NCBI RefSeq assembly: GCF_019175365.1
Contig: NZ_CP059572.1
Span: 4,402,001 to 4,466,000, forward strand
Direction of reading: 5' to 3'
DNA length: 64,000 nt
Source: Actinomadura graeca
GTDB taxonomy: Bacteria; Actinomycetota; Actinomycetes; Streptosporangiales; Streptosporangiaceae
Shown: one piece after another, positions 1 through 64,000 of the stretch
Layout of the letters: every line of letters starts with the position of its first letter
Position numbering within the stretch: the first letter of the stretch is position 1
Notes under the pieces: model-generated
The model's input: the letters and a program-made list of their open reading frames with translations, nothing else
Told to the model about the DNA's origin: nothing
Database searches by the model: none
Program-made: the position numbers and the translations under genes

Positions 1-377
1 GGGTGGTGCAGCTCGGGCGGGCGTTCGCGGTGTACCTGGTGGTGTGCGGGCAGCGCATCGGCTCTGATCTGGGGCCCGGTGTGACGGCGCTGCGGGCGCA
101 ACTGTCGGGGCGGGTGTGCCACCGGGTCAACGATCCGGAGACGGCGAACATGACGCTTGGCGACCTCGACCCGGCCGCCCTCGACGCTGCCCGCGCCATC
201 CCCGCCGAGACTCCTGGCGTGTGCGTTGTCGCCGGACAAGATGGCGCCTGGCACCGTGCTCGGTCGGTCTACGTCCCCGAGTGTGAGGCCGAACAGGCTG
301 CGCGCGACTTCGCGCACCTCACCCCCGACTGGAAGACCCTCGTCGGCTCGGTCCCGACCGTCCACCCGGCCGCATAA
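1..377 (+). CDS. FtsK/SpoIIIE-type conjugal transfer protein, C-terminal part
   Basis: This is the last ~125 residues of a larger protein whose start lies left of the window. The sequence around 'GQRIGSDLGPGVTALRAQL' and the following 'RVNDPETANMTLGD' segment is typical of the end of the RecA-like motor domain of TraB/FtsK-family proteins of actinomycete integrative elements. These are hexameric ATPases that move double-stranded plasmid DNA between mycelial cells. No Walker motifs are visible because they lie upstream. It stands immediately before small Spd-like genes, as in pSAM2-family elements. The GTG at position 3 should not be taken as the true start. Confidence 0.8.
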   Translation, partial: VVQLGRAFAVYLVVCGQRIGSDLGPGVTALRAQLSGRVCHRVNDPETANMTLGDLDPAALDAARAIPAETPGVCVVAGQDGAWHRARSVYVPECEAEQAARDFAHLTPDWKTLVGSVPTVHPAA

Positions 378-608
378 CGGGCCGGTCGCTCCTTCTCTCT
401 TCCCTTCCTCCTCTGGCTCGGCGTGAGCCCTCATCGCGCCGCGTCCTACCCGATCCATGCCCGAAACCGGCCCTGGAGGCTGCCCGATGGTCGCCCACAT
501 CCGTCCTCTTCGTCCCCGTCCTAGGCTCGTCGCTGTCCCGGCCCCTTCGTCCCCGTCCTCGCCGTCCCCCGGCTCGTCCCGGTTGGCGGCGGTGTCGTCC
601 TGGGACGT

Positions 609-788
609 GTGGCCGGTCGGTATCGAGTGGGACGAGTTCCGCTCTCTCACATCGCCCGGTGCCAGCGCTGCGCCGAGTCGTTCGCCTCGTCCCGCGCGGC
701 CGAGGTGGACGACTGGACCGACGGACACCGCTGTGACCCGGAACTGGCCGCGCTGCTCGTCCTCGTCACCGAGCGGCGGGCGGCATGA
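609..788 (+). CDS. Small mobile-element zinc-finger protein
   Basis: This short frame of about 59 codons starts at GTG 609 (an alternative GTG lies at 627). It contains a CxxC pair in 'ARCQRCAESF' and a distal 'GHRC', a plausible zinc-binding arrangement. The C-terminal half, 'DPELAALLVLVTERRAA', is helical. Codon bias in this frame is strong, whereas the overlapping longer frame is Ser/Pro-rich and looks like a shadow. Its stop overlaps the start of the DUF2637 gene as ATGA at 785-788, which suggests coupled translation. Small proteins with a CxxC...HRC pattern and an 'RYRVG' N-terminus occur beside Spd genes in many AICEs. Their exact role is unknown. The start is uncertain because no clear Shine-Dalgarno (SD) is seen. 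Confidence 0.55.
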   Translation: MAGRYRVGRVPLSHIARCQRCAESFASSRAAEVDDWTDGHRCDPELAALLVLVTERRAA

Positions 789-1585
789 CCCGGCGGATCT
801 TCGAGGCGCTGGCCGACTCGGGGCCGGTCGTGGTGCTTGCGGGGATCGCGGCGGCCGGGTCGTTCACCCACATCCGCGACACCGCCACCGAACACGGCCA
901 GCGCGGGTGGATGGCCTGGGCCATCGCGGTCTGCATCGACCTCACCTGCGTGATGGCGGCCGGGGAGCGTCAGCGCGACAAGCGCACCGAGCGGAGGGCG
1001 GGGCGGTTGTCGTGGCCGACGCTGGTCCTGGTCGGCGGCATCCTGCTCTCGCTGGCCGCGAACCTTGCACAAGCCGATCCGACCACGTGGGGCTGGATCA
1101 CCGCGGGCACTCCGGCGGGCGCCTTCCTCGTCGCGGTCTCCATGCTGGAACGCCGCAAGGCCGGCACTTGGGCGGCTGTTCGCCCCTCGCCGGTGCCGGA
1201 CTCGTTCGGCCGTCCGTCCTCGGCGGTCTCCTCGTCCGACTCGTCCTCGTCGCGGTGGATCGTGTGGGAGGAGGACCGTCCCAGCTCCCCTACCTCCCCG
1301 GTCGTCCTGGACGAGCCGGACGGCCAGACATCCATCCCCGTCCCTGTCGAGTCGGCACCCACCGCATCGTCCCCGTCCCCACCTGCCGAGTCCTCGGCGG
1401 GGGTTGAACCGGCGGGGCCACTGGTCGACTTCGCACGCCGTGTCGCCGCCGAACACCAGACCGAACACGGACGGCCGATCACCCGAGACATCCTCCGTGC
1501 CCGGCTCGGCGTGTCCAACCAACTCGCCTCCGACCTGCTCCGGCAGGTCCGCACAGATCAAGCCCACAGCGAGGCGACCGCGTGA
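785..1585 (+). CDS. DUF2637 (Spd-like) membrane protein of the element
   Basis: The 266-residue protein has about four N-terminal hydrophobic segments: 'VVVLAGIAAAGSFTHI', 'WMAWAIAVCIDLTCVMAA', 'TLVLVGGILLSLAANLA' and 'AGAFLVAVSML'. A long Ser/Pro-rich linker (about 135-210) and a C-terminal helix-turn-helix-like stretch, 'ITRDILRARLGVSNQLASDLL', follow. The N-terminal block matches DUF2637, found in actinomycete conjugative elements, where Spd proteins help spread the element along the mycelium. Assigning that spread role to this protein is inference. It overlaps the gene before it (ATGA), and its stop overlaps a GTG of the next frame. Confidence 0.8.
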   Translation: MTRRIFEALADSGPVVVLAGIAAAGSFTHIRDTATEHGQRGWMAWAIAVCIDLTCVMAAGERQRDKRTERRAGRLSWPTLVLVGGILLSLAANLAQADPTTWGWITAGTPAGAFLVAVSMLERRKAGTWAAVRPSPVPDSFGRPSSAVSSSDSSSSRWIVWEEDRPSSPTSPVVLDEPDGQTSIPVPVESAPTASSPSPPAESSAGVEPAGPLVDFARRVAAEHQTEHGRPITRDILRARLGVSNQLASDLLRQVRTDQAHSEATA

Positions 1586-1605
1586 ATCACGATCAGAAGG
1601 TCACC

Positions 1606-1929
1606 ATGCCTGCCCTCGTCTCGAACACCGACGACCAGTCACGCCCCGACAATGAGGCTGCATGGCGGCTGCGCTGTCGTGCCTGTGACGTCACGAACCA
1701 CGGGCTCACCTGGGTGTCGCTGCTCACGCGCCGGGGCGGCCCCTCTTGCTCGGCCTGCGGCTCCGACCAGGTGACCGCGCAGGACTCGGCGACGGGATCG
1801 GCCGTCGCCTTCCCTCGTCCGCTCGTCTCGGTCGGCGAGTGGTGGCAGTGCTGCAACTGCGGCGGAACCGGCCTGGACTCCTACGGCGACACCTGCCCGC
1901 ACTGCTCGGGCCTCGGCAACTGCCAGTGA
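1606..1929 (+). CDS. Small zinc-ribbon protein of the element
   Basis: The product is about 107 residues with eight cysteines arranged as pairs: 'CRACD', 'CSACG', 'CCNCGGTG' and 'CPHCSGLGNC'. The last two pairs resemble the CxxCxGxG repeats of DnaJ zinc domains. ATG 1606 is chosen because AGAAGG at 1595-1600 sits five bases upstream. An in-frame GTG at 1582 overlaps the previous stop and would add eight residues. No enzymatic domain is seen. Such cysteine-rich small proteins are frequent between spd and rep genes of AICEs and may bind nucleic acid or partner proteins, but the function is unknown. Confidence 0.65.
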   Translation: MPALVSNTDDQSRPDNEAAWRLRCRACDVTNHGLTWVSLLTRRGGPSCSACGSDQVTAQDSATGSAVAFPRPLVSVGEWWQCCNCGGTGLDSYGDTCPHCSGLGNCQ

Positions 1930-1936
1930 TCTGAAC

Positions 1937-1986
1937 GCCCCCGGCGTGACCGCTCAACCGCCAAGTCACGCCGTCACGTCGGGGGC
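1937..1986. repeat. Overlapping inverted repeats before the replication initiator
   Basis: GGCGTGAC at 1943-1950 pairs perfectly with GTCACGCC at 1965-1972. A longer 14-base arm at 1937-1950 pairs with 1973-1986 with one mismatch. The two right arms start with a direct repeat of GTCACG. This could be a rolling-circle origin structure, an operator or a terminator ahead of the initiator gene. Function is not known. Confidence 0.5.
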
Positions 1987-2028
1987 CATCCCCTCATCCG
2001 CACGAAACGGCTAGGAGATCCCTTCATC

Positions 2029-3423
2029 GTGCCTCACCCGGTCCTCACACCGCAGGACGCCCGGCTGATGGCAAAGATCATCGACCGGCCTGACTTCGAG
2101 CGCTGGGCCGCTCGTGCTCGCGCTACCGGCGGCTGCTCTCAGCCAGTGTTCCTGACCGGCACCGTGAAACACGTCCACACCGGCACCGGCGAACTACTGC
2201 ACCACTACTCAACCGACACCGAACCGGACGGCGCGCTGCCGGTGGCCTGCAAAACCCGCCGTGCCTCCCGCTGCCCTGCCTGCGCCGAGATCTACCGCGC
2301 CGACACCTACCAGCTCATCCGCGCGGGCCTTGCCGGTGGGAAGGGCATCCCGGAAAGCGTCTCCGGCCATCCGGCCGCCTTCGTCACACTGACCGCGCCC
2401 TCGTTCGGTCCCGTCCATGCGCGGCGCGTGCGCAACGGCGAACGGGTCGAGCGCTGCCACCCTCGGCGGGGCGCTAGGCCGTGCCCTCATGGCGTGGTGG
2501 CCTCCTGCGGCGTTCAACACTCCGAAAACGATCCTCGGCTCGGTGAACCGCTGTGCGCCGACTGCTACGACTACGCCGGGTCGGTGCTGTTCAATGCGCT
2601 GGCGCCGGAACTGTGGCGGCGCTTCACGCTGGCGCTGCGGCGCTACCTCGCCAAGTCGGTCGGGCTGACGCAGAAGGAGTTCCGAGAGACGCTGGCCGTC
2701 TCCTTCGCCAAGGTGGCCGAATACCAGCGTCGGGGCGTCGTCCACTTCCACGCCGTCATCCGCTTCGATGGTCCCGGCGGTCCGGCCACACCTCCACCCG
2801 ATTGGGCGAACGTCCAACTCCTGGGGGACGCCGTCCGGCACGTGGCCAGCGCCGTATCGGTCGCCACTCCGGCGGCACCCGGTATCCCGGCGCGGTCCCT
2901 GACCTGGGGCGCGCAAGTCGACGTCAAGACCATCACCAGCTCGGGCACGCTCACGCAGCAGGCCGTAGCGGGCTACATCGCCAAGTACGCCACCAAGGCC
3001 GCCGAATGCGTCGGCACCCTGGACCGACGTCTTCTGCCCACTGACGACCTGGCCGCGTTGCCGATCACCGCACATGCCCGGCGGCTCATCAGCGAGTGCC
3101 TGCGCTTGGGTGCCCTGGAGGAGTTCGCAGACCTCCGGCTCGCCCAGTGGGCTCACATGCTCGGCTTCCGGGGCCACTTCTCCACCAAGTCCCGCCGGTA
3201 CTCCACCACCCTCGGCGCGCTGCGAGCCGCTCGCATCGCCTTCGTCCGCGAGCAGTCCCCCGGCTGGCTACCACCCGACGACCAGGACCCTGCCCTGATC
3301 CTCGCCATCGGCGAATGGCGCTTCCAAAGCCAGGGCCTTTCGCGCGGCGAAGCGCTCGTCACCGCCGCACTCACCGGAAGACCCCTACCTCCTCCGGTCA
3401 CTGCGAACGGGAGTTCCGCATGA
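2029..3423 (+). CDS. repSA: RepSA-type replication initiator of the integrative element
   Basis: This 464-residue protein resembles RepSA of pSAM2, the rolling-circle initiator that nicks the excised element. Near the N-terminus it has a cysteine cluster ('CKTRRASRCPACAEIYRAD') and a further Cys/His-rich section around 145-185. A 'GVVHFHAVIRFDG' segment fits the metal-binding HxH motif of HUH endonucleases. A 'GYIAKYATKAAE' segment supplies the conserved tyrosines near a lysine. The GTG start follows TAGGAG about eleven bases away. The stop overlaps the excisionase start (ATGA), so rep and xis are probably translated together. An inverted-repeat cluster lies just upstream. Confidence 0.85.
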   Translation: MPHPVLTPQDARLMAKIIDRPDFERWAARARATGGCSQPVFLTGTVKHVHTGTGELLHHYSTDTEPDGALPVACKTRRASRCPACAEIYRADTYQLIRAGLAGGKGIPESVSGHPAAFVTLTAPSFGPVHARRVRNGERVERCHPRRGARPCPHGVVASCGVQHSENDPRLGEPLCADCYDYAGSVLFNALAPELWRRFTLALRRYLAKSVGLTQKEFRETLAVSFAKVAEYQRRGVVHFHAVIRFDGPGGPATPPPDWANVQLLGDAVRHVASAVSVATPAAPGIPARSLTWGAQVDVKTITSSGTLTQQAVAGYIAKYATKAAECVGTLDRRLLPTDDLAALPITAHARRLISECLRLGALEEFADLRLAQWAHMLGFRGHFSTKSRRYSTTLGALRAARIAFVREQSPGWLPPDDQDPALILAIGEWRFQSQGLSRGEALVTAALTGRPLPPPVTANGSSA

Positions 3424-3653
3424 GCAACGCACCTCACCCGATCGGCCTCGACGAGCGGCTACTGACCGTCGAGCAGGCCGCCGTGTTCCTCAACACCAGT
3501 CCGCGGTTCCCTCGTCGGCTCGTGGCCGAACGCCGCATCCGCTTCGTCAAGGTCGGGCGTTTCGTCCGCATCCCCGAATCCGCGCTCCGCGAGTTCGTCT
3601 CCGCTGGGCTCGTCGAGCCCATGACCGCTTCCGACGTCTGGAGGGCCGCCTGA
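3420..3653 (+). CDS. xis: Excisionase, helix-turn-helix DNA-binding protein
   Basis: The 77-residue protein reads 'LLTVEQAAVFLNTSPRFPRRL' followed by 'IRFVKVGRFVRIPESALREF', the MerR/excisionase-type winged-helix fold (HTH_17). In AICEs, Xis bends DNA at the attachment site and drives excision together with the integrase. The ATG overlaps the stop of the initiator gene. The TGA shares a base with the integrase ATG (TGATG at 3651-3655), so rep, xis and int form a tight overlapping run. The recognition helix has an unusual 'SPRFPRRL', where many relatives have R/T-rich helices. Confidence 0.85.
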   Translation: MSNAPHPIGLDERLLTVEQAAVFLNTSPRFPRRLVAERRIRFVKVGRFVRIPESALREFVSAGLVEPMTASDVWRAA

Positions 3654-5005
3654 TGGCCAAGGGAAACAAGCCGGGTCACCGCCGCTTCGGCAACATCCGC
3701 AAGCGCGCCTCCGGCCGGTATCAAGCCAGCTACATCGGGCCGACCGGGCGGCGGCACTTCGCTCCCCAGACCTTCGAGCGCAAGAGCGAGGCTGAACGCT
3801 GGCTGTCGCTGGTCGAAGCGCAGGTCTTCAGCGGCGACTGGACCGACCCTGACCGTGCCAAGGTGCGGCTCGGGGACTACGCCGCGAAGTGGATCGAACA
3901 GCGGCCGAACCTGCGTCCTCGCACGGTCGAGTTGTACCGCTGGCTACTCAAGAAGCACATCGCGCCGCACCTCGGCGGCGTGCAGCTCGGCAAGCTCAGC
4001 ACGGCCATGATCCGCGACTGGCGGACGACGCTCCTGGAAGCCGGGGTGTCGGCGAGCATGACGGCTAAGGCGTACCGGCTGCTGCGGGCGGTGCTGATGA
4101 CGGCCGTTGTCGAGGACCGGGTTCTCACCCGCAACCCGTGTCAGGTCCGCGGGGCCGGTACCGAGCACGCGGCCGAGCGACCGACGCTCACGGTCGCCCA
4201 AGTCTTCGAGCTGGCGGAGCGGGTGGGCGCGCGCCCGGTCGGCAACGTCCGCAAGCTGGACAGCGATGAGTACCGGCTGCGCTACCGGGTCAAGGACGGC
4301 GTCATGCGGCGCTTCCCGCAGACCTTCGCGACGCGTACGCAGGCCGAGCGGGTTCTCTGGAAGCTCGCCGAGGATGGGCACGCGGACGTTGTCCGGGACG
4401 ACCGGCTACGCGCGTTCATCCTGCTGGCTGCCTTCGCGAGCCTGCGATGGGGTGAGGTGACCGCGCTGCGGCGGTCCGACATCGACACCGTCAAGAGAAC
4501 CGTTCGGGTGCGTGCTGCCTACGTCGAACGGGCCAACGGAGAGATGATCCTCGGCCCCACCAAGTCCCGGGCGGGGCTGCGCACGGTCTCGATCCCGGCT
4601 GCGATCGTGCCGGACCTGGTGGCGCACCTGGAAAAGTACGTCCGGCCAGAGGCAGAGTCGCTCGTCTTCACCGGCCTGAAAGGCGGGCCACTGCGACGGA
4701 GCGGCTTTAACAAGATCACGCGCTGGAGCCACGTCGTCGAGGCGCTCGGAGTGCCGACCCTGCATTTCCACGATCTTCGGCACACCGGCAACTCGCTCGC
4801 GGCCGACATGGGCGTCTCACTCAAAACGCTCATGACCCGGATGGGCCATGACAACGAGCGGGCCGCGCTGCGCTACCAGCATCGCTCGGACCGGGCTGAC
4901 CGCGTGATCGCGGACGGCCTGGACGCCCTCGTCCAAGCGGAGCGGCAGGCAGCGGACGACGAGGAGGGTGAGGGATCGGCGGGGGCGCTGGTTCCGGTGG
5001 CTTAA
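3653..5005 (+). CDS. int: Tyrosine site-specific integrase with a duplicated arm-binding-like domain
   Basis: The 450-residue phage-type recombinase has an arm-binding (AP2-like) domain at about 12-62, a core-binding SAM-like domain at about 70-165, and a catalytic domain. Catalytic residues visible are R265 in 'SLRWGE', H373 and R376 in 'HDLRH', H399 in 'MGHDNE' and the nucleophile Y408 in 'LRYQH'. About 55 residues (195-250) interrupt the start of the catalytic domain. They resemble the N-terminal arm domain: both contain GN(I/V)RK, then R-Y, then PQTF, then AER. The gene ends about 90 bases before the tRNA-Gly 3' end, the expected attachment site. It overlaps xis by one base. Confidence 0.92.
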   Translation: MAKGNKPGHRRFGNIRKRASGRYQASYIGPTGRRHFAPQTFERKSEAERWLSLVEAQVFSGDWTDPDRAKVRLGDYAAKWIEQRPNLRPRTVELYRWLLKKHIAPHLGGVQLGKLSTAMIRDWRTTLLEAGVSASMTAKAYRLLRAVLMTAVVEDRVLTRNPCQVRGAGTEHAAERPTLTVAQVFELAERVGARPVGNVRKLDSDEYRLRYRVKDGVMRRFPQTFATRTQAERVLWKLAEDGHADVVRDDRLRAFILLAAFASLRWGEVTALRRSDIDTVKRTVRVRAAYVERANGEMILGPTKSRAGLRTVSIPAAIVPDLVAHLEKYVRPEAESLVFTGLKGGPLRRSGFNKITRWSHVVEALGVPTLHFHDLRHTGNSLAADMGVSLKTLMTRMGHDNERAALRYQHRSDRADRVIADGLDALVQAERQAADDEEGEGSAGALVPVA

Positions 5006-5049
5006 TTGCCCGCTAATTGCCCGGCAGTGTAAATGTGACCGGAACGACT

Positions 5050-5089
5050 AAGGCCCAGGTCTGGGGATCATGTCCCTGGCCTGGGCCTT
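5050..5089. terminator. Hairpin terminator between int and tRNA-Gly
   Basis: AAGGCCCAGG at 5050-5059 and CCTGGGCCTT at 5080-5089 are perfect ten-base inverted arms followed by T residues on the plus strand. It lies six bases past the tRNA 3' end, so it most likely ends the tRNA transcript and can also stop int transcription. Confidence 0.7.
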
Positions 5090-5094
5090 TGTGG

Positions 5095-5168
5095 TGGAGC
5101 GGGTGACGGGAATCGAACCCGCGCTGTCAGCTTGGGAAGCTGAAGTTCTACCATTGAACTACACCCGC
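5095..5168 (-). tRNA. tRNA-Gly (anticodon CCC)
   Basis: On the minus strand the gene folds as a cloverleaf. The acceptor GCGGGTG pairs with CACCCGC, the anticodon stem TCAGC/GCTGA encloses loop TTCCCAA (anticodon CCC), and the T arm is CGGGTTCGATTCCCG. The CCA end is encoded (5095-5097). The 3' end faces the integrase gene, so this is the integration target of the AICE, whose insertion restores the tRNA 3' end. Confidence 0.95.
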
Positions 5169-5243
5169 GTGAGGCGGTGTGGGTGGCCGCCGCTCGGACA
5201 TCGTACCGGATAGTCGGTGTGCGCGGGCGGGGGGCGGGAGCGG

Positions 5244-5249
5244 TAGCTT
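5244..5249 (+). promoter_or_regulatory. -10 box TAGCTT of a leaderless dcd transcript
   Basis: TAGCTT ends seven bases before GTG 5257, the spacing expected when transcription starts at the start codon. No SD sequence precedes the GTG. Confidence 0.5.
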
Positions 5250-5256
5250 TTCTGAC

Positions 5257-5832
5257 GTGCTGCTCTCCGATCGCGACATCAGGTTCGAGCTCGAGTCCGG
5301 GCGGGTGAAGATCGACCCGTATGAGCCGGGCATGGTCCAGCCGTCCAGTGTGGACGTGCGGCTGGACCGGTACTTCCGGGTGTTCGAGAACCACAAGTAT
5401 CCGCACATCGACCCTGCCGTGGAGCAGAGTGATCTGACACGGCTGGTGGAGGTGGAGCCGGACGAGGCGTTCGTGCTGCATCCCGGGGAGTTCGTGCTCG
5501 CGTCGACGTACGAGGTGTTCGGGTTGCCGGACGATCTGGCGGCGCGGCTGGAGGGGAAGAGTTCGCTGGGGCGGCTGGGGCTGCTCACGCACTCGACGGC
5601 GGGGTGGATCGATCCGGGGTTCGGCGGGCATGTGACGCTGGAGCTGTCGAACGTGGCGACGCTGCCGATCAAGCTGTGGCCGGGGATGAAGATCGGGCAG
5701 ATGTGCCTGTTCAGGACGAGTTCCCCCGCGGAGTATCCGTACGGGTCGGAGAAGTACGGGTCGCGCTATCAGGATCAGCGGGGGCCGACGCCGTCCAGGT
5801 CTTATCTGAACTTCCATCGGACTCGGGTCTGA
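5257..5832 (+). CDS. dcd: dCTP deaminase
   Basis: The 191-residue enzyme converts dCTP to dUTP for thymidylate synthesis. Family marks are '[11 protein letters not shown]' (100-110, binding the triphosphate), '[19 protein letters not shown]' with the catalytic glutamate at about 129, and a C-terminal '[16 protein letters not shown]' tail that closes over the nucleotide. Length equals actinobacterial Dcd. Some actinobacterial homologues also hydrolyse dUTP to dUMP, which is possible but not shown here. GTG 5257 is chosen because the protein begins 'LLSDRDIR' as in the family and because TAGCTT sits seven bases upstream. It stands alone beside the tRNA. Confidence 0.95.
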
Positions 5833-5843
5833 GGGCCCCGGCG

Positions 5844-6599
5844 TCAGCCTGCTACGCCGACGCTGAAGACCACGGCGACCAGGCCGAGGCCGGTGGCGCA
5901 GAGTGTCATCACGCGTGGGTGGCCGCTGTGCGCCTCGGGCAGGATCTCGGCGGCGGCGAGGTAGAGCAGGACGCCGCCGAAGACCCCGAGGTAGGGGCCG
6001 AGGACCGCGTCCGGGACGGACACCAGCAGCGTGAGCGCGGCCCCGACGATCGGGGCGGCGGCGTCGGCGATCAGCAGGATCAGGGCGGGGCGGCGGTCGT
6101 CGCGGTTCAGCGACGCGGCGGTGAAGGTGTTGAAGCCGTCGGCGAAGTCGTGCGTGATCACTGCGAGGGCCACGAACACGCCGGTCTCCATGCCGGACTG
6201 GAAGCCGAGGCCGATGCTGAGGCCGTCGACCAGGCTGTGCCCGACGAGCGCGCAGGCGGCCAGCAGCCCGGCCTTTCCCTGCGGTGCCCCATGCGAGTGG
6301 CCGCCGGGGTGGTCGTGCGGGGCGTACTCGTTCTCGTGGCCGCGGTGGATCGCGACGGCCTGCTCGACCACGTGCAGCAGCAGGAATCCGCACGCGAAGC
6401 CGATCATCGGTGCGGGGACGCCGAAGAGGTGGTCGTGGGTCATCTCCAGCGATTCGGGGATCAGGTCGAACGCCACGACGCCCAGCATGAGTCCGCCGGC
6501 GAGCCCGAGGACGAGGTGCCGGTGGTCGCGGACGCGCATCGCGGCCAGACCACCGGTGAGCGTCATCAAGAACGCCAGAAGGGACACGAGCACGGCCAT
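5844..6599 (-). CDS. ZIP-family metal transporter
   Basis: The 251-residue membrane protein has about eight hydrophobic segments. It carries the ZIP signatures 'ALVGHSLVDGLSIG' and 'VITHDFADGFNTF' in the metal-conducting helices and a histidine-rich cytoplasmic loop ('HDHPGGHSHG'). ZIP proteins import zinc or other divalent cations. The ATG at 6599 begins directly with a hydrophobic helix ('AVLVSLLAFLMTLTGG'). An upstream in-frame ATG at 6638 would add a non-hydrophobic leader and lacks an SD. No Zur-like operator is recognised. Substrate is unresolved. Confidence 0.8.
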   Translation of the reverse strand: MAVLVSLLAFLMTLTGGLAAMRVRDHRHLVLGLAGGLMLGVVAFDLIPESLEMTHDHLFGVPAPMIGFACGFLLLHVVEQAVAIHRGHENEYAPHDHPGGHSHGAPQGKAGLLAACALVGHSLVDGLSIGLGFQSGMETGVFVALAVITHDFADGFNTFTAASLNRDDRRPALILLIADAAAPIVGAALTLLVSVPDAVLGPYLGVFGGVLLYLAAAEILPEAHSGHPRVMTLCATGLGLVAVVFSVGVAG

Positions 6600-7022
6600 C
6601 CCCGGTTCATACCAGTCCGAGGGCCTACAAAGCACCATGAACCGCTACAGAACGCTTGACTTCCCATGAAAACCCCGTGTACCCCAAGGCCCGGAACTCA
6701 TGGAATGTCACATCCGAAAATCCGCCACCTCCAGACACCGCGTCTACGGCGTCCTAGGGTCTTGTCCTGTTTCTCGAGCTGATCGAAGCGTGCTGCGCTG
6801 GCCGACGCGCCGTAGCACGGAGGCGCGCGGCGCTCCGGTTACTGTTTGTGCCTCAGCGACGGGTTCGGCGTTGCGATCGCGGTCCGAGGGCAGGTGCGAG
6901 CGGAGCGAGGACCTGATCGCGCAGCGAGCCGCCAGGCGGGTTCGGAGCGATGCGGCGATCGCCGCGGTGCCCGTTGAAGGGAGGGCCGCCAAGGCCGGGC
7001 CGCCGAGGGCACCGCAATGAAG
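6600..7022. other. Gene-free interval with degenerate repeat-like DNA
   Basis: No convincing gene is seen. The only long frame is Arg-rich with poor codon bias. The stretch 6880-7010 has short self-similar words (GAGCGGAGCGAGG, GAGCCGCCAGGCG). The second word recurs at 43355-43367, so this may be a decayed dispersed repeat. It separates ZIP from etfD and presumably carries the ZIP promoter. Confidence 0.5.
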
Positions 7023-9131
7023 TCAGCTTTTGATCGAGCGGATCAGGAGTTGGGAGACGTCGACGACCTCCAGTGTCTCCTTGGCGTCGCCCGAGTTCTT
7101 CTTCTCGTTGATGGCGTCGCCGAGCATGACCAGGCAGAACGGGCAGGCGGTGGAGACGGTGTCGGGGTCGGTCTCGAGTGCTTCGTCGACGCGTTCGGTG
7201 TTGATGCGCTTGCCGATGCGCTCTTCCATCCACATGCGGGCGCCGCCGGCGCCACAGCAGAAGCCGCGGTCCTTGTGGCGGTGCATTTCGCGGGTGCGGA
7301 CGCCGGGGACGGTGGCCATGATGTCGCGCGGCTGCTTGTAGACCTTGTTGTGGCGGCCGAGGAAGCAGGGGTCGTGGTAGGTGATGTTCTCCTCGATCGG
7401 GGTGACGGGGGTGAGTTTGCCCGTCTCCACCAGGTGGGCGAGGAGCTGGGTGTGGTGGACGACCTCGTACTCGCCGCCGATCTGCGGGTATTCGTTGGCG
7501 AGGGTGTTGAAGCAGTGGGGACAGGTCGCGACGATCTTCTTGGCGCCGGCCTCGTTCAGGGTCTCGACGTTCTGCTGGGCGAGCATCTGGAAGACGAACT
7601 CCATGCCGAGGCGGCGTGCGGGGTCGCCGGTGCAGGCTTCCATCGGGCCGAGGACGGCGAATTTGACGCCGGCGATGTGCAGGAGTTCGGCGACGGCCTT
7701 AGTGGTCTTCTTGGCGCGGTCTTCCAGGGCGCCGGCGCAGCCGACCCAGAAGAGGTACTCGGTGTCCTCGGGGAGTTTCTCGTCGACGATCTCGACCTCG
7801 AAGTCGAGTTCCCCGATCCATTCGAGGCGCTTCGTCTCGGACATGCCCCAGGGGTTGCCCTTGTTCTCCAGGTTCTTCAGCATGACGCCGGCCTCGGACG
7901 GGAACGAGGACTCGATCATGACCTGGAAACGGCGCATGTCCAGGATGTGGTCGATGTGCTCGATGTCGACGGGGCATTGCTCGACGCAGGCGCCGCAGTT
8001 GGTGCAGGACCAGAGGACGTCGGGGTGGATGACGCCGTCCTCGGCGACGAGTTCCTTGTCGACCTGCATGGCGAGCTTCTGCTCGTCGGTGAACTTCTCG
8101 CGCTGTTCTTCGGAGGCGGTGAAGTAGGGCGCCTTGGCGAGGGCGTGGTCGCGCAGTTCGAGGACGAGCATCTTCGGCGACAGGGGCTTGCCGGTGTTCC
8201 AGGCGGGGCATTGCGACTGGCAGCGTCCGCACTCGGTGCAGGTCGCCATGTCGAGGAAGCCCTTCCAGGTGAAGTCCTCGATCTTGCCGCGGCCGAAGAC
8301 GTCCTCGTCGGGGTCGGCCTCCTCGAAGTCCAGGGGCTTGCCGCCCGACATCATGGGCTGGACGGCGCCGAGGCCGTCCGGGCGGCGCTTGAACATGACG
8401 TTCAGCGGCGCGAGGAAGATGTGCAGGTGCTTGGAGTGGACGACGAAGACGAGGAAGATCAGCGCGACGGCGATGTGCAGCAGCAGGCCGACGGACTCCA
8501 GCACTTCGAGGGTGTCGTGGCCCAGGCCGTCGAAGAGGTGGCCGACGGCGTAGGAGAAGTAGGCGCCTTTGCCGTAGGCGAGGTTGCCGCTGGCCCATGC
8601 GACGCCCCGGAAGAAGAACATCGTCCAGATCACGTTGAAGATCATGAAGAGCGTGATCCAGGCGCCGCTGAGGTGGGAGCCCTTGAAGCGGGATTTGCGT
8701 CCGATGCGCTGGGGGGAGTTCTTGACGCGGATCGCGGTGAAGGTGATCAGGCCGGCGGTGCAGGCGAGGGCGATGGTGTCCTGGACGAAGCCGATCGGGC
8801 CCCACGTCTGGAGCCAGGGGATGTGCTCGTCCAGCCCGAACAGCAGCGCGACGGCCGCTTCCAGGTAGACGGTGGCGAGGAGGAAGAACGCCCACATGAC
8901 GGCAGCGTGCGCGGCGCCCGCGACCGACCATTTCAGCAGTTTGCGCTGGCCGAGGACCTCGGTGACCTGGTCTTCGATGTCGGCCTTGGGGTCACGCTTG
9001 ACCTGGAGCACCCGTTCGGGGTCCGGCTGGCCGCTCTTGGCGATGGCGTAGAGGAACAGCACCCGCCGCCCGGCGAGCGCCAGCGCGACCGCCGTGCCGG
9101 CGAGCCCTATGACCAACGTGATCCAGAACAC
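7023..9131 (-). CDS. etfD: Membrane iron-sulfur oxidoreductase EtfD (ETF:menaquinone oxidoreductase)
   Basis: This 702-residue protein joins an N-terminal membrane domain with several helices (about 1-250) to a cytoplasmic ferredoxin-like domain with two 4Fe-4S motifs, 'CTECGRCQSQCP' and 'CTNCGACVEQCP'. Two CCG heterodisulfide-reductase repeats follow (ending 'CPHCFNTL' and 'CCGAGGARMW'). The layout matches mycobacterial EtfD (Rv0338c), which passes electrons from acyl-CoA dehydrogenases via ETF to menaquinone in fatty-acid beta-oxidation. The GTG follows GGAGG eight bases upstream. A thiolase and a 3-hydroxyacyl-CoA dehydrogenase lie nearby, supporting that role. A palindrome at 9210-9224 is a possible operator. 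Confidence 0.88.
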   Translation of the reverse strand: MFWITLVIGLAGTAVALALAGRRVLFLYAIAKSGQPDPERVLQVKRDPKADIEDQVTEVLGQRKLLKWSVAGAAHAAVMWAFFLLATVYLEAAVALLFGLDEHIPWLQTWGPIGFVQDTIALACTAGLITFTAIRVKNSPQRIGRKSRFKGSHLSGAWITLFMIFNVIWTMFFFRGVAWASGNLAYGKGAYFSYAVGHLFDGLGHDTLEVLESVGLLLHIAVALIFLVFVVHSKHLHIFLAPLNVMFKRRPDGLGAVQPMMSGGKPLDFEEADPDEDVFGRGKIEDFTWKGFLDMATCTECGRCQSQCPAWNTGKPLSPKMLVLELRDHALAKAPYFTASEEQREKFTDEQKLAMQVDKELVAEDGVIHPDVLWSCTNCGACVEQCPVDIEHIDHILDMRRFQVMIESSFPSEAGVMLKNLENKGNPWGMSETKRLEWIGELDFEVEIVDEKLPEDTEYLFWVGCAGALEDRAKKTTKAVAELLHIAGVKFAVLGPMEACTGDPARRLGMEFVFQMLAQQNVETLNEAGAKKIVATCPHCFNTLANEYPQIGGEYEVVHHTQLLAHLVETGKLTPVTPIEENITYHDPCFLGRHNKVYKQPRDIMATVPGVRTREMHRHKDRGFCCGAGGARMWMEERIGKRINTERVDEALETDPDTVSTACPFCLVMLGDAINEKKNSGDAKETLEVVDVSQLLIRSIKS

Positions 9132-9209
9132 TGTTCCGTCCTCCTGGGGTACGGGCGATGGCAGTCAGCGTAGAACCGGCGTCGGAACGCGCGTCATCCG
9201 GGGCCCGAA

Positions 9210-9224
9210 TACTACTCGGTAGTA
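9210..9224. promoter_or_regulatory. Palindrome upstream of etfD, possible operator
   Basis: TACTAC-TCG-GTAGTA is a perfect six-base inverted repeat, 79 bases before the etfD start and 167 bases before the gene at 9391. It is AT-richer than its surroundings. The size fits a TetR-type site, and control by an acyl-CoA-responsive repressor is speculation. Confidence 0.45.
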
Positions 9225-9390
9225 GCTTATGCGTGGCTCCCGCAGGTCAGCGGAAGACCGCTGCCGGGGGACGCGCGATCGCCCTCTCGCGGTCGTGTCA
9301 TGCCCACACCCTAGAGATTAGGCGCGCCGATGAATATCGCGCGGCCCCGGAGTCCACACCGGGAACACACGTACCGCTGAGGAGTGACCG

Positions 9391-9972
9391 ATGACCTCTG
9401 CCCCCGATCTCGCGCCCGCCGCCCGGCGGCTGGGCCTCCTGCTCGCCGGTGTGCGCGACTCGCAGCTGGCCGCGCCGACGCCCTGCGTGGAGTACACGCT
9501 CGGTGATCTGATCGACCACGTGGGCGGACTGTCCAAGGCGTTCACCTGGTCGGCCGAGAAGAACTGGCCGGACGTCCCGTCCACCGGCCCGTCCGGCGAC
9601 GCGTCCCGGCTCGCCCCCGACTGGCGCGCCCGCATCCCCGAGCAGCTCGACGCGCTCGCCGCGGCCTGGACGGTCCCGGACGCCTGGCAGGGCATGACCA
9701 AGGCCGGAGGCGTGGACCTTCCCGGCGAGGTCGCGGGACGGGTCGCGCTGAACGAGATCGTCGTGCACGGGTGGGACGTCGCGCGTGCGAGCGGGCAGCC
9801 CTACGAGCCGGGGCGGGATGAGATCGACCTGTGCATGGAGCTCGTGGGACCGGCCGCGGGACAGCCGGACGGACCGTTCGGCCCGGTCTTCGCGACCGCG
9901 GAGGACGCCCCGCCGCTCGACCGGCTGATCGGGCTGACCGGGCGCGACCCCGCGTGGACCCCGCCCGCCTGA
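9391..9972 (+). CDS. TIGR03086-family protein (DinB/maleylpyruvate isomerase-like)
   Basis: The 193-residue protein belongs to the mycothiol-dependent-enzyme-like family. It begins with a helical segment and 'TPCVEYTLGDLIDHV', and later has 'GRVALNEIVVHGWDVARA'. The two histidine regions (in DLIDHV and VVHGWD) supply the usual metal site. These proteins are thought to be thiol-dependent transferases or detoxification enzymes in actinobacteria, and the substrate is unknown. GAGGAG lies seven bases before the ATG. It faces the thiolase gene, with a GC-rich inverted-repeat terminator between them. Confidence 0.8.
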   Translation: MTSAPDLAPAARRLGLLLAGVRDSQLAAPTPCVEYTLGDLIDHVGGLSKAFTWSAEKNWPDVPSTGPSGDASRLAPDWRARIPEQLDALAAAWTVPDAWQGMTKAGGVDLPGEVAGRVALNEIVVHGWDVARASGQPYEPGRDEIDLCMELVGPAAGQPDGPFGPVFATAEDAPPLDRLIGLTGRDPAWTPPA

Positions 9973-10040
9973 CCCGCGTCACCTCGGCCCGGCCGGACCG
10001 GCCGCCTGACCCGCGTCACGCCGTCCGGCCGGACCGGCCG
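9967..10040. terminator. Duplicated GC-rich inverted repeat between convergent genes
   Basis: A 37-base unit is present twice (from 9967 and 10004). Each copy contains GGCCGGACCGGCC (9991-10003 and 10027-10039), able to form a stem. The first copy includes the stop codon of the upstream gene. It probably acts as a two-way terminator. Confidence 0.5.
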
Positions 10041-10070
10041 CACCGGTCCGGCCGGGGCGTCAGGGTGTGG

Positions 10071-11279
10071 TCACACCCGCTCGAAGACCGCCGCGAGGCC
10101 CTGGCCGCCGCCGATGCACATGGTCTCCAGGCCGTAGCGGGCCTCGCGGCGCCGCATCTCGCGCGCGAGCGTCGCGAGGATGCGGGCGCCGGTGGCGCCG
10201 ACGGGGTGGCCGAGGGAGATGCCGGAGCCGTGGACGTTCACGCGGTCCCAGTCGTCGTCCTTCAGGCCCCACTCCCGCGCGACGGCCAGCACCTGCGCCG
10301 CGAACGCCTCGTTCAGCTCGATCAGGTCGATGTCGGACAGCGACAGGCCCGCCGCGTCCAGCGCCTTGGCGGTGGCGGGCACCGGGCCGATGCCCATCGT
10401 GCGCGGCGGGACGCCGGCGCGGGCCCAGGAGACCAGGCGGACGAGCGGCCGCAGCCCCAGCTCCTCCGCGCGCTCCGGGGTCGTGACGACGCACGCGGCG
10501 GCCGCGTCGTTCTGGCCGCTGGAGTTGCCCGCGGTGACGGTCGCGGCATCGTCGGATTTGCCGAGGACGGGACGCAGCTTCGCCAGCCCCTCGACGGTGG
10601 TGTCGGGACGCGGGTGCTCGTCGGTGTCGACGACCGTGTCGCCCTTGCGGGACCGGACGGTCACCGGGACGATCTCCTCGGCGAAGACCCCGGACCGCTG
10701 GGCGGCGACGGCGCGCCGGTGGGAGCGGACGGCCAGCTCGTCCTGCTCCTCGCGTCCGATGCCGTACTCGCGCCGCAGGTTCTCGGCGGTCTCCAGCATC
10801 CCGCCGGGCACGGGGTGGCTCGCGCCGCCGGCGGTGACACGGCCGCGCGCGAGGGAGTCGTGCAGGTTCAGGCCGGGGCCGCGGATGCCCCAGCGCGCCT
10901 CGGTGGTGTAGAAGGGCGCGCTGCTCATGCTCTCCGCGCCGCCCGCGATGATCACGTCGCTGACGCCCGTCTGGACCTGCATCGCGGCGTAGACGACGGC
11001 CTGGAGGCCCGACCCGCAGCGCCGGTCGATCTGGAGGCCGCCGACCTCGACGGGCAGCCCGGCGTCGAGCGCGGCGACCCGTCCGATGGCGGGGGCGTCG
11101 GACGTCGGGTAGCAGTGGCCGAGGATCACCTCGTCGATCGCGTCGCCGGGCAGCCCGGTCCGCTCGACGAGGGCCGTGATGACGGTGGCGGCGAGGTCCA
11201 CGGCCGGGACGGTCTTGAACACCCCGCCGAACCGGCCGATCGGGGTACGCAGCGGCTCGCAGATCACCGCGTCGCGCAT
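10071..11279 (-). CDS. Acetyl-CoA acetyltransferase (thiolase)
   Basis: The 402-residue thiolase has acyl-accepting Cys88 in 'RRCGSGLQ', the 'NEAFAAQ' loop, 'HGSGISLGHPVGATGAR' with the catalytic histidine, and a C-terminal 'CIGGGQGLA' with the second cysteine. It cleaves 3-ketoacyl-CoA in beta-oxidation or condenses acetyl-CoA. The ATG at 11279 is set by GAGGAG seven bases upstream, although the open frame runs much further. It is divergent from the 3-hydroxyacyl-CoA dehydrogenase gene across 123 bases, so the two consecutive steps of the cycle share a control region. Confidence 0.92.
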   Translation of the reverse strand: MRDAVICEPLRTPIGRFGGVFKTVPAVDLAATVITALVERTGLPGDAIDEVILGHCYPTSDAPAIGRVAALDAGLPVEVGGLQIDRRCGSGLQAVVYAAMQVQTGVSDVIIAGGAESMSSAPFYTTEARWGIRGPGLNLHDSLARGRVTAGGASHPVPGGMLETAENLRREYGIGREEQDELAVRSHRRAVAAQRSGVFAEEIVPVTVRSRKGDTVVDTDEHPRPDTTVEGLAKLRPVLGKSDDAATVTAGNSSGQNDAAAACVVTTPERAEELGLRPLVRLVSWARAGVPPRTMGIGPVPATAKALDAAGLSLSDIDLIELNEAFAAQVLAVAREWGLKDDDWDRVNVHGSGISLGHPVGATGARILATLAREMRRREARYGLETMCIGGGQGLAAVFERV

Positions 11280-11402
11280 GATGTGCTCCTCAAAGTCCGG
11301 GTCAGGGGCACTTGGCAGGTTACGACGTCGCCGCGCCGGGCCGGACGGCGGGCTTCCACCAGGCAGACGGTTGAATGGGTCGGACGAGCGAGGAGGGCGG
11401 CT

Positions 11403-12944
11403 ATGGAGCAGTGGGCGCGGCGGGTCTCGACGGTGCGGGTGATCGGCGCGGGGGCCATGGGGCGCGGGATCGCGCAGTGGGCGGCCGCGGGCGGGCTGAC
11501 GGTGGAACTGGCCGACGTGCGCCCGGAGGCGGTGGCCGAGGCGGTGGACTACGCGGGGGCGATGTTCGCCCGGCTCGCGGCGAAGGGACGGATGTCCGCG
11601 GACGACGCGGAGGCGGCCGCGGGGCGGCTCCGGCCCGTCGGGGAGCCGCTGACGCCGTTCCAGAACTGCGACCTGGTAGTGGAGGCCGTCCGGGAGGACC
11701 TGGAGACGAAGCGGGAGCTGTTCGCGGCGCTGGAGCGGGTCGTCCCGGCGCACACGGTCCTCGCGACCAACACCAGCTCGCTGCCGGTGACGGCGATCGG
11801 CGCGACGATGTCCGACCCGTCCCGGCTGGCGGGGCTCCACTTCTTCAACCCGGTGCCGCTGATGCGCCTGGTCGAGGTGATCCCCGGCGCGCGGACGGCC
11901 GGCTGGGTCGCGGACGCCCTGGCGGACCTCGTGCGGCGCCTCGGCCACGAGCCGGTCCTCGCGCCGGACGCGCCGGGGTTCCTGGTCAACCACGCCGGGC
12001 GCGGGCTGGTCACCGAGGCGTTGCAGATCCTGTCGGAGGGCGCCGCGGAGCCCGCGGACATCGACCGGATCGCGCGGGACGTCCTCGGCCTGAAGATGGG
12101 CCCGTGCGAGCTGCTCGACCTCACCGGGCTGGACGTGTCGCAGCCGGTGATGGAGAGCATCTGGACGGGCTTCTACACCGAGCCGCGGTTCCGCCCGTCG
12201 CGTCTCGCACGTGCGCGTGTGGAGGCGGGGCTCCTCGGACGCAAGACGGGCGAGGGTTTCTACTCGTACGTGGACGGCGCCAAGCAGGAACCGGCGGAGG
12301 TCGCCGCGCCGGACATCGAGGCGCGTCCGGTCTGGATCCATGACGGGGAGCCCGGCGTCAGGGAAGGGCTGGGGATGCTGCTGTCCGAGGGCGGCGTGGA
12401 GGTCGAGTCCGGGGACCGGCCGTCCGCTGAGGCGGTCGTGCTCGTCGCGCCGTTCGGACGGAGCGTCGTGGACACCGCCGAGGGTCTTCCCCTTGAGCGG
12501 ACCCTGGGCGTGGACCCGTTCGGCGGGTTCTTCACCCGCCTCACCGTGTCCGTGCACCCGGGCGTCGACAGGGAGGCGGGGCGGGCGGGGCTGGCCGCGC
12601 TCGTCGCGACGGGACGGGACGTCAGCGTCGTCCGGGACGCGCCCGCGACCGTCGCGCAGCGGCTCCTCGCCTCGGTCGTGAACGTCGGCTGCGGCATCGC
12701 GGAGCAGCGGCTCGCCGCCCCGGCGGACATCGACACCGCCGTCAGGCTCGGCCTCGGCTACCCGCGCGGGCCGCTGGAGTGGGGCGACAACGCGGGCGCC
12801 GGGCGGGTGCTCGGCCTGCTGCGCGGCCTGCACGCGGCGACCGGCGACCCGCGTTACCGTCCGAGCGGCTGGCTGGCCGAACGGGCGGCGCTCGGCCTCC
12901 CTCTCGCGAAGGCCGGCACCGCCCCGTCCGACCTGACGGGCTGA
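11403..12944 (+). CDS. 3-hydroxyacyl-CoA dehydrogenase with tandem C-terminal domains
   Basis: This 513-residue enzyme has a Rossmann domain starting 'VIGAGAMGRGIAQWAAAGG'. It has the active-site segments 'NTSSLPVTAIG' and 'GLHFFNPVPLMRLVEVI', with the catalytic histidine in HFF, and two C-terminal dehydrogenase domains ('APGFLVNHAGRG' and later 'LGYPRGPLEWGD'). The layout is that of PaaH/PaaC-type enzymes that oxidise 3-hydroxyacyl-CoA or 3-hydroxyadipyl-CoA. ATG 11403 has GAGGAGG seven bases ahead. The frame is open far upstream but without codon support. Adjacent thiolase and etfD suggest fatty-acid or phenylacetate-type catabolism. Confidence 0.9.
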   Translation: MEQWARRVSTVRVIGAGAMGRGIAQWAAAGGLTVELADVRPEAVAEAVDYAGAMFARLAAKGRMSADDAEAAAGRLRPVGEPLTPFQNCDLVVEAVREDLETKRELFAALERVVPAHTVLATNTSSLPVTAIGATMSDPSRLAGLHFFNPVPLMRLVEVIPGARTAGWVADALADLVRRLGHEPVLAPDAPGFLVNHAGRGLVTEALQILSEGAAEPADIDRIARDVLGLKMGPCELLDLTGLDVSQPVMESIWTGFYTEPRFRPSRLARARVEAGLLGRKTGEGFYSYVDGAKQEPAEVAAPDIEARPVWIHDGEPGVREGLGMLLSEGGVEVESGDRPSAEAVVLVAPFGRSVVDTAEGLPLERTLGVDPFGGFFTRLTVSVHPGVDREAGRAGLAALVATGRDVSVVRDAPATVAQRLLASVVNVGCGIAEQRLAAPADIDTAVRLGLGYPRGPLEWGDNAGAGRVLGLLRGLHAATGDPRYRPSGWLAERAALGLPLAKAGTAPSDLTG

Positions 12945-12991
12945 CGGCGCGACGGCCGGCGGCGTGACGGGCCGTCGGCCCCGCCGCCTCG

Positions 12992-14071
12992 TCAGGGGAG
13001 CGCGGGGACCCGCGGCCCGTCGTCGGTCCAGCCGACCTGGAGGTACACGGTCGTCCCCGACTTGCTCCTCAGCTTCGCGAGTTCCCCGGTCTGCGCCACC
13101 GACGCCGACAGGACCAGGGAGGTCCGCGGGTCGATCACCAGGCGGGTGACGGGACCGCGGTCACCGCTCTGCAGGACGAGGCCGATCCCCTTGCGTCCGC
13201 GCTCGTCGGTGGTCCTGCCGATGACCTTGACCGCCGGCATGGTCGCCAGCGCCCGGTAGGCGGCCCCCCGGACCTTCGGCGCGGCGGGGACGTCCGCCAG
13301 CAGCCCGGCGAGGCACTGCTGGACGAAGCCGTTCCGCGCCGCGGCGGGCACCGGGCCGTCGTCGTTGTTCCGCATGGCGTCCACGACGGCGTCCTTGAGG
13401 GCGGCGGGCTCGGCGGGCAGCGCCCGCACCTGCGCGAACGACATCTCCTTGTCGCACACGGTGAAGGTGCCCGGCCCCGTGACCTTGTTTACCTCACCGG
13501 GCCGGGGACCGCTGTGGACGATGATGTGGGCGCCGTCCACCGTGTCGCCCCTGCCGAGGTCCCAGCTGGTGGGCGAGCCGTCGCGCTTCCACGCCGCCGC
13601 GTCCGCCTGTGTGGAGGGGCGGGCGCCCACGTCGCGGAAGCCGGAGGCGGAGCGTCCGCTGCGCAGCGTCCACGTCTCCGTCACGGACCGCTTGTCCACC
13701 CAGTAGCGGTTCCCCTTCGGCCCCACCTGGACGGGCCTGGACATCAAGGTACGCAGATGCCAGTACCGGCCCGTGGCGGGCGCCGCCTCGGCCTGCTTCG
13801 CCGCGGAGAGCAGCACGGCCTGCGCGGACATCGGACGGGCCTCCACCGGGTCGGGCGCGCGCGGGGAGGTCCCGGACGACAGCAGCAGCACGCCCGCGAC
13901 GCCCGCCGCGGCCGCGGCCACGCCGATCCCGCCGAAGAGCGGCAGGCGCGGCAGCGCGGGACGGCGGCGCCGGTCTCGGATCTCCGCGGTGAGCCGGCGC
14001 CGGCCCGCGGCTGCGGCCTCGCCGGAAGGTTCCTCGTCGAGCAGGGTGGCGATCATCTGGAGTTCGTCCAT
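12992..14071 (-). CDS. Membrane-anchored sigma-factor partner (CU044_5270-like protein)
   Basis: The 359-residue protein has a short cytoplasmic N-terminus ('MDELQMIATLLDEEPSGEA'), one membrane span at about 46-66 ('GIGVAAAAAGVAGVLLLSS') and a large outside domain. It follows an ECF sigma gene, so an anti-sigma role is likely. No zinc HxxxCxxC motif is visible. It resembles the CU044_5270 family of actinomycetes. AAGGAG lies seven bases before this ATG. An in-frame ATG two codons earlier (14077) overlaps the sigma stop and would give tighter coupling. Two cysteines in the outer domain could form a disulfide. Confidence 0.7.
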   Translation of the reverse strand: MDELQMIATLLDEEPSGEAAAAGRRRLTAEIRDRRRRPALPRLPLFGGIGVAAAAAGVAGVLLLSSGTSPRAPDPVEARPMSAQAVLLSAAKQAEAAPATGRYWHLRTLMSRPVQVGPKGNRYWVDKRSVTETWTLRSGRSASGFRDVGARPSTQADAAAWKRDGSPTSWDLGRGDTVDGAHIIVHSGPRPGEVNKVTGPGTFTVCDKEMSFAQVRALPAEPAALKDAVVDAMRNNDDGPVPAAARNGFVQQCLAGLLADVPAAPKVRGAAYRALATMPAVKVIGRTTDERGRKGIGLVLQSGDRGPVTRLVIDPRTSLVLSASVAQTGELAKLRSKSGTTVYLQVGWTDDGPRVPALP

Positions 14072-14073
14072 GG

Positions 14074-14676
14074 TCATGCTCCTTCGGTGTCGATCTCGTG
14101 GGCGGGCAGTTCGGCGCGCAATCTCCTGCGCGCGCGGTTGAGGCGGGAGCCGACCGTCCCGTACGGGATGCCGAGGACGGTGGCGATCTCCTCGTGGGTG
14201 AGCTGGCCCAGCGCCTTGAGGAGCACGACGTCGCGGTCCTTGCGCGACAGCCCGGCGAGCGCGCGGGCGAGCGCGGGCTGCATGCGCTCGGCGGTCACGG
14301 AGGTGGTGACGCTGTCCTCGTGGCCGCCGGGGTCGGGTTCGGGGCCGAGGCGGGCGAGGGCCCGGTAGCGGCGCGTCTCGACCCGCCGGTGCTGGGCGAT
14401 CAGCTTGGTCGCGAACCCGAACAGCCACGGGCGGACGGCGCCGCGCCCGGGGTCGAACGCGGCGCGGCGCCGGAACGCGGCGAGGAACGTCTCGGCGACG
14501 ACGTCGTCGGCGGCGTCGCGTCCGAGACGGCCCGCGACGTAGCGGTACACGGCGGCGAAGTGCCGGTCGTAGACGGCGGTGAACTGCTCGGCGTCGTCGA
14601 GGGACGCGGCGACGAGCCCGGCGTCGTCGTCCTCGCGGGTCCCGCCGGGCCGGGCGAGGCGGGGCGGGGCGGTCAC
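14074..14676 (-). CDS. ECF-type RNA polymerase sigma factor
   Basis: The 200-residue sigma-70 family protein has region 2 ('FTAVYDRHFAAVYRYV' then 'DVVAETFLAAFRR') and region 4 ('LTHEEIATVLGIPYGTVGSRL') separated by a loop and no extra C-terminal domain. It would direct RNA polymerase to a stress or envelope regulon under control of the downstream membrane protein, whose gene overlaps its stop. The GTG at 14676 is the first start giving family length. No strong SD is visible and the upstream DNA is very GC-rich. The inducing signal is unknown. Confidence 0.85.
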   Translation of the reverse strand: MTAPPRLARPGGTREDDDAGLVAASLDDAEQFTAVYDRHFAAVYRYVAGRLGRDAADDVVAETFLAAFRRRAAFDPGRGAVRPWLFGFATKLIAQHRRVETRRYRALARLGPEPDPGGHEDSVTTSVTAERMQPALARALAGLSRKDRDVVLLKALGQLTHEEIATVLGIPYGTVGSRLNRARRRLRAELPAHEIDTEGA

Positions 14677-14931
14677 CCGTCCGCCCCGCTGATGGGGTCG
14701 GGCATGAAGAACCTCCGGGGGTCGGTGTCATCCTGTACTCCGCCCCGCCCCCCGATCACTTTCACGCCCGCCGGACGGTCACCGCCGCGGCGTCCCCTCC
14801 CGTGAGGTCACGCACACCGGACCGACCCCCATCTCCGCAAGCCCGGGGAGGGGAAGACGGGCGACGACGTGACGGAGTCCGGGAACCGGAATAGGTCGCT
14901 CAATCGTCCTGTTGAGGAGAACGTCAGCAAA
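14677..14931. other. Gene-free upstream part of the dnaK control region
   Basis: No gene is seen between the divergent sigma factor and dnaK. An everted repeat, CTCAA at 14899-14903 and TTGAG at 14912-14916, resembles HAIR half-sites in reversed order. The rest has no recognised signal. Confidence 0.5.
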
Positions 14932-14952
14932 GTTGAGTCGGGTCGGCTCAAG
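14932..14952. promoter_or_regulatory. HAIR operator (HspR binding site) before dnaK
   Basis: GTTGAGT-N7-GCTCAAG matches the HspR-associated inverted repeat CTTGAGT-N7-ACTCAAG with one change in each arm. The HspR gene is in the same cluster, so heat-shock autoregulation is expected. Confidence 0.85.
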
Positions 14953-14956
14953 TCAT

Positions 14957-14985
14957 TTGACAACGAGTTCCGCGCCCGGCACCCT
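14957..14985 (+). promoter_or_regulatory. Probable dnaK promoter
   Basis: TTGACA at 14957-14962 lies immediately after the HAIR site. Seventeen bases later CACCCT could serve as a weak -10 box. HspR bound at the HAIR would block polymerase. The leader to dnaK would be about 100 bases. Confidence 0.45.
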
Positions 14986-15094
14986 TGCAGCAGAGACCGG
15001 CATCCTTGCGAGCAGAGACTCGGCCGGGCGCAGGACCCAGGGGGACGCGGCCGGAACGTGATAACCGGCACGGAACGACGGAGGACGAACAGAC

Positions 15095-16960
15095 ATGGCA
15101 TCACGTGCGGTCGGCATCGACCTCGGGACGACCAACTCGGTCGTCGCGATCCTGGAGGGCGGCGAGCCCACCGTCATCGCCAACGCGGAGGGGTCGCGGA
15201 CCACGCCGTCGGTGGTCGCCTTCGCCAAGAACGGTGAGGTGCTGGTCGGCGAGGTGGCCAAACGCCAGGCGGTGACCAACGTGGACCGGACGATCCGCTC
15301 GGTCAAGCGTGAGATGGGCACCGACTGGAAGACCACCATCGACGGCAAGGACTTCACCCCCCAGCAGATCAGCGCGTTCGTGCTGCAGAAGCTGAAGAGG
15401 GACGCCGAGTCCTACCTCGGCGAGACCGTCACCGACGCGGTCATCACCGTGCCGGCGTACTTCTCCGACCACCAGCGGCAGGCCACCAAGGAGGCCGGGC
15501 AGATCGCGGGGCTGAACGTCCTGCGCATCATCAACGAGCCCACCTCCGCGGCGCTGGCCTACCACCTGGAGAAGGAGAACGAGGCGACCATCCTGGTCTT
15601 CGACCTGGGCGGCGGCACGTTCGACGTGTCCCTGCTGGAGGTCGGCGACGGCGTGGTGGAGGTCAAGGCCACCAGCGGCGACAACCACCTCGGCGGCGAC
15701 GACTGGGACCAGAAGATCGTCGACTGGCTGGTCGAGAAGTTCAAGAACGCCAACGGCGTCGACCTGTCCAAGGACAAGATGGCGCTCCAGCGGATCCGCG
15801 AGGGCGCCGAGAAGGCCAAGATCGAGCTGTCCGGGTCGTCGGAGACCACGATCCACCTGCCCTACATCACCGCCTCGTCCGAGGGGCCGCTGCACCTGGA
15901 GGAGAAGCTCACCCGCGGCGAGTTCCAGCGGATGACCTCCGACCTGCTCGACCGGACCAAGGCGCCGTTCCACTCGGTGCTCAAGGACGCCGGCATCTCG
16001 GTCGACGGCATCGACCAGGTCGTCCTGGTCGGCGGCTCGACCCGCATGCCCGCGGTGTCGGAGCTGGTCAAGGAGCTGACCGGCGGCAAGGAGCCCAACA
16101 AGGGCGTCAACCCCGACGAGGTCGTCGCGATCGGCGCGAGCCTGCAGGCGGGCGTGCTGAAGGGCGAGGTCAAGGACGTCCTGCTGCTGGACGTGACGCC
16201 GCTGAGCCTGGGCATCGAGACCAAGGGCGGCATCTTCACCAAGATCATCGAGCGGAACACCACGATTCCGACCAAGCGCTCGGAGACCTTCACCACGGCC
16301 GACGACAACCAGCCGTCGGTGGAGATCCAGGTCTACCAGGGCGAGCGCGAGATCGCCGCGTACAACAAGAAGCTCGGCACCTTCCAGCTCACCGGCCTGC
16401 CGCCGGCGCCGCGCGGCGTCCCGCAGATCGAGGTCACCTTCGACATCGACGCCAACGGGATCGTCAACGTCTCGGCGAAGGACCAGGGCACCGGCCGCGA
16501 GCAGTCGATGGTCATCACCGGCGGCTCCGCGCTGCCCAAGGACGACATCGAGAAGATGATGCGCGACGCCGAGCAGTACGCCGAGGAGGACCGCAAGCGC
16601 AAGGAGGAGGCCGAGGTCCGCAACCAGGCCGACACCCTGGCCTACTCCACCGAGAAGTTCCTGCGGGAGAACGACGAGAAGGTCCCCGCGGAGCTGAAGA
16701 CCGAGGTGGGCGACGCGGTCGCCGAGGTCAAGAAGGCCCTTGAGGGCACCGACGTCGACGCGATCAAGTCCAGCGCCGAGAAGCTCGCCCAGGTCAGCCA
16801 GAAGATGGGCGCGGCGATGTACGCGCAGAACCCGGAGGGCGCGCAGCCCGGCGGCGAGGACCACGGCCCGACCGCCGACGCGCAGGCCGGTGACCAGGAC
16901 GACGAGGTCGTCGACGCCGAGATCGTGGACGAGGACAAGCCGAAGGGTGACGCGTCGTGA
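15095..16960 (+). CDS. dnaK: Chaperone DnaK (Hsp70)
   Basis: The 621-residue Hsp70 has the ATPase signatures '[11 protein letters not shown]', '[14 protein letters not shown]' and '[13 protein letters not shown]', the interdomain linker '[17 protein letters not shown]' and a C-terminal lid ending in an acidic tail with '[10 protein letters not shown]'. It folds nascent and stress-damaged proteins with DnaJ and GrpE. GGAGG lies upstream of the ATG. The stop overlaps the grpE start as GTGA (16957-16960), coupling the two. The HAIR site upstream puts it under HspR control. Confidence 0.98.
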
Positions 16961-17577
16961 CGACCTCCCCTCATGAGGGCGAGGAGAAGGAGGGCCCGGT
17001 GATCCGCGACAAGCGGCGCATCGATCCCGAGACGGGCAAGGTCCGGGAGACCGGCGGCACGCCGGCCCCCGAGCCCCAGGCCAAGGGCGGCGCCGCGGCC
17101 TCGGACGCCGGGGACTCCTCGCTCAAGACGCAGCTGGCCGAACGCCTCGCCGACCTCCAGCGGCTCAAGGCGGAGTACGACAACTACCGCAAGCGCGTGG
17201 AGCGCGACCGGGTCGCCGTCCGCGAGCAGGCCCTCGGGCAGGTGCTGTCCGAGCTGCTCCCGGTGCTGGACGACATCGGCCGGGCCCGCGACCACGACGA
17301 GCTGACCGGCGGGTTCAAGTCCGTCGGCGACCGGCTGGAGGCGGTCACGGGCAAGCTCGGCCTGGAGCGTTACGGGCAGAGGGGCGAGCCCTTCGACCCG
17401 ACCGTGCACGAGGCGCTCATGCACTCGTACTCGGCGGACGTGACGGAGACCAGCGTCGCGGACGTCCTCCAGCCCGGCTACCGGATCGGTGAGCGGGTCC
17501 TGCGCCCCGCCCGCGTGGCGGTGGCCGAGCCCGACCCGAACGGCGGCTCCGGCGAGGAAGCGGCCGGCGAAGAGTGA
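16957..17577 (+). CDS. grpE: Nucleotide exchange factor GrpE
   Basis: The 206-residue protein has a disordered charged N-terminus, a long coiled coil ('[20 protein letters not shown]') and the beta-domain with '[19 protein letters not shown]' and '[18 protein letters not shown]', the GrpE signature. It ejects ADP from DnaK and dimerises through the coiled coil. GTG 16957 overlaps the dnaK stop. After its stop come 140 bases with strong hairpins before dnaJ. Confidence 0.96.
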
Positions 17578-17634
17578 CCTCCTGGCCCGCGCCAGGGGGA
17601 CCCCGGGGCCCGGCCCCCGGGATCGGCCCGAAGT

Positions 17635-17662
17635 CCCGTCCCGGCCACGCGGCCGGGACGGG
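17635..17662. terminator. Strong hairpin between grpE and dnaJ
   Basis: CCCGTCCCGGCC (17635-17646) and GGCCGGGACGGG (17651-17662) form a perfect twelve-base stem with a four-base loop. No T-run follows. It may attenuate or process the operon mRNA, lowering dnaJ relative to dnaK-grpE. Confidence 0.55.
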
Positions 17663-17717
17663 CCTCCGGGGCAGGTGAAGGCATGCGGCAAGTGGCGATA
17701 GCAGAGAGCGGGGCGCC

Positions 17718-18884
17718 GTGAGCACCAAGGACTATTTGGAGAAGGACTACTACAAGGTCCTCGGTGTCGCGAAGACGGCCTCGCAGGAGGAGATCAAGAA
17801 GTCCTACCGGAAGCTGGCCCGCAAGTACCACCCGGACGCCAACAAGGGCGACGCCGAGGCGGAGGAGCGCTTCAAGGAGGTCTCCGAGGCCTACGACGTC
17901 CTGTCGGACGAGAAGCGCCGCAAGGAGTACGACTCGGTGCGGTCGATGCCGGGCGGGTTCCGCGGCCAGCAGGGCGGCGGCTTCCCCTTCGACCTGGGCG
18001 ACCTGTTCGGGCAGCAGGGCGGCGCGCAGACCGGCGGCGCGGGCGAGCGCATCGGCGACCTGTTCGGCGGGCTGTTCAACCGGGGCGGCGGCGGCACCCG
18101 CACCGCCGGGACGCGGCGGGCCAGGCGCGGCGCGGACGTCGAGACCGAGGTGACGCTGTCGTTCGGCCGCGCGATGAACGGCGTGACCGTCCCGATCAAG
18201 CTGACGAGCGAGGCCGCGTGCGACGCGTGCCGCGGGACCGGCGCGAAGGCCGGGACCGTCCCGCGGGTGTGCCCGAACTGCGAGGGCACCGGGCACGAGA
18301 CCCGCAACCTCGGCAACTTCGGCTTCCAGGAGCCGTGCCGGGAGTGCCACGGCCGCGGCCTGGTCGTGGACGACCCGTGCCCCAAGTGCCACGGCAGCGG
18401 CCGCGCGACCGGGACGCGCACGATCCAGGCGCGTATCCCGGCGGGCGTCGCCGACGGGCAGAAGATCCGGCTGAAGGGCAAGGGCGCGCCCGGCGAGAAC
18501 GGCGGCCCGAGCGGCGACCTGTACGTCAACATCAAGGTGCGGCCGCACCAGGTGTTCGGCCGCAGCGGCGACAACCTGACGCTGACCGTCCCGGTGACGT
18601 TCCCGGAGGCCGCGCTCGGCGCGGAGATCCGGGTGCCGACGTTCCAGGGGCAGCCGGTCACGCTGCGCCTGCCGGAGGGCACCCCGAACGGCCGGACGTT
18701 CCGCGTCAAGGGACGCGGCGCGCCCCGCCGCGACGGCACCAAGGGCGACCTGCTGGTCACCGTGGACGTGCAGGTGCCGCAGAAGCTCGACGACCAGACG
18801 CGCGAGGCGCTGGCCCGGCTCCGTGAGACCGGCGCGGGCGACGACCTGCGCGCCGACCTCCTCCAGCAGGCGAGAACGGAGTGA
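17718..18884 (+). CDS. dnaJ: Chaperone DnaJ (Hsp40)
   Basis: The 388-residue type I J-protein has a J domain with 'YHPDANKGD' (HPD motif), a Gly/Phe-rich linker ('[16 protein letters not shown]') and a zinc domain with four CxxCxGxG repeats: 'CDACRGTG', 'CPNCEGTG', 'CRECHGRG' and 'CPKCHGSG'. C-terminal substrate-binding domains follow. It stimulates DnaK ATPase and delivers substrates. The GTG at 17718 gives the usual '[14 protein letters not shown]' start of the dnaK-linked actinobacterial DnaJ1. hspR begins three bases after its stop. Confidence 0.97.
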
Positions 18885-18887
18885 GCC

Positions 18888-19340
18888 GTGGACACGACCC
18901 CTTTCGGTGACAGCACTCCGGTCTACGTGATCTCGGTGGCGGCGCAGCTGTCGGGGCTGCACCCGCAGACGCTGCGGGCCTACGACCGGATGGGCCTGGT
19001 GTCCCCCGGCCGGACGCCGGGACGCGGCCGCCGCTACTCGATGCGAGACATCGTGATGCTCCGCGAGATCCAGCGGCTCTCGCAGGAGGAGGGCATCAAC
19101 CTCTCGGGCATCAAGCACATCCTGGAGCTGCAGCGGGACAACGTGCGGCTCCGCGAGGAGCTCGCCAAGGCGCACGCCGCCCTGGCCGACCTCGCGAACG
19201 AGCTCGAGTCGACCCGGGCGGTCGCGGCGCGGCTGGCGCAGCAGCGGCGGCACGGGGACACGGGCGGGACGCCCGGCTCCGACCTGGTGCCGATCAGGCA
19301 CACGAGCGTCGTGGTCTGGCACGAGCGGAACCGGGACTGA
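18888..19340 (+). CDS. hspR: Heat-shock repressor HspR (MerR family)
   Basis: The 150-residue protein has a MerR-type winged helix ('VYVISVAAQLSGLHPQTLRA' then 'GRGRRYSMRDIVMLREIQRL') and a C-terminal coiled coil ('LELQRDNVRLREELAKAHAA'). HspR represses dnaK and clpB by binding HAIR sites, using DnaK as co-repressor. The HAIR site upstream of dnaK fits autoregulation. It is the fourth gene of the operon and is followed by clpB across 40 bases with a small hairpin (19344-19359). Confidence 0.95.
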   Translation: MDTTPFGDSTPVYVISVAAQLSGLHPQTLRAYDRMGLVSPGRTPGRGRRYSMRDIVMLREIQRLSQEEGINLSGIKHILELQRDNVRLREELAKAHAALADLANELESTRAVAARLAQQRRHGDTGGTPGSDLVPIRHTSVVVWHERNRD

Positions 19341-19380
19341 CCTCGGGGGGCGTCCCCCGTCGACGCAGGGGAGCGTAACT

Positions 19381-21978
<2,598 letters not shown>

Positions 21979-21993
21979 CCGGACGGGCCGAGG

Positions 21994-22293
21994 CTACTCC
22001 CCGGCGAACAGCTCGATCAGGGCCTTGACGTCGTGGTTGGCCTCGGCCGGATGCCGGAACGGCCGGTGGGCGTTGATGGTGTAGGTGTTGCGGCGGCCCA
22101 CGCGGACACGGGTGAGGTAGCCCGCCTCCTCCAAGTCCGTGATGATGAGCTGCGCCGCGCGCTCGGTGATCCCGATCTCCTGCGCCACGTCCCGTACCCG
22201 CAGGTCGGGATCACGCGCGATGCAGATCAGCACCCGCGCGTGGTTGGTCAGGAACGTCCATGGCTTGCCGGTACGGTCCGGCGTGCTGTCCAT
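21994..22293 (-). CDS. Winged-helix transcriptional regulator
   Basis: The 99-residue protein has 'PWTFLTNHARVLICIARDPD', 'LRVRDVAQEIGITERAAQLI' (recognition helix) and 'ITDLEEAGYLTRVRVGRRN' (wing), a MarR/ArsR-like HTH with no sensor domain visible. It diverges from the STAS gene across an AT-rich palindrome at 22389-22418, a likely binding site. Convergent with clpB (16 bases apart). The target and the signal are unknown. Confidence 0.8.
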   Translation of the reverse strand: MDSTPDRTGKPWTFLTNHARVLICIARDPDLRVRDVAQEIGITERAAQLIITDLEEAGYLTRVRVGRRNTYTINAHRPFRHPAEANHDVKALIELFAGE

Positions 22294-22388
22294 CGGCTCA
22301 CCCCGTCATATGCTGCGACCTCGTGCCACCGGAGAGCCCATACGCACTCCGCCCACCGGTGGGGCGGCGTAGATCACGAAGACATCAT

Positions 22389-22418
22389 ACGAGAATTTTT
22401 TGACGAACAAAATTTCGT
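22389..22418. promoter_or_regulatory. AT-rich inverted repeat between divergent regulator genes
   Basis: ACGAGAATTTT (22389-22399) mirrors AAAATTTCGT (22409-22418) with one extra base in the left arm. It is the most AT-rich spot in this part of the window and lies 96 and 63 bases from the two start codons. It is a plausible operator for the winged-helix protein. Confidence 0.5.
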
Positions 22419-22480
22419 GTATTACCTTTGGGGTGTCCACGATCCCCCATGGAACCGGCGACCGTTAGGAGTGTGCTCCC

Positions 22481-22924
22481 GTGCTCGTGCAGCCCACCCC
22501 GCAGTCCGTGTCGGACGTCGTCCCGCCCTCGTCGGGCGCCACGGCAGCCCCCGACCGTCCGAAGCTGACGATGACGACCGAGACCCGCGGCCACGCGACG
22601 ATCCTGACGATGGCCGGGCAGCTGGTGTCGGAGACGGCGGTCACCACGGAGGCCCGCATCCTGACCACGATCGTGCTGGCCGAGCAGCCGCTGCACCTGG
22701 CCTTGGACCTCTCCGGCGTGGACACGATCGACGCGCACGGCGCCAACCTGCTGGCGAAGGCCCGCTTCACCGTGCGGGCCGCCCGTGGAACCCTGCACCT
22801 GATCGTCCCGCAGGACGCCCCCGCGCGGAGGATGCTCAGCCGGCACCTGCTGAGGTGCGTGGTGGAGCGCGCAGAGGACCTTCCCCTCGCGGACGACGGA
22901 GCCGAGGTCGAGAACGCCGCCTGA
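22481..22924 (+). CDS. STAS-domain protein (anti-sigma factor antagonist-like)
   Basis: The 147-residue protein has a disordered N-terminal 30 residues and then a STAS fold: 'GHATILTMAGQLVSETAVTT', 'LALDLSGVDTIDAHGANLL' and a C-terminal helix pair. STAS proteins bind anti-sigma kinases and release sigma factors when unphosphorylated. At the position usually holding the phosphorylated serine (after the D-S-x-G-type loop) the sequence is 'DTIDAHGAN', without a clear Ser/Thr, so it may not be switched by phosphorylation. AGGAG precedes the GTG by nine bases. Confidence 0.75.
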   Translation: MLVQPTPQSVSDVVPPSSGATAAPDRPKLTMTTETRGHATILTMAGQLVSETAVTTEARILTTIVLAEQPLHLALDLSGVDTIDAHGANLLAKARFTVRAARGTLHLIVPQDAPARRMLSRHLLRCVVERAEDLPLADDGAEVENAA

Positions 22925-23123
22925 CCCCGGCCGCCCCGGGCCCGCCCGCACCGGGCCCACGGGTCGTCCCGGGCCGACAGCTCGTCCCGGGCCCCACCGG
23001 ACTCCCGTTGGGGCCCTAAGGCCCTAGTCCCCCTTTTCACCCGCTCCTACATTCATCTCTGGATCGAAAACCCATTGCGTCCATTCCGGTAAATGGGCGG
23101 GGGTTCCCGTGAAGGAGAAGAAC

Positions 23124-23846
23124 GTGAACAACGCGAAGCGCGCAGCGGTGCTGGTGGCGTCCGGACTCGCCCTGGCCGGTCCCCTGCTGACCGCCTGCTC
23201 GGGGGACGCGACCGAGAAGTCCGCGGCCCCCCGCGCGGCCCACGTCAAGCAGGGCGAGGCCGCGCCCCTGGCGGCGTCCCAGGCCAAGAAGGCCCCGAGG
23301 AGAACGCATTACACGAAGAAGTACAGTCGCTTGGACGAGAAATACTTCTCGGGTATCAAGCGGTGCGTTCGGGTGAGCATCTGGGGCACGGCGAAATACG
23401 ACGTCGAGCACACCGTCACCGGGTCCGTCCCGGTGCACGCCTACAAGAACCTGAGGGTGTACGCGCCCACGATGCGCGCGTCCGTGCTCGCCAAGTGCGG
23501 CAAGAAGAAGACGGCCAAGGCCAAGGGCGCCAAGCTGACGCAGAACTGGTACCAGACCACGTGCACGGCGGACGTCCAGGTGGGCATCCCGTGGTCGGTC
23601 GGCGCCACCCCCCACTGCGGCAACGGCAAGGTCGCGGGACGGACGACCTCCCACTCCGGCACGAGCACGACCTTCACCCAGTACAACTCGCAGGCGAACC
23701 CCGTGAAGTGGTCCGACCAGGGGCTCCCGAGCTGGGCGACCGTGAAGAAGTCGATGTGCCTGACGACCTACTCGACGGCCGTGGTGTCGGTGGGCTCGAA
23801 GTCCGACCGGGGCAGCTACAAGCTGACCCAGTGCTGGCAGCCGTAA
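23124..23846 (+). CDS. Secreted lipoprotein of unknown function
   Basis: The 240-residue product begins with a signal peptide and lipobox 'LLTAC' with Cys25. A basic, Ala-rich linker and a domain with five more cysteines and many Tyr/Thr/Lys residues follow. No family is recognised. The GTG at 23124 has AAGGAG six bases upstream. A GTG at 23109 would add five residues. A clear terminator follows. The high lysine content ('KCGKKKTAKAKGAKLTQ') is unusual for the host. Confidence 0.65.
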   Translation: MNNAKRAAVLVASGLALAGPLLTACSGDATEKSAAPRAAHVKQGEAAPLAASQAKKAPRRTHYTKKYSRLDEKYFSGIKRCVRVSIWGTAKYDVEHTVTGSVPVHAYKNLRVYAPTMRASVLAKCGKKKTAKAKGAKLTQNWYQTTCTADVQVGIPWSVGATPHCGNGKVAGRTTSHSGTSTTFTQYNSQANPVKWSDQGLPSWATVKKSMCLTTYSTAVVSVGSKSDRGSYKLTQCWQP

Positions 23847-23863
23847 ACAGCGAAGGTCCGATC

Positions 23864-23892
23864 CGGCCCCGAGGCGCCCCGTCTCGGGGCCG
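23864..23892 (+). terminator. Hairpin terminator after the lipoprotein gene
   Basis: CGGCCCCGAG (23864-23873) and CTCGGGGCCG (23883-23892) are perfect ten-base arms with a nine-base loop, 17 bases past the stop codon. Confidence 0.65.
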
Positions 23893-23974
23893 CCGCCGTC
23901 CCGCCGGTGTGCGGTGTCGGGGGGAGGGAGAGGGGATGACCGCACCTCTCCACTCTCAACGTATAGCGCACCGG

Positions 23975-23993
23975 GGGGCTTGCGGCAAGGCCC
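23975..23993. promoter_or_regulatory. Rifamycin-associated element (RAE)
   Basis: The 19-base GGGGCTTGCGGCAAGGCCC agrees with the RAE consensus known upstream of rifamycin-inactivating enzymes and helR in actinomycetes. CTTGC-G-GCAAG is its palindromic core. It lies about 290 bases before the HelR gene, with only a glycosyltransferase fragment between. A TATAGC box at 23962-23967 is a possible -10. Confidence 0.85.
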
Positions 23994-24052
23994 CCGTCAT
24001 GCCGCACAATCGTCGGCCGAGACCAGAACCTGCGGAAACGGGGGAGTGCGAC

Positions 24053-24259
24053 GTGCGCGTGCTGTTGCCGGCGTATGGGGCCCGGGGGGACGTCGAGCCG
24101 ATCGCGGGCCTCGCGATGCGGTCGCGGGACCTCGGTGCGGAGGTGCGGGTGTGCGCACCTGTCCCGACCTTCGGCTCCCTGTCGGCCGCCCGAGCCGAAG
24201 CCGGGGACCCCGGCCGGCACCGCGCGCGATGGCCGCGACCGACCCCGGACCGGAGCTGA
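24053..24259 (+). pseudogene. Truncated glycosyltransferase (rifampicin glycosyltransferase-like) fragment
   Basis: The first ~38 codons from GTG 24053 read 'VRVLLPAYGARGDVEPIAGL' and 'GAEVRVCAP', the N-terminal nucleotide-sugar fold of GT1/GT28 transferases such as rifampicin glycosyltransferase (Rgt). After about 24165 the similarity ends and the frame runs through unrelated codons to a stop at 24259, five bases before helR. A full enzyme has about 400 residues, so more than 90% is missing, probably by deletion. Because it lies between the RAE and helR it may now serve only as a leader. Two hairpins (24141-24160 and 24170-24199) lie in its distal part. Confidence 0.75.
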
Positions 24260-24263
24260 CGAG

Positions 24264-26417
24264 ATGACCCCGCTGACCACCAGCGCGTTCGACCTTCCCG
24301 CGGACCTCGCCCCCAAGGCCGACCCGGCGCTGATCGCCGCCGACGAACGCCATTTCGCCGCGATCGCGGAGAGCCTCGGGCAGACGATCACCGACCTGTC
24401 CGACCGGCTCGACGCCGAGCGGATGGCGCCCGCCGGGACCGGCCAGCGGGCGCTGGACAGGGACCTGGAGATCCACCGGCTGGCCACCCGCCTGCGCACG
24501 CTGCGCCGCTTCGGCCTGGACCTGTGCCTCGGGCACATGGTCGCCGAGGACGACCCCGAACCCGTCTACATCGGGCGTCTCGGCCTCACCGACAGCGCGG
24601 GCCGCCGCCTGCTGCTCGACTGGCGCTCCCCCGCGGCCGAGCCGTTCTTCGGCGCGACCCACGCCAACCCGATGGGCCTGGCGAGCCGCCGCCGGTACCG
24701 CTGGACCCGCGGACGGATCAGCGACTACTGGGACGAGGTGTTCACCCCCGGCGGCTTCGAGGGCCACGCCGCGCTCGACGACCAGTCCGCCTTCATCGCC
24801 AGCCTCGGCGCCGGCCGGTCGGGGCGGATGCGCGACGTCCTCGGCACCATCCAGGCCGACCAGGACGCCATCATCCGCGCGGGATCCCGCGGCGCCCTCG
24901 TCGTCGACGGGGGCCCCGGCACGGGCAAGACCGTCGTCGCCCTGCACCGATCCGCCTACCTCCTGTACACCGACCCCCGCCTCGGCCACCGCCGCGGCGG
25001 CGTGCTGTTCGTCGGCCCGCACCAGCCCTACCTGGGCTATGTCGCCGACGTCCTCCCCAGCCTCGGAGAGGAGGGCGTGCAGACCTGCACCCTGCGGGAC
25101 CTCGTCCCCGGCGGCGCCACCGCCGCCGACGAGAAGGACCCGCACGTGGCGCGGCTGAAGTCGTCCGCGGACATGGTGAAGGCGATCGAGACGGCCGTCC
25201 GGTTCTACGAGAGGCCGCCCGCCGAGGGCATGACCGTCACGACCCAGTGGTCCGACATCTGGCTGAGCTCCGCCGACTGGGCCGAGGCGTTCGACGCGCG
25301 GGAACCGGCCACGCCGCACAACGAGGCGCGCGACCAGGTCCTGGAGGAGCTGATCACGATCCTCATGGAGAAGCACACCGGCGACGTCCCCGGCGACCTG
25401 CTCCGCCGGTCGCTGCTGCGGAACCGGGAGCTGCTCACGGCCTTCACCAGGGCATGGCCGCCGATCGAGGCGGCCGACCTCGTCGGGGACCTGTGGTCGG
25501 TGCCCGCCTACCTGCGGATGTGCGCCCCATGGCTCACCCCCGGCGAGATCCGCACGTTGCAGCGCGAGGACCCCCACGCCTGGACCGTCCCGGACCTGCC
25601 GCTCCTGGACGCGGCCCGGCAGCGCCTCGGCGACCCGGAGGCGTCCCGCCGCAGGCGCCGCCGGGAGGCCGCCCTCACCGCCCAGCGCGAACGCATGGCG
25701 CAGGTCGTCGACGACCTCATCGAGGCCGACGACGACGGTGAGGGCCTCGTGACGCAGCTGCGCAGGGAGGACCTCCAGCGCAACCTCGTCGACGAGTCCG
25801 AGCTGCCCACCACCGAGCCGGACCTCCTCGCCGGCCCGTTCGCGCACATCGTCGTGGACGAGGCCCAGGAGCTGACCGACGCGGAATGGCAGATGCTGCT
25901 GCTCCGCTGCCCGTCCCGCAGCTTCACGATCGTCGGCGACCGCGCCCAGGCCCGGCACGGGTTCACGGAGTCGTGGGAGGAACGCCTCGAACGGATCGGG
26001 CTCGACCGGATCACCCTGGCGTCCCTGAGCATCAACTACCGGACGCCCGAGCAGATCATGGCCGAGGCCGAGCCGGTCATCCGGGCCGCGCTCCCGGACG
26101 CCAATGTGCCCACCTCCATCCGCAGTGGCGACTCCCCCGTCGTCCACGGATCCACGGCGGACCTGGACTCGATCATCGACACCTGGCTCACCGCGCACAC
26201 CGAGGGGATCGCCTGCGTCATCGGCGCCCCCGCGTTCCAGCCGGCGCCCCGCGTCCGGTCACTGACACCGGAACTGTCGAAGGGGCTGGAGTTCGACCTG
26301 GTCGTCCTCGTCGACCCGCAGAAGTTCGGCGACGGCATCGAAGGAGCCGTCGACCGCTACGTGGCGATGACCCGCGCCACCCGGCAACTGGTCATCCTCA
26401 CGACCCCGACCCCGTAG
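24264..26417 (+). CDS. helR: HelR: RNA polymerase-recycling, rifamycin-protecting ATPase (HelD family)
   Basis: The 717-residue UvrD/HelD-type ATPase has Walker A 'GGPGTGKTVVALHRSAYL', Walker B 'HIVVDEAQELTDAEWQML', motif 'IVGDRAQARHGF' and C-terminal motifs 'LSINYRTPEQIM', 'KGLEFDLVVLVD' and 'YVAMTRATRQL'. The N-terminal coiled coil (about 25-75) would enter the secondary channel of RNA polymerase. HelR proteins displace rifamycin from stalled polymerase and recycle it. The RAE upstream supports HelR over a DNA helicase. ATG 24264 has GGAG eight bases ahead. The neighbouring glycosyltransferase remnant suggests the host once had a two-layer rifamycin defence. Confidence 0.88.
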   Translation: MTPLTTSAFDLPADLAPKADPALIAADERHFAAIAESLGQTITDLSDRLDAERMAPAGTGQRALDRDLEIHRLATRLRTLRRFGLDLCLGHMVAEDDPEPVYIGRLGLTDSAGRRLLLDWRSPAAEPFFGATHANPMGLASRRRYRWTRGRISDYWDEVFTPGGFEGHAALDDQSAFIASLGAGRSGRMRDVLGTIQADQDAIIRAGSRGALVVDGGPGTGKTVVALHRSAYLLYTDPRLGHRRGGVLFVGPHQPYLGYVADVLPSLGEEGVQTCTLRDLVPGGATAADEKDPHVARLKSSADMVKAIETAVRFYERPPAEGMTVTTQWSDIWLSSADWAEAFDAREPATPHNEARDQVLEELITILMEKHTGDVPGDLLRRSLLRNRELLTAFTRAWPPIEAADLVGDLWSVPAYLRMCAPWLTPGEIRTLQREDPHAWTVPDLPLLDAARQRLGDPEASRRRRRREAALTAQRERMAQVVDDLIEADDDGEGLVTQLRREDLQRNLVDESELPTTEPDLLAGPFAHIVVDEAQELTDAEWQMLLLRCPSRSFTIVGDRAQARHGFTESWEERLERIGLDRITLASLSINYRTPEQIMAEAEPVIRAALPDANVPTSIRSGDSPVVHGSTADLDSIIDTWLTAHTEGIACVIGAPAFQPAPRVRSLTPELSKGLEFDLVVLVDPQKFGDGIEGAVDRYVAMTRATRQLVILTTPTP

Positions 26418-26491
26418 TGGACGGGCGGGCGGGTTCTGCTGTGAGCGTGGGGGTGTTCCGTACAGTACGTACGTTTGGCAGAGTTTCGACC

Positions 26492-27535
26492 ATGAGGCTT
26501 CTGATGCTGGGTGGGACCGAATTCGCGGGACGGGCCATCACCGAGGACGCTCTCGCGCGTGGCTGGGACGTGACGGTCTTCCACCGGGGACGCCACGAAC
26601 CGCCGGAAGGCGCCCGTTCTGTGCTGGGCGACCGGACGGAGGACGGCGGGCTCCAGGCGCTCGCCCATGGGGAGTGGGACGCGGTCGTCGACACCTGGTC
26701 GGCCGCTCCGTCCGCCGTGCGGGACGCCGCGCGGCTGCTGTCCGGGCGCTGCGAACGTCACGTGTACATCTCCAGCCGTTCCGTCTACAGATTCCCGACG
26801 CCACCCGGGCTGGACGAGAGCGCCCCTGTGGTGGACGGCTCCCCCGACGACGGAGATGTGGAGTACGCCGAGGCCAAGCGGGGTGGCGAACTCGCCGCAG
26901 CCGGCGCGTTCGGAGATCGTGCGCTGCTGGTGCGGGCGGGGCTCATCATCGGCCCGTACGAGAACATCGGCCGGCTGCCCTGGTGGCTCACGCGAATGGC
27001 GCGCGGCGGGCGGGTCCTGGCCCCGGGGCCGCGTGACCTCGGATTGCAGTTCATCGACGTCCGTGATCTCGCGGCGTGGACGCTGGACGCGGTCGGGCAG
27101 GGGCTCGGCGGGCCGTACAACCTCGTCAGCCCGCCCGGTCACACGACGATGGACGGGCTGCTGGAGGCGTGCATTCGGGTGACCGGGGCGGACGCGGAGC
27201 CGGTGTGGAGCGCGCCGGAGGATCTTCTCGCCGCGGGCATCGCGCCCTGGACGGAGCTTCCCCTCTGGCTTCCGCCCGGCGAGGCACACGACACCCTGCA
27301 CCGAGCGGACGTGACGAAGGCGCTGTCCACCGGTCTTCGCTGCCGTCCGGCGGAGGAGACGGTCGCGGACACGTGGGCGTGGCTCCAGCGGATCGGCGGG
27401 AAGGCGCCGCTTCGCCCCGACCGGCCGGTGGTGGGATTGAGCCCCGAGCGGGAGGCCGCGTTCCTCCGGAGTCAGGCCGCCGCGGACGACCGGAGATCGC
27501 CGGTCCAGTGGACGCGGCGCCCTTCCGTCCGCTAG
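26492..27535 (+). CDS. NAD-dependent epimerase/dehydratase-family protein
   Basis: The 347-residue short-chain (extended SDR-like) protein has an N-terminal Rossmann motif 'LMLGGTEFAGRAI', 'VYISSRSVYRFP' and 'YAEAKRGGEL', an atypical YxxxK. 'RAGLIIGPYENIGRLPWWL' and 'LQFIDVRDLAAW' follow, typical of the NAD-dependent reductase/epimerase group near isoflavone reductases. Substrate is unknown. A GTACGTAC palindrome and TACAGT box (26461-26473) lie about 25 bases upstream. The downstream PhoD gene starts 11 bases after its stop, so the two may be co-transcribed. Confidence 0.75.
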   Translation: MRLLMLGGTEFAGRAITEDALARGWDVTVFHRGRHEPPEGARSVLGDRTEDGGLQALAHGEWDAVVDTWSAAPSAVRDAARLLSGRCERHVYISSRSVYRFPTPPGLDESAPVVDGSPDDGDVEYAEAKRGGELAAAGAFGDRALLVRAGLIIGPYENIGRLPWWLTRMARGGRVLAPGPRDLGLQFIDVRDLAAWTLDAVGQGLGGPYNLVSPPGHTTMDGLLEACIRVTGADAEPVWSAPEDLLAAGIAPWTELPLWLPPGEAHDTLHRADVTKALSTGLRCRPAEETVADTWAWLQRIGGKAPLRPDRPVVGLSPEREAAFLRSQAAADDRRSPVQWTRRPSVR

Positions 27536-27546
27536 AGAGACGTTCT

Positions 27547-29160
27547 ATGACCGCTTTGGTACTCGGGCCCCACCTCCGGCATGTGAGCGCGCACACCGCG
27601 ACGATCTGGGTCGAGACCGACCGCCCGTGCGAGGTCCGCGTCGTCAACGCCGAGCACGGGCTGGACGCGGCCGCCCGCACGTTCACCGCGCACGGCCACC
27701 ACTACGGGCTCGTCGAGATCGACGGGCTCGACGCGGGCGCGCGGATCCCGTACGAGGTCGTCCTGGACGGTGAGAAGGTCTGGCCCGGGGCCCCTGACGG
27801 GTTCCCCGCCAGCCAGATCAGGACCCTCGACCCCGGCGGCACGCTGCGGATCTCCTTCGGGTCGTGCCGCCGCTCGCCCGGCACGGCCGAGGGGTTCGGC
27901 CACGACGCCCTCGCCGCCTTCGCGCACCGGCTCCGCAGCGGCGCCGCGGAGGTGTGGCCGGACATCCTGCTCATGGTGGGCGACCAGGTGTACGCCGACG
28001 AGCTGAGCGAGGAGATGCGCGCGTTCATCCGCGGCCGCCGCGACGCCGGCGAGCCGCCCGTGGACGAGGCCGCCGACTTCGAGGACTACACCCAGCTCTA
28101 CAAGCTGGCCTGGCGCGACCCGGCCGTGCGGTGGCTGCTGTCGACCGTCCCCACCTTCACGATCTTCGATGACCACGACATCCGCGACGACTGGAACACC
28201 TCCTACGCCTGGCGGCGCGAGATGTGGTCGCAGCCCTGGTGGCGGGCCCGCATCACCGGCGGGATCGGCTCCTACTGGATCTACCAGCACCTCGGGAACA
28301 TGTCGCCGCAGGACCGCGCGGACGACCCCGTCCACAAGGCGGTGCGCGCCGCGTCCGGCGACGTCGGCCCCATCCTCGACGAGTTCGCCGAGAAGGCCGA
28401 CAAGGAACCGGCGAGCACGCGCTGGAGCTACGCGCACGACTGGGGCGGCACGCGGCTCATCGTCGTCGACAGCCGCTGCTCCCGGCTGCTCACCGCCGAC
28501 CGGCGCGGCATGCTCGACGACGAGGAGTTCCGCTGGCTGGACGGCCGCTGCCAGGGCGGCATGGACCATCTCCTCATCGCCAGCTCCCTGCCCTACCTGC
28601 TGCCGCGGGCCATCCACCATGCCGAGGCGTGGAACGAGGCCGTCGCGGGCGGCGCGTGGGGCAAGCGCGGCGCCGCGCTCGGCGAGAAGGTCCGGCAGGC
28701 CGCCGACCTGGAGCACTGGGCCGCGTTCGAGCGCTCGTTCCGCGAGGTCGCCGACGACGTGATCGCGGTCGGACGCGGCGACCGCGGGCCCGCGCCCGCC
28801 AGCATCTCCTTCCTGTCCGGCGACATCCACTACTCCTACCTGTCGCGGGTCACCGCCCCCGACACCCAGTCGAAGATCACCCAGATCGTCTGCTCACCCC
28901 TGCGCAACCCCTTGATCGGCGCGTTCCGCTTCGCCAACCGGATCGCCTGCTCGCGCTTCACGGCGGGCCCGTTCCGTGCCCTGGCGAGACTGTCGAAGGT
29001 CCCCGCGCCGCCCCTGCGATGGCGGATGACGGACGGCCCCTGGTTCGACAACGCCATCGCGACGGTCGAGCTGTCCGGCCGCGAATGCACGGTGCTCTGG
29101 GAGAGCCCCCAGAACGAGAAGACCCTCACCGAAATGGGCCGCGCCACCATCACCGACTGA
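27547..29160 (+). CDS. PhoD-like metallophosphatase
   Basis: The 537-residue protein has a fibronectin-like N-terminal domain ('HLRHVSAHTATIWVETD') and a PhoD calcineurin-like domain: 'ISFGSCRRSP', 'LLMVGDQVYADELSEEM', 'FTIFDDHDIRDDWNTSY' and 'ISFLSGDIHYSYL'. The Asp, Asn and His residues in these motifs bind Fe/Ca ions in PhoD enzymes that cleave phosphodiesters. There is no signal peptide, so unlike secreted PhoD it probably acts inside the cell. Start at ATG after AGAGAGACG. Confidence 0.85.
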   Translation: MTALVLGPHLRHVSAHTATIWVETDRPCEVRVVNAEHGLDAAARTFTAHGHHYGLVEIDGLDAGARIPYEVVLDGEKVWPGAPDGFPASQIRTLDPGGTLRISFGSCRRSPGTAEGFGHDALAAFAHRLRSGAAEVWPDILLMVGDQVYADELSEEMRAFIRGRRDAGEPPVDEAADFEDYTQLYKLAWRDPAVRWLLSTVPTFTIFDDHDIRDDWNTSYAWRREMWSQPWWRARITGGIGSYWIYQHLGNMSPQDRADDPVHKAVRAASGDVGPILDEFAEKADKEPASTRWSYAHDWGGTRLIVVDSRCSRLLTADRRGMLDDEEFRWLDGRCQGGMDHLLIASSLPYLLPRAIHHAEAWNEAVAGGAWGKRGAALGEKVRQAADLEHWAAFERSFREVADDVIAVGRGDRGPAPASISFLSGDIHYSYLSRVTAPDTQSKITQIVCSPLRNPLIGAFRFANRIACSRFTAGPFRALARLSKVPAPPLRWRMTDGPWFDNAIATVELSGRECTVLWESPQNEKTLTEMGRATITD

Positions 29161-29183
29161 CCGGACGCCCCGTCCGCCCGGTC

Positions 29184-31040
29184 CTATGTGCGGCCCGGCT
29201 TGAAGCCACTCGGCATCAGGACGTGATCGCTGCCCTCTCCCGCACGTTCGGCCAGCAGCGAGACCTGCTCCGTCGCCCCCACCCTCCGCAACGCGTTCAT
29301 CAGCCAGGCCACGGCGTAGGGATCGGTGACCGGGCAGCCGACGACGACCCGCCCGGCGAGCTGCGCGGCCTGCCGGGCGGCGCCGGTCCGGCGCAGCGCG
29401 TCCAGGAGACCCGCGACCCGCTCCGGGTCGCTGACGGGACAGCGGGTGACGGCCCGGTCGGCGAGCGCCATGGCCGACTCCTCGGCGCCCATCCAGTGCA
29501 GCGTGTCCAGCAGCCACCCAACGGTGTCCGGTTCGTCGACCGGACCTTGGGCGGAGACCCAGCGAAAGAACTCGTCGGCCTCGGGAGCCTCAAGGCTCTG
29601 GATCAGCGACCCCAGGTCCTCCCGGGTGATCCTGGCGTCGAAGGCAGCCCGGATCGTCAGCCTCACCGCCTGAGCTTGGCCGCCTCTCTCCTGCAACACC
29701 GTCAGGAGGAACCTCACGTCGTGCACGTTCGAGAGGGGGAACTCGGAGGCCGCACGATCGGCCAGCCTCAGTGTCTGCGCAGGGGTCCTCGCGCCTGCCA
29801 GGGAGTACAGCAGACGCCTCACCTCCTCCGCGTCCACGCACGGGAAGGTGTCGGCGACCCGCTCCGCGAAGATCTTGATGTGCAGATCGGCTCCCGCTGC
29901 CCGCAAGGCGAGCAGCATGAGCACCGCGGTCTCGGGGTCGGTGGACGAGGCCCGAGAGGCGATGCGCGCGGCGTAGACATCGACCTGCGCCTTCGCCCCG
30001 GTCTTCCGCAGCGCTTTCAGCAGGACCCCGGCGGCGGCAGCGTCGGTGAGCGGGCACCGCTCGGCCGCCAGCTGGGCGAGCGCGGCGGCCTGCGTCTCGG
30101 CACCCATCTCCCGAAGCGCCCACAGGTGCTCCGCCACGGCGGCCGGGTCCTCGAATGGAGCCTCGACGGCGACACGCTCGGCGAACCTGTCGGCCAGTGC
30201 CTCGGCGCCCATCTTCCGCAAAGTGTCCATGAGCAGCCCCGCACCGGTGGTGAAGTTGAACGGGCAGTTCTCGGCCGCCCTTTCGGCGAGCGCCGCGGCC
30301 TGCGCGTCGGCGCCCAGCTCCCGCAGAGTGTCCAGCAGCCGCGCCACGGCGCCCGGGTCGGCGAGCGGAATGTCGTGCATGGCGTCGCCCGGCTCGCTGG
30401 GGAAGGGGAACTGGAGCCGGTCGAGGAGCTCTTCGAGATACCGGCACCGATCCTCGGCCTCCGCGATACGCCGGCGCGCCTGCCCCAGCGAGCGGGTGAG
30501 GTCGGCGATCTCGCCGTCCAGGCGCGCCCTCTCGTCCTGCATCGCGGCGCGGCCGGCGTCGAACGCGGCCCTTAACCGGTCGTGCTGGTCGTTGAGCTCC
30601 TCGAACTGGCGGATCCGGCCGGCGAGCTCCTCCTCCAGTGAGCGTGCGTGGCGTTCGGCCTCGCGGCGGCCCGCGTCCGCCAGTTCCAGTTCGTCGCTGA
30701 CGATCCGCACCCGGTACTCCTGCGGATGGGCGACCTCCAGCGCGTCCAACTGCAACCGGGCCAGGTGCTCGCGGACGTCCTGGGAGACCTCCCTGCCCTG
30801 CTCGGCGAGGACGACCAGCAGCTTGTCGAGGAACCAGTGGTCGCGGGGCACGCGCTTGCCGTTCAGGTAGCGCGACAGGGTGCCCTTGTCGACGGGGTAC
30901 AGGGCGGCGAACCGGTTGATCGACATCCCCGCGATCCTCCAGATCTCGCGCAGTTCCTCCGTCCAGGCCCGCACCCGCGGGGACAGGGCGGCATCCAGCG
31001 TCTTGAGAGCGGTCGAACCTGCGGGGGCGAGTTCTGTCAT
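29184..31040 (-). CDS. HTH protein with coiled coil and tandem ~37-residue helical repeats
   Basis: The 618-residue protein starts with a divergent XRE-type HTH ('SINRFAALYPVDKGTLSRYL' and 'GKRVPRDHWFLDKLL'). A coiled coil of about 100 residues follows (about 130-235). About ten tandem repeats of 35-38 residues then fill the rest, each with a 'V..LL..LR..GA..QA..LAERA' pattern, like HEAT/TPR-type helical scaffolds. No enzymatic motif is seen. Similar proteins occur only in actinomycetes as far as I know. It is divergent from a small membrane protein gene. It probably senses or scaffolds through the repeats. ATG 31049 is an alternative start. Confidence 0.7.
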   Translation of the reverse strand: MTELAPAGSTALKTLDAALSPRVRAWTEELREIWRIAGMSINRFAALYPVDKGTLSRYLNGKRVPRDHWFLDKLLVVLAEQGREVSQDVREHLARLQLDALEVAHPQEYRVRIVSDELELADAGRREAERHARSLEEELAGRIRQFEELNDQHDRLRAAFDAGRAAMQDERARLDGEIADLTRSLGQARRRIAEAEDRCRYLEELLDRLQFPFPSEPGDAMHDIPLADPGAVARLLDTLRELGADAQAAALAERAAENCPFNFTTGAGLLMDTLRKMGAEALADRFAERVAVEAPFEDPAAVAEHLWALREMGAETQAAALAQLAAERCPLTDAAAAGVLLKALRKTGAKAQVDVYAARIASRASSTDPETAVLMLLALRAAGADLHIKIFAERVADTFPCVDAEEVRRLLYSLAGARTPAQTLRLADRAASEFPLSNVHDVRFLLTVLQERGGQAQAVRLTIRAAFDARITREDLGSLIQSLEAPEADEFFRWVSAQGPVDEPDTVGWLLDTLHWMGAEESAMALADRAVTRCPVSDPERVAGLLDALRRTGAARQAAQLAGRVVVGCPVTDPYAVAWLMNALRRVGATEQVSLLAERAGEGSDHVLMPSGFKPGRT

Positions 31041-31217
31041 GACGTCCATCTTCGGCTGCCGCGTCCATCGGTACCGCGGCGTTTGACATGCCCGGGTGTT
31101 GCCATTCGCTGCAACCCCGCGGCGTGCCGTTGTTGCGGCGTGGCGCAACACCACTCGCGGCTGGCTTCCTGAGAACGCACCCGCGCCGCCCGAGTACGGG
31201 GCCGAGAGGAAGACGAC

Positions 31218-31484
31218 GTGAACTCTGAGTATCGCCCGGTTCCGGCCGGGTTCACCGATGTGCGTGCCACGGTGATCCTGGTCACGGCCTGTCTCGCCGG
31301 TGCCATTGCCGGTATCTCGAGCTATTTGTACGTCCGGTCACCGGCCCAGGCGCTCCGCGACGCCGTCACCGCGCTCTGCGGCGTCCTCGGCCTGTTGAAC
31401 CAGGTCGCCGGAACGGGCCCGGCGCGGGCCGGCCACGACGGCGGCGGACCCGGTTCCGACGGCGCCGAAGAGGAAGGCGCATGA
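31218..31484 (+). CDS. Small membrane protein, one predicted span
   Basis: The 88-residue product has a hydrophobic segment at about 17-37 ('ATVILVTACLAGAIAGISSY'), an amphipathic stretch ('ALRDAVTALCGVLGLLNQVA') and a Gly/Asp/Glu-rich tail. It follows GAGAGGAAG upstream of the GTG. No family is recognised. Its divergent neighbour is the repeat-containing HTH protein, which could regulate or bind it. Confidence 0.55.
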   Translation: MNSEYRPVPAGFTDVRATVILVTACLAGAIAGISSYLYVRSPAQALRDAVTALCGVLGLLNQVAGTGPARAGHDGGGPGSDGAEEEGA

Positions 31485-31833
31485 CCGCACGCGGCCATGG
31501 GCGCCTTAAGGGGGGGTCGTGTCAATCTCAAGTGAACCTTGGACCTGCTGCTTCCCGTAAAGATCATGGGGTTCGCCCGGGACGGGCCGGAACGGCTGGT
31601 AGCGTCCGCCGCGGCTCCCGATTCGTCGTTACCGGGGAGTCGCGAACCGGCGCGGCGCCATGAAAGAGTGGCGAATCGCCGTATTGGCCTACGGGGCTTA
31701 CGGGCTTCACTACGCTATAAGCGCCCCGGGGTCAGTACGCCGGCCCGCATCCCCGAGCGCAGGAAGGCAGGCCGCCGCACGATGGTCTCTCCCGCCAGCC
31801 TGACGGCCCCGTGTTGAGGAAGGGCGGTGTCGC
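31485..31833. other. Gene-free interval before the NYN gene
   Basis: No gene is supported. GC content drops around 31680-31730, where a TATAAG box occurs (31714-31719) with no clear -35. This is the likely promoter region of the NYN gene. Confidence 0.4.
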
Positions 31834-33267
31834 ATGGATCGCTGCGCGCTGTTCGTAGACGCCGGCTACCTGCTGGCCGATGGCGCCATGGCCGTGCACG
31901 GAACCCGCCATCGCGAGACGGTCTCCTGGGACTTCGGCGGCCTCCTGCAACTGCTGGGCAACCTCGCGAGGGAACGCACCGGCATCCCGCTGCTGCGCTG
32001 CTACTGGTACGAGGCCACCATCGAGGGCCGCCGCTCCGCCGAGCATGAGGCGCTCGCCGACCTGCCGGGGCTCAAGCTGCGGCTCGGGCGGATCCGCCCC
32101 GGCCGCCGCGAGGGCGTCGACACCGAGATCCACCGCGACCTGATGACCCTCGCCCGCAACGAGGCGCTCGCCGACGCGGTCGTCGTCAGCGGCGACGAGG
32201 ACATCGCGCGGGTCGTCGCCGACGCCCAGGACCTCGGCGTCCGCGTGACGGTCGTGCACGTGGCCGTGGACGGCAACTGGACGATCTCCCGGGTGCTGCG
32301 GCAGGAGTGCGACGACCTCATCGAGATCGGCTCCGGGCACCTGCGCCCCTACGTCAACCTGCTCGCCGGCGTGGACGGGTCGTCCTCGCTCGGGACGAGC
32401 CCGCTGTCCAACGGGCACGGCAACGGCAGCGCCGCCTCGATCGGGTCGCTCCAGGCGGCGCCGAACAACGGGCCTCCGCCGTCGTCGCCGATCGGGGGGC
32501 AGCCGGTGCCGTCGGTGCCGTCCGTCCGCGACCTGGGTCCGGCGATGACGTCGAACGCGGCGGGTTCGTCCATGGCCACCGGGCCGGTCACGCTGCCCGG
32601 CTCGGGAGGGAACGGCTCGACCGGCGGGCCCGGCGGTCCTGGCGGGTCGACGAGGCCGGGCGTGTCCGGTGGTTCGGCCGGGTTCGGGTCCTTCGGCAAC
32701 GGTGCCGCGCAGCCGTCCGCCCCGCTCCAGGCCGCGCCCACGTACGGGCCGTCCTCCACGCAGGCGCCGCCGCAGCAGCCGCCCACCTCGCAGTACAACT
32801 CGCCGTCCCCGCCGCCACAGCCGCTGCCGCAGTCGCTGCCGCCCACCCAGTCGCAGCCCCTGCAACAGCCGGTGCAGCAGTCCCTGCAATCCTTGCAACA
32901 GCCCTTGCAGCAGCCGCTGCAGCAGCCCTTGCAGCAGTCGCCGCAGCAGACCGCCGGGCAGCAGCTCGGCCCCTACACCGGCCCGCAGCAGATCGCGCCC
33001 GCCCCCGCGCAGCAGACCGCGCCCTCGCTCGCGGACGCGGTCAAGGCCGCCCATCAGGAGGGGCAGGACTTCGGCGAGTCCGTCGCCCGGGACGCGCCCG
33101 CGCTGTGGCTGGAGGCCGTCCTCGCCCGCAAGCCGCGTATGCCCTCCGATCTGGAGGCGCGCCTGCTCCAGGGCTCCTCGCTGCCCATCGACTTCCTCCT
33201 GCACGACGAGGTCAGGCACGCTTTGCGCCGCGGATTCTGGGACGCTCTAGAACGTTCCCGCAGGTGA
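31834..33267 (+). CDS. NYN-domain (PIN-like) RNase with Gln/Pro-rich linker
   Basis: The 477-residue protein has an N-terminal NYN domain with the acidic residues of the metal-dependent nuclease site: 'ALFVDAGYLL', 'GVDTEIHRDLMTLA' and 'VVVSGDEDIARVVADAQ'. A low-complexity linker rich in Gly, Ser, Pro and Gln (about 185-400) follows, with a run of PLQQ-type repeats at 32875-32940. A conserved C-terminal helical domain ends it ('EARLLQGSSLPIDFLLHDEV'). NYN proteins usually cut RNA or tRNA. The target is unknown. It is divergent from nothing and stands alone with a promoter-like AT-rich region upstream. Confidence 0.8.
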   Translation: MDRCALFVDAGYLLADGAMAVHGTRHRETVSWDFGGLLQLLGNLARERTGIPLLRCYWYEATIEGRRSAEHEALADLPGLKLRLGRIRPGRREGVDTEIHRDLMTLARNEALADAVVVSGDEDIARVVADAQDLGVRVTVVHVAVDGNWTISRVLRQECDDLIEIGSGHLRPYVNLLAGVDGSSSLGTSPLSNGHGNGSAASIGSLQAAPNNGPPPSSPIGGQPVPSVPSVRDLGPAMTSNAAGSSMATGPVTLPGSGGNGSTGGPGGPGGSTRPGVSGGSAGFGSFGNGAAQPSAPLQAAPTYGPSSTQAPPQQPPTSQYNSPSPPPQPLPQSLPPTQSQPLQQPVQQSLQSLQQPLQQPLQQPLQQSPQQTAGQQLGPYTGPQQIAPAPAQQTAPSLADAVKAAHQEGQDFGESVARDAPALWLEAVLARKPRMPSDLEARLLQGSSLPIDFLLHDEVRHALRRGFWDALERSRR

Positions 33268-33345
33268 ACGCTCTCCACCGGACGCATTCGCGTAGGTAAT
33301 TCACGATCATCGTCGATTCGCCCGCTTCGGTCGCCGGGTGACGGG

Positions 33346-33351
33346 TAGCGT
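33346..33351 (+). promoter_or_regulatory. -10 box TAGCGT of a leaderless transcript
   Basis: TAGCGT lies six bases before GTG 33358, and no SD is present. Confidence 0.45.
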
Positions 33352-33357
33352 TGAAGC

Positions 33358-33996
33358 GTGACGCATGTGACGGAAGACGATCTCGACGATCTGGAGTTCG
33401 ACACCCTGCGCACCGGCGATCACATCTCGGCGGCGCGGCGGCTGTCCGAGCTCGCCGAGGCGGTGTCGGGCGGGGTCTCGCGCGCCAACGTGCTGCTGCG
33501 CGCGGGTGAGCAATGGCAGCACGCCGGCGACCATGCCAGGGCCGCCGAGCTGTACCGGCGGGCGCTGGAGGACGGCGGCGAGGTCTACGGCGACCCGCGC
33601 GCCTATCTGGCCGACGCCCTGTTCGAGCTGGGCCGGGGCGACGAGGCGCGCGCGCTCGTCGAGCAGATCCGCGCCGACAAGCCGCGCGACCCCGAGGTCT
33701 ACCGCGCCGTCGCCGAGGTCCTCTACGCGCAGGGCGACGCGTCCGGCGCCCACGAATGGGCCACCAGCGGCGCCGACGTCGTCCTCGCCCTCCGCGACCA
33801 CGCCGGTGTCGGCGGCCCCGACGAGCCGCGGTCGCTCGCCACCGGGTCCCTTGCGCCGGCCCCCGACGACGCCGCCCTCGCCGAGGACAGCCTTGAGGCG
33901 CTCCTGCGGCTCCGCTATCGCGCCCGCATCGACCTGGGCCGCGCCGAGGACGACTACGACGCGCTCCTCGACGACCTTCTGAAGAACGACGCCTGA
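33358..33996 (+). CDS. Tetratricopeptide-repeat protein
   Basis: The 212-residue protein shows TPR-like helical pairs: 'ANVLLRAGEQWQHAGDHARA', 'PRAYLADALFELGRGDEARA' and 'PEVYRAVAEVLYAQGDASGA'. An acidic C-terminus follows ('GRAEDDYDALLDDLLKNDA'). It has no membrane segment or enzymatic motif and likely mediates protein interactions. It starts 91 bases after the NYN gene but has its own probable leaderless promoter. Confidence 0.75.
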   Translation: MTHVTEDDLDDLEFDTLRTGDHISAARRLSELAEAVSGGVSRANVLLRAGEQWQHAGDHARAAELYRRALEDGGEVYGDPRAYLADALFELGRGDEARALVEQIRADKPRDPEVYRAVAEVLYAQGDASGAHEWATSGADVVLALRDHAGVGGPDEPRSLATGSLAPAPDDAALAEDSLEALLRLRYRARIDLGRAEDDYDALLDDLLKNDA

Positions 33997-34035
33997 CCCG
34001 CCGCGCCGGCGCGGACCGCCCGGCGCGTGCGACCG

Positions 34036-34575
34036 TCACAGGGTCGCGACCAGCCCGCCGAGAGCCTGGGCGACCGTCACCGGGGGTTCCTGCTCGATGA
34101 CCGGCCAGCCGCGCAGGCGGGCCTCCCTCACCGTCCCGTCGTGACCGGACTGGGCGGAGCAACCGGCGAGGGTCCGCAGATAGCCGCAGGGCGCCTCCGG
34201 CCAGTCGGGGGGTATCGGGACCCGGCTTTCCTCTCCCAGGCCGTCATGGTCATGGTCGTGGGCGCGCAAGGCGCGCGGGAGGTCCGCGTCCACGAAGACG
34301 TAGCCGCCCACCGGACGGTGCGCCGCGCGCTGCGCCAAGGCGATGGCGGGCAGGAGCGGCCCCGCCGCCCCGTACGCGGCAAGGACGAGCGGTGCCGCCG
34401 GACCGGCCGCGCCGATGACCAGGGAGGCGCGGGCGACGTAGCGGACACCGGCGTCCTCCGGAACGTCCGGGGCGAACACGTCCAGCCCGGACGAGCGGAG
34501 CATCTCCGGAACATCGCCCCAGGACGCGGACGTCGCGCCCGGGGCATGCAGCAGGACGAGGGAACCGGGCGTCAC
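34036..34575 (-). CDS. Degenerate alpha/beta-hydrolase-like protein
   Basis: The 179-residue product begins 'LVLLHAPGATSASWGDVPEM', like the oxyanion strand of alpha/beta hydrolases. At the nucleophile elbow, where GxSxG is expected, it has 'AYGAAGPLLPA', so the catalytic serine is absent. It is shorter than a normal hydrolase. It may be a non-catalytic binding protein or a decaying gene. GTG 34575 follows GTGAGGAC. It is divergent from pyrE across 117 bases. Confidence 0.6.
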   Translation of the reverse strand: MTPGSLVLLHAPGATSASWGDVPEMLRSSGLDVFAPDVPEDAGVRYVARASLVIGAAGPAAPLVLAAYGAAGPLLPAIALAQRAAHRPVGGYVFVDADLPRALRAHDHDHDGLGEESRVPIPPDWPEAPCGYLRTLAGCSAQSGHDGTVREARLRGWPVIEQEPPVTVAQALGGLVATL

Positions 34576-34679
34576 GTCCTCACCGCCTCGACCGCCGCGA
34601 CTCACGAGGCGGCCCGCCGCGCCGCCTCCCCGGAACCGTATCGGGGTGGAGCGCGTGCACGGGCGCCGGGCCAGGTGAA

Positions 34680-34685
34680 TAGGGT
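34680..34685 (+). promoter_or_regulatory. -10 box TAGGGT of leaderless pyrE
   Basis: TAGGGT ends seven bases before GTG 34693. No SD sequence is visible. Confidence 0.45.
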
Positions 34686-34692
34686 TCCTTCC

Positions 34693-35229
34693 GTGAGCGA
34701 TCGTGATGAGCTGCTGAGCGCAATCAAGGACAAGGCCGTCGTCCACGGCGATTTCGTGCTCTCCTCCGGCAAGCGCGCGTCCTGGTACGTGGACCTGCGC
34801 CGGGTGACCCTGGACGGGACGGTCGCGCCGCTCGTCGGCCGGGTGATGCTCGACGAGACCGCCGGCCTGGACTACGACGCCGTCGGCGGGCTCACCCTCG
34901 GTGCCGACCCGGTCGCCGCCGCGATGCTCCACGCGGCCGCCGCCCGCGGGCGCACGCTGGACGCGTTCGTCGTCCGGAAGGAGGGCAAGGCGCACGGGCT
35001 GCAACGCCGCATCGAGGGCCCGGACGTGACCGGGCGCCGCGTCCTCGCCGTCGAGGACACCTCGACCACCGGCGGCTCCGTGCTGACCGCCGTCGAGGCG
35101 CTCCGCGAGGCCGGCGCCGTGGTGGTCGCGGTCGCCACGATCCTGGAGCGCGGCGCCGCGGCGCGGATCGCGGCCGAGGACCTGGAGTACCGGCACCCGT
35201 TCGACGTCACCGACCTGGGCCTCGGCTGA
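34693..35229 (+). CDS. pyrE: Orotate phosphoribosyltransferase
   Basis: The 178-residue enzyme makes OMP from orotate and PRPP in pyrimidine synthesis. Marks are 'FVLSSGKRASWYVDLRRVTL', the flexible loop 'VRKEGKAHGLQRRIEG' and the PRPP-binding motif 'VLAVEDTSTTGGSVLTA'. Length matches actinobacterial PyrE. The GTG start gives the usual 'SDRDELLSAIKDKAVV' N-terminus. It is not next to other pyr genes. Confidence 0.95.
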   Translation: MSDRDELLSAIKDKAVVHGDFVLSSGKRASWYVDLRRVTLDGTVAPLVGRVMLDETAGLDYDAVGGLTLGADPVAAAMLHAAAARGRTLDAFVVRKEGKAHGLQRRIEGPDVTGRRVLAVEDTSTTGGSVLTAVEALREAGAVVVAVATILERGAAARIAAEDLEYRHPFDVTDLGLG

Positions 35230-35301
35230 GCGGCGCCGCGTCCCTGCGGGCCTGTCCCTCGCCGCTGCGGGCCGGTTTCCGGCGCTGCGGATCCCTGCGG
35301 C

Positions 35302-35772
35302 TCAGCCCCTCGCGGCCACGAACCACTGGCCGCGCTGCCCCGACGGTTTCGCCGGCTGCTGCCTGCCGTAGATCACGACCCTGAGCGAGCCGCCGTTGGC
35401 GGCGACGACCTGGAGGGGCGTCTCCTCGTACTTGCGGATGTCGCCGGTGGACAGCGTGCCCTGCGTGAGCACCTCGCCCGTGTCGGCCACCCGGACGACC
35501 ACGGCCGTGGCCGGGCCGACCACCGTGATCACGAGCGGCAGCACCGCCGACGCGGTCGGGGAGGCCGAGGCCCGGCTCGGCCCGGCCTTGTTCTGCGTGC
35601 CCTCGTCCGGTGTCGGGGAGATGGTCGTCGGGTCGGGTTCGCCGTGGTCGCCGGAGACCGCGTTCACCAGAGCCGTGCCGCCGACGACGAGCAGCGTCAG
35701 TGCGGCGACCACGGCGACGGCCGCGATCAGTATGCGCGCGAGACCACGAGGGTCCGACCGATGACGTCCCAC
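35302..35772 (-). CDS. Membrane-anchored protein with DUF4115-like outer domain
   Basis: The 156-residue protein has a span near 13-36 ('ILIAAVAVVAALTLLVVGG'), a Thr/Ser/Pro linker and an outside domain ('VVVRVADTGEVLTQGTLSTG' and 'VVAANGGSLRVVIYGRQQP'). That domain resembles the C-terminal beta domain of RodZ-like proteins. Function is unknown. The GTG has TAACCT six bases ahead (leaderless). It lies directly downstream of dedA, in the same direction. Confidence 0.6.
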   Translation of the reverse strand: MGRHRSDPRGLARILIAAVAVVAALTLLVVGGTALVNAVSGDHGEPDPTTISPTPDEGTQNKAGPSRASASPTASAVLPLVITVVGPATAVVVRVADTGEVLTQGTLSTGDIRKYEETPLQVVAANGGSLRVVIYGRQQPAKPSGQRGQWFVAARG

Positions 35773-35778
35773 ATGGGG

Positions 35779-35784
35779 AGGTTA
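35779..35784 (-). promoter_or_regulatory. -10 box TAACCT of a leaderless transcript
   Basis: On the minus strand TAACCT lies six bases before GTG 35772. It overlaps the end of the dedA coding region. Confidence 0.4.
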
Positions 35785-36525
35785 GCGATAACTGTCACCG
35801 CTGAGCGACGGACGTGACTCTTCAGAGCCATTCTTATTCGTACCGTTGTGCTTTGCACCCTTGTGGGAGGATCCGCGTCCCTTCATGATCTCTCGCACGA
35901 TGGGGATCACCGACAGCACCAGGATCACGGCGACACCGGGAAGGATGTAGCGCTCGACGTCGGGCACCTCGGAGCCGAGGAAGTGGCCGAGCAGGAACAG
36001 GGCGTCGGTCCAGATGACGCCGCCGACGACGTTCCAGACGAAGAACTTGCGGGTGTCCATGCCGAGCATCCCGGCGAGCGGGTTGAGGAACGTCCGCACG
36101 ATCGGGATGAACCGCGCCAGCACGACCGCCCTGGCCGGGCCGAACCGGTTGAAGTAGTACTCGGCCTTCTCCACCCACTCCTGCCGGAAGATCTTGGAGT
36201 CGGGGCGTTCGAAGAGCCTGCGGCCGTACCGCGCGCCGAGCCAGTGCCCGAGCTGCGCGCCGGTGATCGCCGCGACCGGGCCGCCGACCAGCAGCCACGG
36301 CAGCGACAGCGGCTGGAACTCCTGCCCGTTGACGGTCGAGACCGCCGTGAGGATCCCCGCCGTGAACAGCAGCGAGTCGCCCGGCAGGATGCAGCCGATC
36401 AGCAGTCCGGTCTCCGCGAAGATGATGGCGAGGACGCCGATCGTCGCGAACGTGCCGAACAGCTGCAGCCACGCGGTCGGGTGCAGCCACTCGGTGATGT
36501 CCAGGGGAAGGGTCGTGAGATCCAC
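35782..36525 (-). CDS. DedA-family membrane protein
   Basis: The 247-residue protein has about five membrane segments and the DedA signatures 'GCILPGDSLLFTAGIL', 'GARYGRRLFERPDSKIF' and 'RFIPIVRTFLNPLAGMLGM'. DedA/SNARE-associated proteins are proton-coupled transporters or phospholipid flippases. The C-terminus is charged and Asn/Ser-rich. GTG 36525 is chosen because TACGCT lies six bases ahead. A longer frame to 36582 would add an Arg-rich leader. Confidence 0.85.
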   Translation of the reverse strand: MDLTTLPLDITEWLHPTAWLQLFGTFATIGVLAIIFAETGLLIGCILPGDSLLFTAGILTAVSTVNGQEFQPLSLPWLLVGGPVAAITGAQLGHWLGARYGRRLFERPDSKIFRQEWVEKAEYYFNRFGPARAVVLARFIPIVRTFLNPLAGMLGMDTRKFFVWNVVGGVIWTDALFLLGHFLGSEVPDVERYILPGVAVILVLSVIPIVREIMKGRGSSHKGAKHNGTNKNGSEESRPSLSGDSYR

Positions 36526-36531
36526 ACAGCG

Positions 36532-36537
36532 AGCGTA
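36532..36537 (-). promoter_or_regulatory. -10 box TACGCT of leaderless dedA
   Basis: TACGCT on the minus strand lies six bases before GTG 36525. No SD is present. Confidence 0.45.
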
Positions 36538-36607
36538 CCCGTCCCGTCGCCGCGGAAAGGCGGGAAACCGCACCTGACGCACCGTTCCGACACCCGTGAA
36601 CAGCGGG

Positions 36608-36636
36608 CTGACGGACGCACGGCGATTCGGGATACT
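36608..36636 (+). promoter_or_regulatory. Possible fba promoter
   Basis: CTGACG (36608-36613), a 17-base spacer and GATACT (36631-36636) form a sigma-70-like pair in the 322-base interval between dedA and fba. The leader would be about 205 bases. Confidence 0.4.
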
Positions 36637-36847
36637 GATGGTTCCGCGGAGACCGGGATCGAGGGACGGATTCCGGCCGACGCGGCGCCCCTGTGGAGCG
36701 GGCGGCCCTCACAACGAGATACTGACCCTGGACGGCATGCCCTGCCCGGACCGTGTGACCAGGGCACTCACCTGGGTACGCGGTCGACGGGTGCTACCGC
36801 CCGGCCGGATGCCCGGCGGCACCGCTGCGTATGAAAGGACGCTGACA

Positions 36848-37870
36848 ATGCCCATCGCAACGCCCGAGGTCTACGCGGAGATGCTCGACCGTGCCAAGCG
36901 GGACGGTTTCGCCTACCCCGCCATCAACGTGACGTCCAGCCAGACGCTGAACGCCGCGCTGCGCGGGTTCGCCGATGCCGAGAGCGACGGGATCGTCCAG
37001 GTGTCCACCGGAGGCGCCGAGTACCTCTCCGGCTCCACGGTGAAGGACATGGTCACCGGCGCCACCGCACTCGCCGAGTACGCCCGCGTCGTCGCCGCCA
37101 AGTACCCGGTGAACATCGCCCTGCACACCGACCACTGTCCCAAGGACAAGCTGGACGGCTTCATGCGCCCGCTGATCAAGATCTCGCAGGAGCGGGTGGC
37201 GCGCGGTGAGGAGCCGCTGTTCCAGTCCCACATGTGGGACGGCTCCGCCGTGCCGCTGGAGGAGAACCTGGAGATCGCCGCCGCCCTCCTCGAAGAGTGC
37301 GCCAAGGCCCGCATCATCATGGAGATGGAGATCGGCGTGGTCGGCGGCGAGGAGGACGGCGTCGCCAACGAGATCAACGAGAAGCTCTACACCACCCCCG
37401 GCGACGCCATCGCCACCGCCGAGGCCGTCGGCATCGGCGAGAAGGGCCACTACATCCTCGCCGCGACGTTCGGGAACGTGCACGGCGTCTACAAGCCCGG
37501 CTCCGTCAAGCTCCGCCCGGAGGTCCTGAAGGAGATCCAGGACGCGGTCGGCGCCAAGTACGGCAAGGAGAAGCCGTTCGACCTGGTGTTCCACGGCGGC
37601 TCCGGCTCCACCCTGGAGGAGATCCGCGAGGCCGTCTCCTACGGCGTCATCAAGATGAACGTCGACACCGACACCCAGTACGCCTTCACCCGCCCGGTCG
37701 CCGACCACATGCTGCGCAACTACGACGGCGTGCTGAAGGTCGACGGCGAGGTCGGCAACAAGAAGCAGTACGACCCGCGCTCCTGGGGCAAGGCCGCCGA
37801 GGCCGGCATGGCCGCGCGTGTCGTCGAGGCCGCCGAGCACCTCCAGTCCGCCGGCAAGAAGCTCAAGTGA
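36848..37870 (+). CDS. fba: Class II fructose-bisphosphate aldolase
   Basis: The 340-residue zinc aldolase splits fructose 1,6-bisphosphate in glycolysis and makes it in gluconeogenesis. Zinc and catalytic signatures are 'NIALHTDHCPKDKLDGFMRP', 'EMEIGVVGGEEDGV', 'AATFGNVHGVYKPG' and 'DLVFHGGSGSTLEEIREAVS'. Start ATG 36848 has AAAGGA eight bases upstream. The open frame before it is not coding. A strong terminator follows. Confidence 0.97.
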   Translation: MPIATPEVYAEMLDRAKRDGFAYPAINVTSSQTLNAALRGFADAESDGIVQVSTGGAEYLSGSTVKDMVTGATALAEYARVVAAKYPVNIALHTDHCPKDKLDGFMRPLIKISQERVARGEEPLFQSHMWDGSAVPLEENLEIAAALLEECAKARIIMEMEIGVVGGEEDGVANEINEKLYTTPGDAIATAEAVGIGEKGHYILAATFGNVHGVYKPGSVKLRPEVLKEIQDAVGAKYGKEKPFDLVFHGGSGSTLEEIREAVSYGVIKMNVDTDTQYAFTRPVADHMLRNYDGVLKVDGEVGNKKQYDPRSWGKAAEAGMAARVVEAAEHLQSAGKKLK

Positions 37871-37876
37871 CCTCGC

Positions 37877-37903
37877 GGGGCCCGGACGGACCGTCCGGGC
37901 CCC
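37877..37903 (+). terminator. Terminator after fba with tandem GGGCCCC repeats
   Basis: GGGGCCCGGAC (37877-37887) and GTCCGGGCCCC (37893-37903) form an eleven-base stem with a GGACC loop. It is followed by three more CCGGGCCCC-type units up to about 37936. Confidence 0.65.
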
Positions 37904-37958
37904 TTCCGGGCCCCTTCCGGGCCCCTTTCGGGCCCCGCGGCTCACCGCGGGTCTCCGG

Positions 37959-37964
37959 TAGCCT
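37959..37964 (+). promoter_or_regulatory. -10 box TAGCCT of a leaderless transcript
   Basis: TAGCCT ends seven bases before GTG 37972. No SD is visible. Confidence 0.45.
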
Positions 37965-37971
37965 CGAAAAC

Positions 37972-38412
37972 GTGGCACTGCCCCGCACCTACGAGTCGCA
38001 GAACTGCTCGATCGCCCGTTCCCTGGAGGTCGTGGGCGACCGCTGGACCCTGCTCGTGATCCGCAGCGCCTTCGAGGGCGTCCGCCGCTTCGACGACTTC
38101 CAGGCCGCGCTCGGCGTGGCCCGCAACGTCCTGACCGAACGCCTCACCCGCCTCTGCGACGAGGGCGTCATGCGCCGCGTCCCCTACCAGGACCGCCCGG
38201 AGCGCTTCGAGTACCGCCTCACCCGCAAGGGCGTCGAACTGTGGCCCGCCATGATGACACTCCTCATGTGGGGCGACCGCCACTACGCCCCTGACGGCCC
38301 ACCCCTCGTCATAGGCCACCAGGGCTGCCCCGGCGCCCTGACCCCCCGCTTCACCTGCGACACCTGCGACGCCCCCCTGGGCCCTGGGGACGTCGAGCCG
38401 AGGGGCGTCTAA
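37972..38412 (+). CDS. HxlR-family transcriptional regulator
   Basis: The 146-residue protein has a winged helix of the HxlR type: 'CSIARSLEVVGDRWTLLVI', 'RRFDDFQAALGVARNVLTER', 'LTRLCDEGVMRRVPYQDRPE' and 'YRLTRKGVELWPAMMTLLMW'. N-terminal Cys11 could be a redox sensor, as in HxlR/HypR relatives. A second cysteine pair lies near the end ('CDTCDAPLG'). The target is not evident. Confidence 0.88.
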   Translation: MALPRTYESQNCSIARSLEVVGDRWTLLVIRSAFEGVRRFDDFQAALGVARNVLTERLTRLCDEGVMRRVPYQDRPERFEYRLTRKGVELWPAMMTLLMWGDRHYAPDGPPLVIGHQGCPGALTPRFTCDTCDAPLGPGDVEPRGV

Positions 38413-38623
38413 CCCGTCGTCCAAGGCTGCTTCTTGGGTGGCCGTCGTGCGTGCCGCTTCTGCCTGGTGGGCGTGGCGTTCAGTGGTGGGACAGGTGCCC
38501 GGCCAGGAGCGGGCGCGCCCTCGCTGGGATGGTGCCGCGGTGAGAAGGCCGTCGACTGGGGGAACAGAAGGCGGATTCCGCCCGGTCGTCCAGGTTCTGG
38601 CGCATGGACGCCCGGCAACGCGG

Positions 38624-38670
38624 GTTGCTTGATGCAACTTTGTTCGGTGCAATGAGTTGCATGACGCAAC
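38624..38670. promoter_or_regulatory. Two GTTGC-N5-GCAAC operator-like palindromes
   Basis: GTTGC-TTGAT-GCAAC (38624-38638) and GTTGC-ATGAC-GCAAC (38656-38670) are spaced 32 bases centre to centre, about three helical turns. A further GCAAC half-site lies at 38615-38619. They precede the GTG at 38688. Confidence 0.6.
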
Positions 38671-38687
38671 TGGGTGAGGGTGGTGCG

Positions 38688-39209
38688 GTGCGGCTCGCTT
38701 CGCCGCTGCCAGGGTGGCCTTGGGTGCCGACCTTGGAGGACGTGCGGATCCGGCCGTATGGGGTGGGGGATCGGGAGCGGTTGCGGCGGATGTCGGATCA
38801 TCTGTCCAAGGCCAGTCTCTACACGCGGTACTTCGCGGGGACGCCGCGGATCCCGGACCATCACGTCCGGGCGATGGACCGGCTCGACCACTGGGACCGG
38901 GAGGCCATGGTCGCCTTGCTGGCGGGGGAGATCATCGGGCTCGCCGAGTACATCCGGGACGTCCGGTGGACGTGGCGGGCGGAGATCGCGGTCATGGTGG
39001 CCGATCCCTGGCAGCGGCGCGGGATCGGCGGACGGCTGGTGGCCGATCTCGCCGGGCTGGCCGGGCGGCGGGGGGTCACCGAGTTCGTCGCGGACGTCAT
39101 CCCGACCAACCGGGAGGCGCTGCGGGCCATCGGCGGGGCGTGGCCCGCGGCGGCGTCCTGGACGGCGGAGGGCGCCGCGCGGTTCCGGTTGCCGCTGCCG
39201 ATGCCGTGA
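38688..39209 (+). CDS. GNAT-family N-acetyltransferase
   Basis: The 173-residue protein carries the GNAT core: 'VRIRPYGVGDRERLRRMSDH', 'EIAVMVADPWQRRGIGGRLV' (acetyl-CoA-binding R-x-x-G-x-G) and 'FVADVIPTNREALRAIGGAW'. Substrate is unknown. GTG 38688 has GAGGG seven bases ahead and leaves two palindromes upstream as operators. In-frame ATGs at 38604, 38652 and 38661 would place the palindromes inside the gene. Confidence 0.75.
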   Translation: MRLASPLPGWPWVPTLEDVRIRPYGVGDRERLRRMSDHLSKASLYTRYFAGTPRIPDHHVRAMDRLDHWDREAMVALLAGEIIGLAEYIRDVRWTWRAEIAVMVADPWQRRGIGGRLVADLAGLAGRRGVTEFVADVIPTNREALRAIGGAWPAAASWTAEGAARFRLPLPMP

Positions 39210-39252
39210 ACACGCACGCCACCCGGGTTGATGCGGACGGGCCGCGCCGACT

Positions 39253-39258
39253 TACGAT
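39253..39258 (+). promoter_or_regulatory. -10 box TACGAT of a leaderless transcript
   Basis: TACGAT ends seven bases before ATG 39266. It overlaps an earlier in-frame ATG at 39257, so the later ATG is preferred. Confidence 0.5.
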
Positions 39259-39265
39259 GACCCGC

Positions 39266-39676
39266 ATGACCCAGAACCTGCTCGGCGGCCTGCCTCCGAC
39301 CGAACTGCCGGACAACGCCGAGGCCCGCGAGGCCCTGGAGAACGGCGTGGACCCGTTCGAGGTGGCCGCGCGCCACCCGGACCACCCGGGGGCGTGGGCC
39401 GAGCTGTCCGACCGCGCCTTCGCCAGGGGCGGTGTGATCGACTCCTACGCCTTCGCGCGCACCGGCTACCACCGCGGCCTCGACCAGCTGCGCCGGGCCG
39501 GATGGAGGGGGCAGGGTCCGATCCCGTGGGAGCACGAGCCGAACCGGGGGTTCCTGCGGGCGCTGCACGCGCTCGGGCGGGCCGCCGCCGCCATCGGCGA
39601 GGACGACGAGGCCGAGCGGTGCAAGACGTTCCTGCGCGACAGCAGCGCCACGGCGGCCGACGAACTCGGCGGCTGA
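39266..39676 (+). CDS. DUF3151-family protein
   Basis: The 136-residue protein belongs to DUF3151, conserved in actinobacteria. Hallmarks are 'AREALENGVDPFEVAARHPD', 'AWAELSDRAFARGGVIDSYA', 'FARTGYHRGLDQLRRAGWRG' and 'GFLRALHALGRAAAAIGEDD'. It is helical and soluble, with no known activity. It starts 56 bases after the GNAT gene but has its own probable leaderless promoter. Confidence 0.88.
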   Translation: MTQNLLGGLPPTELPDNAEAREALENGVDPFEVAARHPDHPGAWAELSDRAFARGGVIDSYAFARTGYHRGLDQLRRAGWRGQGPIPWEHEPNRGFLRALHALGRAAAAIGEDDEAERCKTFLRDSSATAADELGG

Positions 39677-39813
39677 CGCACCTCGGCACGCGGCATTCAG
39701 CGGGGTTACGGGGGCCCTCCCGGTCGAAACGGCGGCGTACATATAGCCGCTTCGTTATGCCCTTCTGCGAAAGAAGCATTAGTCAGGTATGAGCCCTGGT
39801 CACAAGATGGTCT

Positions 39814-39832
39814 GCATCACACCCACTGATGC
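39814..39832. promoter_or_regulatory. Inverted repeat before the monooxygenase gene
   Basis: GCATC (39814-39818) and GATGC (39828-39832) are separated by nine bases and lie 24 bases before GTG 39856. Upstream (39735-39790) the DNA is unusually AT-rich for this window, fitting a promoter. It is a possible operator for the catabolic unit. Confidence 0.35.
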
Positions 39833-39855
39833 CGCACCGACCGGGAGGACCGACC

Positions 39856-41013
39856 GTGGCGCCGAGGAAGACCGCGGAAGTGATCGGGGCCGGCCTGGCC
39901 GGGCTCACCGCAGCGACCGCGCTGGCCCAGCGAGGCTGGTCGGTGCGCCTGCACGAGCGCGACTCCGAGATCCGCGCGATCGGCGCCGGCATCTACGTGT
40001 GGGGCAACGGGCTGGCCACGCTTGAGGCGCTCGGCCTGTACGAGGAGGCCGCGTTCAACGCGCACGTCGGCCCGGTGCTGGAGACGCGCGACCACCGCGG
40101 CCGCGTGGTGGAGGAGGTGCCGATCAACGGCCCCGGCCAGGCCCGGGTGCTCACGATCATGCGGGACCGCCTGATCGGCACACTGATCGGCGGTGCCGAG
40201 AAGGCCGGTGTGGAGATCCGCACCGGCTCGGAGGTCCTGGAGGCGGGCCCCGACGGCCGGGTCGTCACGCGTTCCGGCGAGACGGCCCGCGCCGACGTGG
40301 TGCTCGCGGCGGACGGGGTGAACTCCCGCATCCGCGGCCAGTACGACATCGTCGCCCACCGCGCCCCGGCGAGGCAGGGCGCGACCCGGCTCACGGTGCC
40401 CCGGGCGCCCGGGTTCGTCCCTGAAGGGGACGAGGGCAAGTACATCGAGTACTTCAGCGGACGGCGCCGCGTCCTGTACACGCCGAGCAGCGAGAGCAGC
40501 CTGTACGTCGCGCTGGTCGCCGACGAGCGGGACCGGCCCGCGAGCCGCATACCGGTCGACACCATGGCGTGGATCCGGTCGTTCCCCCACCTGGAGGCCC
40601 TGCTCAGCGCGTGCGCGGGGGTCCCGGGACGGTGGGACACCTTCCAGTTCCTCACGCTCACCCGCTGGTCCATGGGCAGGCTGGCGTTCCTCGGGGACGC
40701 GGCGCACGCGCAGCCGCCCTACCTCGGCCAGGGCGGCGGCTGCGCGATGATGAGCGCCCTCGGCCTGGCCGACGCCCTCAGCGGCTCCGACGCGCCCGTC
40801 GACCAGGCGCTCCGCGACTGGGAGTACGCCGAACGGCCCACCGTCGAGCACACCCAGCGCTGGTCCCACCGGCTCGGCCGGCTCAACTACGTCCCGGACG
40901 CCGCCCGCGCGTCCCTGCTGAAGGCGAGCGGGCACCTGCCGCGTCTGGGCGCGTCCCGGCTGCGGGCGGCCCTGACGGTCCCGACCGGCGCGGGCCGGTT
41001 CGCGGGCAACTGA
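39856..41013 (+). CDS. FAD-dependent monooxygenase, candidate quinolone 3-hydroxylase
   Basis: The 385-residue flavoprotein hydroxylase has 'EVIGAGLAGLTAATALAQRG' (FAD binding), 'LAADGVNSRIR' (DG motif) and 'FLGDAAHAQPPYLGQGGG' (GD motif). The fold is that of PqsH/AqdB and 4-hydroxybenzoate hydroxylase. Ten bases downstream is a HOD/AqdC-type 2,4-dioxygenase, so by analogy with aqdB-aqdC it may add the 3-hydroxyl group that the dioxygenase needs. That substrate is inferred. GTG 39856 has GGAGG eight bases upstream. An ATG at 39829 lies in poorer context. Confidence 0.8.
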   Translation: MAPRKTAEVIGAGLAGLTAATALAQRGWSVRLHERDSEIRAIGAGIYVWGNGLATLEALGLYEEAAFNAHVGPVLETRDHRGRVVEEVPINGPGQARVLTIMRDRLIGTLIGGAEKAGVEIRTGSEVLEAGPDGRVVTRSGETARADVVLAADGVNSRIRGQYDIVAHRAPARQGATRLTVPRAPGFVPEGDEGKYIEYFSGRRRVLYTPSSESSLYVALVADERDRPASRIPVDTMAWIRSFPHLEALLSACAGVPGRWDTFQFLTLTRWSMGRLAFLGDAAHAQPPYLGQGGGCAMMSALGLADALSGSDAPVDQALRDWEYAERPTVEHTQRWSHRLGRLNYVPDAARASLLKASGHLPRLGASRLRAALTVPTGAGRFAGN

Positions 41014-41022
41014 GAGGAACGC

Positions 41023-41838
41023 ATGACCTCGACCCACCTGACGACGATCTGGATCGGCGGCAACCCGATCACCTACGTGGACCAGGGGCCGCGGGACGCG
41101 CCCGCCGTCGTCCTGCTGAGCGGCTGGTGCCAGGACCACCGGCTGTTCGACCGGCTCGTCCCGTTCCTGAGCGACGACCTTCGCGTCGTGTGCGTCGACT
41201 GGCGCGGGCACGGCGTGGACCGTTCCCCCGTCCCCGATTTCGGCTACCGCGAGCAGGCCGCCGACACCATCGCCGTCCTGGACGACCTCGGCATCGACCG
41301 GTTCCTCCCGCTGTCGCATTCGCACGGGGGCTGGGCGCTCATGGAGATCGCCGAACGCGTCGGCGCCGGGCGGGTGCCGCGGATCCTCCTCGTCGACTGG
41401 CTGATGACTCCCCCGGCACCGGGGTTCGCCGCAGGGCTCGCCGCCATCCAGGACCCGTCCCGATGGGTCGAGGGCAGGCAGGACCTGTACGACGTGTGGA
41501 CGAACGGCCACGACCACGAACGCGTGCGGCGCCACCTGGACGAGGAGATGTCCGGCTTCGGCTTCGAGATGTGGGCCCGTTCCTGCCGGGTCATCGCCGA
41601 CGCCTACGCCGAGTTCGGCTCGCCGCTCCAGCGGATGGCCGGGCTCACCGAGCCCCGTCCGATCAAGCATCTGTTCTCCCAGCCCACCGACCCCGCCTAC
41701 GAGCGCGCACAGATCGACTTCCGCGCCCGGCACCCGTGGTTCGACCACCACATGCTCGGCGGCCCGACGCATTTCCCGACCCTCGACGTCCCCGACAAGG
41801 TCGCCGCCGAGATCCGCGGACACCTCGTCCGGGACTGA
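41023..41838 (+). CDS. Cofactor-free 2,4-dioxygenase (HOD/AqdC type)
   Basis: The 271-residue alpha/beta-hydrolase-fold protein resembles 1H-3-hydroxy-4-oxoquinaldine 2,4-dioxygenase and AqdC, which open the pyridone ring of 3-hydroxy-4(1H)-quinolones with O2 and release CO. The active-site residues fall one position from those of HOD: S100 in 'SHSHGGW' (HOD S101), D125 in 'LLVDWLM' (D126) and H250 in 'GPTHFPTLD' (H251). 'SGWCQDHRLFD' and 'FEMWARSCRVIADAYAEFGS' also match. ATG follows AGAGGAAC. It sits ten bases after the flavin monooxygenase, with an MFS gene 100 bases downstream. Confidence 0.82.
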   Translation: MTSTHLTTIWIGGNPITYVDQGPRDAPAVVLLSGWCQDHRLFDRLVPFLSDDLRVVCVDWRGHGVDRSPVPDFGYREQAADTIAVLDDLGIDRFLPLSHSHGGWALMEIAERVGAGRVPRILLVDWLMTPPAPGFAAGLAAIQDPSRWVEGRQDLYDVWTNGHDHERVRRHLDEEMSGFGFEMWARSCRVIADAYAEFGSPLQRMAGLTEPRPIKHLFSQPTDPAYERAQIDFRARHPWFDHHMLGGPTHFPTLDVPDKVAAEIRGHLVRD

Positions 41839-41938
41839 CCCACCCGCGCTCCCCACCACGCGGACGCCCTGACGGAGCCGGCCGGCTTCAGGCATCCGAA
41901 CCGCTCACCTGCCGTTCCGTCCCCGCAAGGAGCCCACC

Positions 41939-43234
41939 ATGCGCGACCACGATCCGACCATGCCCGAAAACGACCCGCCGTCGGCCCGATGGGCGATGCT
42001 GGCGATCGTCTCCGCCGGTTTCATCGCGATGACCATCAACTGGTTCGACATCTCCACCGGCTTCCCGGCGATCGGGAAGGAGTTCGACAAGGCGATCCCG
42101 GACGTCGCGTTCCTCATCTCGGTGTTCGTCGCGGCGTACGGCATCCTGCACATCCCGGGCGGGCTCCTCGCCACCAAGTGGGGCCTGCGGCGGACGCTCG
42201 CGCTCGGCCTGGCGATCGAGGCGGCGGGGGCGCTGCTGTCGGCCACGTCGACGTCGTTCGCGCAACTGGTGCTGTGGCGGGCCGTCGCGGGCGTCGGCGC
42301 GTCCATCTTCGCGGCGGTCGGCATCGCGGCCGTCAGCATCTGGTTCCGCGACCACCAGCACGCGCTCGCGCTCGGCATCTCCTCGGCCGCGTTCAGCGTC
42401 GGCACCGCGCTCGGCCTGTACACCTTCGCCGACATCACCGACGCCACCACGTGGCGGACGTCGGTCGTCATCGGCGGGATCCTGTGCCTGGCGGTCGCCG
42501 GGATCAGCGCGCTGTTCTTCCGCGTGCCGAAGGGCGCGGGCCCCCTCGCCGGTGCCCACCTGACGCGCGCGGGACTCCAGCAGGCCCTGTTCAACAAGGA
42601 CATCTGGCTCTACGGCCTCGCATTCTTCGGCGCGTACGGCTCCTACCTCGGCGCCTCCCAGCTGATCTCGGGGTACGGCGACGACCGTCACATCCCCGGC
42701 GGCCAGGTGGGCGCGGCCGCCTTCCTCATCGGCGTCGCCGGCGTCCCCGGCAGCATCGCCGCGGGCTGGCTCGCCGACCGCTACCTGAGCCCGCGGATCC
42801 TGTTCGCCGCCGGCGCCGTCCTGGAGGCGGTCGCGCTGGCCTGCGTCCCGCTATCCGGCCCGAACACGTTCTGGATCCCCGCGTTCGCCATCGGGTTCAT
42901 GTTCAACTTCGTCTTCGCGGTCTGGCAGACCGTCCCCGGCGGCATGAGGGGCCTCGCGCCGGAGAACATCGGCACCGCCATCGGGCTGATGCTCACGATC
43001 TCGGCCGCCGGAGGATTCGTCCTGCCCTGGGCGTTCGGGCTGATCGTGGACGGCCCCGGATACGGCGCCGCGTGGACGTTCCTGGCCGTGGTCAGCGCCG
43101 CGACCGTGGCGTTCTGCCTGCCGGCCCGCTCCGCCGCTCGCACCCCAAGGCCGAGCCGGAAGCCTGGCACCGGACGCAGCACACCCTTCCTCCGCGAAAG
43201 CACCACCCCGGCAACCGACGAACTGGGCGCCTGA
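41939..43234 (+). CDS. MFS transporter
   Basis: The 431-residue protein has about 12 membrane spans in two halves. The family loop motif is 'LLATKWGLRRTLALGL' (between helices 2 and 3) and 'GWLADRYLSPRILFAAGAVL' is in the second half. It has the appearance of the metabolite:H+ symporter or exporter group. Position after the monooxygenase/dioxygenase pair suggests uptake of, or tolerance to, their aromatic substrate. AAGGAG lies seven bases before the ATG. The C-terminal tail is basic and soluble. Confidence 0.85.
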   Translation: MRDHDPTMPENDPPSARWAMLAIVSAGFIAMTINWFDISTGFPAIGKEFDKAIPDVAFLISVFVAAYGILHIPGGLLATKWGLRRTLALGLAIEAAGALLSATSTSFAQLVLWRAVAGVGASIFAAVGIAAVSIWFRDHQHALALGISSAAFSVGTALGLYTFADITDATTWRTSVVIGGILCLAVAGISALFFRVPKGAGPLAGAHLTRAGLQQALFNKDIWLYGLAFFGAYGSYLGASQLISGYGDDRHIPGGQVGAAAFLIGVAGVPGSIAAGWLADRYLSPRILFAAGAVLEAVALACVPLSGPNTFWIPAFAIGFMFNFVFAVWQTVPGGMRGLAPENIGTAIGLMLTISAAGGFVLPWAFGLIVDGPGYGAAWTFLAVVSAATVAFCLPARSAARTPRPSRKPGTGRSTPFLRESTTPATDELGA

Positions 43235-43631
43235 GGAGACGACCTGAGCCGTCACGCGAGCGCGCTACCAGCCCGCCGGGGCTCGCCTCCGGCTTCGCCC
43301 CGGCGGGATGATCGCGAAGCGATGACGCGCTCGCCCAAGCACGGTCAAGGAGGCGAGCCGCCAGGCGAGCCTCCTTGGGCCGGGGTTGCTTAAACACCGC
43401 CGCCAGGCGAGCCTCCTTGGGCCGGGGTTGCTTAAACACCGCCGCCAGGCGAGCCTCCTTGGGCCGGGGTTGCTTAAACACCGCCGCCCGCGAGGTCGCC
43501 GACCACGTGGAGGCGCGGGTCGGGGCGTCCGGCGACGACCAGCCACCCGGAGTCGGTGGTGAGGCCGCCGTCCGGGTGCCGCGAGGCGCCCTGTGCGAGC
43601 AGGGACGCGACGAGCCGCTCCGCGGATCGGG
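43235..43631. other. Repeat-rich gene-free interval after the MFS gene
   Basis: No gene is supported. It holds GC-rich hairpins at 43270-43340, then three 42-base tandem repeats. The rest may be the lost N-terminal part of the LuxR-type pseudogene that follows. Confidence 0.5.
43359..43484. repeat. Three perfect 42-bp tandem repeats
   Basis: Units begin at 43359, 43401 and 43443, each starting CGCCAGGCGAGCCTCCTTGG and ending with GGTTGCTTAAACACCGC. The preceding CAAGGAGGC (43346-43354) can pair with the GCCTCCTTG in any unit. Not a CRISPR, as there are no spacers. Confidence 0.9.
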
Positions 43632-45878
<2,247 letters not shown>

Positions 45879-45923
45879 CCTGGCCTTTCACCCGGCGTTC
45901 ACCGGGCATCCGGTCACGGGCGG

Positions 45924-45929
45924 TAGCGT
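45924..45929 (+). promoter_or_regulatory. -10 box TAGCGT of leaderless GDPD gene
   Basis: TAGCGT ends eight bases before GTG 45938, with no SD in between. Confidence 0.45.
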
Positions 45930-45937
45930 GCGATGCC

Positions 45938-46816
45938 GTGCCTTCCTTCGAGGTCCACGGCCACCGCGGCGCGCGCGGCCTCCGTCCGGAGAACACCCTC
46001 CCCGGCTTCGTCCACGCCCTGGAACTGGGCGTGGACGCCGTCGAGCTGGACGTGGGCCTGTCCGCCGACGACGTGGTCGTCCTCTGCCACGACCAGGTCC
46101 TCTCCCCGGTGACACTGGCGGACACGGCCCCCGCCCACCCGGGCGACCCGGCGTTCCCCTACGTCGGCAAGCCCGTGAGAAACCTAACGCTGGCGCAGCT
46201 CAAGACCCTGGACGCCGGTGTCCGCCGCGCCGACGACGCGATCACGGGGACGCAACTCCCCCGTCCCGGCACCCCGATCCCCACACTCGCCGAGACGTGC
46301 GCGCTCCTCGCCCCGTCGGGCGTCCGGCTCGCGGTAGAGCTGAAAACCGACCCCACCTGGCCGGACGACGACGTCGCCCGCTTCACCGCCGCCGTCGCGA
46401 CCGTCCTGGAATCCGCCGGCCTGACCCACCGCAGCCGCCTCCTGGCCTTCGACTGGCGCTTACTGACCGAGGCCCGCCGCCACCACCCCGCCCTCGGACG
46501 CGTCGCCCTGATCGAACGCAAGACCCTGCTCCCCGGCACCACCTGGCTCGCAGGCCAGAACCCCGGCGACCCGATCACCGCCGCCCTCGCCGCGGGGGCG
46601 ACCGCCCTGTCCCCCGACCACACCCTGATCACCCCGGGCATGGTCGACGACGCCCACGCCCAAGCCCTCCCCGTGGTCGCCTGGACGGTCAACGACCCCG
46701 AAGACATGACCCGCCTCATCAAATACGGCGTAGACGCCCTGGTGACCGACTACCCCGACCGCCCCCACCACCTCCACCCCACCCCTTCCTCCCTCCCTTC
46801 CGGGATGCGCCCTTAA
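45938..46816 (+). CDS. Glycerophosphodiester phosphodiesterase
   Basis: The 292-residue GDPD enzyme has 'VHGHRGARGLRPENTLPGF' (catalytic His and the Arg/Glu pair), 'AVELDVGLSADDVVVLCHD' (metal Glu/Asp and second His) and 'AWTVNDPEDMTRLIKYGVDA' near the C-terminus. It hydrolyses glycerophosphodiesters to glycerol-3-phosphate and an alcohol. No signal peptide is seen, so it is cytoplasmic. GTG 45938 gives a start close to the first motif. Confidence 0.92.
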   Translation: MPSFEVHGHRGARGLRPENTLPGFVHALELGVDAVELDVGLSADDVVVLCHDQVLSPVTLADTAPAHPGDPAFPYVGKPVRNLTLAQLKTLDAGVRRADDAITGTQLPRPGTPIPTLAETCALLAPSGVRLAVELKTDPTWPDDDVARFTAAVATVLESAGLTHRSRLLAFDWRLLTEARRHHPALGRVALIERKTLLPGTTWLAGQNPGDPITAALAAGATALSPDHTLITPGMVDDAHAQALPVVAWTVNDPEDMTRLIKYGVDALVTDYPDRPHHLHPTPSSLPSGMRP

Positions 46817-46930
46817 GAACGCCATAGTCGGCCGCGCCATATCCACGTTCCTGCACGCCCGGACGGCAAAAACATCACCCTGACGGAACACCCTTCTTAC
46901 ACGCCTATATGCATCCCCTCGCGGGCCGTA

Positions 46931-47821
46931 GTGTCAACACAAAGAAAGGATTTCCAGAAACCAAGGGGCAACTCATTGATCACGTTAACGAAGATCGTCG
47001 AGCGTTCGATCACCCGTTTCCTCTGGCTCGACCTGACCCGGAAGTGCCAACTCCAGTGCACCCACTGCTACAACGCATCGAGCCCGGACGGCACACACGG
47101 CACCATGACGCGGGACGACTGGATCAGTGTCCTCGACCAGGCCGCACGCTGCGGGGTGAGCGATGTTCAGTTCATCGGTGGAGAACCGACCCTGCACCCA
47201 CACGCCCTCGATCTGGTGAAGTACGCACTCTCCCTGGGCGTCCGAGTCGAAGTGTTCACAAATTTGGTCAGAGTCCCCCAACTATGGTGGGACATGTTCC
47301 AGCACGATGGCGTCTCGCTGCGCACCTCGTACTATTCAGATCATCTCGCCGAGCACAATGCCGTCACCGGCCGACCGAGCCACCGGCGAACGCGCGAGAA
47401 CATCATGAAGGCGGTCGCGATGGGAATCCCGCTCCGCGTGGGGATCATCGCCACTGGGGGCACCCAGCGCGTTAACGCGGCACTGCGGGATTTGGAGGCC
47501 CTCGGCGTCCGCGACGTCCGCATCGACGACATCCGCCCCTTCGGGCGAGCCGCCGCCGGTCACGAGCCCGACCCCACCCACCTGTGCGGTGGATGCGGCG
47601 TCGGACGGGCGGCGGTCGGCCCAGACGGCACCGTGTCCCCATGTGCCATGTCGGAGTGGATGGGCGTGGGCAACGTCCAGACGGAATCCCTCGCCGATAT
47701 CCTTGGCGGTGTTGCCCTCTCCCGCGCGAAGGCCACGATCCAGGAGATGACCGACGGACCGGACGACGATGACGAATGCAGCCCAGGTTTCCCGGGCAGC
47801 GGGTGCAGCCCGAGGAATTGA
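46931..47821 (+). CDS. Radical SAM protein with cysteine-rich C-terminal tail
   Basis: The 296-residue protein has the SAM cluster motif 'CQLQCTHC' (CxxxCxxC) and 'FIGGEPTLHPHAL' (GGE motif). A partial SPASM/twitch-like end follows, 'CGGCGVGRAAVGPDGTVSPC', and then an unusual tail 'DDDDECSPGFPGSGCSPRN'. It could modify a peptide or small molecule, but no precursor peptide is visible within 110 bases upstream. GTG 46931 is the first start of the frame and lacks a clear SD. Its codon use is less GC-biased than its neighbours and the upstream DNA is AT-rich, suggesting transfer. A kinase-like gene follows after nine bases. Confidence 0.82.
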   Translation: MSTQRKDFQKPRGNSLITLTKIVERSITRFLWLDLTRKCQLQCTHCYNASSPDGTHGTMTRDDWISVLDQAARCGVSDVQFIGGEPTLHPHALDLVKYALSLGVRVEVFTNLVRVPQLWWDMFQHDGVSLRTSYYSDHLAEHNAVTGRPSHRRTRENIMKAVAMGIPLRVGIIATGGTQRVNAALRDLEALGVRDVRIDDIRPFGRAAAGHEPDPTHLCGGCGVGRAAVGPDGTVSPCAMSEWMGVGNVQTESLADILGGVALSRAKATIQEMTDGPDDDDECSPGFPGSGCSPRN

Positions 47822-47830
47822 GGTGACCCC

Positions 47831-48634
47831 GTGAGTCTTCCCGGGCCGGATTTCGTGACGCTGCTCCGGCAGCATACGGGTGAAGTAACCGGCATTCACC
47901 CGTCCGGGACCGGGCACAGCTCCGACGTCACCGCCCTGGTCGAATGCGAAAAGGGCCCGTTCTTCGTCAAGGCGTTCCGGAACCGGCCCGGTGGACGCCG
48001 TGACTCCCTGGTCCGCGAAGAGCTGATCAACCCGCACGTCGTCCCCCTTTCCCCGGCGGTGCTCTGGCGGGCCGAGGACGAGGCGTGGCTGGCGATCGGG
48101 TTCGAAGTCATCAAGGGTCGGCCTGCGGACTTCACCCCGGGCTCACCGGACCTGCCGAAGGTGATCGACCTCCTGAACCGGATCGGCGCTCTGCCTCTAC
48201 CCGAGGTGGCCCGAGATTGGCCTGAAACACGGTGGAATCGCTACGCCGCCGACGAAGCCGAAGCCGCGCTGTTCCAGGGCGAAAGCCTCCTCCACACGGA
48301 CATCAACGAGTCGAACCTGATGTTCGGGACCGGCCGGACGTGGGCGGTGGACTGGGCTTGGCCGACTCGGGGGGCGGGGTTCATCGACGCCGCCCTGCTC
48401 GTCTTCCAGCTCATCGGCGCCGGGCACACCGCCGAGGCGGCCGAAACGCTGGCGGCCGGATGTACTGCGTGGGCCGAGGCCGACCCTCGCGCGATCGATG
48501 CGTTCGCCGCCGCGAGTCGGCGCATGTATCGACGGCGAGCCGACCGGTACCCGGACGAGTCGTGGCTCGAAGCGATGGCGGGCGCCGCCCTACGGTGGAC
48601 TGAGCATCGCAAGGTCGTAGCGAACGGACACTGA
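47831..48634 (+). CDS. Aminoglycoside phosphotransferase-like kinase
   Basis: The 267-residue protein has an APH/choline-kinase fold. The catalytic loop is 'LLHTDINESNLMF' (HxDxxxxN), with metal-binding 'WAVDWAWPTRGAGFID' and an N-terminal 'KGPFFVKAFR' lysine. Substrate is unknown. It is not close to known resistance enzymes by eye. It begins nine bases after the radical SAM gene, so the two form a unit and may act on one product. The terminator after it closes the cassette. Confidence 0.75.
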   Translation: MSLPGPDFVTLLRQHTGEVTGIHPSGTGHSSDVTALVECEKGPFFVKAFRNRPGGRRDSLVREELINPHVVPLSPAVLWRAEDEAWLAIGFEVIKGRPADFTPGSPDLPKVIDLLNRIGALPLPEVARDWPETRWNRYAADEAEAALFQGESLLHTDINESNLMFGTGRTWAVDWAWPTRGAGFIDAALLVFQLIGAGHTAEAAETLAAGCTAWAEADPRAIDAFAAASRRMYRRRADRYPDESWLEAMAGAALRWTEHRKVVANGH

Positions 48635-48648
48635 TACGACGGCCGATC

Positions 48649-48670
48649 GAAGCCGAGCCGCCTCGGCTTC
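48649..48670 (+). terminator. Hairpin terminator closing the radical SAM/kinase unit
   Basis: GAAGCCGAG (48649-48657) and CTCGGCTTC (48662-48670) form a nine-base perfect stem with loop CCGC, 15 bases after the kinase stop. Confidence 0.75.
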
Positions 48671-49028
48671 ATTCGCGCCAAGCGGCGTTGCATGGCAGCC
48701 CTCGCCATGGGCCGAGCGCTGGAGGCGGCTGGCGATGCCGGTCGCGGGTCGGGTTAATGCGCCGGGACGTACAGGCGGCGACACGGCGTACTGGATGCCG
48801 TGCTCCACCATGGGTCGTCCTCTCGGGGCGTCGGGCCCAACTTCGCCATCTCCTGGCGGACGCTTGCTGGCGCGTCGGCTTACCGTCCGGGCGCCTCGGC
48901 GCGGACGGTCTTCCGCAGTTCGACGCGGAGCCCCTCGGCCGTATCGGCGTCCATTGTGGCGCCCTCGATACGGGTCAGGTGCTCGCTGACCAGCGTGATT
49001 CGGGTCGCAGCGGGGGCGCCCGCGGGGG
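48671..49028. other. Interval with a short minus-strand coding-like remnant
   Basis: No complete gene is found. On the minus strand from about 49010 to 48880 the frame reads 'RITLVSEHLTRIEGATMDAD' then 'AEGLRVELRKTVRAEAPGR' with host-like codons. Its only ATG would give 24 residues. It may be the 3' remnant of a lost gene. The rest shows nothing. Confidence 0.4.
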
Positions 49029-50114
49029 TCAGAGCCAGCCGTTGCGGCGGAAGCCTCTGTAGAGGGAGAGGCAGGCGAGGGTGATGAAGCCGAGGATCAT
49101 GGGGTAGCCGTAGCGCCATTCGGTTTCGGGCATGAAGTCGAAGTTCATGCCGTAGACGCCGGCTATGGCGGTGGGGACCATGAAGAGGGCGCCCCAGGCG
49201 GAGATGCGGCGCATGTCCTGGTTGTCGGCGACGGTCACCTGGGTCATATGGGCCTGGAGGATGGGGTTGAGGAGCTCGTCGTAGGACTCGACCTGCTCGC
49301 GGACGCGAGTGAGGTGGTCTTCGACGTCGCGGAGGTATTCCTTGATCTCGGCGGGGACGAAGCGGCGGCCGGAGAGGTTGCGGAGGGGGCCGGCGAGGGG
49401 GCCGACGGCGCGCTTGAGCTGGATGACCTCACGCTTGAGGCGGTAGATGCGGCGGGACTCGTCGGTGCGCTCGGGGGAGAAGACGGCCTCCTCGACCTCG
49501 TCGATGTCCTCCTGGACGGCGTCGGCGACGCAGACGTAGCCGTCGACGACGCGGTCGGCGACGGCGTGCAGGACGGCGGCGGGGCCCTTCGCGAGGCGGG
49601 CGGGGTCGTCTTCGAGGCGTTCGCGGACGGAGCCGAGCTCGCCGTGGGCGCCGTGGCGGACGGTGACGACGAAGTCGGGGCCGCAGAAGATCATGATCTC
49701 GCCGGTCTCGACGACCTCGGAGCCGCCGGGGCCGCTGGCGACGTAGCCGACGGTCTTCATCACGACGAAGTGGACGTCGTCGTAGCGTTCGAGCTTGGGG
49801 CGCTGGTGGGCGTGGATGGCGTCCTCGACGGCGAGCGGGTGGAGGCCGAAGACCTCGGCCAGCTCGGTGAGCTCGGTCGCGGACGGCTCGTGCAGGCCGA
49901 CCCAGACGAACCCGGCGCTGTCGCCGTGGGGGGTGAGGCGGCCGTCGCGGATGAGGCGGACGGCGTCCTCGACGGTGGCCGTGGACGCGCGGTGGCCGTC
50001 GATGTAGGCGGCCCAGTCGATGACGGCGGAGTCGCGGCTCTGCACCGGCACGCCGGTGGGCCTTCCGCGCGTCTTGAACAACGCGCGGCTGGGGAGGACT
50101 CGTGTCATGGCCAT
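49029..50114 (-). CDS. corA: CorA-family magnesium/cobalt transporter
   Basis: The 361-residue protein has a large cytoplasmic domain, a long helix ('EYLRDVEDHLTRVREQVESY') and two C-terminal spans with the selectivity motif 'VYGMNFDFMPE' (GMN). It forms a pentameric Mg2+ channel. AGGAG lies six bases before the ATG. About 170 bases upstream on the same strand begins a proline-rich leader ORF with a near-perfect SD, which suggests translational or attenuation control by Mg2+ or proline supply, as for mgtL in enterobacteria. Confidence 0.92.
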   Translation of the reverse strand: MAMTRVLPSRALFKTRGRPTGVPVQSRDSAVIDWAAYIDGHRASTATVEDAVRLIRDGRLTPHGDSAGFVWVGLHEPSATELTELAEVFGLHPLAVEDAIHAHQRPKLERYDDVHFVVMKTVGYVASGPGGSEVVETGEIMIFCGPDFVVTVRHGAHGELGSVRERLEDDPARLAKGPAAVLHAVADRVVDGYVCVADAVQEDIDEVEEAVFSPERTDESRRIYRLKREVIQLKRAVGPLAGPLRNLSGRRFVPAEIKEYLRDVEDHLTRVREQVESYDELLNPILQAHMTQVTVADNQDMRRISAWGALFMVPTAIAGVYGMNFDFMPETEWRYGYPMILGFITLACLSLYRGFRRNGWL

Positions 50115-50167
50115 GAGGTGCTCCTAACCCTCCGGCCACACGCGTATCGCGCGCTCGACCCTGCCTG

Positions 50168-50284
50168 TCAGCGAAGGGAGCGCGCGGAGGTGATGGCCGG
50201 ACGCCAGATGGAGGCGGACGGATGGGCAGTCCTGCCCGGACTGTGAGGGTTCTCCGGCGAACTGCAAGGATCACCAGGACTCAT
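50168..50284 (-). CDS. Proline-rich leader ORF upstream of corA
   Basis: The 38-codon ORF begins at ATG 50284 and ends 53 bases before corA. Its SD (AAAGGAGGTGG) is among the closest matches to the 16S rRNA tail in the window. The peptide starts 'MSPGDPCSSPENPHSPGRT' and has 7 prolines in 38 residues. GGAGGTG of its SD can pair with CACCTCC near the ORF end (plus-strand coordinates 50186-50192), so ribosome movement could switch structures. It is likely a regulatory leader, not a protein with its own function. Confidence 0.6.
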   Translation of the reverse strand: MSPGDPCSSPENPHSPGRTAHPSASIWRPAITSARSLR

Positions 50285-50469
50285 CCCGACCACCTCCTTT
50301 CACGCTCCTCGACGGCGGGGTGTCAAGCCCGTCGCAGCCTATCAGCCGACATTTAAGACGCCGCCGTCATCGGGAAGGTTCACCGGTGACACGTGTGACG
50401 GCCGCCTCATCGTCACAGGGCGGTCCCGAATGGGCCTGGACGGCGTCCCCCGAGGGCTCGCGGGCGCAC
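50285..50469. other. Divergent control region between corA leader and purD
   Basis: No gene is seen. The AT-richer patch around 50340-50360 may hold the corA promoter. No M-box riboswitch could be recognised by eye. Confidence 0.4.
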
Positions 50470-50475
50470 TAAGCT
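50470..50475 (+). promoter_or_regulatory. -10 box TAAGCT of leaderless purD
   Basis: TAAGCT ends eight bases before GTG 50484. No SD is visible. Confidence 0.45.
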
Positions 50476-50483
50476 CGCGTGAC

Positions 50484-51728
50484 GTGCGAGTACTCCTCCT
50501 TGGTTCGGGTGGCCGCGAGCATGCGCTCGCCCGCGCCCTGCATCGCGACCCTGCCGTCACCGCCCTCCACTGCGCCCCGGGCAACCCGGGCACTGCCGAG
50601 ATCGCGGCGAACCACCAGCTCGATCCCACCGATCCGACGGCGGTGAGGGAGCTGGCCGGGCGGCTCGGGATCGAGCTGGTCGTGGTGGGGCCGGAGGCGG
50701 TGCTCGTGGAGGGGGTCGGCGACGCGGTCCGCGCGGCCGGGATCCCCTGCTTCGGGCCGGACCGGGCCGCGGCCCGCATCGAGGGGTCGAAGGCGTTCGC
50801 CAAGGAGGTCATGGCGGACGCGGGCGTCCCGACGGCCGAGGCGCGCGTGTGCGAGACGGCCTCGCAGGCGGAGGAGGCGCTGGACGCGTTCGGGCCGCCC
50901 TACGTCGTGAAGGACGACGGGCTGGCGGCGGGGAAGGGCGTCGTCGTCACCGATGACCGCGAGGCCGCGGCCGAGCACGCGGCCTCCTGCGAGCGGGTCG
51001 TCATCGAGGAGTTCCTGGACGGCCCCGAGGTGTCGCTGTTCGCGTTGTGCGACGGCCAGCACGCCGTCCCGCTGCTGCCCGCCCAGGACTTCAAGCGGGC
51101 CTACGACGGCGGCGAGGGGCCCAACACGGGCGGGATGGGCGCCTACACGCCGCTGCCGTGGGCGCCGCCGGGTCTCGTGGACGAGGCGATGTCCACCGTC
51201 GTGCAGCCCGTGGTCGACGAGCTGCGCCGCCGCGAGACCCCGTACGTCGGGGTGCTGTACGCGGGGCTGGCGCTGACGTCACGGGGCGTCCGGGTGATCG
51301 AGTTCAACGCCCGGTTCGGCGACCCGGAGGTGCAGGTCGTCCTGGACAGGCTCGCGACGCCCCTCGGGACGCTCCTCCAGTCCTGCGCGATCGGGGGGCT
51401 CGATCCGGCGTTCCGGCCGGAGTGGCGTCCGGGCGCCGCCGTCACCGTGGTCGTGGCCGCGGAGGGGTATCCGGCCGCGCCGGTGAAGGGCGATGAGATC
51501 ACGGGCCTCGACGAGGCGGACGCGGTGGAGGGCGCCTACGTGCTGCACGCGGGCACGGCGCGCGACGCGGAGGGGCGGCTCGTGTCAGGCGGGGGACGCG
51601 TCCTCGACGTGGTGGGCTCGGGCCCGGATCTGGCGGCCGCGCGCGCCGCCGCCTACGAGGCCGTCGCGAGGATCGGCCTGCGGGGTGCCCATCACCGCAC
51701 TGACATCGCGCTGGGCGCGACACCGTAA
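50484..51728 (+). CDS. purD: Phosphoribosylamine-glycine ligase
   Basis: The 414-residue ATP-grasp enzyme makes GAR from phosphoribosylamine and glycine. Signatures are 'VLLLGSGGREHALA', 'VVGPEAVLVEGVGDAVRAAG', 'PYVVKDDGLAAGKGVVV' and 'GPNTGGMGAYTPLP', and 'VIEFNARFGDPE' supplies metal ligands. The GTG start gives the standard N-terminus. Frame upstream of it is non-coding. purB follows after 52 bases. Confidence 0.97.
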   Translation: MRVLLLGSGGREHALARALHRDPAVTALHCAPGNPGTAEIAANHQLDPTDPTAVRELAGRLGIELVVVGPEAVLVEGVGDAVRAAGIPCFGPDRAAARIEGSKAFAKEVMADAGVPTAEARVCETASQAEEALDAFGPPYVVKDDGLAAGKGVVVTDDREAAAEHAASCERVVIEEFLDGPEVSLFALCDGQHAVPLLPAQDFKRAYDGGEGPNTGGMGAYTPLPWAPPGLVDEAMSTVVQPVVDELRRRETPYVGVLYAGLALTSRGVRVIEFNARFGDPEVQVVLDRLATPLGTLLQSCAIGGLDPAFRPEWRPGAAVTVVVAAEGYPAAPVKGDEITGLDEADAVEGAYVLHAGTARDAEGRLVSGGGRVLDVVGSGPDLAAARAAAYEAVARIGLRGAHHRTDIALGATP

Positions 51729-51780
51729 AGTATCCCTCCCCGGCCCGAAGCCCGGCGGGCCGACCTGGGACAATCGTCGG

Positions 51781-53091
51781 GTGATCGAGCGCTACACCCT
51801 CCCGGAGATGGGGCGCGTCTGGAGTGACGCGCACAAGTACGAGCTGTGGTGCCAGGTGGAGGTCCTCGTCGTCGAGGCCCACGCCGAGGCCGGCACGATC
51901 CCGCCGGAGGTGGTCGAGCCGGTCCGCAAGGCGCCGCCGCCGACACCGGAGGCGGTGCACGCGATCGAGGCGGTCACGCAGCACGACGTGATCGCCTTCC
52001 TGTCGGCGTGGGCGGACAACACCGAGCCGCGCGAGGCGGCCCGGTACGTCCACTTCGGCATGACCTCGTCGGACCTGCTGGACACCGCGCTGGCGCTCCA
52101 GCTCGTCGAGGCGTCCGACATCCTGCTCGCCAAGGCCGACGCGCTCGTCGCGACGCTGCGCGACCACGCGCTGGCGCACCGGGCGACCCTGCGGGTGGGC
52201 CGCACGCACGGCATCCACGGCGAGCCGGACGTGTGGGGCCACCGCGTCGCGGACTTCGCGTTCGCCATGGCGCGCTCCCGTGACCGGCTCCGCCGCGCGC
52301 GGGAGGCCGTCGGCGTGATGGCGATCTCCGGTGCCGTCGGGACGTACTCCAACATCGACCCGGCCGTCGAACTGCACGTCGCGCGGAGGCTCGGCCTGCG
52401 GAGCGCGGACGTCTCGACGCAGGTCGTCATGCGCGACGGGATCAGCGAGTGGGTCTCGGCGCTGGCGATCATGGCGACGGTGTGCGAGGCGGTGGCGCTG
52501 GAGGTGCGGCACGGGCAGCGCACGGAGGTCCGCGAGCTGTGGGAGCCGTTCGGCAAGGGCCAGAAGGGCTCCTCGGCGATGCCGCACAAGAAGAACCCGA
52601 TCATCTCCGAGCGGCTCGCCGGGATGGCGCGGATCGTCCGGGCGCAGGTCGTCCCGGTGCTGGAGGGGATCCCGCTCTGGCATGAGCGCGACATCTCGCA
52701 CTCCTCCACCGAGCGGATCGCGCTGCCGGACGCGTCCATCGCGCTGGACTACATGCTGAACCTGACGAACCGGCTGATGTCCGGCCTGGTCGTGGACGAG
52801 GCGCGGATGCGCGCCAACCTGGAGTCGACCGGCGGGCTGATCTACACCTCGACCGTGCTGCTGGAACTGGTCGAGGCGGGCATGTCCCGCGACGACGAGG
52901 CGTACCCGCTCGTCCAGAAGGCGGCGATGGAGACGTGGGAGACGGGCGTCCCCTTCCGCGAGACCCTCCGCAAGCACGCCGCGGAGGCGGGCCTCACACT
53001 GGACGAGGCGCGCCTGGACACGGTGTGCCGCCCCGAGCGCTTCGTCGAGCGGCTCACCCCCGTCTTCGACCGGCTGACAAGCCTCGCCTGA
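51781..53091 (+). CDS. purB: Adenylosuccinate lyase
   Basis: The 436-residue fumarase-superfamily enzyme acts twice in purine synthesis, on SAICAR and on adenylosuccinate. Marks are 'HFGMTSSDLLDTALAL', 'VGRTHGIHGEPDVWGHRVAD' (catalytic His) and the signature loop 'KGSSAMPHKKNPIISERLAG'. GTG 51781 has GACAAT six bases ahead, another likely leaderless start. MOSC and purC follow downstream in the same direction. Confidence 0.97.
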   Translation: MIERYTLPEMGRVWSDAHKYELWCQVEVLVVEAHAEAGTIPPEVVEPVRKAPPPTPEAVHAIEAVTQHDVIAFLSAWADNTEPREAARYVHFGMTSSDLLDTALALQLVEASDILLAKADALVATLRDHALAHRATLRVGRTHGIHGEPDVWGHRVADFAFAMARSRDRLRRAREAVGVMAISGAVGTYSNIDPAVELHVARRLGLRSADVSTQVVMRDGISEWVSALAIMATVCEAVALEVRHGQRTEVRELWEPFGKGQKGSSAMPHKKNPIISERLAGMARIVRAQVVPVLEGIPLWHERDISHSSTERIALPDASIALDYMLNLTNRLMSGLVVDEARMRANLESTGGLIYTSTVLLELVEAGMSRDDEAYPLVQKAAMETWETGVPFRETLRKHAAEAGLTLDEARLDTVCRPERFVERLTPVFDRLTSLA

Positions 53092-53125
53092 CCATCCGCC
53101 GCGTCCGACCCCCGAGGGAGGGACC

Positions 53126-53908
53126 TTGCCGGGCACCCTGACCGAGCTGAACGTCTACCCGCTCAAGAGCGGCCGTGGCACGTCGCTGGCGGAGGCCGAG
53201 CTGACCTCCCGGGGGCTGCGGCACGACCGCGAGTTCATGCTCATCACGCCTGAGGGGCGGTTCCTGTCGCAGCGGCAGATCGCGCCGATGGCGCTGCTGC
53301 GGCCGTCCTACGACGGGACGGTCCTGACGGTGGACGCGCCTGGGACGGCACCGCTCGTCCACAAGCCGGTGGACGACGGGCCCGTCCTGGACGTGACCGT
53401 CCACCGGGACGACTGCCAGGGCATCGACCAGGGCGACCAAGCGGCCGCCTGGTTCTCCTCGGTTCTCGGCCGCGACTGCCGGCTGGTGCGCTTCACCGGG
53501 CGGCGGGTCCCGGCGGAGGGCGGCGGCGAGCCGATGTTCGCCGACCGGTTCCCGCTGCTGCTCATCTCCGCGGAGTCCCTCGCCGACCTCAACGGGCGCC
53601 TGGACGAGCCGCTGCCGATGAACCGGTTCCGGCCGACCCTCGTCGTCGAGGGGCTCGGCGCCTTCGGCGAGGACTCCGTGCGGCTCCTGCGGATCGGCGG
53701 GACGGTGATCGAGCTGGTCAAGGCGTGCACCCGCTGCCTCATCACCACCACCGACCAGGAGACCGGCGAGCGCGGCCGGGAGCCGCTGCGTACCCTCGCC
53801 TCCTACCGCACCGTCGATCAGGGGATCCGGTTCGGGCAGAACGGCGTCCCGCGCACGCCGGGCCCGCTCGCGCTCGGCGACCCCGTCGACATCCTGGAGG
53901 CCAAGTGA
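53126..53908 (+). CDS. MOSC-domain protein
   Basis: The 260-residue protein has an N-terminal MOSC_N beta barrel ('LTELNVYPLKSGRGTSLAEA' and 'GLRHDREFMLITPEGRFLSQ') and a C-terminal MOSC domain with 'MNRFRPTLVVEGLGAFGEDS' and the conserved cysteine in 'KACTRCLITTTDQETGE'. It resembles the mARC/YcbX group, molybdenum-cofactor enzymes that reduce N-hydroxylated compounds. The start is TTG 53126 with GAGGG upstream. Its stop overlaps purC as GTGA. N-hydroxy purine detoxification next to purine genes is an attractive but unproven link. Confidence 0.82.
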   Translation: MPGTLTELNVYPLKSGRGTSLAEAELTSRGLRHDREFMLITPEGRFLSQRQIAPMALLRPSYDGTVLTVDAPGTAPLVHKPVDDGPVLDVTVHRDDCQGIDQGDQAAAWFSSVLGRDCRLVRFTGRRVPAEGGGEPMFADRFPLLLISAESLADLNGRLDEPLPMNRFRPTLVVEGLGAFGEDSVRLLRIGGTVIELVKACTRCLITTTDQETGERGREPLRTLASYRTVDQGIRFGQNGVPRTPGPLALGDPVDILEAK

Positions 53909-54762
53909 AGCACCTGCACAGCGGGAAGGTCCGGGACCTGTACGCGCTGCCCGGCGGCGAGCTGCTCATGGTGGCCCGCGACACGATCTCCGCGTTCGAC
54001 TACGTCCTGGACACCCCGATCCCGGACAAGGGCCGCATCCTCACCCAGCTGTCGCTGTGGTGGTTCGAGCGGCTCGCGGATGTGCTGCCCAACCACGTCC
54101 TGTCCACGGACCTGCCGGACGGCGCGCCCGCCGAGTGGGCCGGGCGGTCGGTGGTCGTCCAGCGGCTCGACATGGTCAAGGTCGAGTGCGTCGCGCGCGG
54201 GTACCTCACCGGCTCCGGCCTCAAGGACTACCGGGCGTCGGGGACGGTCTGCGGCATCCCGCTGCCGCCCGGGCTCGTGGACGGCTCCCGGCTCCCCGAG
54301 CCGATCTTCACCCCGACCACGAAGGCCGACGTCGGCGAGCACGACGAGCCGATGACGTTCGCGCAGGTCGAGAAGGCCGTCGGCGCGGACGTGGCGGCGC
54401 GGCTGCGCGACACGACCCTCGCCGTCTACGGGCGCGGCGCCGAGCTCGGGCGCGAGCGCGGCATCATCGTCGCCGACACCAAGATCGAGCTGGGCCGGTC
54501 GCCGGACGGCGGGCTGGTCCTCGCCGACGAGGTCCTCACCCCCGACTCGTCCCGTTTCTGGCCGGCGGACGCGTGGGAGCCCGGCCGCGCGCAGCCGTCG
54601 TTCGACAAGCAGTTCGTCCGGGACTGGCTGCTGTCCCCCGAGTCCGGCTGGGACCGCGCGTCCGGTGAGGCGCCGCCGCCGCTGCCGCCCGCCGTCGTCG
54701 AGCGCACCCGCGCCAAGTACGTCGAGGCGTACGAGCGCATCACCGGCGACGCCTTCCGCTGA
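53905..54762 (+). CDS. purC: SAICAR synthetase
   Basis: The 285-residue enzyme joins CAIR with aspartate. Signatures are 'HSGKVRDLYALPGGELLMVA', 'VVQRLDMVKVECVARGYLTG', 'LPEPIFTPTTKADVGEHDEP' and 'IIVADTKIELG'. GTG 53905 overlaps the MOSC stop, with GGAGG five bases before it, so the two are translationally coupled. Two and a half 17-base repeats begin at its stop codon. Confidence 0.97.
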   Translation: MKHLHSGKVRDLYALPGGELLMVARDTISAFDYVLDTPIPDKGRILTQLSLWWFERLADVLPNHVLSTDLPDGAPAEWAGRSVVVQRLDMVKVECVARGYLTGSGLKDYRASGTVCGIPLPPGLVDGSRLPEPIFTPTTKADVGEHDEPMTFAQVEKAVGADVAARLRDTTLAVYGRGAELGRERGIIVADTKIELGRSPDGGLVLADEVLTPDSSRFWPADAWEPGRAQPSFDKQFVRDWLLSPESGWDRASGEAPPPLPPAVVERTRAKYVEAYERITGDAFR

Positions 54763-54802
54763 CCGGCGGCCTCCGCCGACCGGCGGCCTCCGCCGACCGG
54801 CG
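54761..54802. repeat. 17-bp tandem repeats at the purC end
   Basis: GACCGGCGGCCTCCGCC occurs twice (54761-54777, 54778-54794) and a third partial copy ends at 54802. The first copy includes the last bases of the purC stop. It lies between convergent genes. Confidence 0.7.
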
Positions 54803-54849
54803 CCCGCCCGACCGCCGCCCTGCCCACCGGCCGCCGCGCCGACCGGCGT

Positions 54850-55896
54850 CTAGCCGACCACCTCGCCGGTCTCGTTGCCGAAGCGGTCGCGCATGGCGGT
54901 CGGCACGATCTCGACGGTGAGGCCGGGCAGCGACCGGACGGGCCGACTGCCCGCCGTCGGGCGCAGGGTGTCGGCGAGGTCGTCCAGGGCAAGGGGCGGG
55001 ACATGCACCACGAGCTCGCCCTCGCCCGGCTCCTCCACCGCGAACGCGTCCGACGGCCGGAACGCCAGCAGCGTCTCCTCGGTCTGGAGGAGCAGCTCGC
55101 GGCCGAACGGGAGCCGCCCGCGCAGGGACTCGGCGACGGCCTGGGCCTGGAGCGCCCCGAGCCTCAGCGTCGTCAGCCCGGCGCCCCGGTCCCAGTGGGC
55201 GGTGGTCACGTACAGCAGGCCGCTGTTCGAGCCGTCCCGCTCGATGCCCTCCCGGACGGTCCGCGCCACCTCCGGGCGGGCGAGCAGGGACCGCCGGTCG
55301 ACGTCGGTGACGAACAGGGGCAGGTGGGGGGCGAGCGCCTCCATGAACGCTGCCGCGTTCCACTGGCGGACGGCCTCGTACTCCTCCATCGTGAGGCCCA
55401 CGACCTGGAGGAACTTCAGGCGCCCGTGCGGCGTGGGGATCTCGGGCAGCTCGGGGTCGAGGACGAACGCGACGGCGCGGATGTGGGAGTCCTCACGCTC
55501 GGCGGCGATCGGCCCGTTGACGCTCATGTGGTGGCCGGCCTCGAACCAGTTGCCCGAGTGGAACACGTACCGGCCGAGGTTCTGCAGCAGGTTCGCCGCC
55601 CAGACCGGCGGCGTCTCCTCGGCCGGGTCGCGGACGAGCCGGAACGTGAACTCGAACCCCCAGCCCGACTCCTCCGGGTCGCTGGTCTCCTGCTTGGAGT
55701 AAAGCTCGGACATGCCGTAGGAGACGAAGTGCCAATGCGGCACCGGCTCCGCCCGCGGGTAGACGCTGATGCCGTCGAGCGGGTCGGGGCCGCCGAGCGA
55801 CCACTTCCGCACGGTGCCGAGATGGTAGGGCCCGACGTTCCCGTAGAGGGACCGGAGCGCGGCGTCGATGGCGTCCCAGCCGGGGGTCTCGTCCAT
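54850..55896 (-). CDS. Suppressor-of-fused (SUFU) domain protein
   Basis: The 348-residue protein has the SUFU fold: 'DAIDAALRSLYGNVGPYHLG', 'DPLDGISVYPRAEPVPHWHF', 'YGMSELYSKQETSDPEESGW' and 'FEFTFRLVRD'. 'GHHMSVNGPIAAEREDSHIR' follows. Bacterial SUFU proteins occur often as immunity proteins of polymorphic toxins or alone. No toxin gene is seen here. ATG 55896 has TATGGT seven bases ahead (leaderless). Confidence 0.85.
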   Translation of the reverse strand: MDETPGWDAIDAALRSLYGNVGPYHLGTVRKWSLGGPDPLDGISVYPRAEPVPHWHFVSYGMSELYSKQETSDPEESGWGFEFTFRLVRDPAEETPPVWAANLLQNLGRYVFHSGNWFEAGHHMSVNGPIAAEREDSHIRAVAFVLDPELPEIPTPHGRLKFLQVVGLTMEEYEAVRQWNAAAFMEALAPHLPLFVTDVDRRSLLARPEVARTVREGIERDGSNSGLLYVTTAHWDRGAGLTTLRLGALQAQAVAESLRGRLPFGRELLLQTEETLLAFRPSDAFAVEEPGEGELVVHVPPLALDDLADTLRPTAGSRPVRSLPGLTVEIVPTAMRDRFGNETGEVVG

Positions 55897-55903
55897 GAAG
55901 ATC

Positions 55904-55909
55904 ACCATA
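55904..55909 (-). promoter_or_regulatory. -10 box TATGGT of leaderless SUFU gene
   Basis: On the minus strand TATGGT ends seven bases before ATG 55896. Confidence 0.45.
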
Positions 55910-56185
55910 GTGGCGGGGTACGGACGCCCACGTCCGGGCGCCGAATTTGCCCGCGAGGCCGAACCTTTGCGAAGCGCCGGGTATCTAAGCGGGCAGACAA
56001 GCGCCGAGGTGGCGCGGGTAGGACACCCCACACCCGGCTCGATGGTTTACTTGGGACGCGTTGGCGCAGAGGGGGGACACCGTTCGGCGCTCGGCCCTTG
56101 TGATCCGCCGTAGTCCCACTTGATCCGGTAGACACCTCGAACCGGTGAAAACCGTTGACCGCACCCGAGAAGGAGTAAGGCGGAG

Positions 56186-57478
56186 ATGAGCATGGGCCAT
56201 GAGGTTCGCTACCGCGTGCGCGGAGGCCGTCAGCTGCACGGCACCGTTTTCATCCAGGGGGCCAAGAACGCCGTCCTGCCGATGATCGGAGCCTCGCTGA
56301 TGGCGTCCAGGGGCCGCACGGTCCTGCGGAACGTCCCGATCATCGAGGACGTGCGGCGCGCGGTGGAGCTCGCCCGGGCCATCGGCGCCAAGGCCGAGCT
56401 GCACGAGACCGAGCGGACGCTGGTGATCGACGCGTCCTCGCTCAGCACGCCGGTGCTCCCCGCCGACATCGCGTCCCGGTTCCGCGGGTCGTTCCTGTTC
56501 GTCCCGGCGCTGCTGCACCGGCTCGGCGAGGCCGTCATCGAGGGCGTCGGCGGCTGCAACCTCGGCAGCCGCAACCTGGACTTCCACTACAACGGCTTCA
56601 AGCGGATGGGCGCCACGGTCACCGAGCACGTGGCCGACAACGGCGACGGCATCATCCACATCAAGGCCGGTGACCTGCGCGGCGGCACGCTGTACTGCGA
56701 CACCCCGTCCCACACCGGCACCGAGAACCTGATCATGGCGGCGGCGCTGGCCCAGGGCACCACGCTGATCAAGAACGCGGCGCTGGAGCCCGAGGTGCTG
56801 GACAACATCGCGATCCTCCAGGCGATGGGCGCCCGGATCAGCGGCGGCGGCACCGGGTTCATCACCGTCGAGGGCGTGGACGAGCTGACCGCCGTCGAGC
56901 ACACCGTGATGCCCGACCGCATCGACACGGGCGTGTTCGTGATGGCCGCCGCGATCACCGGCGGCGACCTGAACCTCGTCGGCGCCACGCTGGAGCACCT
57001 CGGGGTCGCCGCGGACAAGCTGGAGCAGATGGGCGTCGAGTTCCACCAGCAGGGCGCCGTCCTCCAGGTCCGCCGCGAGCGGACGCTCCGCCCGATCAAC
57101 GTCATCACCGACGAGTACCCCGGCTTCGCCACCGACCTCCAGTCGCCGATCATGGCGCTGTCCTGCCTGGCCGAGGGCCCGTCCTACATCTACGAGCGGA
57201 TCTTCGACGGGCGGTTCAAGCTGGCCCACGAGCTCGGCAGGATGGGCGCCGACATCGAGGTCGACGGCAACCGCGCCAAGGTGAACGGGCCTCGCGTCCT
57301 GCGCGGCGCCGAGGTCGAGGCCCACGACCTGCGCTGCGGCAGCGCGCTCGTCCTGGCCGGCCTCGCCGCCGAGGGCGAGACCACCATCACCTCCGCCTAC
57401 TACCTCGACCGGGGCCACGCGCACACCGCCGAGCGCCTCTCGCAGCTCGGCGCCGACATCGTCCGCGAGGCCGCCTGA
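56186..57478 (+). CDS. murA: UDP-N-acetylglucosamine 1-carboxyvinyltransferase
   Basis: The 430-residue EPSP-synthase-fold enzyme starts peptidoglycan precursor synthesis. It has 'GAKNAVLPMIGASLMASRGR', the fosfomycin-loop cysteine in 'EGVGGCNLGSRNLDFHYNG', 'TDLQSPIMALSCLAEG' and 'RCGSALVLAGLAAEGETTIT'. The loop differs from the common GGCAIGxR, so this may be a second, divergent MurA paralogue rather than the housekeeping copy. GGAG precedes the ATG. The 289-base interval before it holds no other gene. Confidence 0.85.
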   Translation: MSMGHEVRYRVRGGRQLHGTVFIQGAKNAVLPMIGASLMASRGRTVLRNVPIIEDVRRAVELARAIGAKAELHETERTLVIDASSLSTPVLPADIASRFRGSFLFVPALLHRLGEAVIEGVGGCNLGSRNLDFHYNGFKRMGATVTEHVADNGDGIIHIKAGDLRGGTLYCDTPSHTGTENLIMAAALAQGTTLIKNAALEPEVLDNIAILQAMGARISGGGTGFITVEGVDELTAVEHTVMPDRIDTGVFVMAAAITGGDLNLVGATLEHLGVAADKLEQMGVEFHQQGAVLQVRRERTLRPINVITDEYPGFATDLQSPIMALSCLAEGPSYIYERIFDGRFKLAHELGRMGADIEVDGNRAKVNGPRVLRGAEVEAHDLRCGSALVLAGLAAEGETTITSAYYLDRGHAHTAERLSQLGADIVREAA

Positions 57479-58259
57479 CCGCGGGTTCGAGAGCCGGTTC
57501 GAGGACCGGTTCGAGGGCGGGTCCGCGCGGCCGGGCCGAATCGGCTCACGGCCGTCCGGACCCGCCGCGCCGGGGCCGCGGGGGGTGACCCGGGTCCCGG
57601 CGCGGCGGCACGGAGAGTCATGGCCGACCGGGTGGTCATCCTCGGTCCGGCAAACGGCCGCAAGTGGCCGGGGGTGGCCGCCGAACCTGACCAACTTCGC
57701 CGTTGGTCCTTACCGCCGCTGTCACCCCCCACTCCAAAATCCTTCAGCATGGTGTCACCCCGCCACTACGCATAGCTGCGGGGTGAGGGTTCTCTGTCTC
57801 CCCTGGCGTCCTTCTGACCTGGGATGTAATCTCTGGAACGCTCCCGGTGTGCACGACCGTAACGCGGTAAAAAATCACCGCTCCGGAGCGTGAGGGCCCT
57901 CCGAACGGATCACTCGTCTTTCCGGGCGTCCGGGCAACAGTACGTTCGATTTTCGGCCCGTGCGTAAACCAAAACCACATCGCGGGGGTCCCTTGTGTGC
58001 ACAACAGCGTCAGGGAAGCCCTCTAGCGGTGTTTTCGGGTCTTGTTTTTCAACTTCGGACGACCGAAGATGCAGGATCAAGGCTGGCCGAATGGTGACAA
58101 ATTACTGACCAGGGGGTCGCGTAGGTTACTTTTTCGCCGCACTCTTGATTCGATTTCGCGTCTGGGCGTCACACATCGTCGCCCTGACCCGATCTGCCCA
58201 CTGAGGAACGAATCGCACGGGAACTGCGGTGCTGGGTCAGAAGGCAGGGGCGACAAGCC
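57479..58259. other. Long AT-richer gene-free interval
   Basis: No gene is supported across about 780 bases, the longest empty stretch in the window. CACCCCGC (57756-57763) and GCGGGGTG (57778-57785) form a hairpin with a 14-base loop. From about 57720 to 58180 GC is clearly lower than elsewhere. There is a TGTGCACA palindrome near 57995. It likely holds the promoter and a long 5' leader of the regulator at 58349. Confidence 0.5.
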
Positions 58260-58352
58260 ATGAGTCAACCGTTGGGCGAAGCGTGCGTGAACGCGTGGCC
58301 GGGGCCGGGGCCCCGCCGAGAGGATGGACCGGAAGCGAGCGATCATCGATGA
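58260..58352 (+). CDS. 30-codon ORF overlapping the next regulator gene
   Basis: ATG 58260 opens a 30-codon frame ('MSQPLGEACVNAWPGPGPRR' then 'EDGPEASDHR') whose TGA (58350-58352) overlaps the ATG at 58349 as ATGA. AGGGG lies about nine bases upstream of its start, whereas the 58349 ATG has only a distant SD. That is the usual arrangement for a leader that couples translation. Function is unknown. Confidence 0.5.
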   Translation: MSQPLGEACVNAWPGPGPRREDGPEASDHR

Positions 58353-59680
58353 CGGCCGCACGAACGGGATCGGTCACACCCGATCTCACGATCGGCGTCG
58401 TTGGCCCGCATGACCTTGTCGAGAGGGTCATGCTGATGGGCCACGGCCCCACCCCGGTACCGAGCCGGCTGGTGGCTGCCGCATATCGGGACGAACAGGA
58501 AGCGGCCGACAAGGTCGTACGGCTGGGCTCGGGCGTGGACGTCTGTCTGTTCGCCAGCCCGGTGCCGTACGACTTCGCCCGCAAGGCGGGCGTGCTGACC
58601 ATGCCGGCCACCTACGTCCCGTTGAACGGCGCCGCACTGCAGGGCGCGCTGCTGCGCGCCTCCCTCGACGAACGATTCGACCCGTCCCGCGTGAGCATCG
58701 ACGTGCTCGGCCGGGCCGAGGTCGAGGAGGCGTACGCCGAGATCAGCCTGGGCACCGAGCAGGTGCACCTGCGCGAGGAGGCGGCCGGGCCGGGAACGCT
58801 CGCCGCCTTCCACGAGCGGCTGTGGCGGCGCGGCGCGACGACGGTCGCGATGACCTGCGTCCACGCGACGGCGGAGCGGATGGAGATGGCGGGCGTGCCC
58901 ACCATCAGGGTCCGCCCGACCGGCGCGGCCATCCGCAGCTCGCTCCAGACGGCGGCGCTGCTCGGCGCCCACCACCGCCTGGAGGAGTCGCAGCTGGTCG
59001 TCGTGCTCGTGGACGTCCCGACGCTCCGCGAGACGCCGCGCCGCGTCACACCGCGCTACTGGCGGGACGAGCTGAAGCTGGCGCTGCACCGGGTGCTGCT
59101 CCAGGAGGCGCACCGGATGAACGCGTCGGTGTGGCCGCTGGACGACCACAGCTACCTGGTCATCGCCACGCGCGGCTCGGTCACCGCGTCCACCGAGGGC
59201 TTCCGGACGCCGCCGTTCGTCGAGCGCGTCCGCGAGGAGCTGGGCCTCGCCATCGAGGTCGGCATCGGCATGGGACGGACGGCGCACGAGGCGGAGAACC
59301 ACGCACGCGCGGCGCTGGCCCGGTCGCAGAGCTCGCAGCGGGCGCAGGGCTTCGCGCTCGACCGCGACGGCCGCGCGCTCGTCCCCGCGCCCCGCACGCC
59401 CCCGCGCAGCCAGCCGCAGGCCAAGCCCAAGGGCCTGGAGATCCTCGCGCGCCTCGCCGACAAGCTCGGCGACCAGGAGCAGCCGCTGATCGTGGACGCG
59501 GAGAACGCCGGCAAGATGCTCGGCGTCACCCCGCGCACCGCGCGCCGGCTGCTGCGCACCCTCGTCGAAGAGGGCCTCGCCTGGCCGCTCCCCCCGAACC
59601 GGACCCCGCAGCCCGGCCGCCCCCGGCAGCTCTACCGGCTGATCGTCGAGAAGCTCGGCCCGAAGGCCACCACGGGCTGA
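58349..59680 (+). CDS. Winged-helix regulator with nucleotide-cyclase-like domain
   Basis: The 443-residue protein has an N-terminal Rossmann-like sensor part ('LTIGVVGPHDLVERVMLMG') and a central domain with 'LGLAIEVGIGMGRTAHEAEN', like the GTP cyclohydrolase III/GGDEF-type fold. A C-terminal winged helix follows ('NAGKMLGVTPRTARRLLRTL' and 'VEEGLAWPLPPNRTPQ'). It is probably a nucleotide-sensing transcription regulator, a type known in actinomycetes. The catalytic GGDEF signature is absent. ATG 58349 is coupled to a 30-codon ORF. The interval upstream is long and AT-richer. Confidence 0.7.
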   Translation: MTAARTGSVTPDLTIGVVGPHDLVERVMLMGHGPTPVPSRLVAAAYRDEQEAADKVVRLGSGVDVCLFASPVPYDFARKAGVLTMPATYVPLNGAALQGALLRASLDERFDPSRVSIDVLGRAEVEEAYAEISLGTEQVHLREEAAGPGTLAAFHERLWRRGATTVAMTCVHATAERMEMAGVPTIRVRPTGAAIRSSLQTAALLGAHHRLEESQLVVVLVDVPTLRETPRRVTPRYWRDELKLALHRVLLQEAHRMNASVWPLDDHSYLVIATRGSVTASTEGFRTPPFVERVREELGLAIEVGIGMGRTAHEAENHARAALARSQSSQRAQGFALDRDGRALVPAPRTPPRSQPQAKPKGLEILARLADKLGDQEQPLIVDAENAGKMLGVTPRTARRLLRTLVEEGLAWPLPPNRTPQPGRPRQLYRLIVEKLGPKATTG

Positions 59681-59788
59681 CACCACCGCCCCCGGGCACG
59701 TGCCGGTCCGGGGGCGTGCGGCTTCGGCCGGCTGCGAGCCCGGCCCGCGGGCCGGGCGACGGCGCCGCCGACGGGAGCGGCCGCAGGG

Positions 59789-60868
59789 TCAGCCGCGGTG
59801 CCGGAAGGCCCGCGCGACGGCCAGGAAGGCGTCGTTCTCCTCCGGGGAGCCGATCGAGACGCGGGCGCCCTCACCGGCGAAGGGGCGGACGCTCACCCCC
59901 TGCGCGGCGCACGCCTCCGAGAACTCCGTCGTCCGGTCGCCGAGCCGCAGCCAGACGAAGTTCGCCTCGGTGGGCGGCACCGTCCAGCCGTCCTCGACGA
60001 GCCCGCGGCGGACGCGGTCGCGCTCCTTCACGGTCCCCTCGACCCGCGCCAGCAGCTCGTCGGTCGCCGCGAGCGAGGCGACGCCCGCGACCTGCGCGAC
60101 GGAGTTGACGCAGAACGGCAGGAACGCCTTGCGGACCGCCGCCGCCACCACCGGGTGGCCCACGAGGTAGCCGATCCGCAGGCCCGCGAGCCCGTACGCC
60201 TTGGAGAAGGTGCGGAGGATCGCCAGGTTCGGCCGGTCGCCGTACAGGGTGAGGCCGTCGGGGACCTCGTCGTCCCGGACGTACTCGCGGTACGCCTCGT
60301 CCAGCACGACCAGGCAGTCCTCGGGGACGCGGTCCAGGAACGCCTCGATCTCGGCGCGGCGGACGATCGTCCCGGTCGGGTTGTTCGGGTTGCAGACGAA
60401 GACCAGCCGGGTGTGGGGGGTGATCGCGTCGGCCATCGCGGCGAGGTCGTGCGTCTCGTCCCGCAGCGGCACCTGGACGGACGTCGCGCCCGACAGCGCC
60501 ACCAGCAGCGGGTACGCCTCGAACGAGCGCCACGCGTAGACGATCTCCGCGCCGGGCTCGGCGACGGCCTCCAGGAGCATCTGCGAGACGCCCACCGACC
60601 CGCAGCCCACCGTCACGTGGTCGGCCGGGACGCCGCAGTGGGAGGCGATCGCCTCGGTGAGCGCCGTGGCGTTGTTGTCGGGGTAGCGGTTGACGTCCCG
60701 CGCGGCCTCCCCGATCGCGTCCAGGACCGACGGCAGCGGCCCGTGCGGCGACTCGTTGGACGACAGCTTGAACGAGCGCCCCTCGGGCGACACCACGACC
60801 TTCCCGGGCTTGTAGGCCACGAACCGGTCGAGGACGGAGCGGAAGCGGGGAGTGGTGACTTCGGACAC
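59789..60868 (-). CDS. HisC-type PLP aminotransferase
   Basis: The 359-residue fold-type I aminotransferase has '[20 protein letters not shown]', '[20 protein letters not shown]', '[11 protein letters not shown]' and the PLP lysine in '[18 protein letters not shown]'. It fits histidinol-phosphate or aromatic amino-acid aminotransferases (HisC/Pat). No his genes are adjacent, so Pat is as likely. GTG 60868 has GGAGG seven bases upstream. An upstream ATG at 60889 is less likely. Confidence 0.88.
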
Positions 60869-60941
60869 CGTTGTCCTCCAGGTGAACATGGGTGGTCGCT
60901 ACCAGCCTACGGACCCGTCCGCGGGCCCGTCCGGGCGGCGT

Positions 60942-61229
60942 CTACCGCCCGGCGGCCCTCCGCATCATCCAGCAGACCGCCACAATCCGGACGAATTCCC
61001 AGTCCCGGGTGCTGTGCGGCCACCAGCCCCGCTTGAAGGCGTCCTCGGCGAAGCCCCGCAGGTAGCGCATGAGCTCGTCCTCACCGGGGGTGCCGAGCTC
61101 GTCCCGCAGGGTGGCCACGTGCTGGTCCACGGCGGCCGCCAGCCCCGGCGAATCCGCCATCTCGGCGACGCCGGCATCGCCGATGTCCCGGACGAGCAGT
61201 CCCAACACTTCGGACGAGTCACCGTTCAT
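60942..61229 (-). CDS. Small helical protein of unknown function
   Basis: The 95-residue protein reads 'EVLGLLVRDIGDAGVAEMAD' and 'YLRGFAEDAFKRGWWPHSTR', ending 'FVRIVAVCWMMRRAAGR'. It is helical and weakly acidic with three tryptophans. No family is recognised. ATG 61229 has TAGGTT eight bases upstream (leaderless). It lies between the aminotransferase and the Nudix gene, same strand. Confidence 0.6.
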   Translation of the reverse strand: MNGDSSEVLGLLVRDIGDAGVAEMADSPGLAAAVDQHVATLRDELGTPGEDELMRYLRGFAEDAFKRGWWPHSTRDWEFVRIVAVCWMMRRAAGR

Positions 61230-61237
61230 ACGGTGAG

Positions 61238-61243
61238 AACCTA
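61238..61243 (-). promoter_or_regulatory. -10 box TAGGTT of a leaderless transcript
   Basis: On the minus strand TAGGTT ends eight bases before ATG 61229. Confidence 0.4.
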
Positions 61244-61279
61244 GCAACGCGCCCGTCATGCTCGGGACATCGACCCAGG

Positions 61280-61969
61280 TCAGCCCACCCGGCGCTCCGG
61301 TGGGGGGCGCAGCATCGGCGGGCGGAGCTGCTCGGCGTCGCCCCGCCCGTACAGCCGCGCCGGGCGGCCCCCGTCGCGGGTCGTCGTCCGCTCGGTGGGG
61401 ACGAGGAACCGGTCCGCTCCGGTGACCTTCCGGTGGAAGTTCCGCGGGTCCAGGACGGTGCCCCAGACGATCTCGTACACGCGCCGCAGCTCGGCCACCG
61501 TGAACTCGGGCGGGCAGAACGCCGCGGCCAGCGACGTGTACTCCAGCTTGGCCCTGGCCCGCTCCACGCCGTCGCACAGGATCCTGCGGTGGTCGAACGC
61601 GGCGCGGTCGTGGTGGATGAGGTCGTCCACGGCCGTCCACAGCACCTGCGCGCGGCTGGAGGCGGGCAGGTCGGGGGCGAGGCCCAGGTAGGCGACGCTC
61701 ACCACGCGCTGCCGGGGGTCGCGGTCGGGGTAGCCGTAGGTGGCGAGCTGCTCCAGGTGGATCCGCACGTCCGCCAGTCCCGCCCGCTCGGCCATCAGCC
61801 GGGACGCCGCGACGGGCAGGTCCTCGTCCAGCTGGATGAACCCGCCGGGCAGCGACCACGCCTCGTCGTAGGGCGCCCGGTCCCGCCGCCACATCAGCGC
61901 GCAGAGCCGCTGCTCCCTCACGGTGAGGACGACGAGGTCGACGGTGACGGCGAGCCGCGGCACGGACAT
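61280..61969 (-). CDS. NrtR-type Nudix regulator with degenerate Nudix box
   Basis: The 229-residue protein has an N-terminal Nudix fold ('AWSLPGGFIQLDEDLPVAAS' then 'RLMAERAGL') and a C-terminal winged helix ('FTVAELRRVYEIVWGTVLDP' and 'RNFHRKVTGADRFLV'). Two catalytic glutamates of the Nudix box REUxEE are replaced (RLMAER), so hydrolysis is unlikely. This is the NrtR/SdrR-like class that senses ADP-ribose or related nucleotides. No NAD gene is adjacent. ATG has TAGACT six bases ahead. Confidence 0.82.
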   Translation of the reverse strand: MSVPRLAVTVDLVVLTVREQRLCALMWRRDRAPYDEAWSLPGGFIQLDEDLPVAASRLMAERAGLADVRIHLEQLATYGYPDRDPRQRVVSVAYLGLAPDLPASSRAQVLWTAVDDLIHHDRAAFDHRRILCDGVERARAKLEYTSLAAAFCPPEFTVAELRRVYEIVWGTVLDPRNFHRKVTGADRFLVPTERTTTRDGGRPARLYGRGDAEQLRPPMLRPPPERRVG

Positions 61970-61975
61970 GGGGGA

Positions 61976-61981
61976 AGTCTA
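61976..61981 (-). promoter_or_regulatory. -10 box TAGACT of leaderless Nudix regulator gene
   Basis: On the minus strand TAGACT ends six bases before ATG 61969. Confidence 0.45.
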
Positions 61982-62050
61982 TGGCGGTGCCGCCATGACG
62001 AAGGCCCTGCCGGAGAGACCGGCAGGGCCCGGATGGCGTGGCAGAGGGGC

Positions 62051-63406
62051 TCAGTCCTTCTCGGGGGTCTCCAGGGGGACCGTGGGGAGGGAGGGGGTGG
62101 ACGGGACGGAGCCGTTCCGGCCCCCGCCGTCCTGGCCGCCGCCGTTCATCCCGGCCAGCAGCTGACGGGCGACGCCGAGGCCGGCGCCGCCGAGGGTGAG
62201 GGCCTTGGCGAGCATGTCCTCGACGCCCTCGGCGCCGTTCAGGACGACCATGTTGTCGACGTTGCCGAACACCCGCGCGCCGGCCTCGACGATCTCGGGC
62301 CACTGCTCGGCGAGCTGCTGGGCGATGACCGCGTCGGTGTTGTGGGCGAGGGCGTCCGCGCGGGCCTTGATGGCCTCGGCCTCGGCGAGGCCCTTGCGGC
62401 GGATCGCGTCGGCCTCCGCCTCACCGAGCAGGCGGGTGGCCTCGGCCTCCCGCTGCGCCCTGAGCTGGATCTCGGTGGCGGCGGCCTGGGCCTGGGCGAT
62501 GCGCTGCTCGCGGTCGGCCTCGGCCAGCTTCACCTGCTCGTACGCGCGGGCGTCGGCCGGCTTGCGGACCTCGCTCTCCAGCCGCTTCTCGGTCCGCTCG
62601 GCCTCCAGCTCGGCGTTGCGGGTCTCCTTGAGGATGACCTCCTGCCGGGCCTGCTGCGCGGCCTGGCTGACCTGGCCCTCGTACTCGGCCTTCTTGATCT
62701 CGGTGTCCCGGATGACCGCCGCGTTCTCGCGCAGGGCCTCCTGCTCGCGCTGGGTGGCCTCCTGGTCGCGCTCGGCCTCGGCGATGCGGGCGACGGAGGC
62801 GACCCGGGCGGCGTGCGGACGGCCGAGGTTGGTGATGTAGCCGGTCTCGTCGTCGATCTCCTGGATCTGGAGGGAGTCCACGACGAGGCCGAGCTTGCTC
62901 ATCTCGTCGGCGGCGGAACCGCGGGTCTCGCTGGTGAGGCGCTCGCGGTTGAGGATGAGGTCCTCGACGGTGAGGCCGCCGATGATCGAGCGGAGGTGGC
63001 CGGTGAACAGCTCGTGGATCGCGCCGTCCATGGAGCCCTGCTGCTCCAGGAAGCGGCGGGCCGAGTTGGCGATCGAGACGAAGTCGTCGCCGACCTTGTA
63101 GATGACGACGCCGCGGACCTTGACCGGGATGCCCTGCTGGGTGACGCAGTTGACCTCCAGGTTGGCGGCGCGGCTGTCGAGCCGGAGCCTGCGGGCGACC
63201 TGGAAGCCGGGCAGCACCGAGGTGCCCTTGCCCGTCACGATCTTGAATCCGAGGCTGTCCACGCCGTCGATGGGCTTGGACCTCGCGCCCAGCCCGGAGA
63301 TGATCAGGGCCTCGTTGGGCTCGGCGACCCGCCAGACCATCTTGAACAGCACGACCAGCACGATGACGGCGACGACCACGGCGATCGCCGCGACGACCAC
63401 GGGCAT
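62051..63406 (-). CDS. Flotillin-like SPFH-domain protein
   Basis: The 451-residue membrane scaffold protein has an N-terminal hydrophobic anchor ('VVVAAIAVVVAVIVLVVLF'), an SPFH domain ('RVAEPNEALIISGLGARS' to 'LVVDSLQIQEIDDETGYITN') and a long Ala/Glu-rich coiled coil. A Gly/Pro-rich tail follows. Flotillins organise membrane microdomains. GAGGAGG is upstream of the ATG. The NfeD-like gene upstream on the same strand is its usual partner. Confidence 0.9.
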   Translation of the reverse strand: MPVVVAAIAVVVAVIVLVVLFKMVWRVAEPNEALIISGLGARSKPIDGVDSLGFKIVTGKGTSVLPGFQVARRLRLDSRAANLEVNCVTQQGIPVKVRGVVIYKVGDDFVSIANSARRFLEQQGSMDGAIHELFTGHLRSIIGGLTVEDLILNRERLTSETRGSAADEMSKLGLVVDSLQIQEIDDETGYITNLGRPHAARVASVARIAEAERDQEATQREQEALRENAAVIRDTEIKKAEYEGQVSQAAQQARQEVILKETRNAELEAERTEKRLESEVRKPADARAYEQVKLAEADREQRIAQAQAAATEIQLRAQREAEATRLLGEAEADAIRRKGLAEAEAIKARADALAHNTDAVIAQQLAEQWPEIVEAGARVFGNVDNMVVLNGAEGVEDMLAKALTLGGAGLGVARQLLAGMNGGGQDGGGRNGSVPSTPSLPTVPLETPEKD

Positions 63407-63491
63407 TCGGCCTCCTCTCCCCTCGGACGCGGATGCGCGTTTTCCACTAGACGCAGGTGAGGGCCGATCGGTTCGCTTTCGGGTGATTTTC

Positions 63492-63701
63492 CTACGCGCC
63501 GAATGCGGGGGCCACGTAGACGGTGCGGGGCGGGTGGTACTCGACCACGACGATGATCGTCCCGACGCCGATCTCGTCGCGCGGGTCGACCGGATGGGCG
63601 TAGAACGCCTCGACGCCGCCGCGGACCGCGATCATGACCTCGCCGACCAGGCCCGGGCCGATCCTGCCGGTGACCCGGCCCTCCTTGCCGATCAAGGGCA
63701 C
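63492..63701 (-). CDS. NfeD-like OB-fold partner of flotillin
   Basis: A 69-residue product from GTG 63701 reads 'PLIGKEGRVTGRIGPGLVGE' and 'VEAFYAHPVDPRDEIGVGTI', ending 'VVVEYHPPRTVYVAPAF'. It is an OB-fold without membrane segments. NfeD-like proteins pair with flotillins. Alternative starts at 63734 (GTG) and 63752 (TTG) add residues without homology. A TAGCGT box 63757-63762 suggests transcription begins near the TTG. Confidence 0.7.
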   Translation of the reverse strand: MPLIGKEGRVTGRIGPGLVGEVMIAVRGGVEAFYAHPVDPRDEIGVGTIIVVVEYHPPRTVYVAPAFGA

Positions 63702-63792
63702 CCCCGCTGGCTCACGTGCTCGGTCGGCGGCCACGCCGGACGCGCCGCTCAACGGAACGCTATCCGCTGGACGTGACGCGCCGCGAACGCGA

Positions 63793-64000
63793 TCAGCCGA
63801 GGATCCGCCGCGCCTGGGCCAGCGACTCGCGGGCGAGCCGCTCGGCCTCCTGGCGGGTGGCCCTCGGCCCGAAGACGCTGACCGTCCCGATGTAGCGAGT
63901 GTCCTTGAACACCACGTACCAGGTGTAGGTCCGGTCGCGTCCGGTGGTGGTCGCGACGCCGACCGAGCGGGACCCGCCGCCGATGCCGCCCTGCGGCGTC
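63793..64000 (-). CDS. C-terminal part of an unknown protein, cut by the window edge
   Basis: Sixty-eight residues are visible, including 'GGSRSVGVATTTGRDRTYTW' and 'YVVFKDTRYIGTVSVFGPRA', ending 'EAERLARESLAQARRILG'. It has beta strands followed by a C-terminal helix. The beginning lies right of the window. No family is assigned. It points the same way as the flotillin unit. Confidence 0.55.
   Translation of the reverse strand, partial: TPQGGIGGGSRSVGVATTTGRDRTYTWYVVFKDTRYIGTVSVFGPRATRQEAERLARESLAQARRILG

Follow-up and report, generated by a model that had tools for sequence, protein, structure and literature searches.

Upstream ORFs (uORFs) that control magnesium uptake have been described in enterobacteria. 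In Escherichia coli and Salmonella, mgtL is a short ORF which precedes the Mg2+ transporter gene mgtA and corL one which precedes corA (available excerpts of PMC11282234 and PMC11552253). At low Mg2+, ribosomes drop off MgtL at an EPDP motif and mgtA is spared termination, according to the accessible text of PMC11282234. For the E. coli corA leader, the accessible sections of PMC11552253 describe a uORF whose Shine-Dalgarno sequence (SD) is sequestered by stem A, a participation of Rho, and an inverse relation between uORF and corA expression. Two further types of leader are known from actinobacteria. The uORF Rv1805A of Mycobacterium tuberculosis lies in a leader related to Mg2+, is under the control of an M-box aptamer and involves SD/anti-SD pairing as well as termination by Rho (excerpt of PMC12810186). 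Amino-acid attenuators such as that of ilvB combine a uORF with mutually exclusive antiterminator and terminator structures (excerpts of PMC13236596 and PMC11109978).

The leader analysed here lies in a window of 64,000 nucleotides from Actinomadura graeca (contig NZ_CP059572.1, positions 4,402,001 to 4,466,000); its features are collected in Table 1. Like mgtL and corL, it presents a short ORF, equipped with an SD of its own, before the gene of a Mg2+ transporter. The product of this gene matches PF01544 (E 3e-58) and carries the GMN motif, which places it in the CorA family, as in the corL system; the uORF SD may fall in a stem, as is reported for corL. No sequence relation to corL is claimed, and corL differs by its UUG start and the single proline of its conserved N-terminal region (excerpt of PMC11552253). 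The layout given in the initial annotation holds: a uORF of 38 codons, seven of them for proline, with a strong SD, ends 53 nt before corA on the same strand, which is the minus strand.

Our main reading is that this leader is an attenuator of corA operated by its ORF and working like enterobacterial mgtL and corL, with a probability of roughly 0.53. It looks like a ribosome-operated switch of Mg2+ uptake because a conserved ORF with rare codons stands before corA and its SD can be folded onto the ORF's own end. The computations show the conserved uORF with its frame, its rare codons and, in Streptomyces, the complementarity of the strands A' and B described below. Translation of the uORF, the direction of control and the signal are what we infer, Mg2+ being deduced solely from the identity of the gene.

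Table 1. Features of the corA leader in the A. graeca window (positions in the window)
Feature	Positions	Strand	Basis
uORF, 38 codons, ATG start, peptide MSPGDPCSSPENPHSPGRTAHPSASIWRPAITSARSLR	50284-50168	minus	ORF list, alignment, frame test
corA, 361 aa, CorA-like Mg2+ transporter with YGMNFDFMPE motif	50114-49029	minus	translation, Pfam
uORF SD AAAGGAGGTG, also 5' strand of candidate stem P1	50300-50291	minus	sequence
corA SD, AGGAG	50121-50125	minus	sequence and alignment
-10-like element TGATAGGCT, probable promoter by its pattern	50336-50344	minus	pattern TGRTANNST
Conserved uORF start, codons 1-9, rare codons AGT CCT GGT GAT CCT (TGC) AGT	50258-50284	minus	
A' strand CCGTCCGCCTCC, candidate P1 partner of the uORF SD	50221-50210	minus	folds, consensus folds, duplex test (modest), strand table
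P2 outer 5' strand, CCGGCCA	50194-50200	minus	single-sequence folds, strand table
P2 inner 5' strand CGCGCGCTC	50178-50186	minus	alignment and consensus fold
P2 inner 3' strand GAGCGCGCG	50148-50156	minus	alignment and consensus fold
P2 outer 3' strand, TGGCCGG, adjoining the corA SD	50132-50138	minus	folds, strand table
CACCTCC, SD partner named in the initial annotation, not conserved (1/46)	50192-50186	minus	

Unlike that of Rv1805A, the leader lies before corA, and no M-box was found: the covariance model (RF00380) found no match in the window at gathering score or in 49900-50500 at E ≤ 5, and none in the A. graeca genome, in a search which gave a match in 2 of 14 control genomes. No other Rfam element reached gathering score at the leader either. 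The sole Rfam match in the window at that score is a tRNA gene (5098-5168, minus strand). In 40 of 46 Actinomadura-group leaders, a TGRTANNST element lies 39-57 nt ahead of the uORF start. A sigma-70 scan found no consensus site and no -35 element, and a terminator scan confined to loops of 3-8 nt found none in the window, so a consensus promoter and terminator were both set aside. The model search of the A. graeca genome returned one strong leader copy (2.2e-12), the next match (E 0.011) being short and weak; a leader shared with other genes of this genome was dropped on that result. The genome holds a second corA (L265, G000:C1:523010-524060), 49% identical to the first; the filter used for the other-family loci below found no short ORF led by an SD before it.

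The initial annotation had proposed to check the ORF in related genomes, and it is conserved there. A CorA scan was run on named genome contigs, and the best 80 loci of 579 relatives were used. An ORF led by an SD and coding for Gly-Asp at codons 4-5 stands shortly 5' of corA in 45/45 loci of Actinomadura, Thermomonospora and Actinoallomurus (L002-L046), counted with a pattern that did not ask for Gly-Asp. The Nonomuraea group (L047, L049, L052, L054, L063, L066, L067, L069, L070, L073, L074, L076-L081) has a homologous uORF before corA in 17/17 loci, mostly of 26-33 codons and mostly with an M[NSK]xGDP start; L067 starts with GTG. The other 18 loci are all from Streptomyces, with a uORF in eight, a diverged one in L055 and none in nine. 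Among 150 genomes of A. graeca's own family, 56 gave a leader DNA match at E ≤ 0.01; the strong matches cover the SD and first codons (50297-50258), and many of the weakest fall elsewhere in the query and are probably due to chance.

A Streptomyces leader query matched 143 of 150 Streptomyces genomes at E ≤ 1e-6. The leaders were parsed with two patterns. The first parsed 91 of 114 loci, all 91 with a CorA homologue downstream, and overstated the frequency of Cys7 because it demanded this residue; on reading, 22 of the 23 missed loci proved to have the uORF, many with Gly7, and the remaining one, L055, has the diverged ORF VDLPSRPSGSS. The second pattern parsed 96 of 114 loci (94 distinct) and demands codons at positions 2 and 4, so that its counts at these two positions are not free. 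Frequencies at positions 2 and 4 are therefore taken from the first parse (89 distinct leaders), those at positions 5, 7 and 8 and for proline from the second. By eye, the peptide starts of the two lineages align without gaps, M-D-P-S-R-P-C-S-T in Streptomyces and M-S-P-G-D-P-C-S-S in Actinomadura.

The leader is the usual neighbour of corA in Streptomyces, Actinomadura, Nonomuraea and relatives. Of 33 corA loci taken from among the matches listed in eleven other families, 32 lack it upstream; the filter accepted SD-led ORFs of 6-45 codons up to about 700 nt away. The sole related ORF of this set, at L232 (family f8, G156), starts VTTSSSPCSTSRSP; this ORF, VTTSSSPCSTSRSPLRRVLPR, lies outside the two main families and has the CCGTGCAGTACCA block in common with them. 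A model built on the sequence of the 5' block alone gave matches in 44 of the 296 genomes searched in the class (E ≤ 0.01); the matches at E ≤ 1e-3 comprise 12 in family f1, 24 in f18 (Streptomyces) and one in f26.

Midpoint rooting of a tree of 105 CorA rows leaves genes with the leader on both sides. Apart from L223 (f28), the rows without a leader form one well-supported clade, made up of 12 Streptomyces paralogues and sister to the Streptomyces corA genes that have it; the leader of L055 is diverged. The 12 paralogues have no leader within 1000 nt upstream, in a scan which recovered it in seven control loci (diverged in L055). The eight leader changes counted on the tree are too many, since five 'no leader' labels are false: L218, L224, L225 and L226, which are the same genes as rows with a leader, and L126. 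An old leader, lost with the paralogues, would be the economical reading of the midpoint-rooted tree. The loci support a strongly initiated short ORF, conserved with its frame before corA across two GTDB families.

The reading frame itself is conserved. In 37 of 38 scored Actinomadura-group loci, the distance from the ATG to an anchor falls in one codon phase, while the distance from the anchor to corA is spread over the three phases (14/12/12); the 38 are those of 46 loci which the anchor pattern matched, 8 being unmatched. Substitution rates are less telling. In 30 uORFs of equal length, pN/pS is 0.53 in codons 2-9, 0.65 in codons 10-24 and 0.96 in codons 25-38, which does not amount to a clean coding signature: in codons 2-9 the +1 frame scores lower (0.31) than the reading frame, and third positions are about as conserved as the others. 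Constraint on the peptide is weak.

Codon choice is the strongest translation-related signal. It would suit a stretch preserved so that decoding is slow, though an element read as RNA or DNA may also underlie it. At codons 2-6 and 8, rare synonymous codons predominate. GC3 at codons 2, 3, 4, 5, 6 and 8 is 0.07, 0, 0.28, 0, 0.15 and 0 over 46 Actinomadura-group uORFs, against 0.96 over the 46 corA genes and 0.708 at corA codons 2-10. In these corA genes AGT, CCT, GGT and GAT account for 0.9%, 1.5%, 4.5% and 2.1% of the codons in their respective synonymous sets. Codons 2-9 of the window uORF are rarer than those of any of 148 reference ORFs (mean log fraction -3.29, reference minimum -3.08); other uORFs of the family reach up to -2.23 and thus overlap with the rarest genes. 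In Streptomyces leaders, codon 2 is GAT or GAC, hence Asp, in 88/89 distinct leaders and codon 4 is AGT in 85/89 (first parse); CGA occupies codon 5 in 82/94 and AGT codon 8 in 93/94 (second parse). At codon 7, Gly (GGC or GGT) replaces Cys in 15/94 leaders, the adjoining AGT being fixed. NNU and CGA codons are read by wobble.

These counts divide the initial annotation's proposal of a proline-rich sensor of the mgtL type. An acidic residue, usually accompanied by proline, is indeed found in the first six codons, and all 66 uORFs of Actinomadura/Nonomuraea type have proline in their first eight residues, in a set chosen by a pattern demanding Gly-Asp. The general claim fares worse: proline as the common denominator across the clades is doubtful because 22 of 94 Streptomyces uORFs have none in the first eight residues; AGT at codon 8, by comparison, is kept almost without exception in the 94.

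Folding gives a plausible means of coupling the uORF to its own SD. In the minimum free energy (MFE) fold of the window leader, the uORF SD, conserved as GGAGGTGG in the alignments, pairs with CCGTCCGCCTCC to form P1. A GC-rich stem, P2, follows, with the uORF stop codon in its loop and its 3' end beside the corA SD. The whole 245-nt leader folds with z -2.37, and 3 of 200 shuffles do equally well. The SD had been proposed to pair with CACCTCC near the end of the ORF; pairing with the ORF's own end is possible with CCGTCCGCCTCC as the partner, but CACCTCC, complementary in the window, occurs in only 1 of 46 Actinomadura-group uORFs and was dropped as the partner. In single-sequence folds of relatives, the corresponding partner is GACCACCTC in Actinoallomurus and GACCACTCCAAT in Nonomuraea. 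P1 is present in the Nonomuraea-group consensus fold (14 sequences); that of the Actinomadura group (31 sequences) retains the core pairs of the SD, gives the bases 3' of the SD other partners and puts the P2 outer strand CCGGCCA on the corA start. Across the 66 uORFs selected for Gly-Asp, the duplex of SD and uORF is stronger than in codon-order shuffles (mean z -1.85; 37/66 at p ≤ 0.05) and less clearly so than in synonymous draws (mean z -0.91; 8/66 at p ≤ 0.05). Double changes are scarce (5/34 and 4/47 consensus pairs in the two group folds), and one clear case of compensation, CCGGTC/GACCGG in L041, concerns the outer strand of P2. A P1 stem which sequesters the uORF SD is hence plausible rather than proven, given the modest result against both controls and the partly different consensus fold.

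One RNA structure explaining the conserved 5' block was rejected as the clades pair it differently, by CUGG:CCAG in Nonomuraea and with other partners in Actinomadura. Several strands near corA could take part in alternative pairings. The corA start ATGGCC (50109-50114) is kept in most aligned Actinomadura-group loci and is complementary both to CCGGCCA in the uORF and to TGGCCGG before the corA SD, two strands that can also pair with each other; a three-strand translational switch made of these elements is conceivable. In L070, L073 and L076-L080, GATTGAGGTGAC is conserved in the P2 loop between uORF and corA and resembles, by eye, the region of the uORF SD, GATTGGAGGTGG; in the Nonomuraea group, it might compete for A'. 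The excess of C over G in the window leader, taken over its best 80 nt, stands at the 99.4th percentile of the window, which suggests that Rho may act on the C-rich Actinomadura leader.

The clearest candidate mechanism is offered by Streptomyces. There, the A' strand CGCTCTTCC forms codons 11-13 and is complementary both to the SD region and to a downstream strand B, GGAAGAGC; no B-like strand could be established for Actinomadura. With the looser patterns of the second parse, A' and B are both found in 92 of 94 distinct leaders; under stricter scoring, the start of B and the first base of the stop codon are 16-119 nt apart in 84 of the 89 distinct leaders that the first parse gave, in a region of otherwise highly variable sequence. 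The best helix between A' and downstream sequence surpasses shuffles at p ≤ 0.05 in 49/89 leaders and at p ≤ 0.01 in 17/89, with 40/89 missing the 0.05 level; the SD:A' helix alone reaches p ≤ 0.05 in 11/89. The A':B core pairs are nearly invariant and so attest to complementarity more than to covariation. At flanking positions +7 (80% paired) and -3 (14% paired), pairing is above that of all 500 permutations; at several other flanking positions it is not. The 25 nt after B are T-rich (T fraction 0.359, against 0.20 in the leader). When the stretch between SD and B is folded (MFE), A' pairs on the SD side in 51/92, on the B side in 33/92 and on neither in 8/92, which might represent two rival structures. 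These parts have the appearance of an attenuator with mutually exclusive antiterminator and terminator. The terminator scan, limited to loops of 3-8 nt, reported none in the Streptomyces locus L057. In one group of Streptomyces, which includes L057, L072, L112 and L146, a further conserved block like GCCTGTCTGTAGCGAACGCCGTCATCGCG follows the T-rich stretch before corA.

If the main reading is correct, the leader would work as follows. A ribosome would start the uORF co-transcriptionally from its very strong SD and then meet the run of rare codons, which encodes an acidic residue and usually prolines. A ribosome which reaches the stop codon would leave the SD:A' pairing (P1) broken behind it, and corA expression would be cut off. 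In Streptomyces, this shut-off would come about because the freed A' can pair with GGAAGAGC, forming a hairpin followed by a T-rich stretch, which is terminator-like. If the ribosome failed early, by drop-off or stalling, as low Mg2+ reportedly brings about on MgtL, P1 would re-form or A' would stay covered, no terminator would arise and corA would be transcribed; failed translation of the uORF would turn corA on. Actinomadura and Nonomuraea retain the uORF and a pairing like P1, but their output step would differ; candidates are Rho, which might act on the C-rich uORF, and control of translation by way of P2 beside the corA SD.

This scheme resembles mgtL in an early acidic residue, usually with prolines (EPDP in mgtL, SPGDP or DPSRP in the actinomycete uORFs), and in the expectation that efficient leader translation switches the gene off (excerpts of PMC11282234 and PMC11552253). 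The differences are the transporter class, the lineage, the run of rare codons, the Streptomyces uORFs whose first eight residues are free of proline and, in Streptomyces, a candidate intrinsic terminator in place of Rho. The Streptomyces layout would give the same sign of control as in mgtL and corL, exerted through an intrinsic-type hairpin. A speculative refinement, which we hold to be distinctly unlikely, places the sensor in codon decoding itself. Rare wobble-read codons (NNU in Actinomadura and Nonomuraea; GAU, CGA and AGU in Streptomyces) beside an acidic residue would make early elongation depend on Mg2+ and drive the SD:A' / A':B switch that sets corA in most Streptomyces. The leader would then gauge free Mg2+ at the decoding centre and not via polyproline stalling.

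Other explanations of the conserved ORF were weighed against the attenuator. An attenuator of amino-acid biosynthesis, the layout of which is shared with the ilvB type, was rejected: by eye, the uORF peptides contain no run of codons for a regulated amino acid or a single amino-acid family, and the gene is a transporter gene, not a biosynthesis operon. A translated leader might instead report a general slowing of ribosomes, through antibiotics, starvation or the charging of rare tRNAs, and not Mg2+. The start of the uORF, with rare codons of different amino acids, would suit such a device, and a mycobacterial whiB7 uORF responds to a translation inhibitor, according to the excerpt of PMC13236596. 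We nevertheless regard it as unlikely in view of the downstream gene, which is CorA in 91/91 leaders of the first Streptomyces parse, and of the paralogous Streptomyces corA clade that has no leader.

It is quite unlikely, in our view, that what is conserved is an aptamer or operator, an element of RNA or DNA which merely resembles an ORF, with T-rich codons kept for base pairing or protein binding. The evenly conserved third positions of codons 2-9, the weak pN/pS and the lower value of the +1 frame there are what such an element would give; against it, the SD, start and codon phase are kept (37 of 38 scored loci) while downstream spacing drifts, the 5' block pairs differently in two clades, and no Rfam family is found at gathering score. 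We give little credence to a uORF without a sensing function, whose only effect would be to raise corA translation by delivering ribosomes or by reinitiation. The strong uORF SD would serve this purpose, and leader genes that raise expression through reinitiation have been proposed for actinobacteria, but the distances from leader to gene in that proposal are short and peak at 10-11 nt (excerpt of PMC4833913). Here, the stop codon lies 45-88 nt from corA in the 38 scored Actinomadura-group loci, and corA homology starts 259-480 nt after the uORF SD in 91 Streptomyces leaders; moreover, boosting explains neither P1 nor A':B. The attenuator accordingly remains our preferred reading.

No description of an actinomycete corA leader ORF appeared among the matches listed in the open-access literature, which misses most subscription papers, and no Rfam family represents this leader. 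If the attenuator reading is true, ribosome-operated control of Mg2+ uptake would reach beyond enterobacteria and include Streptomyces and relatives, where its marks would be conserved rare codons and, for Streptomyces itself, a candidate intrinsic terminator. The leader, matched in nearly all Streptomyces genomes searched, would then provide a tractable system for learning how ribosomes measure Mg2+, be it by the nascent chain, by proline or by codon decoding.
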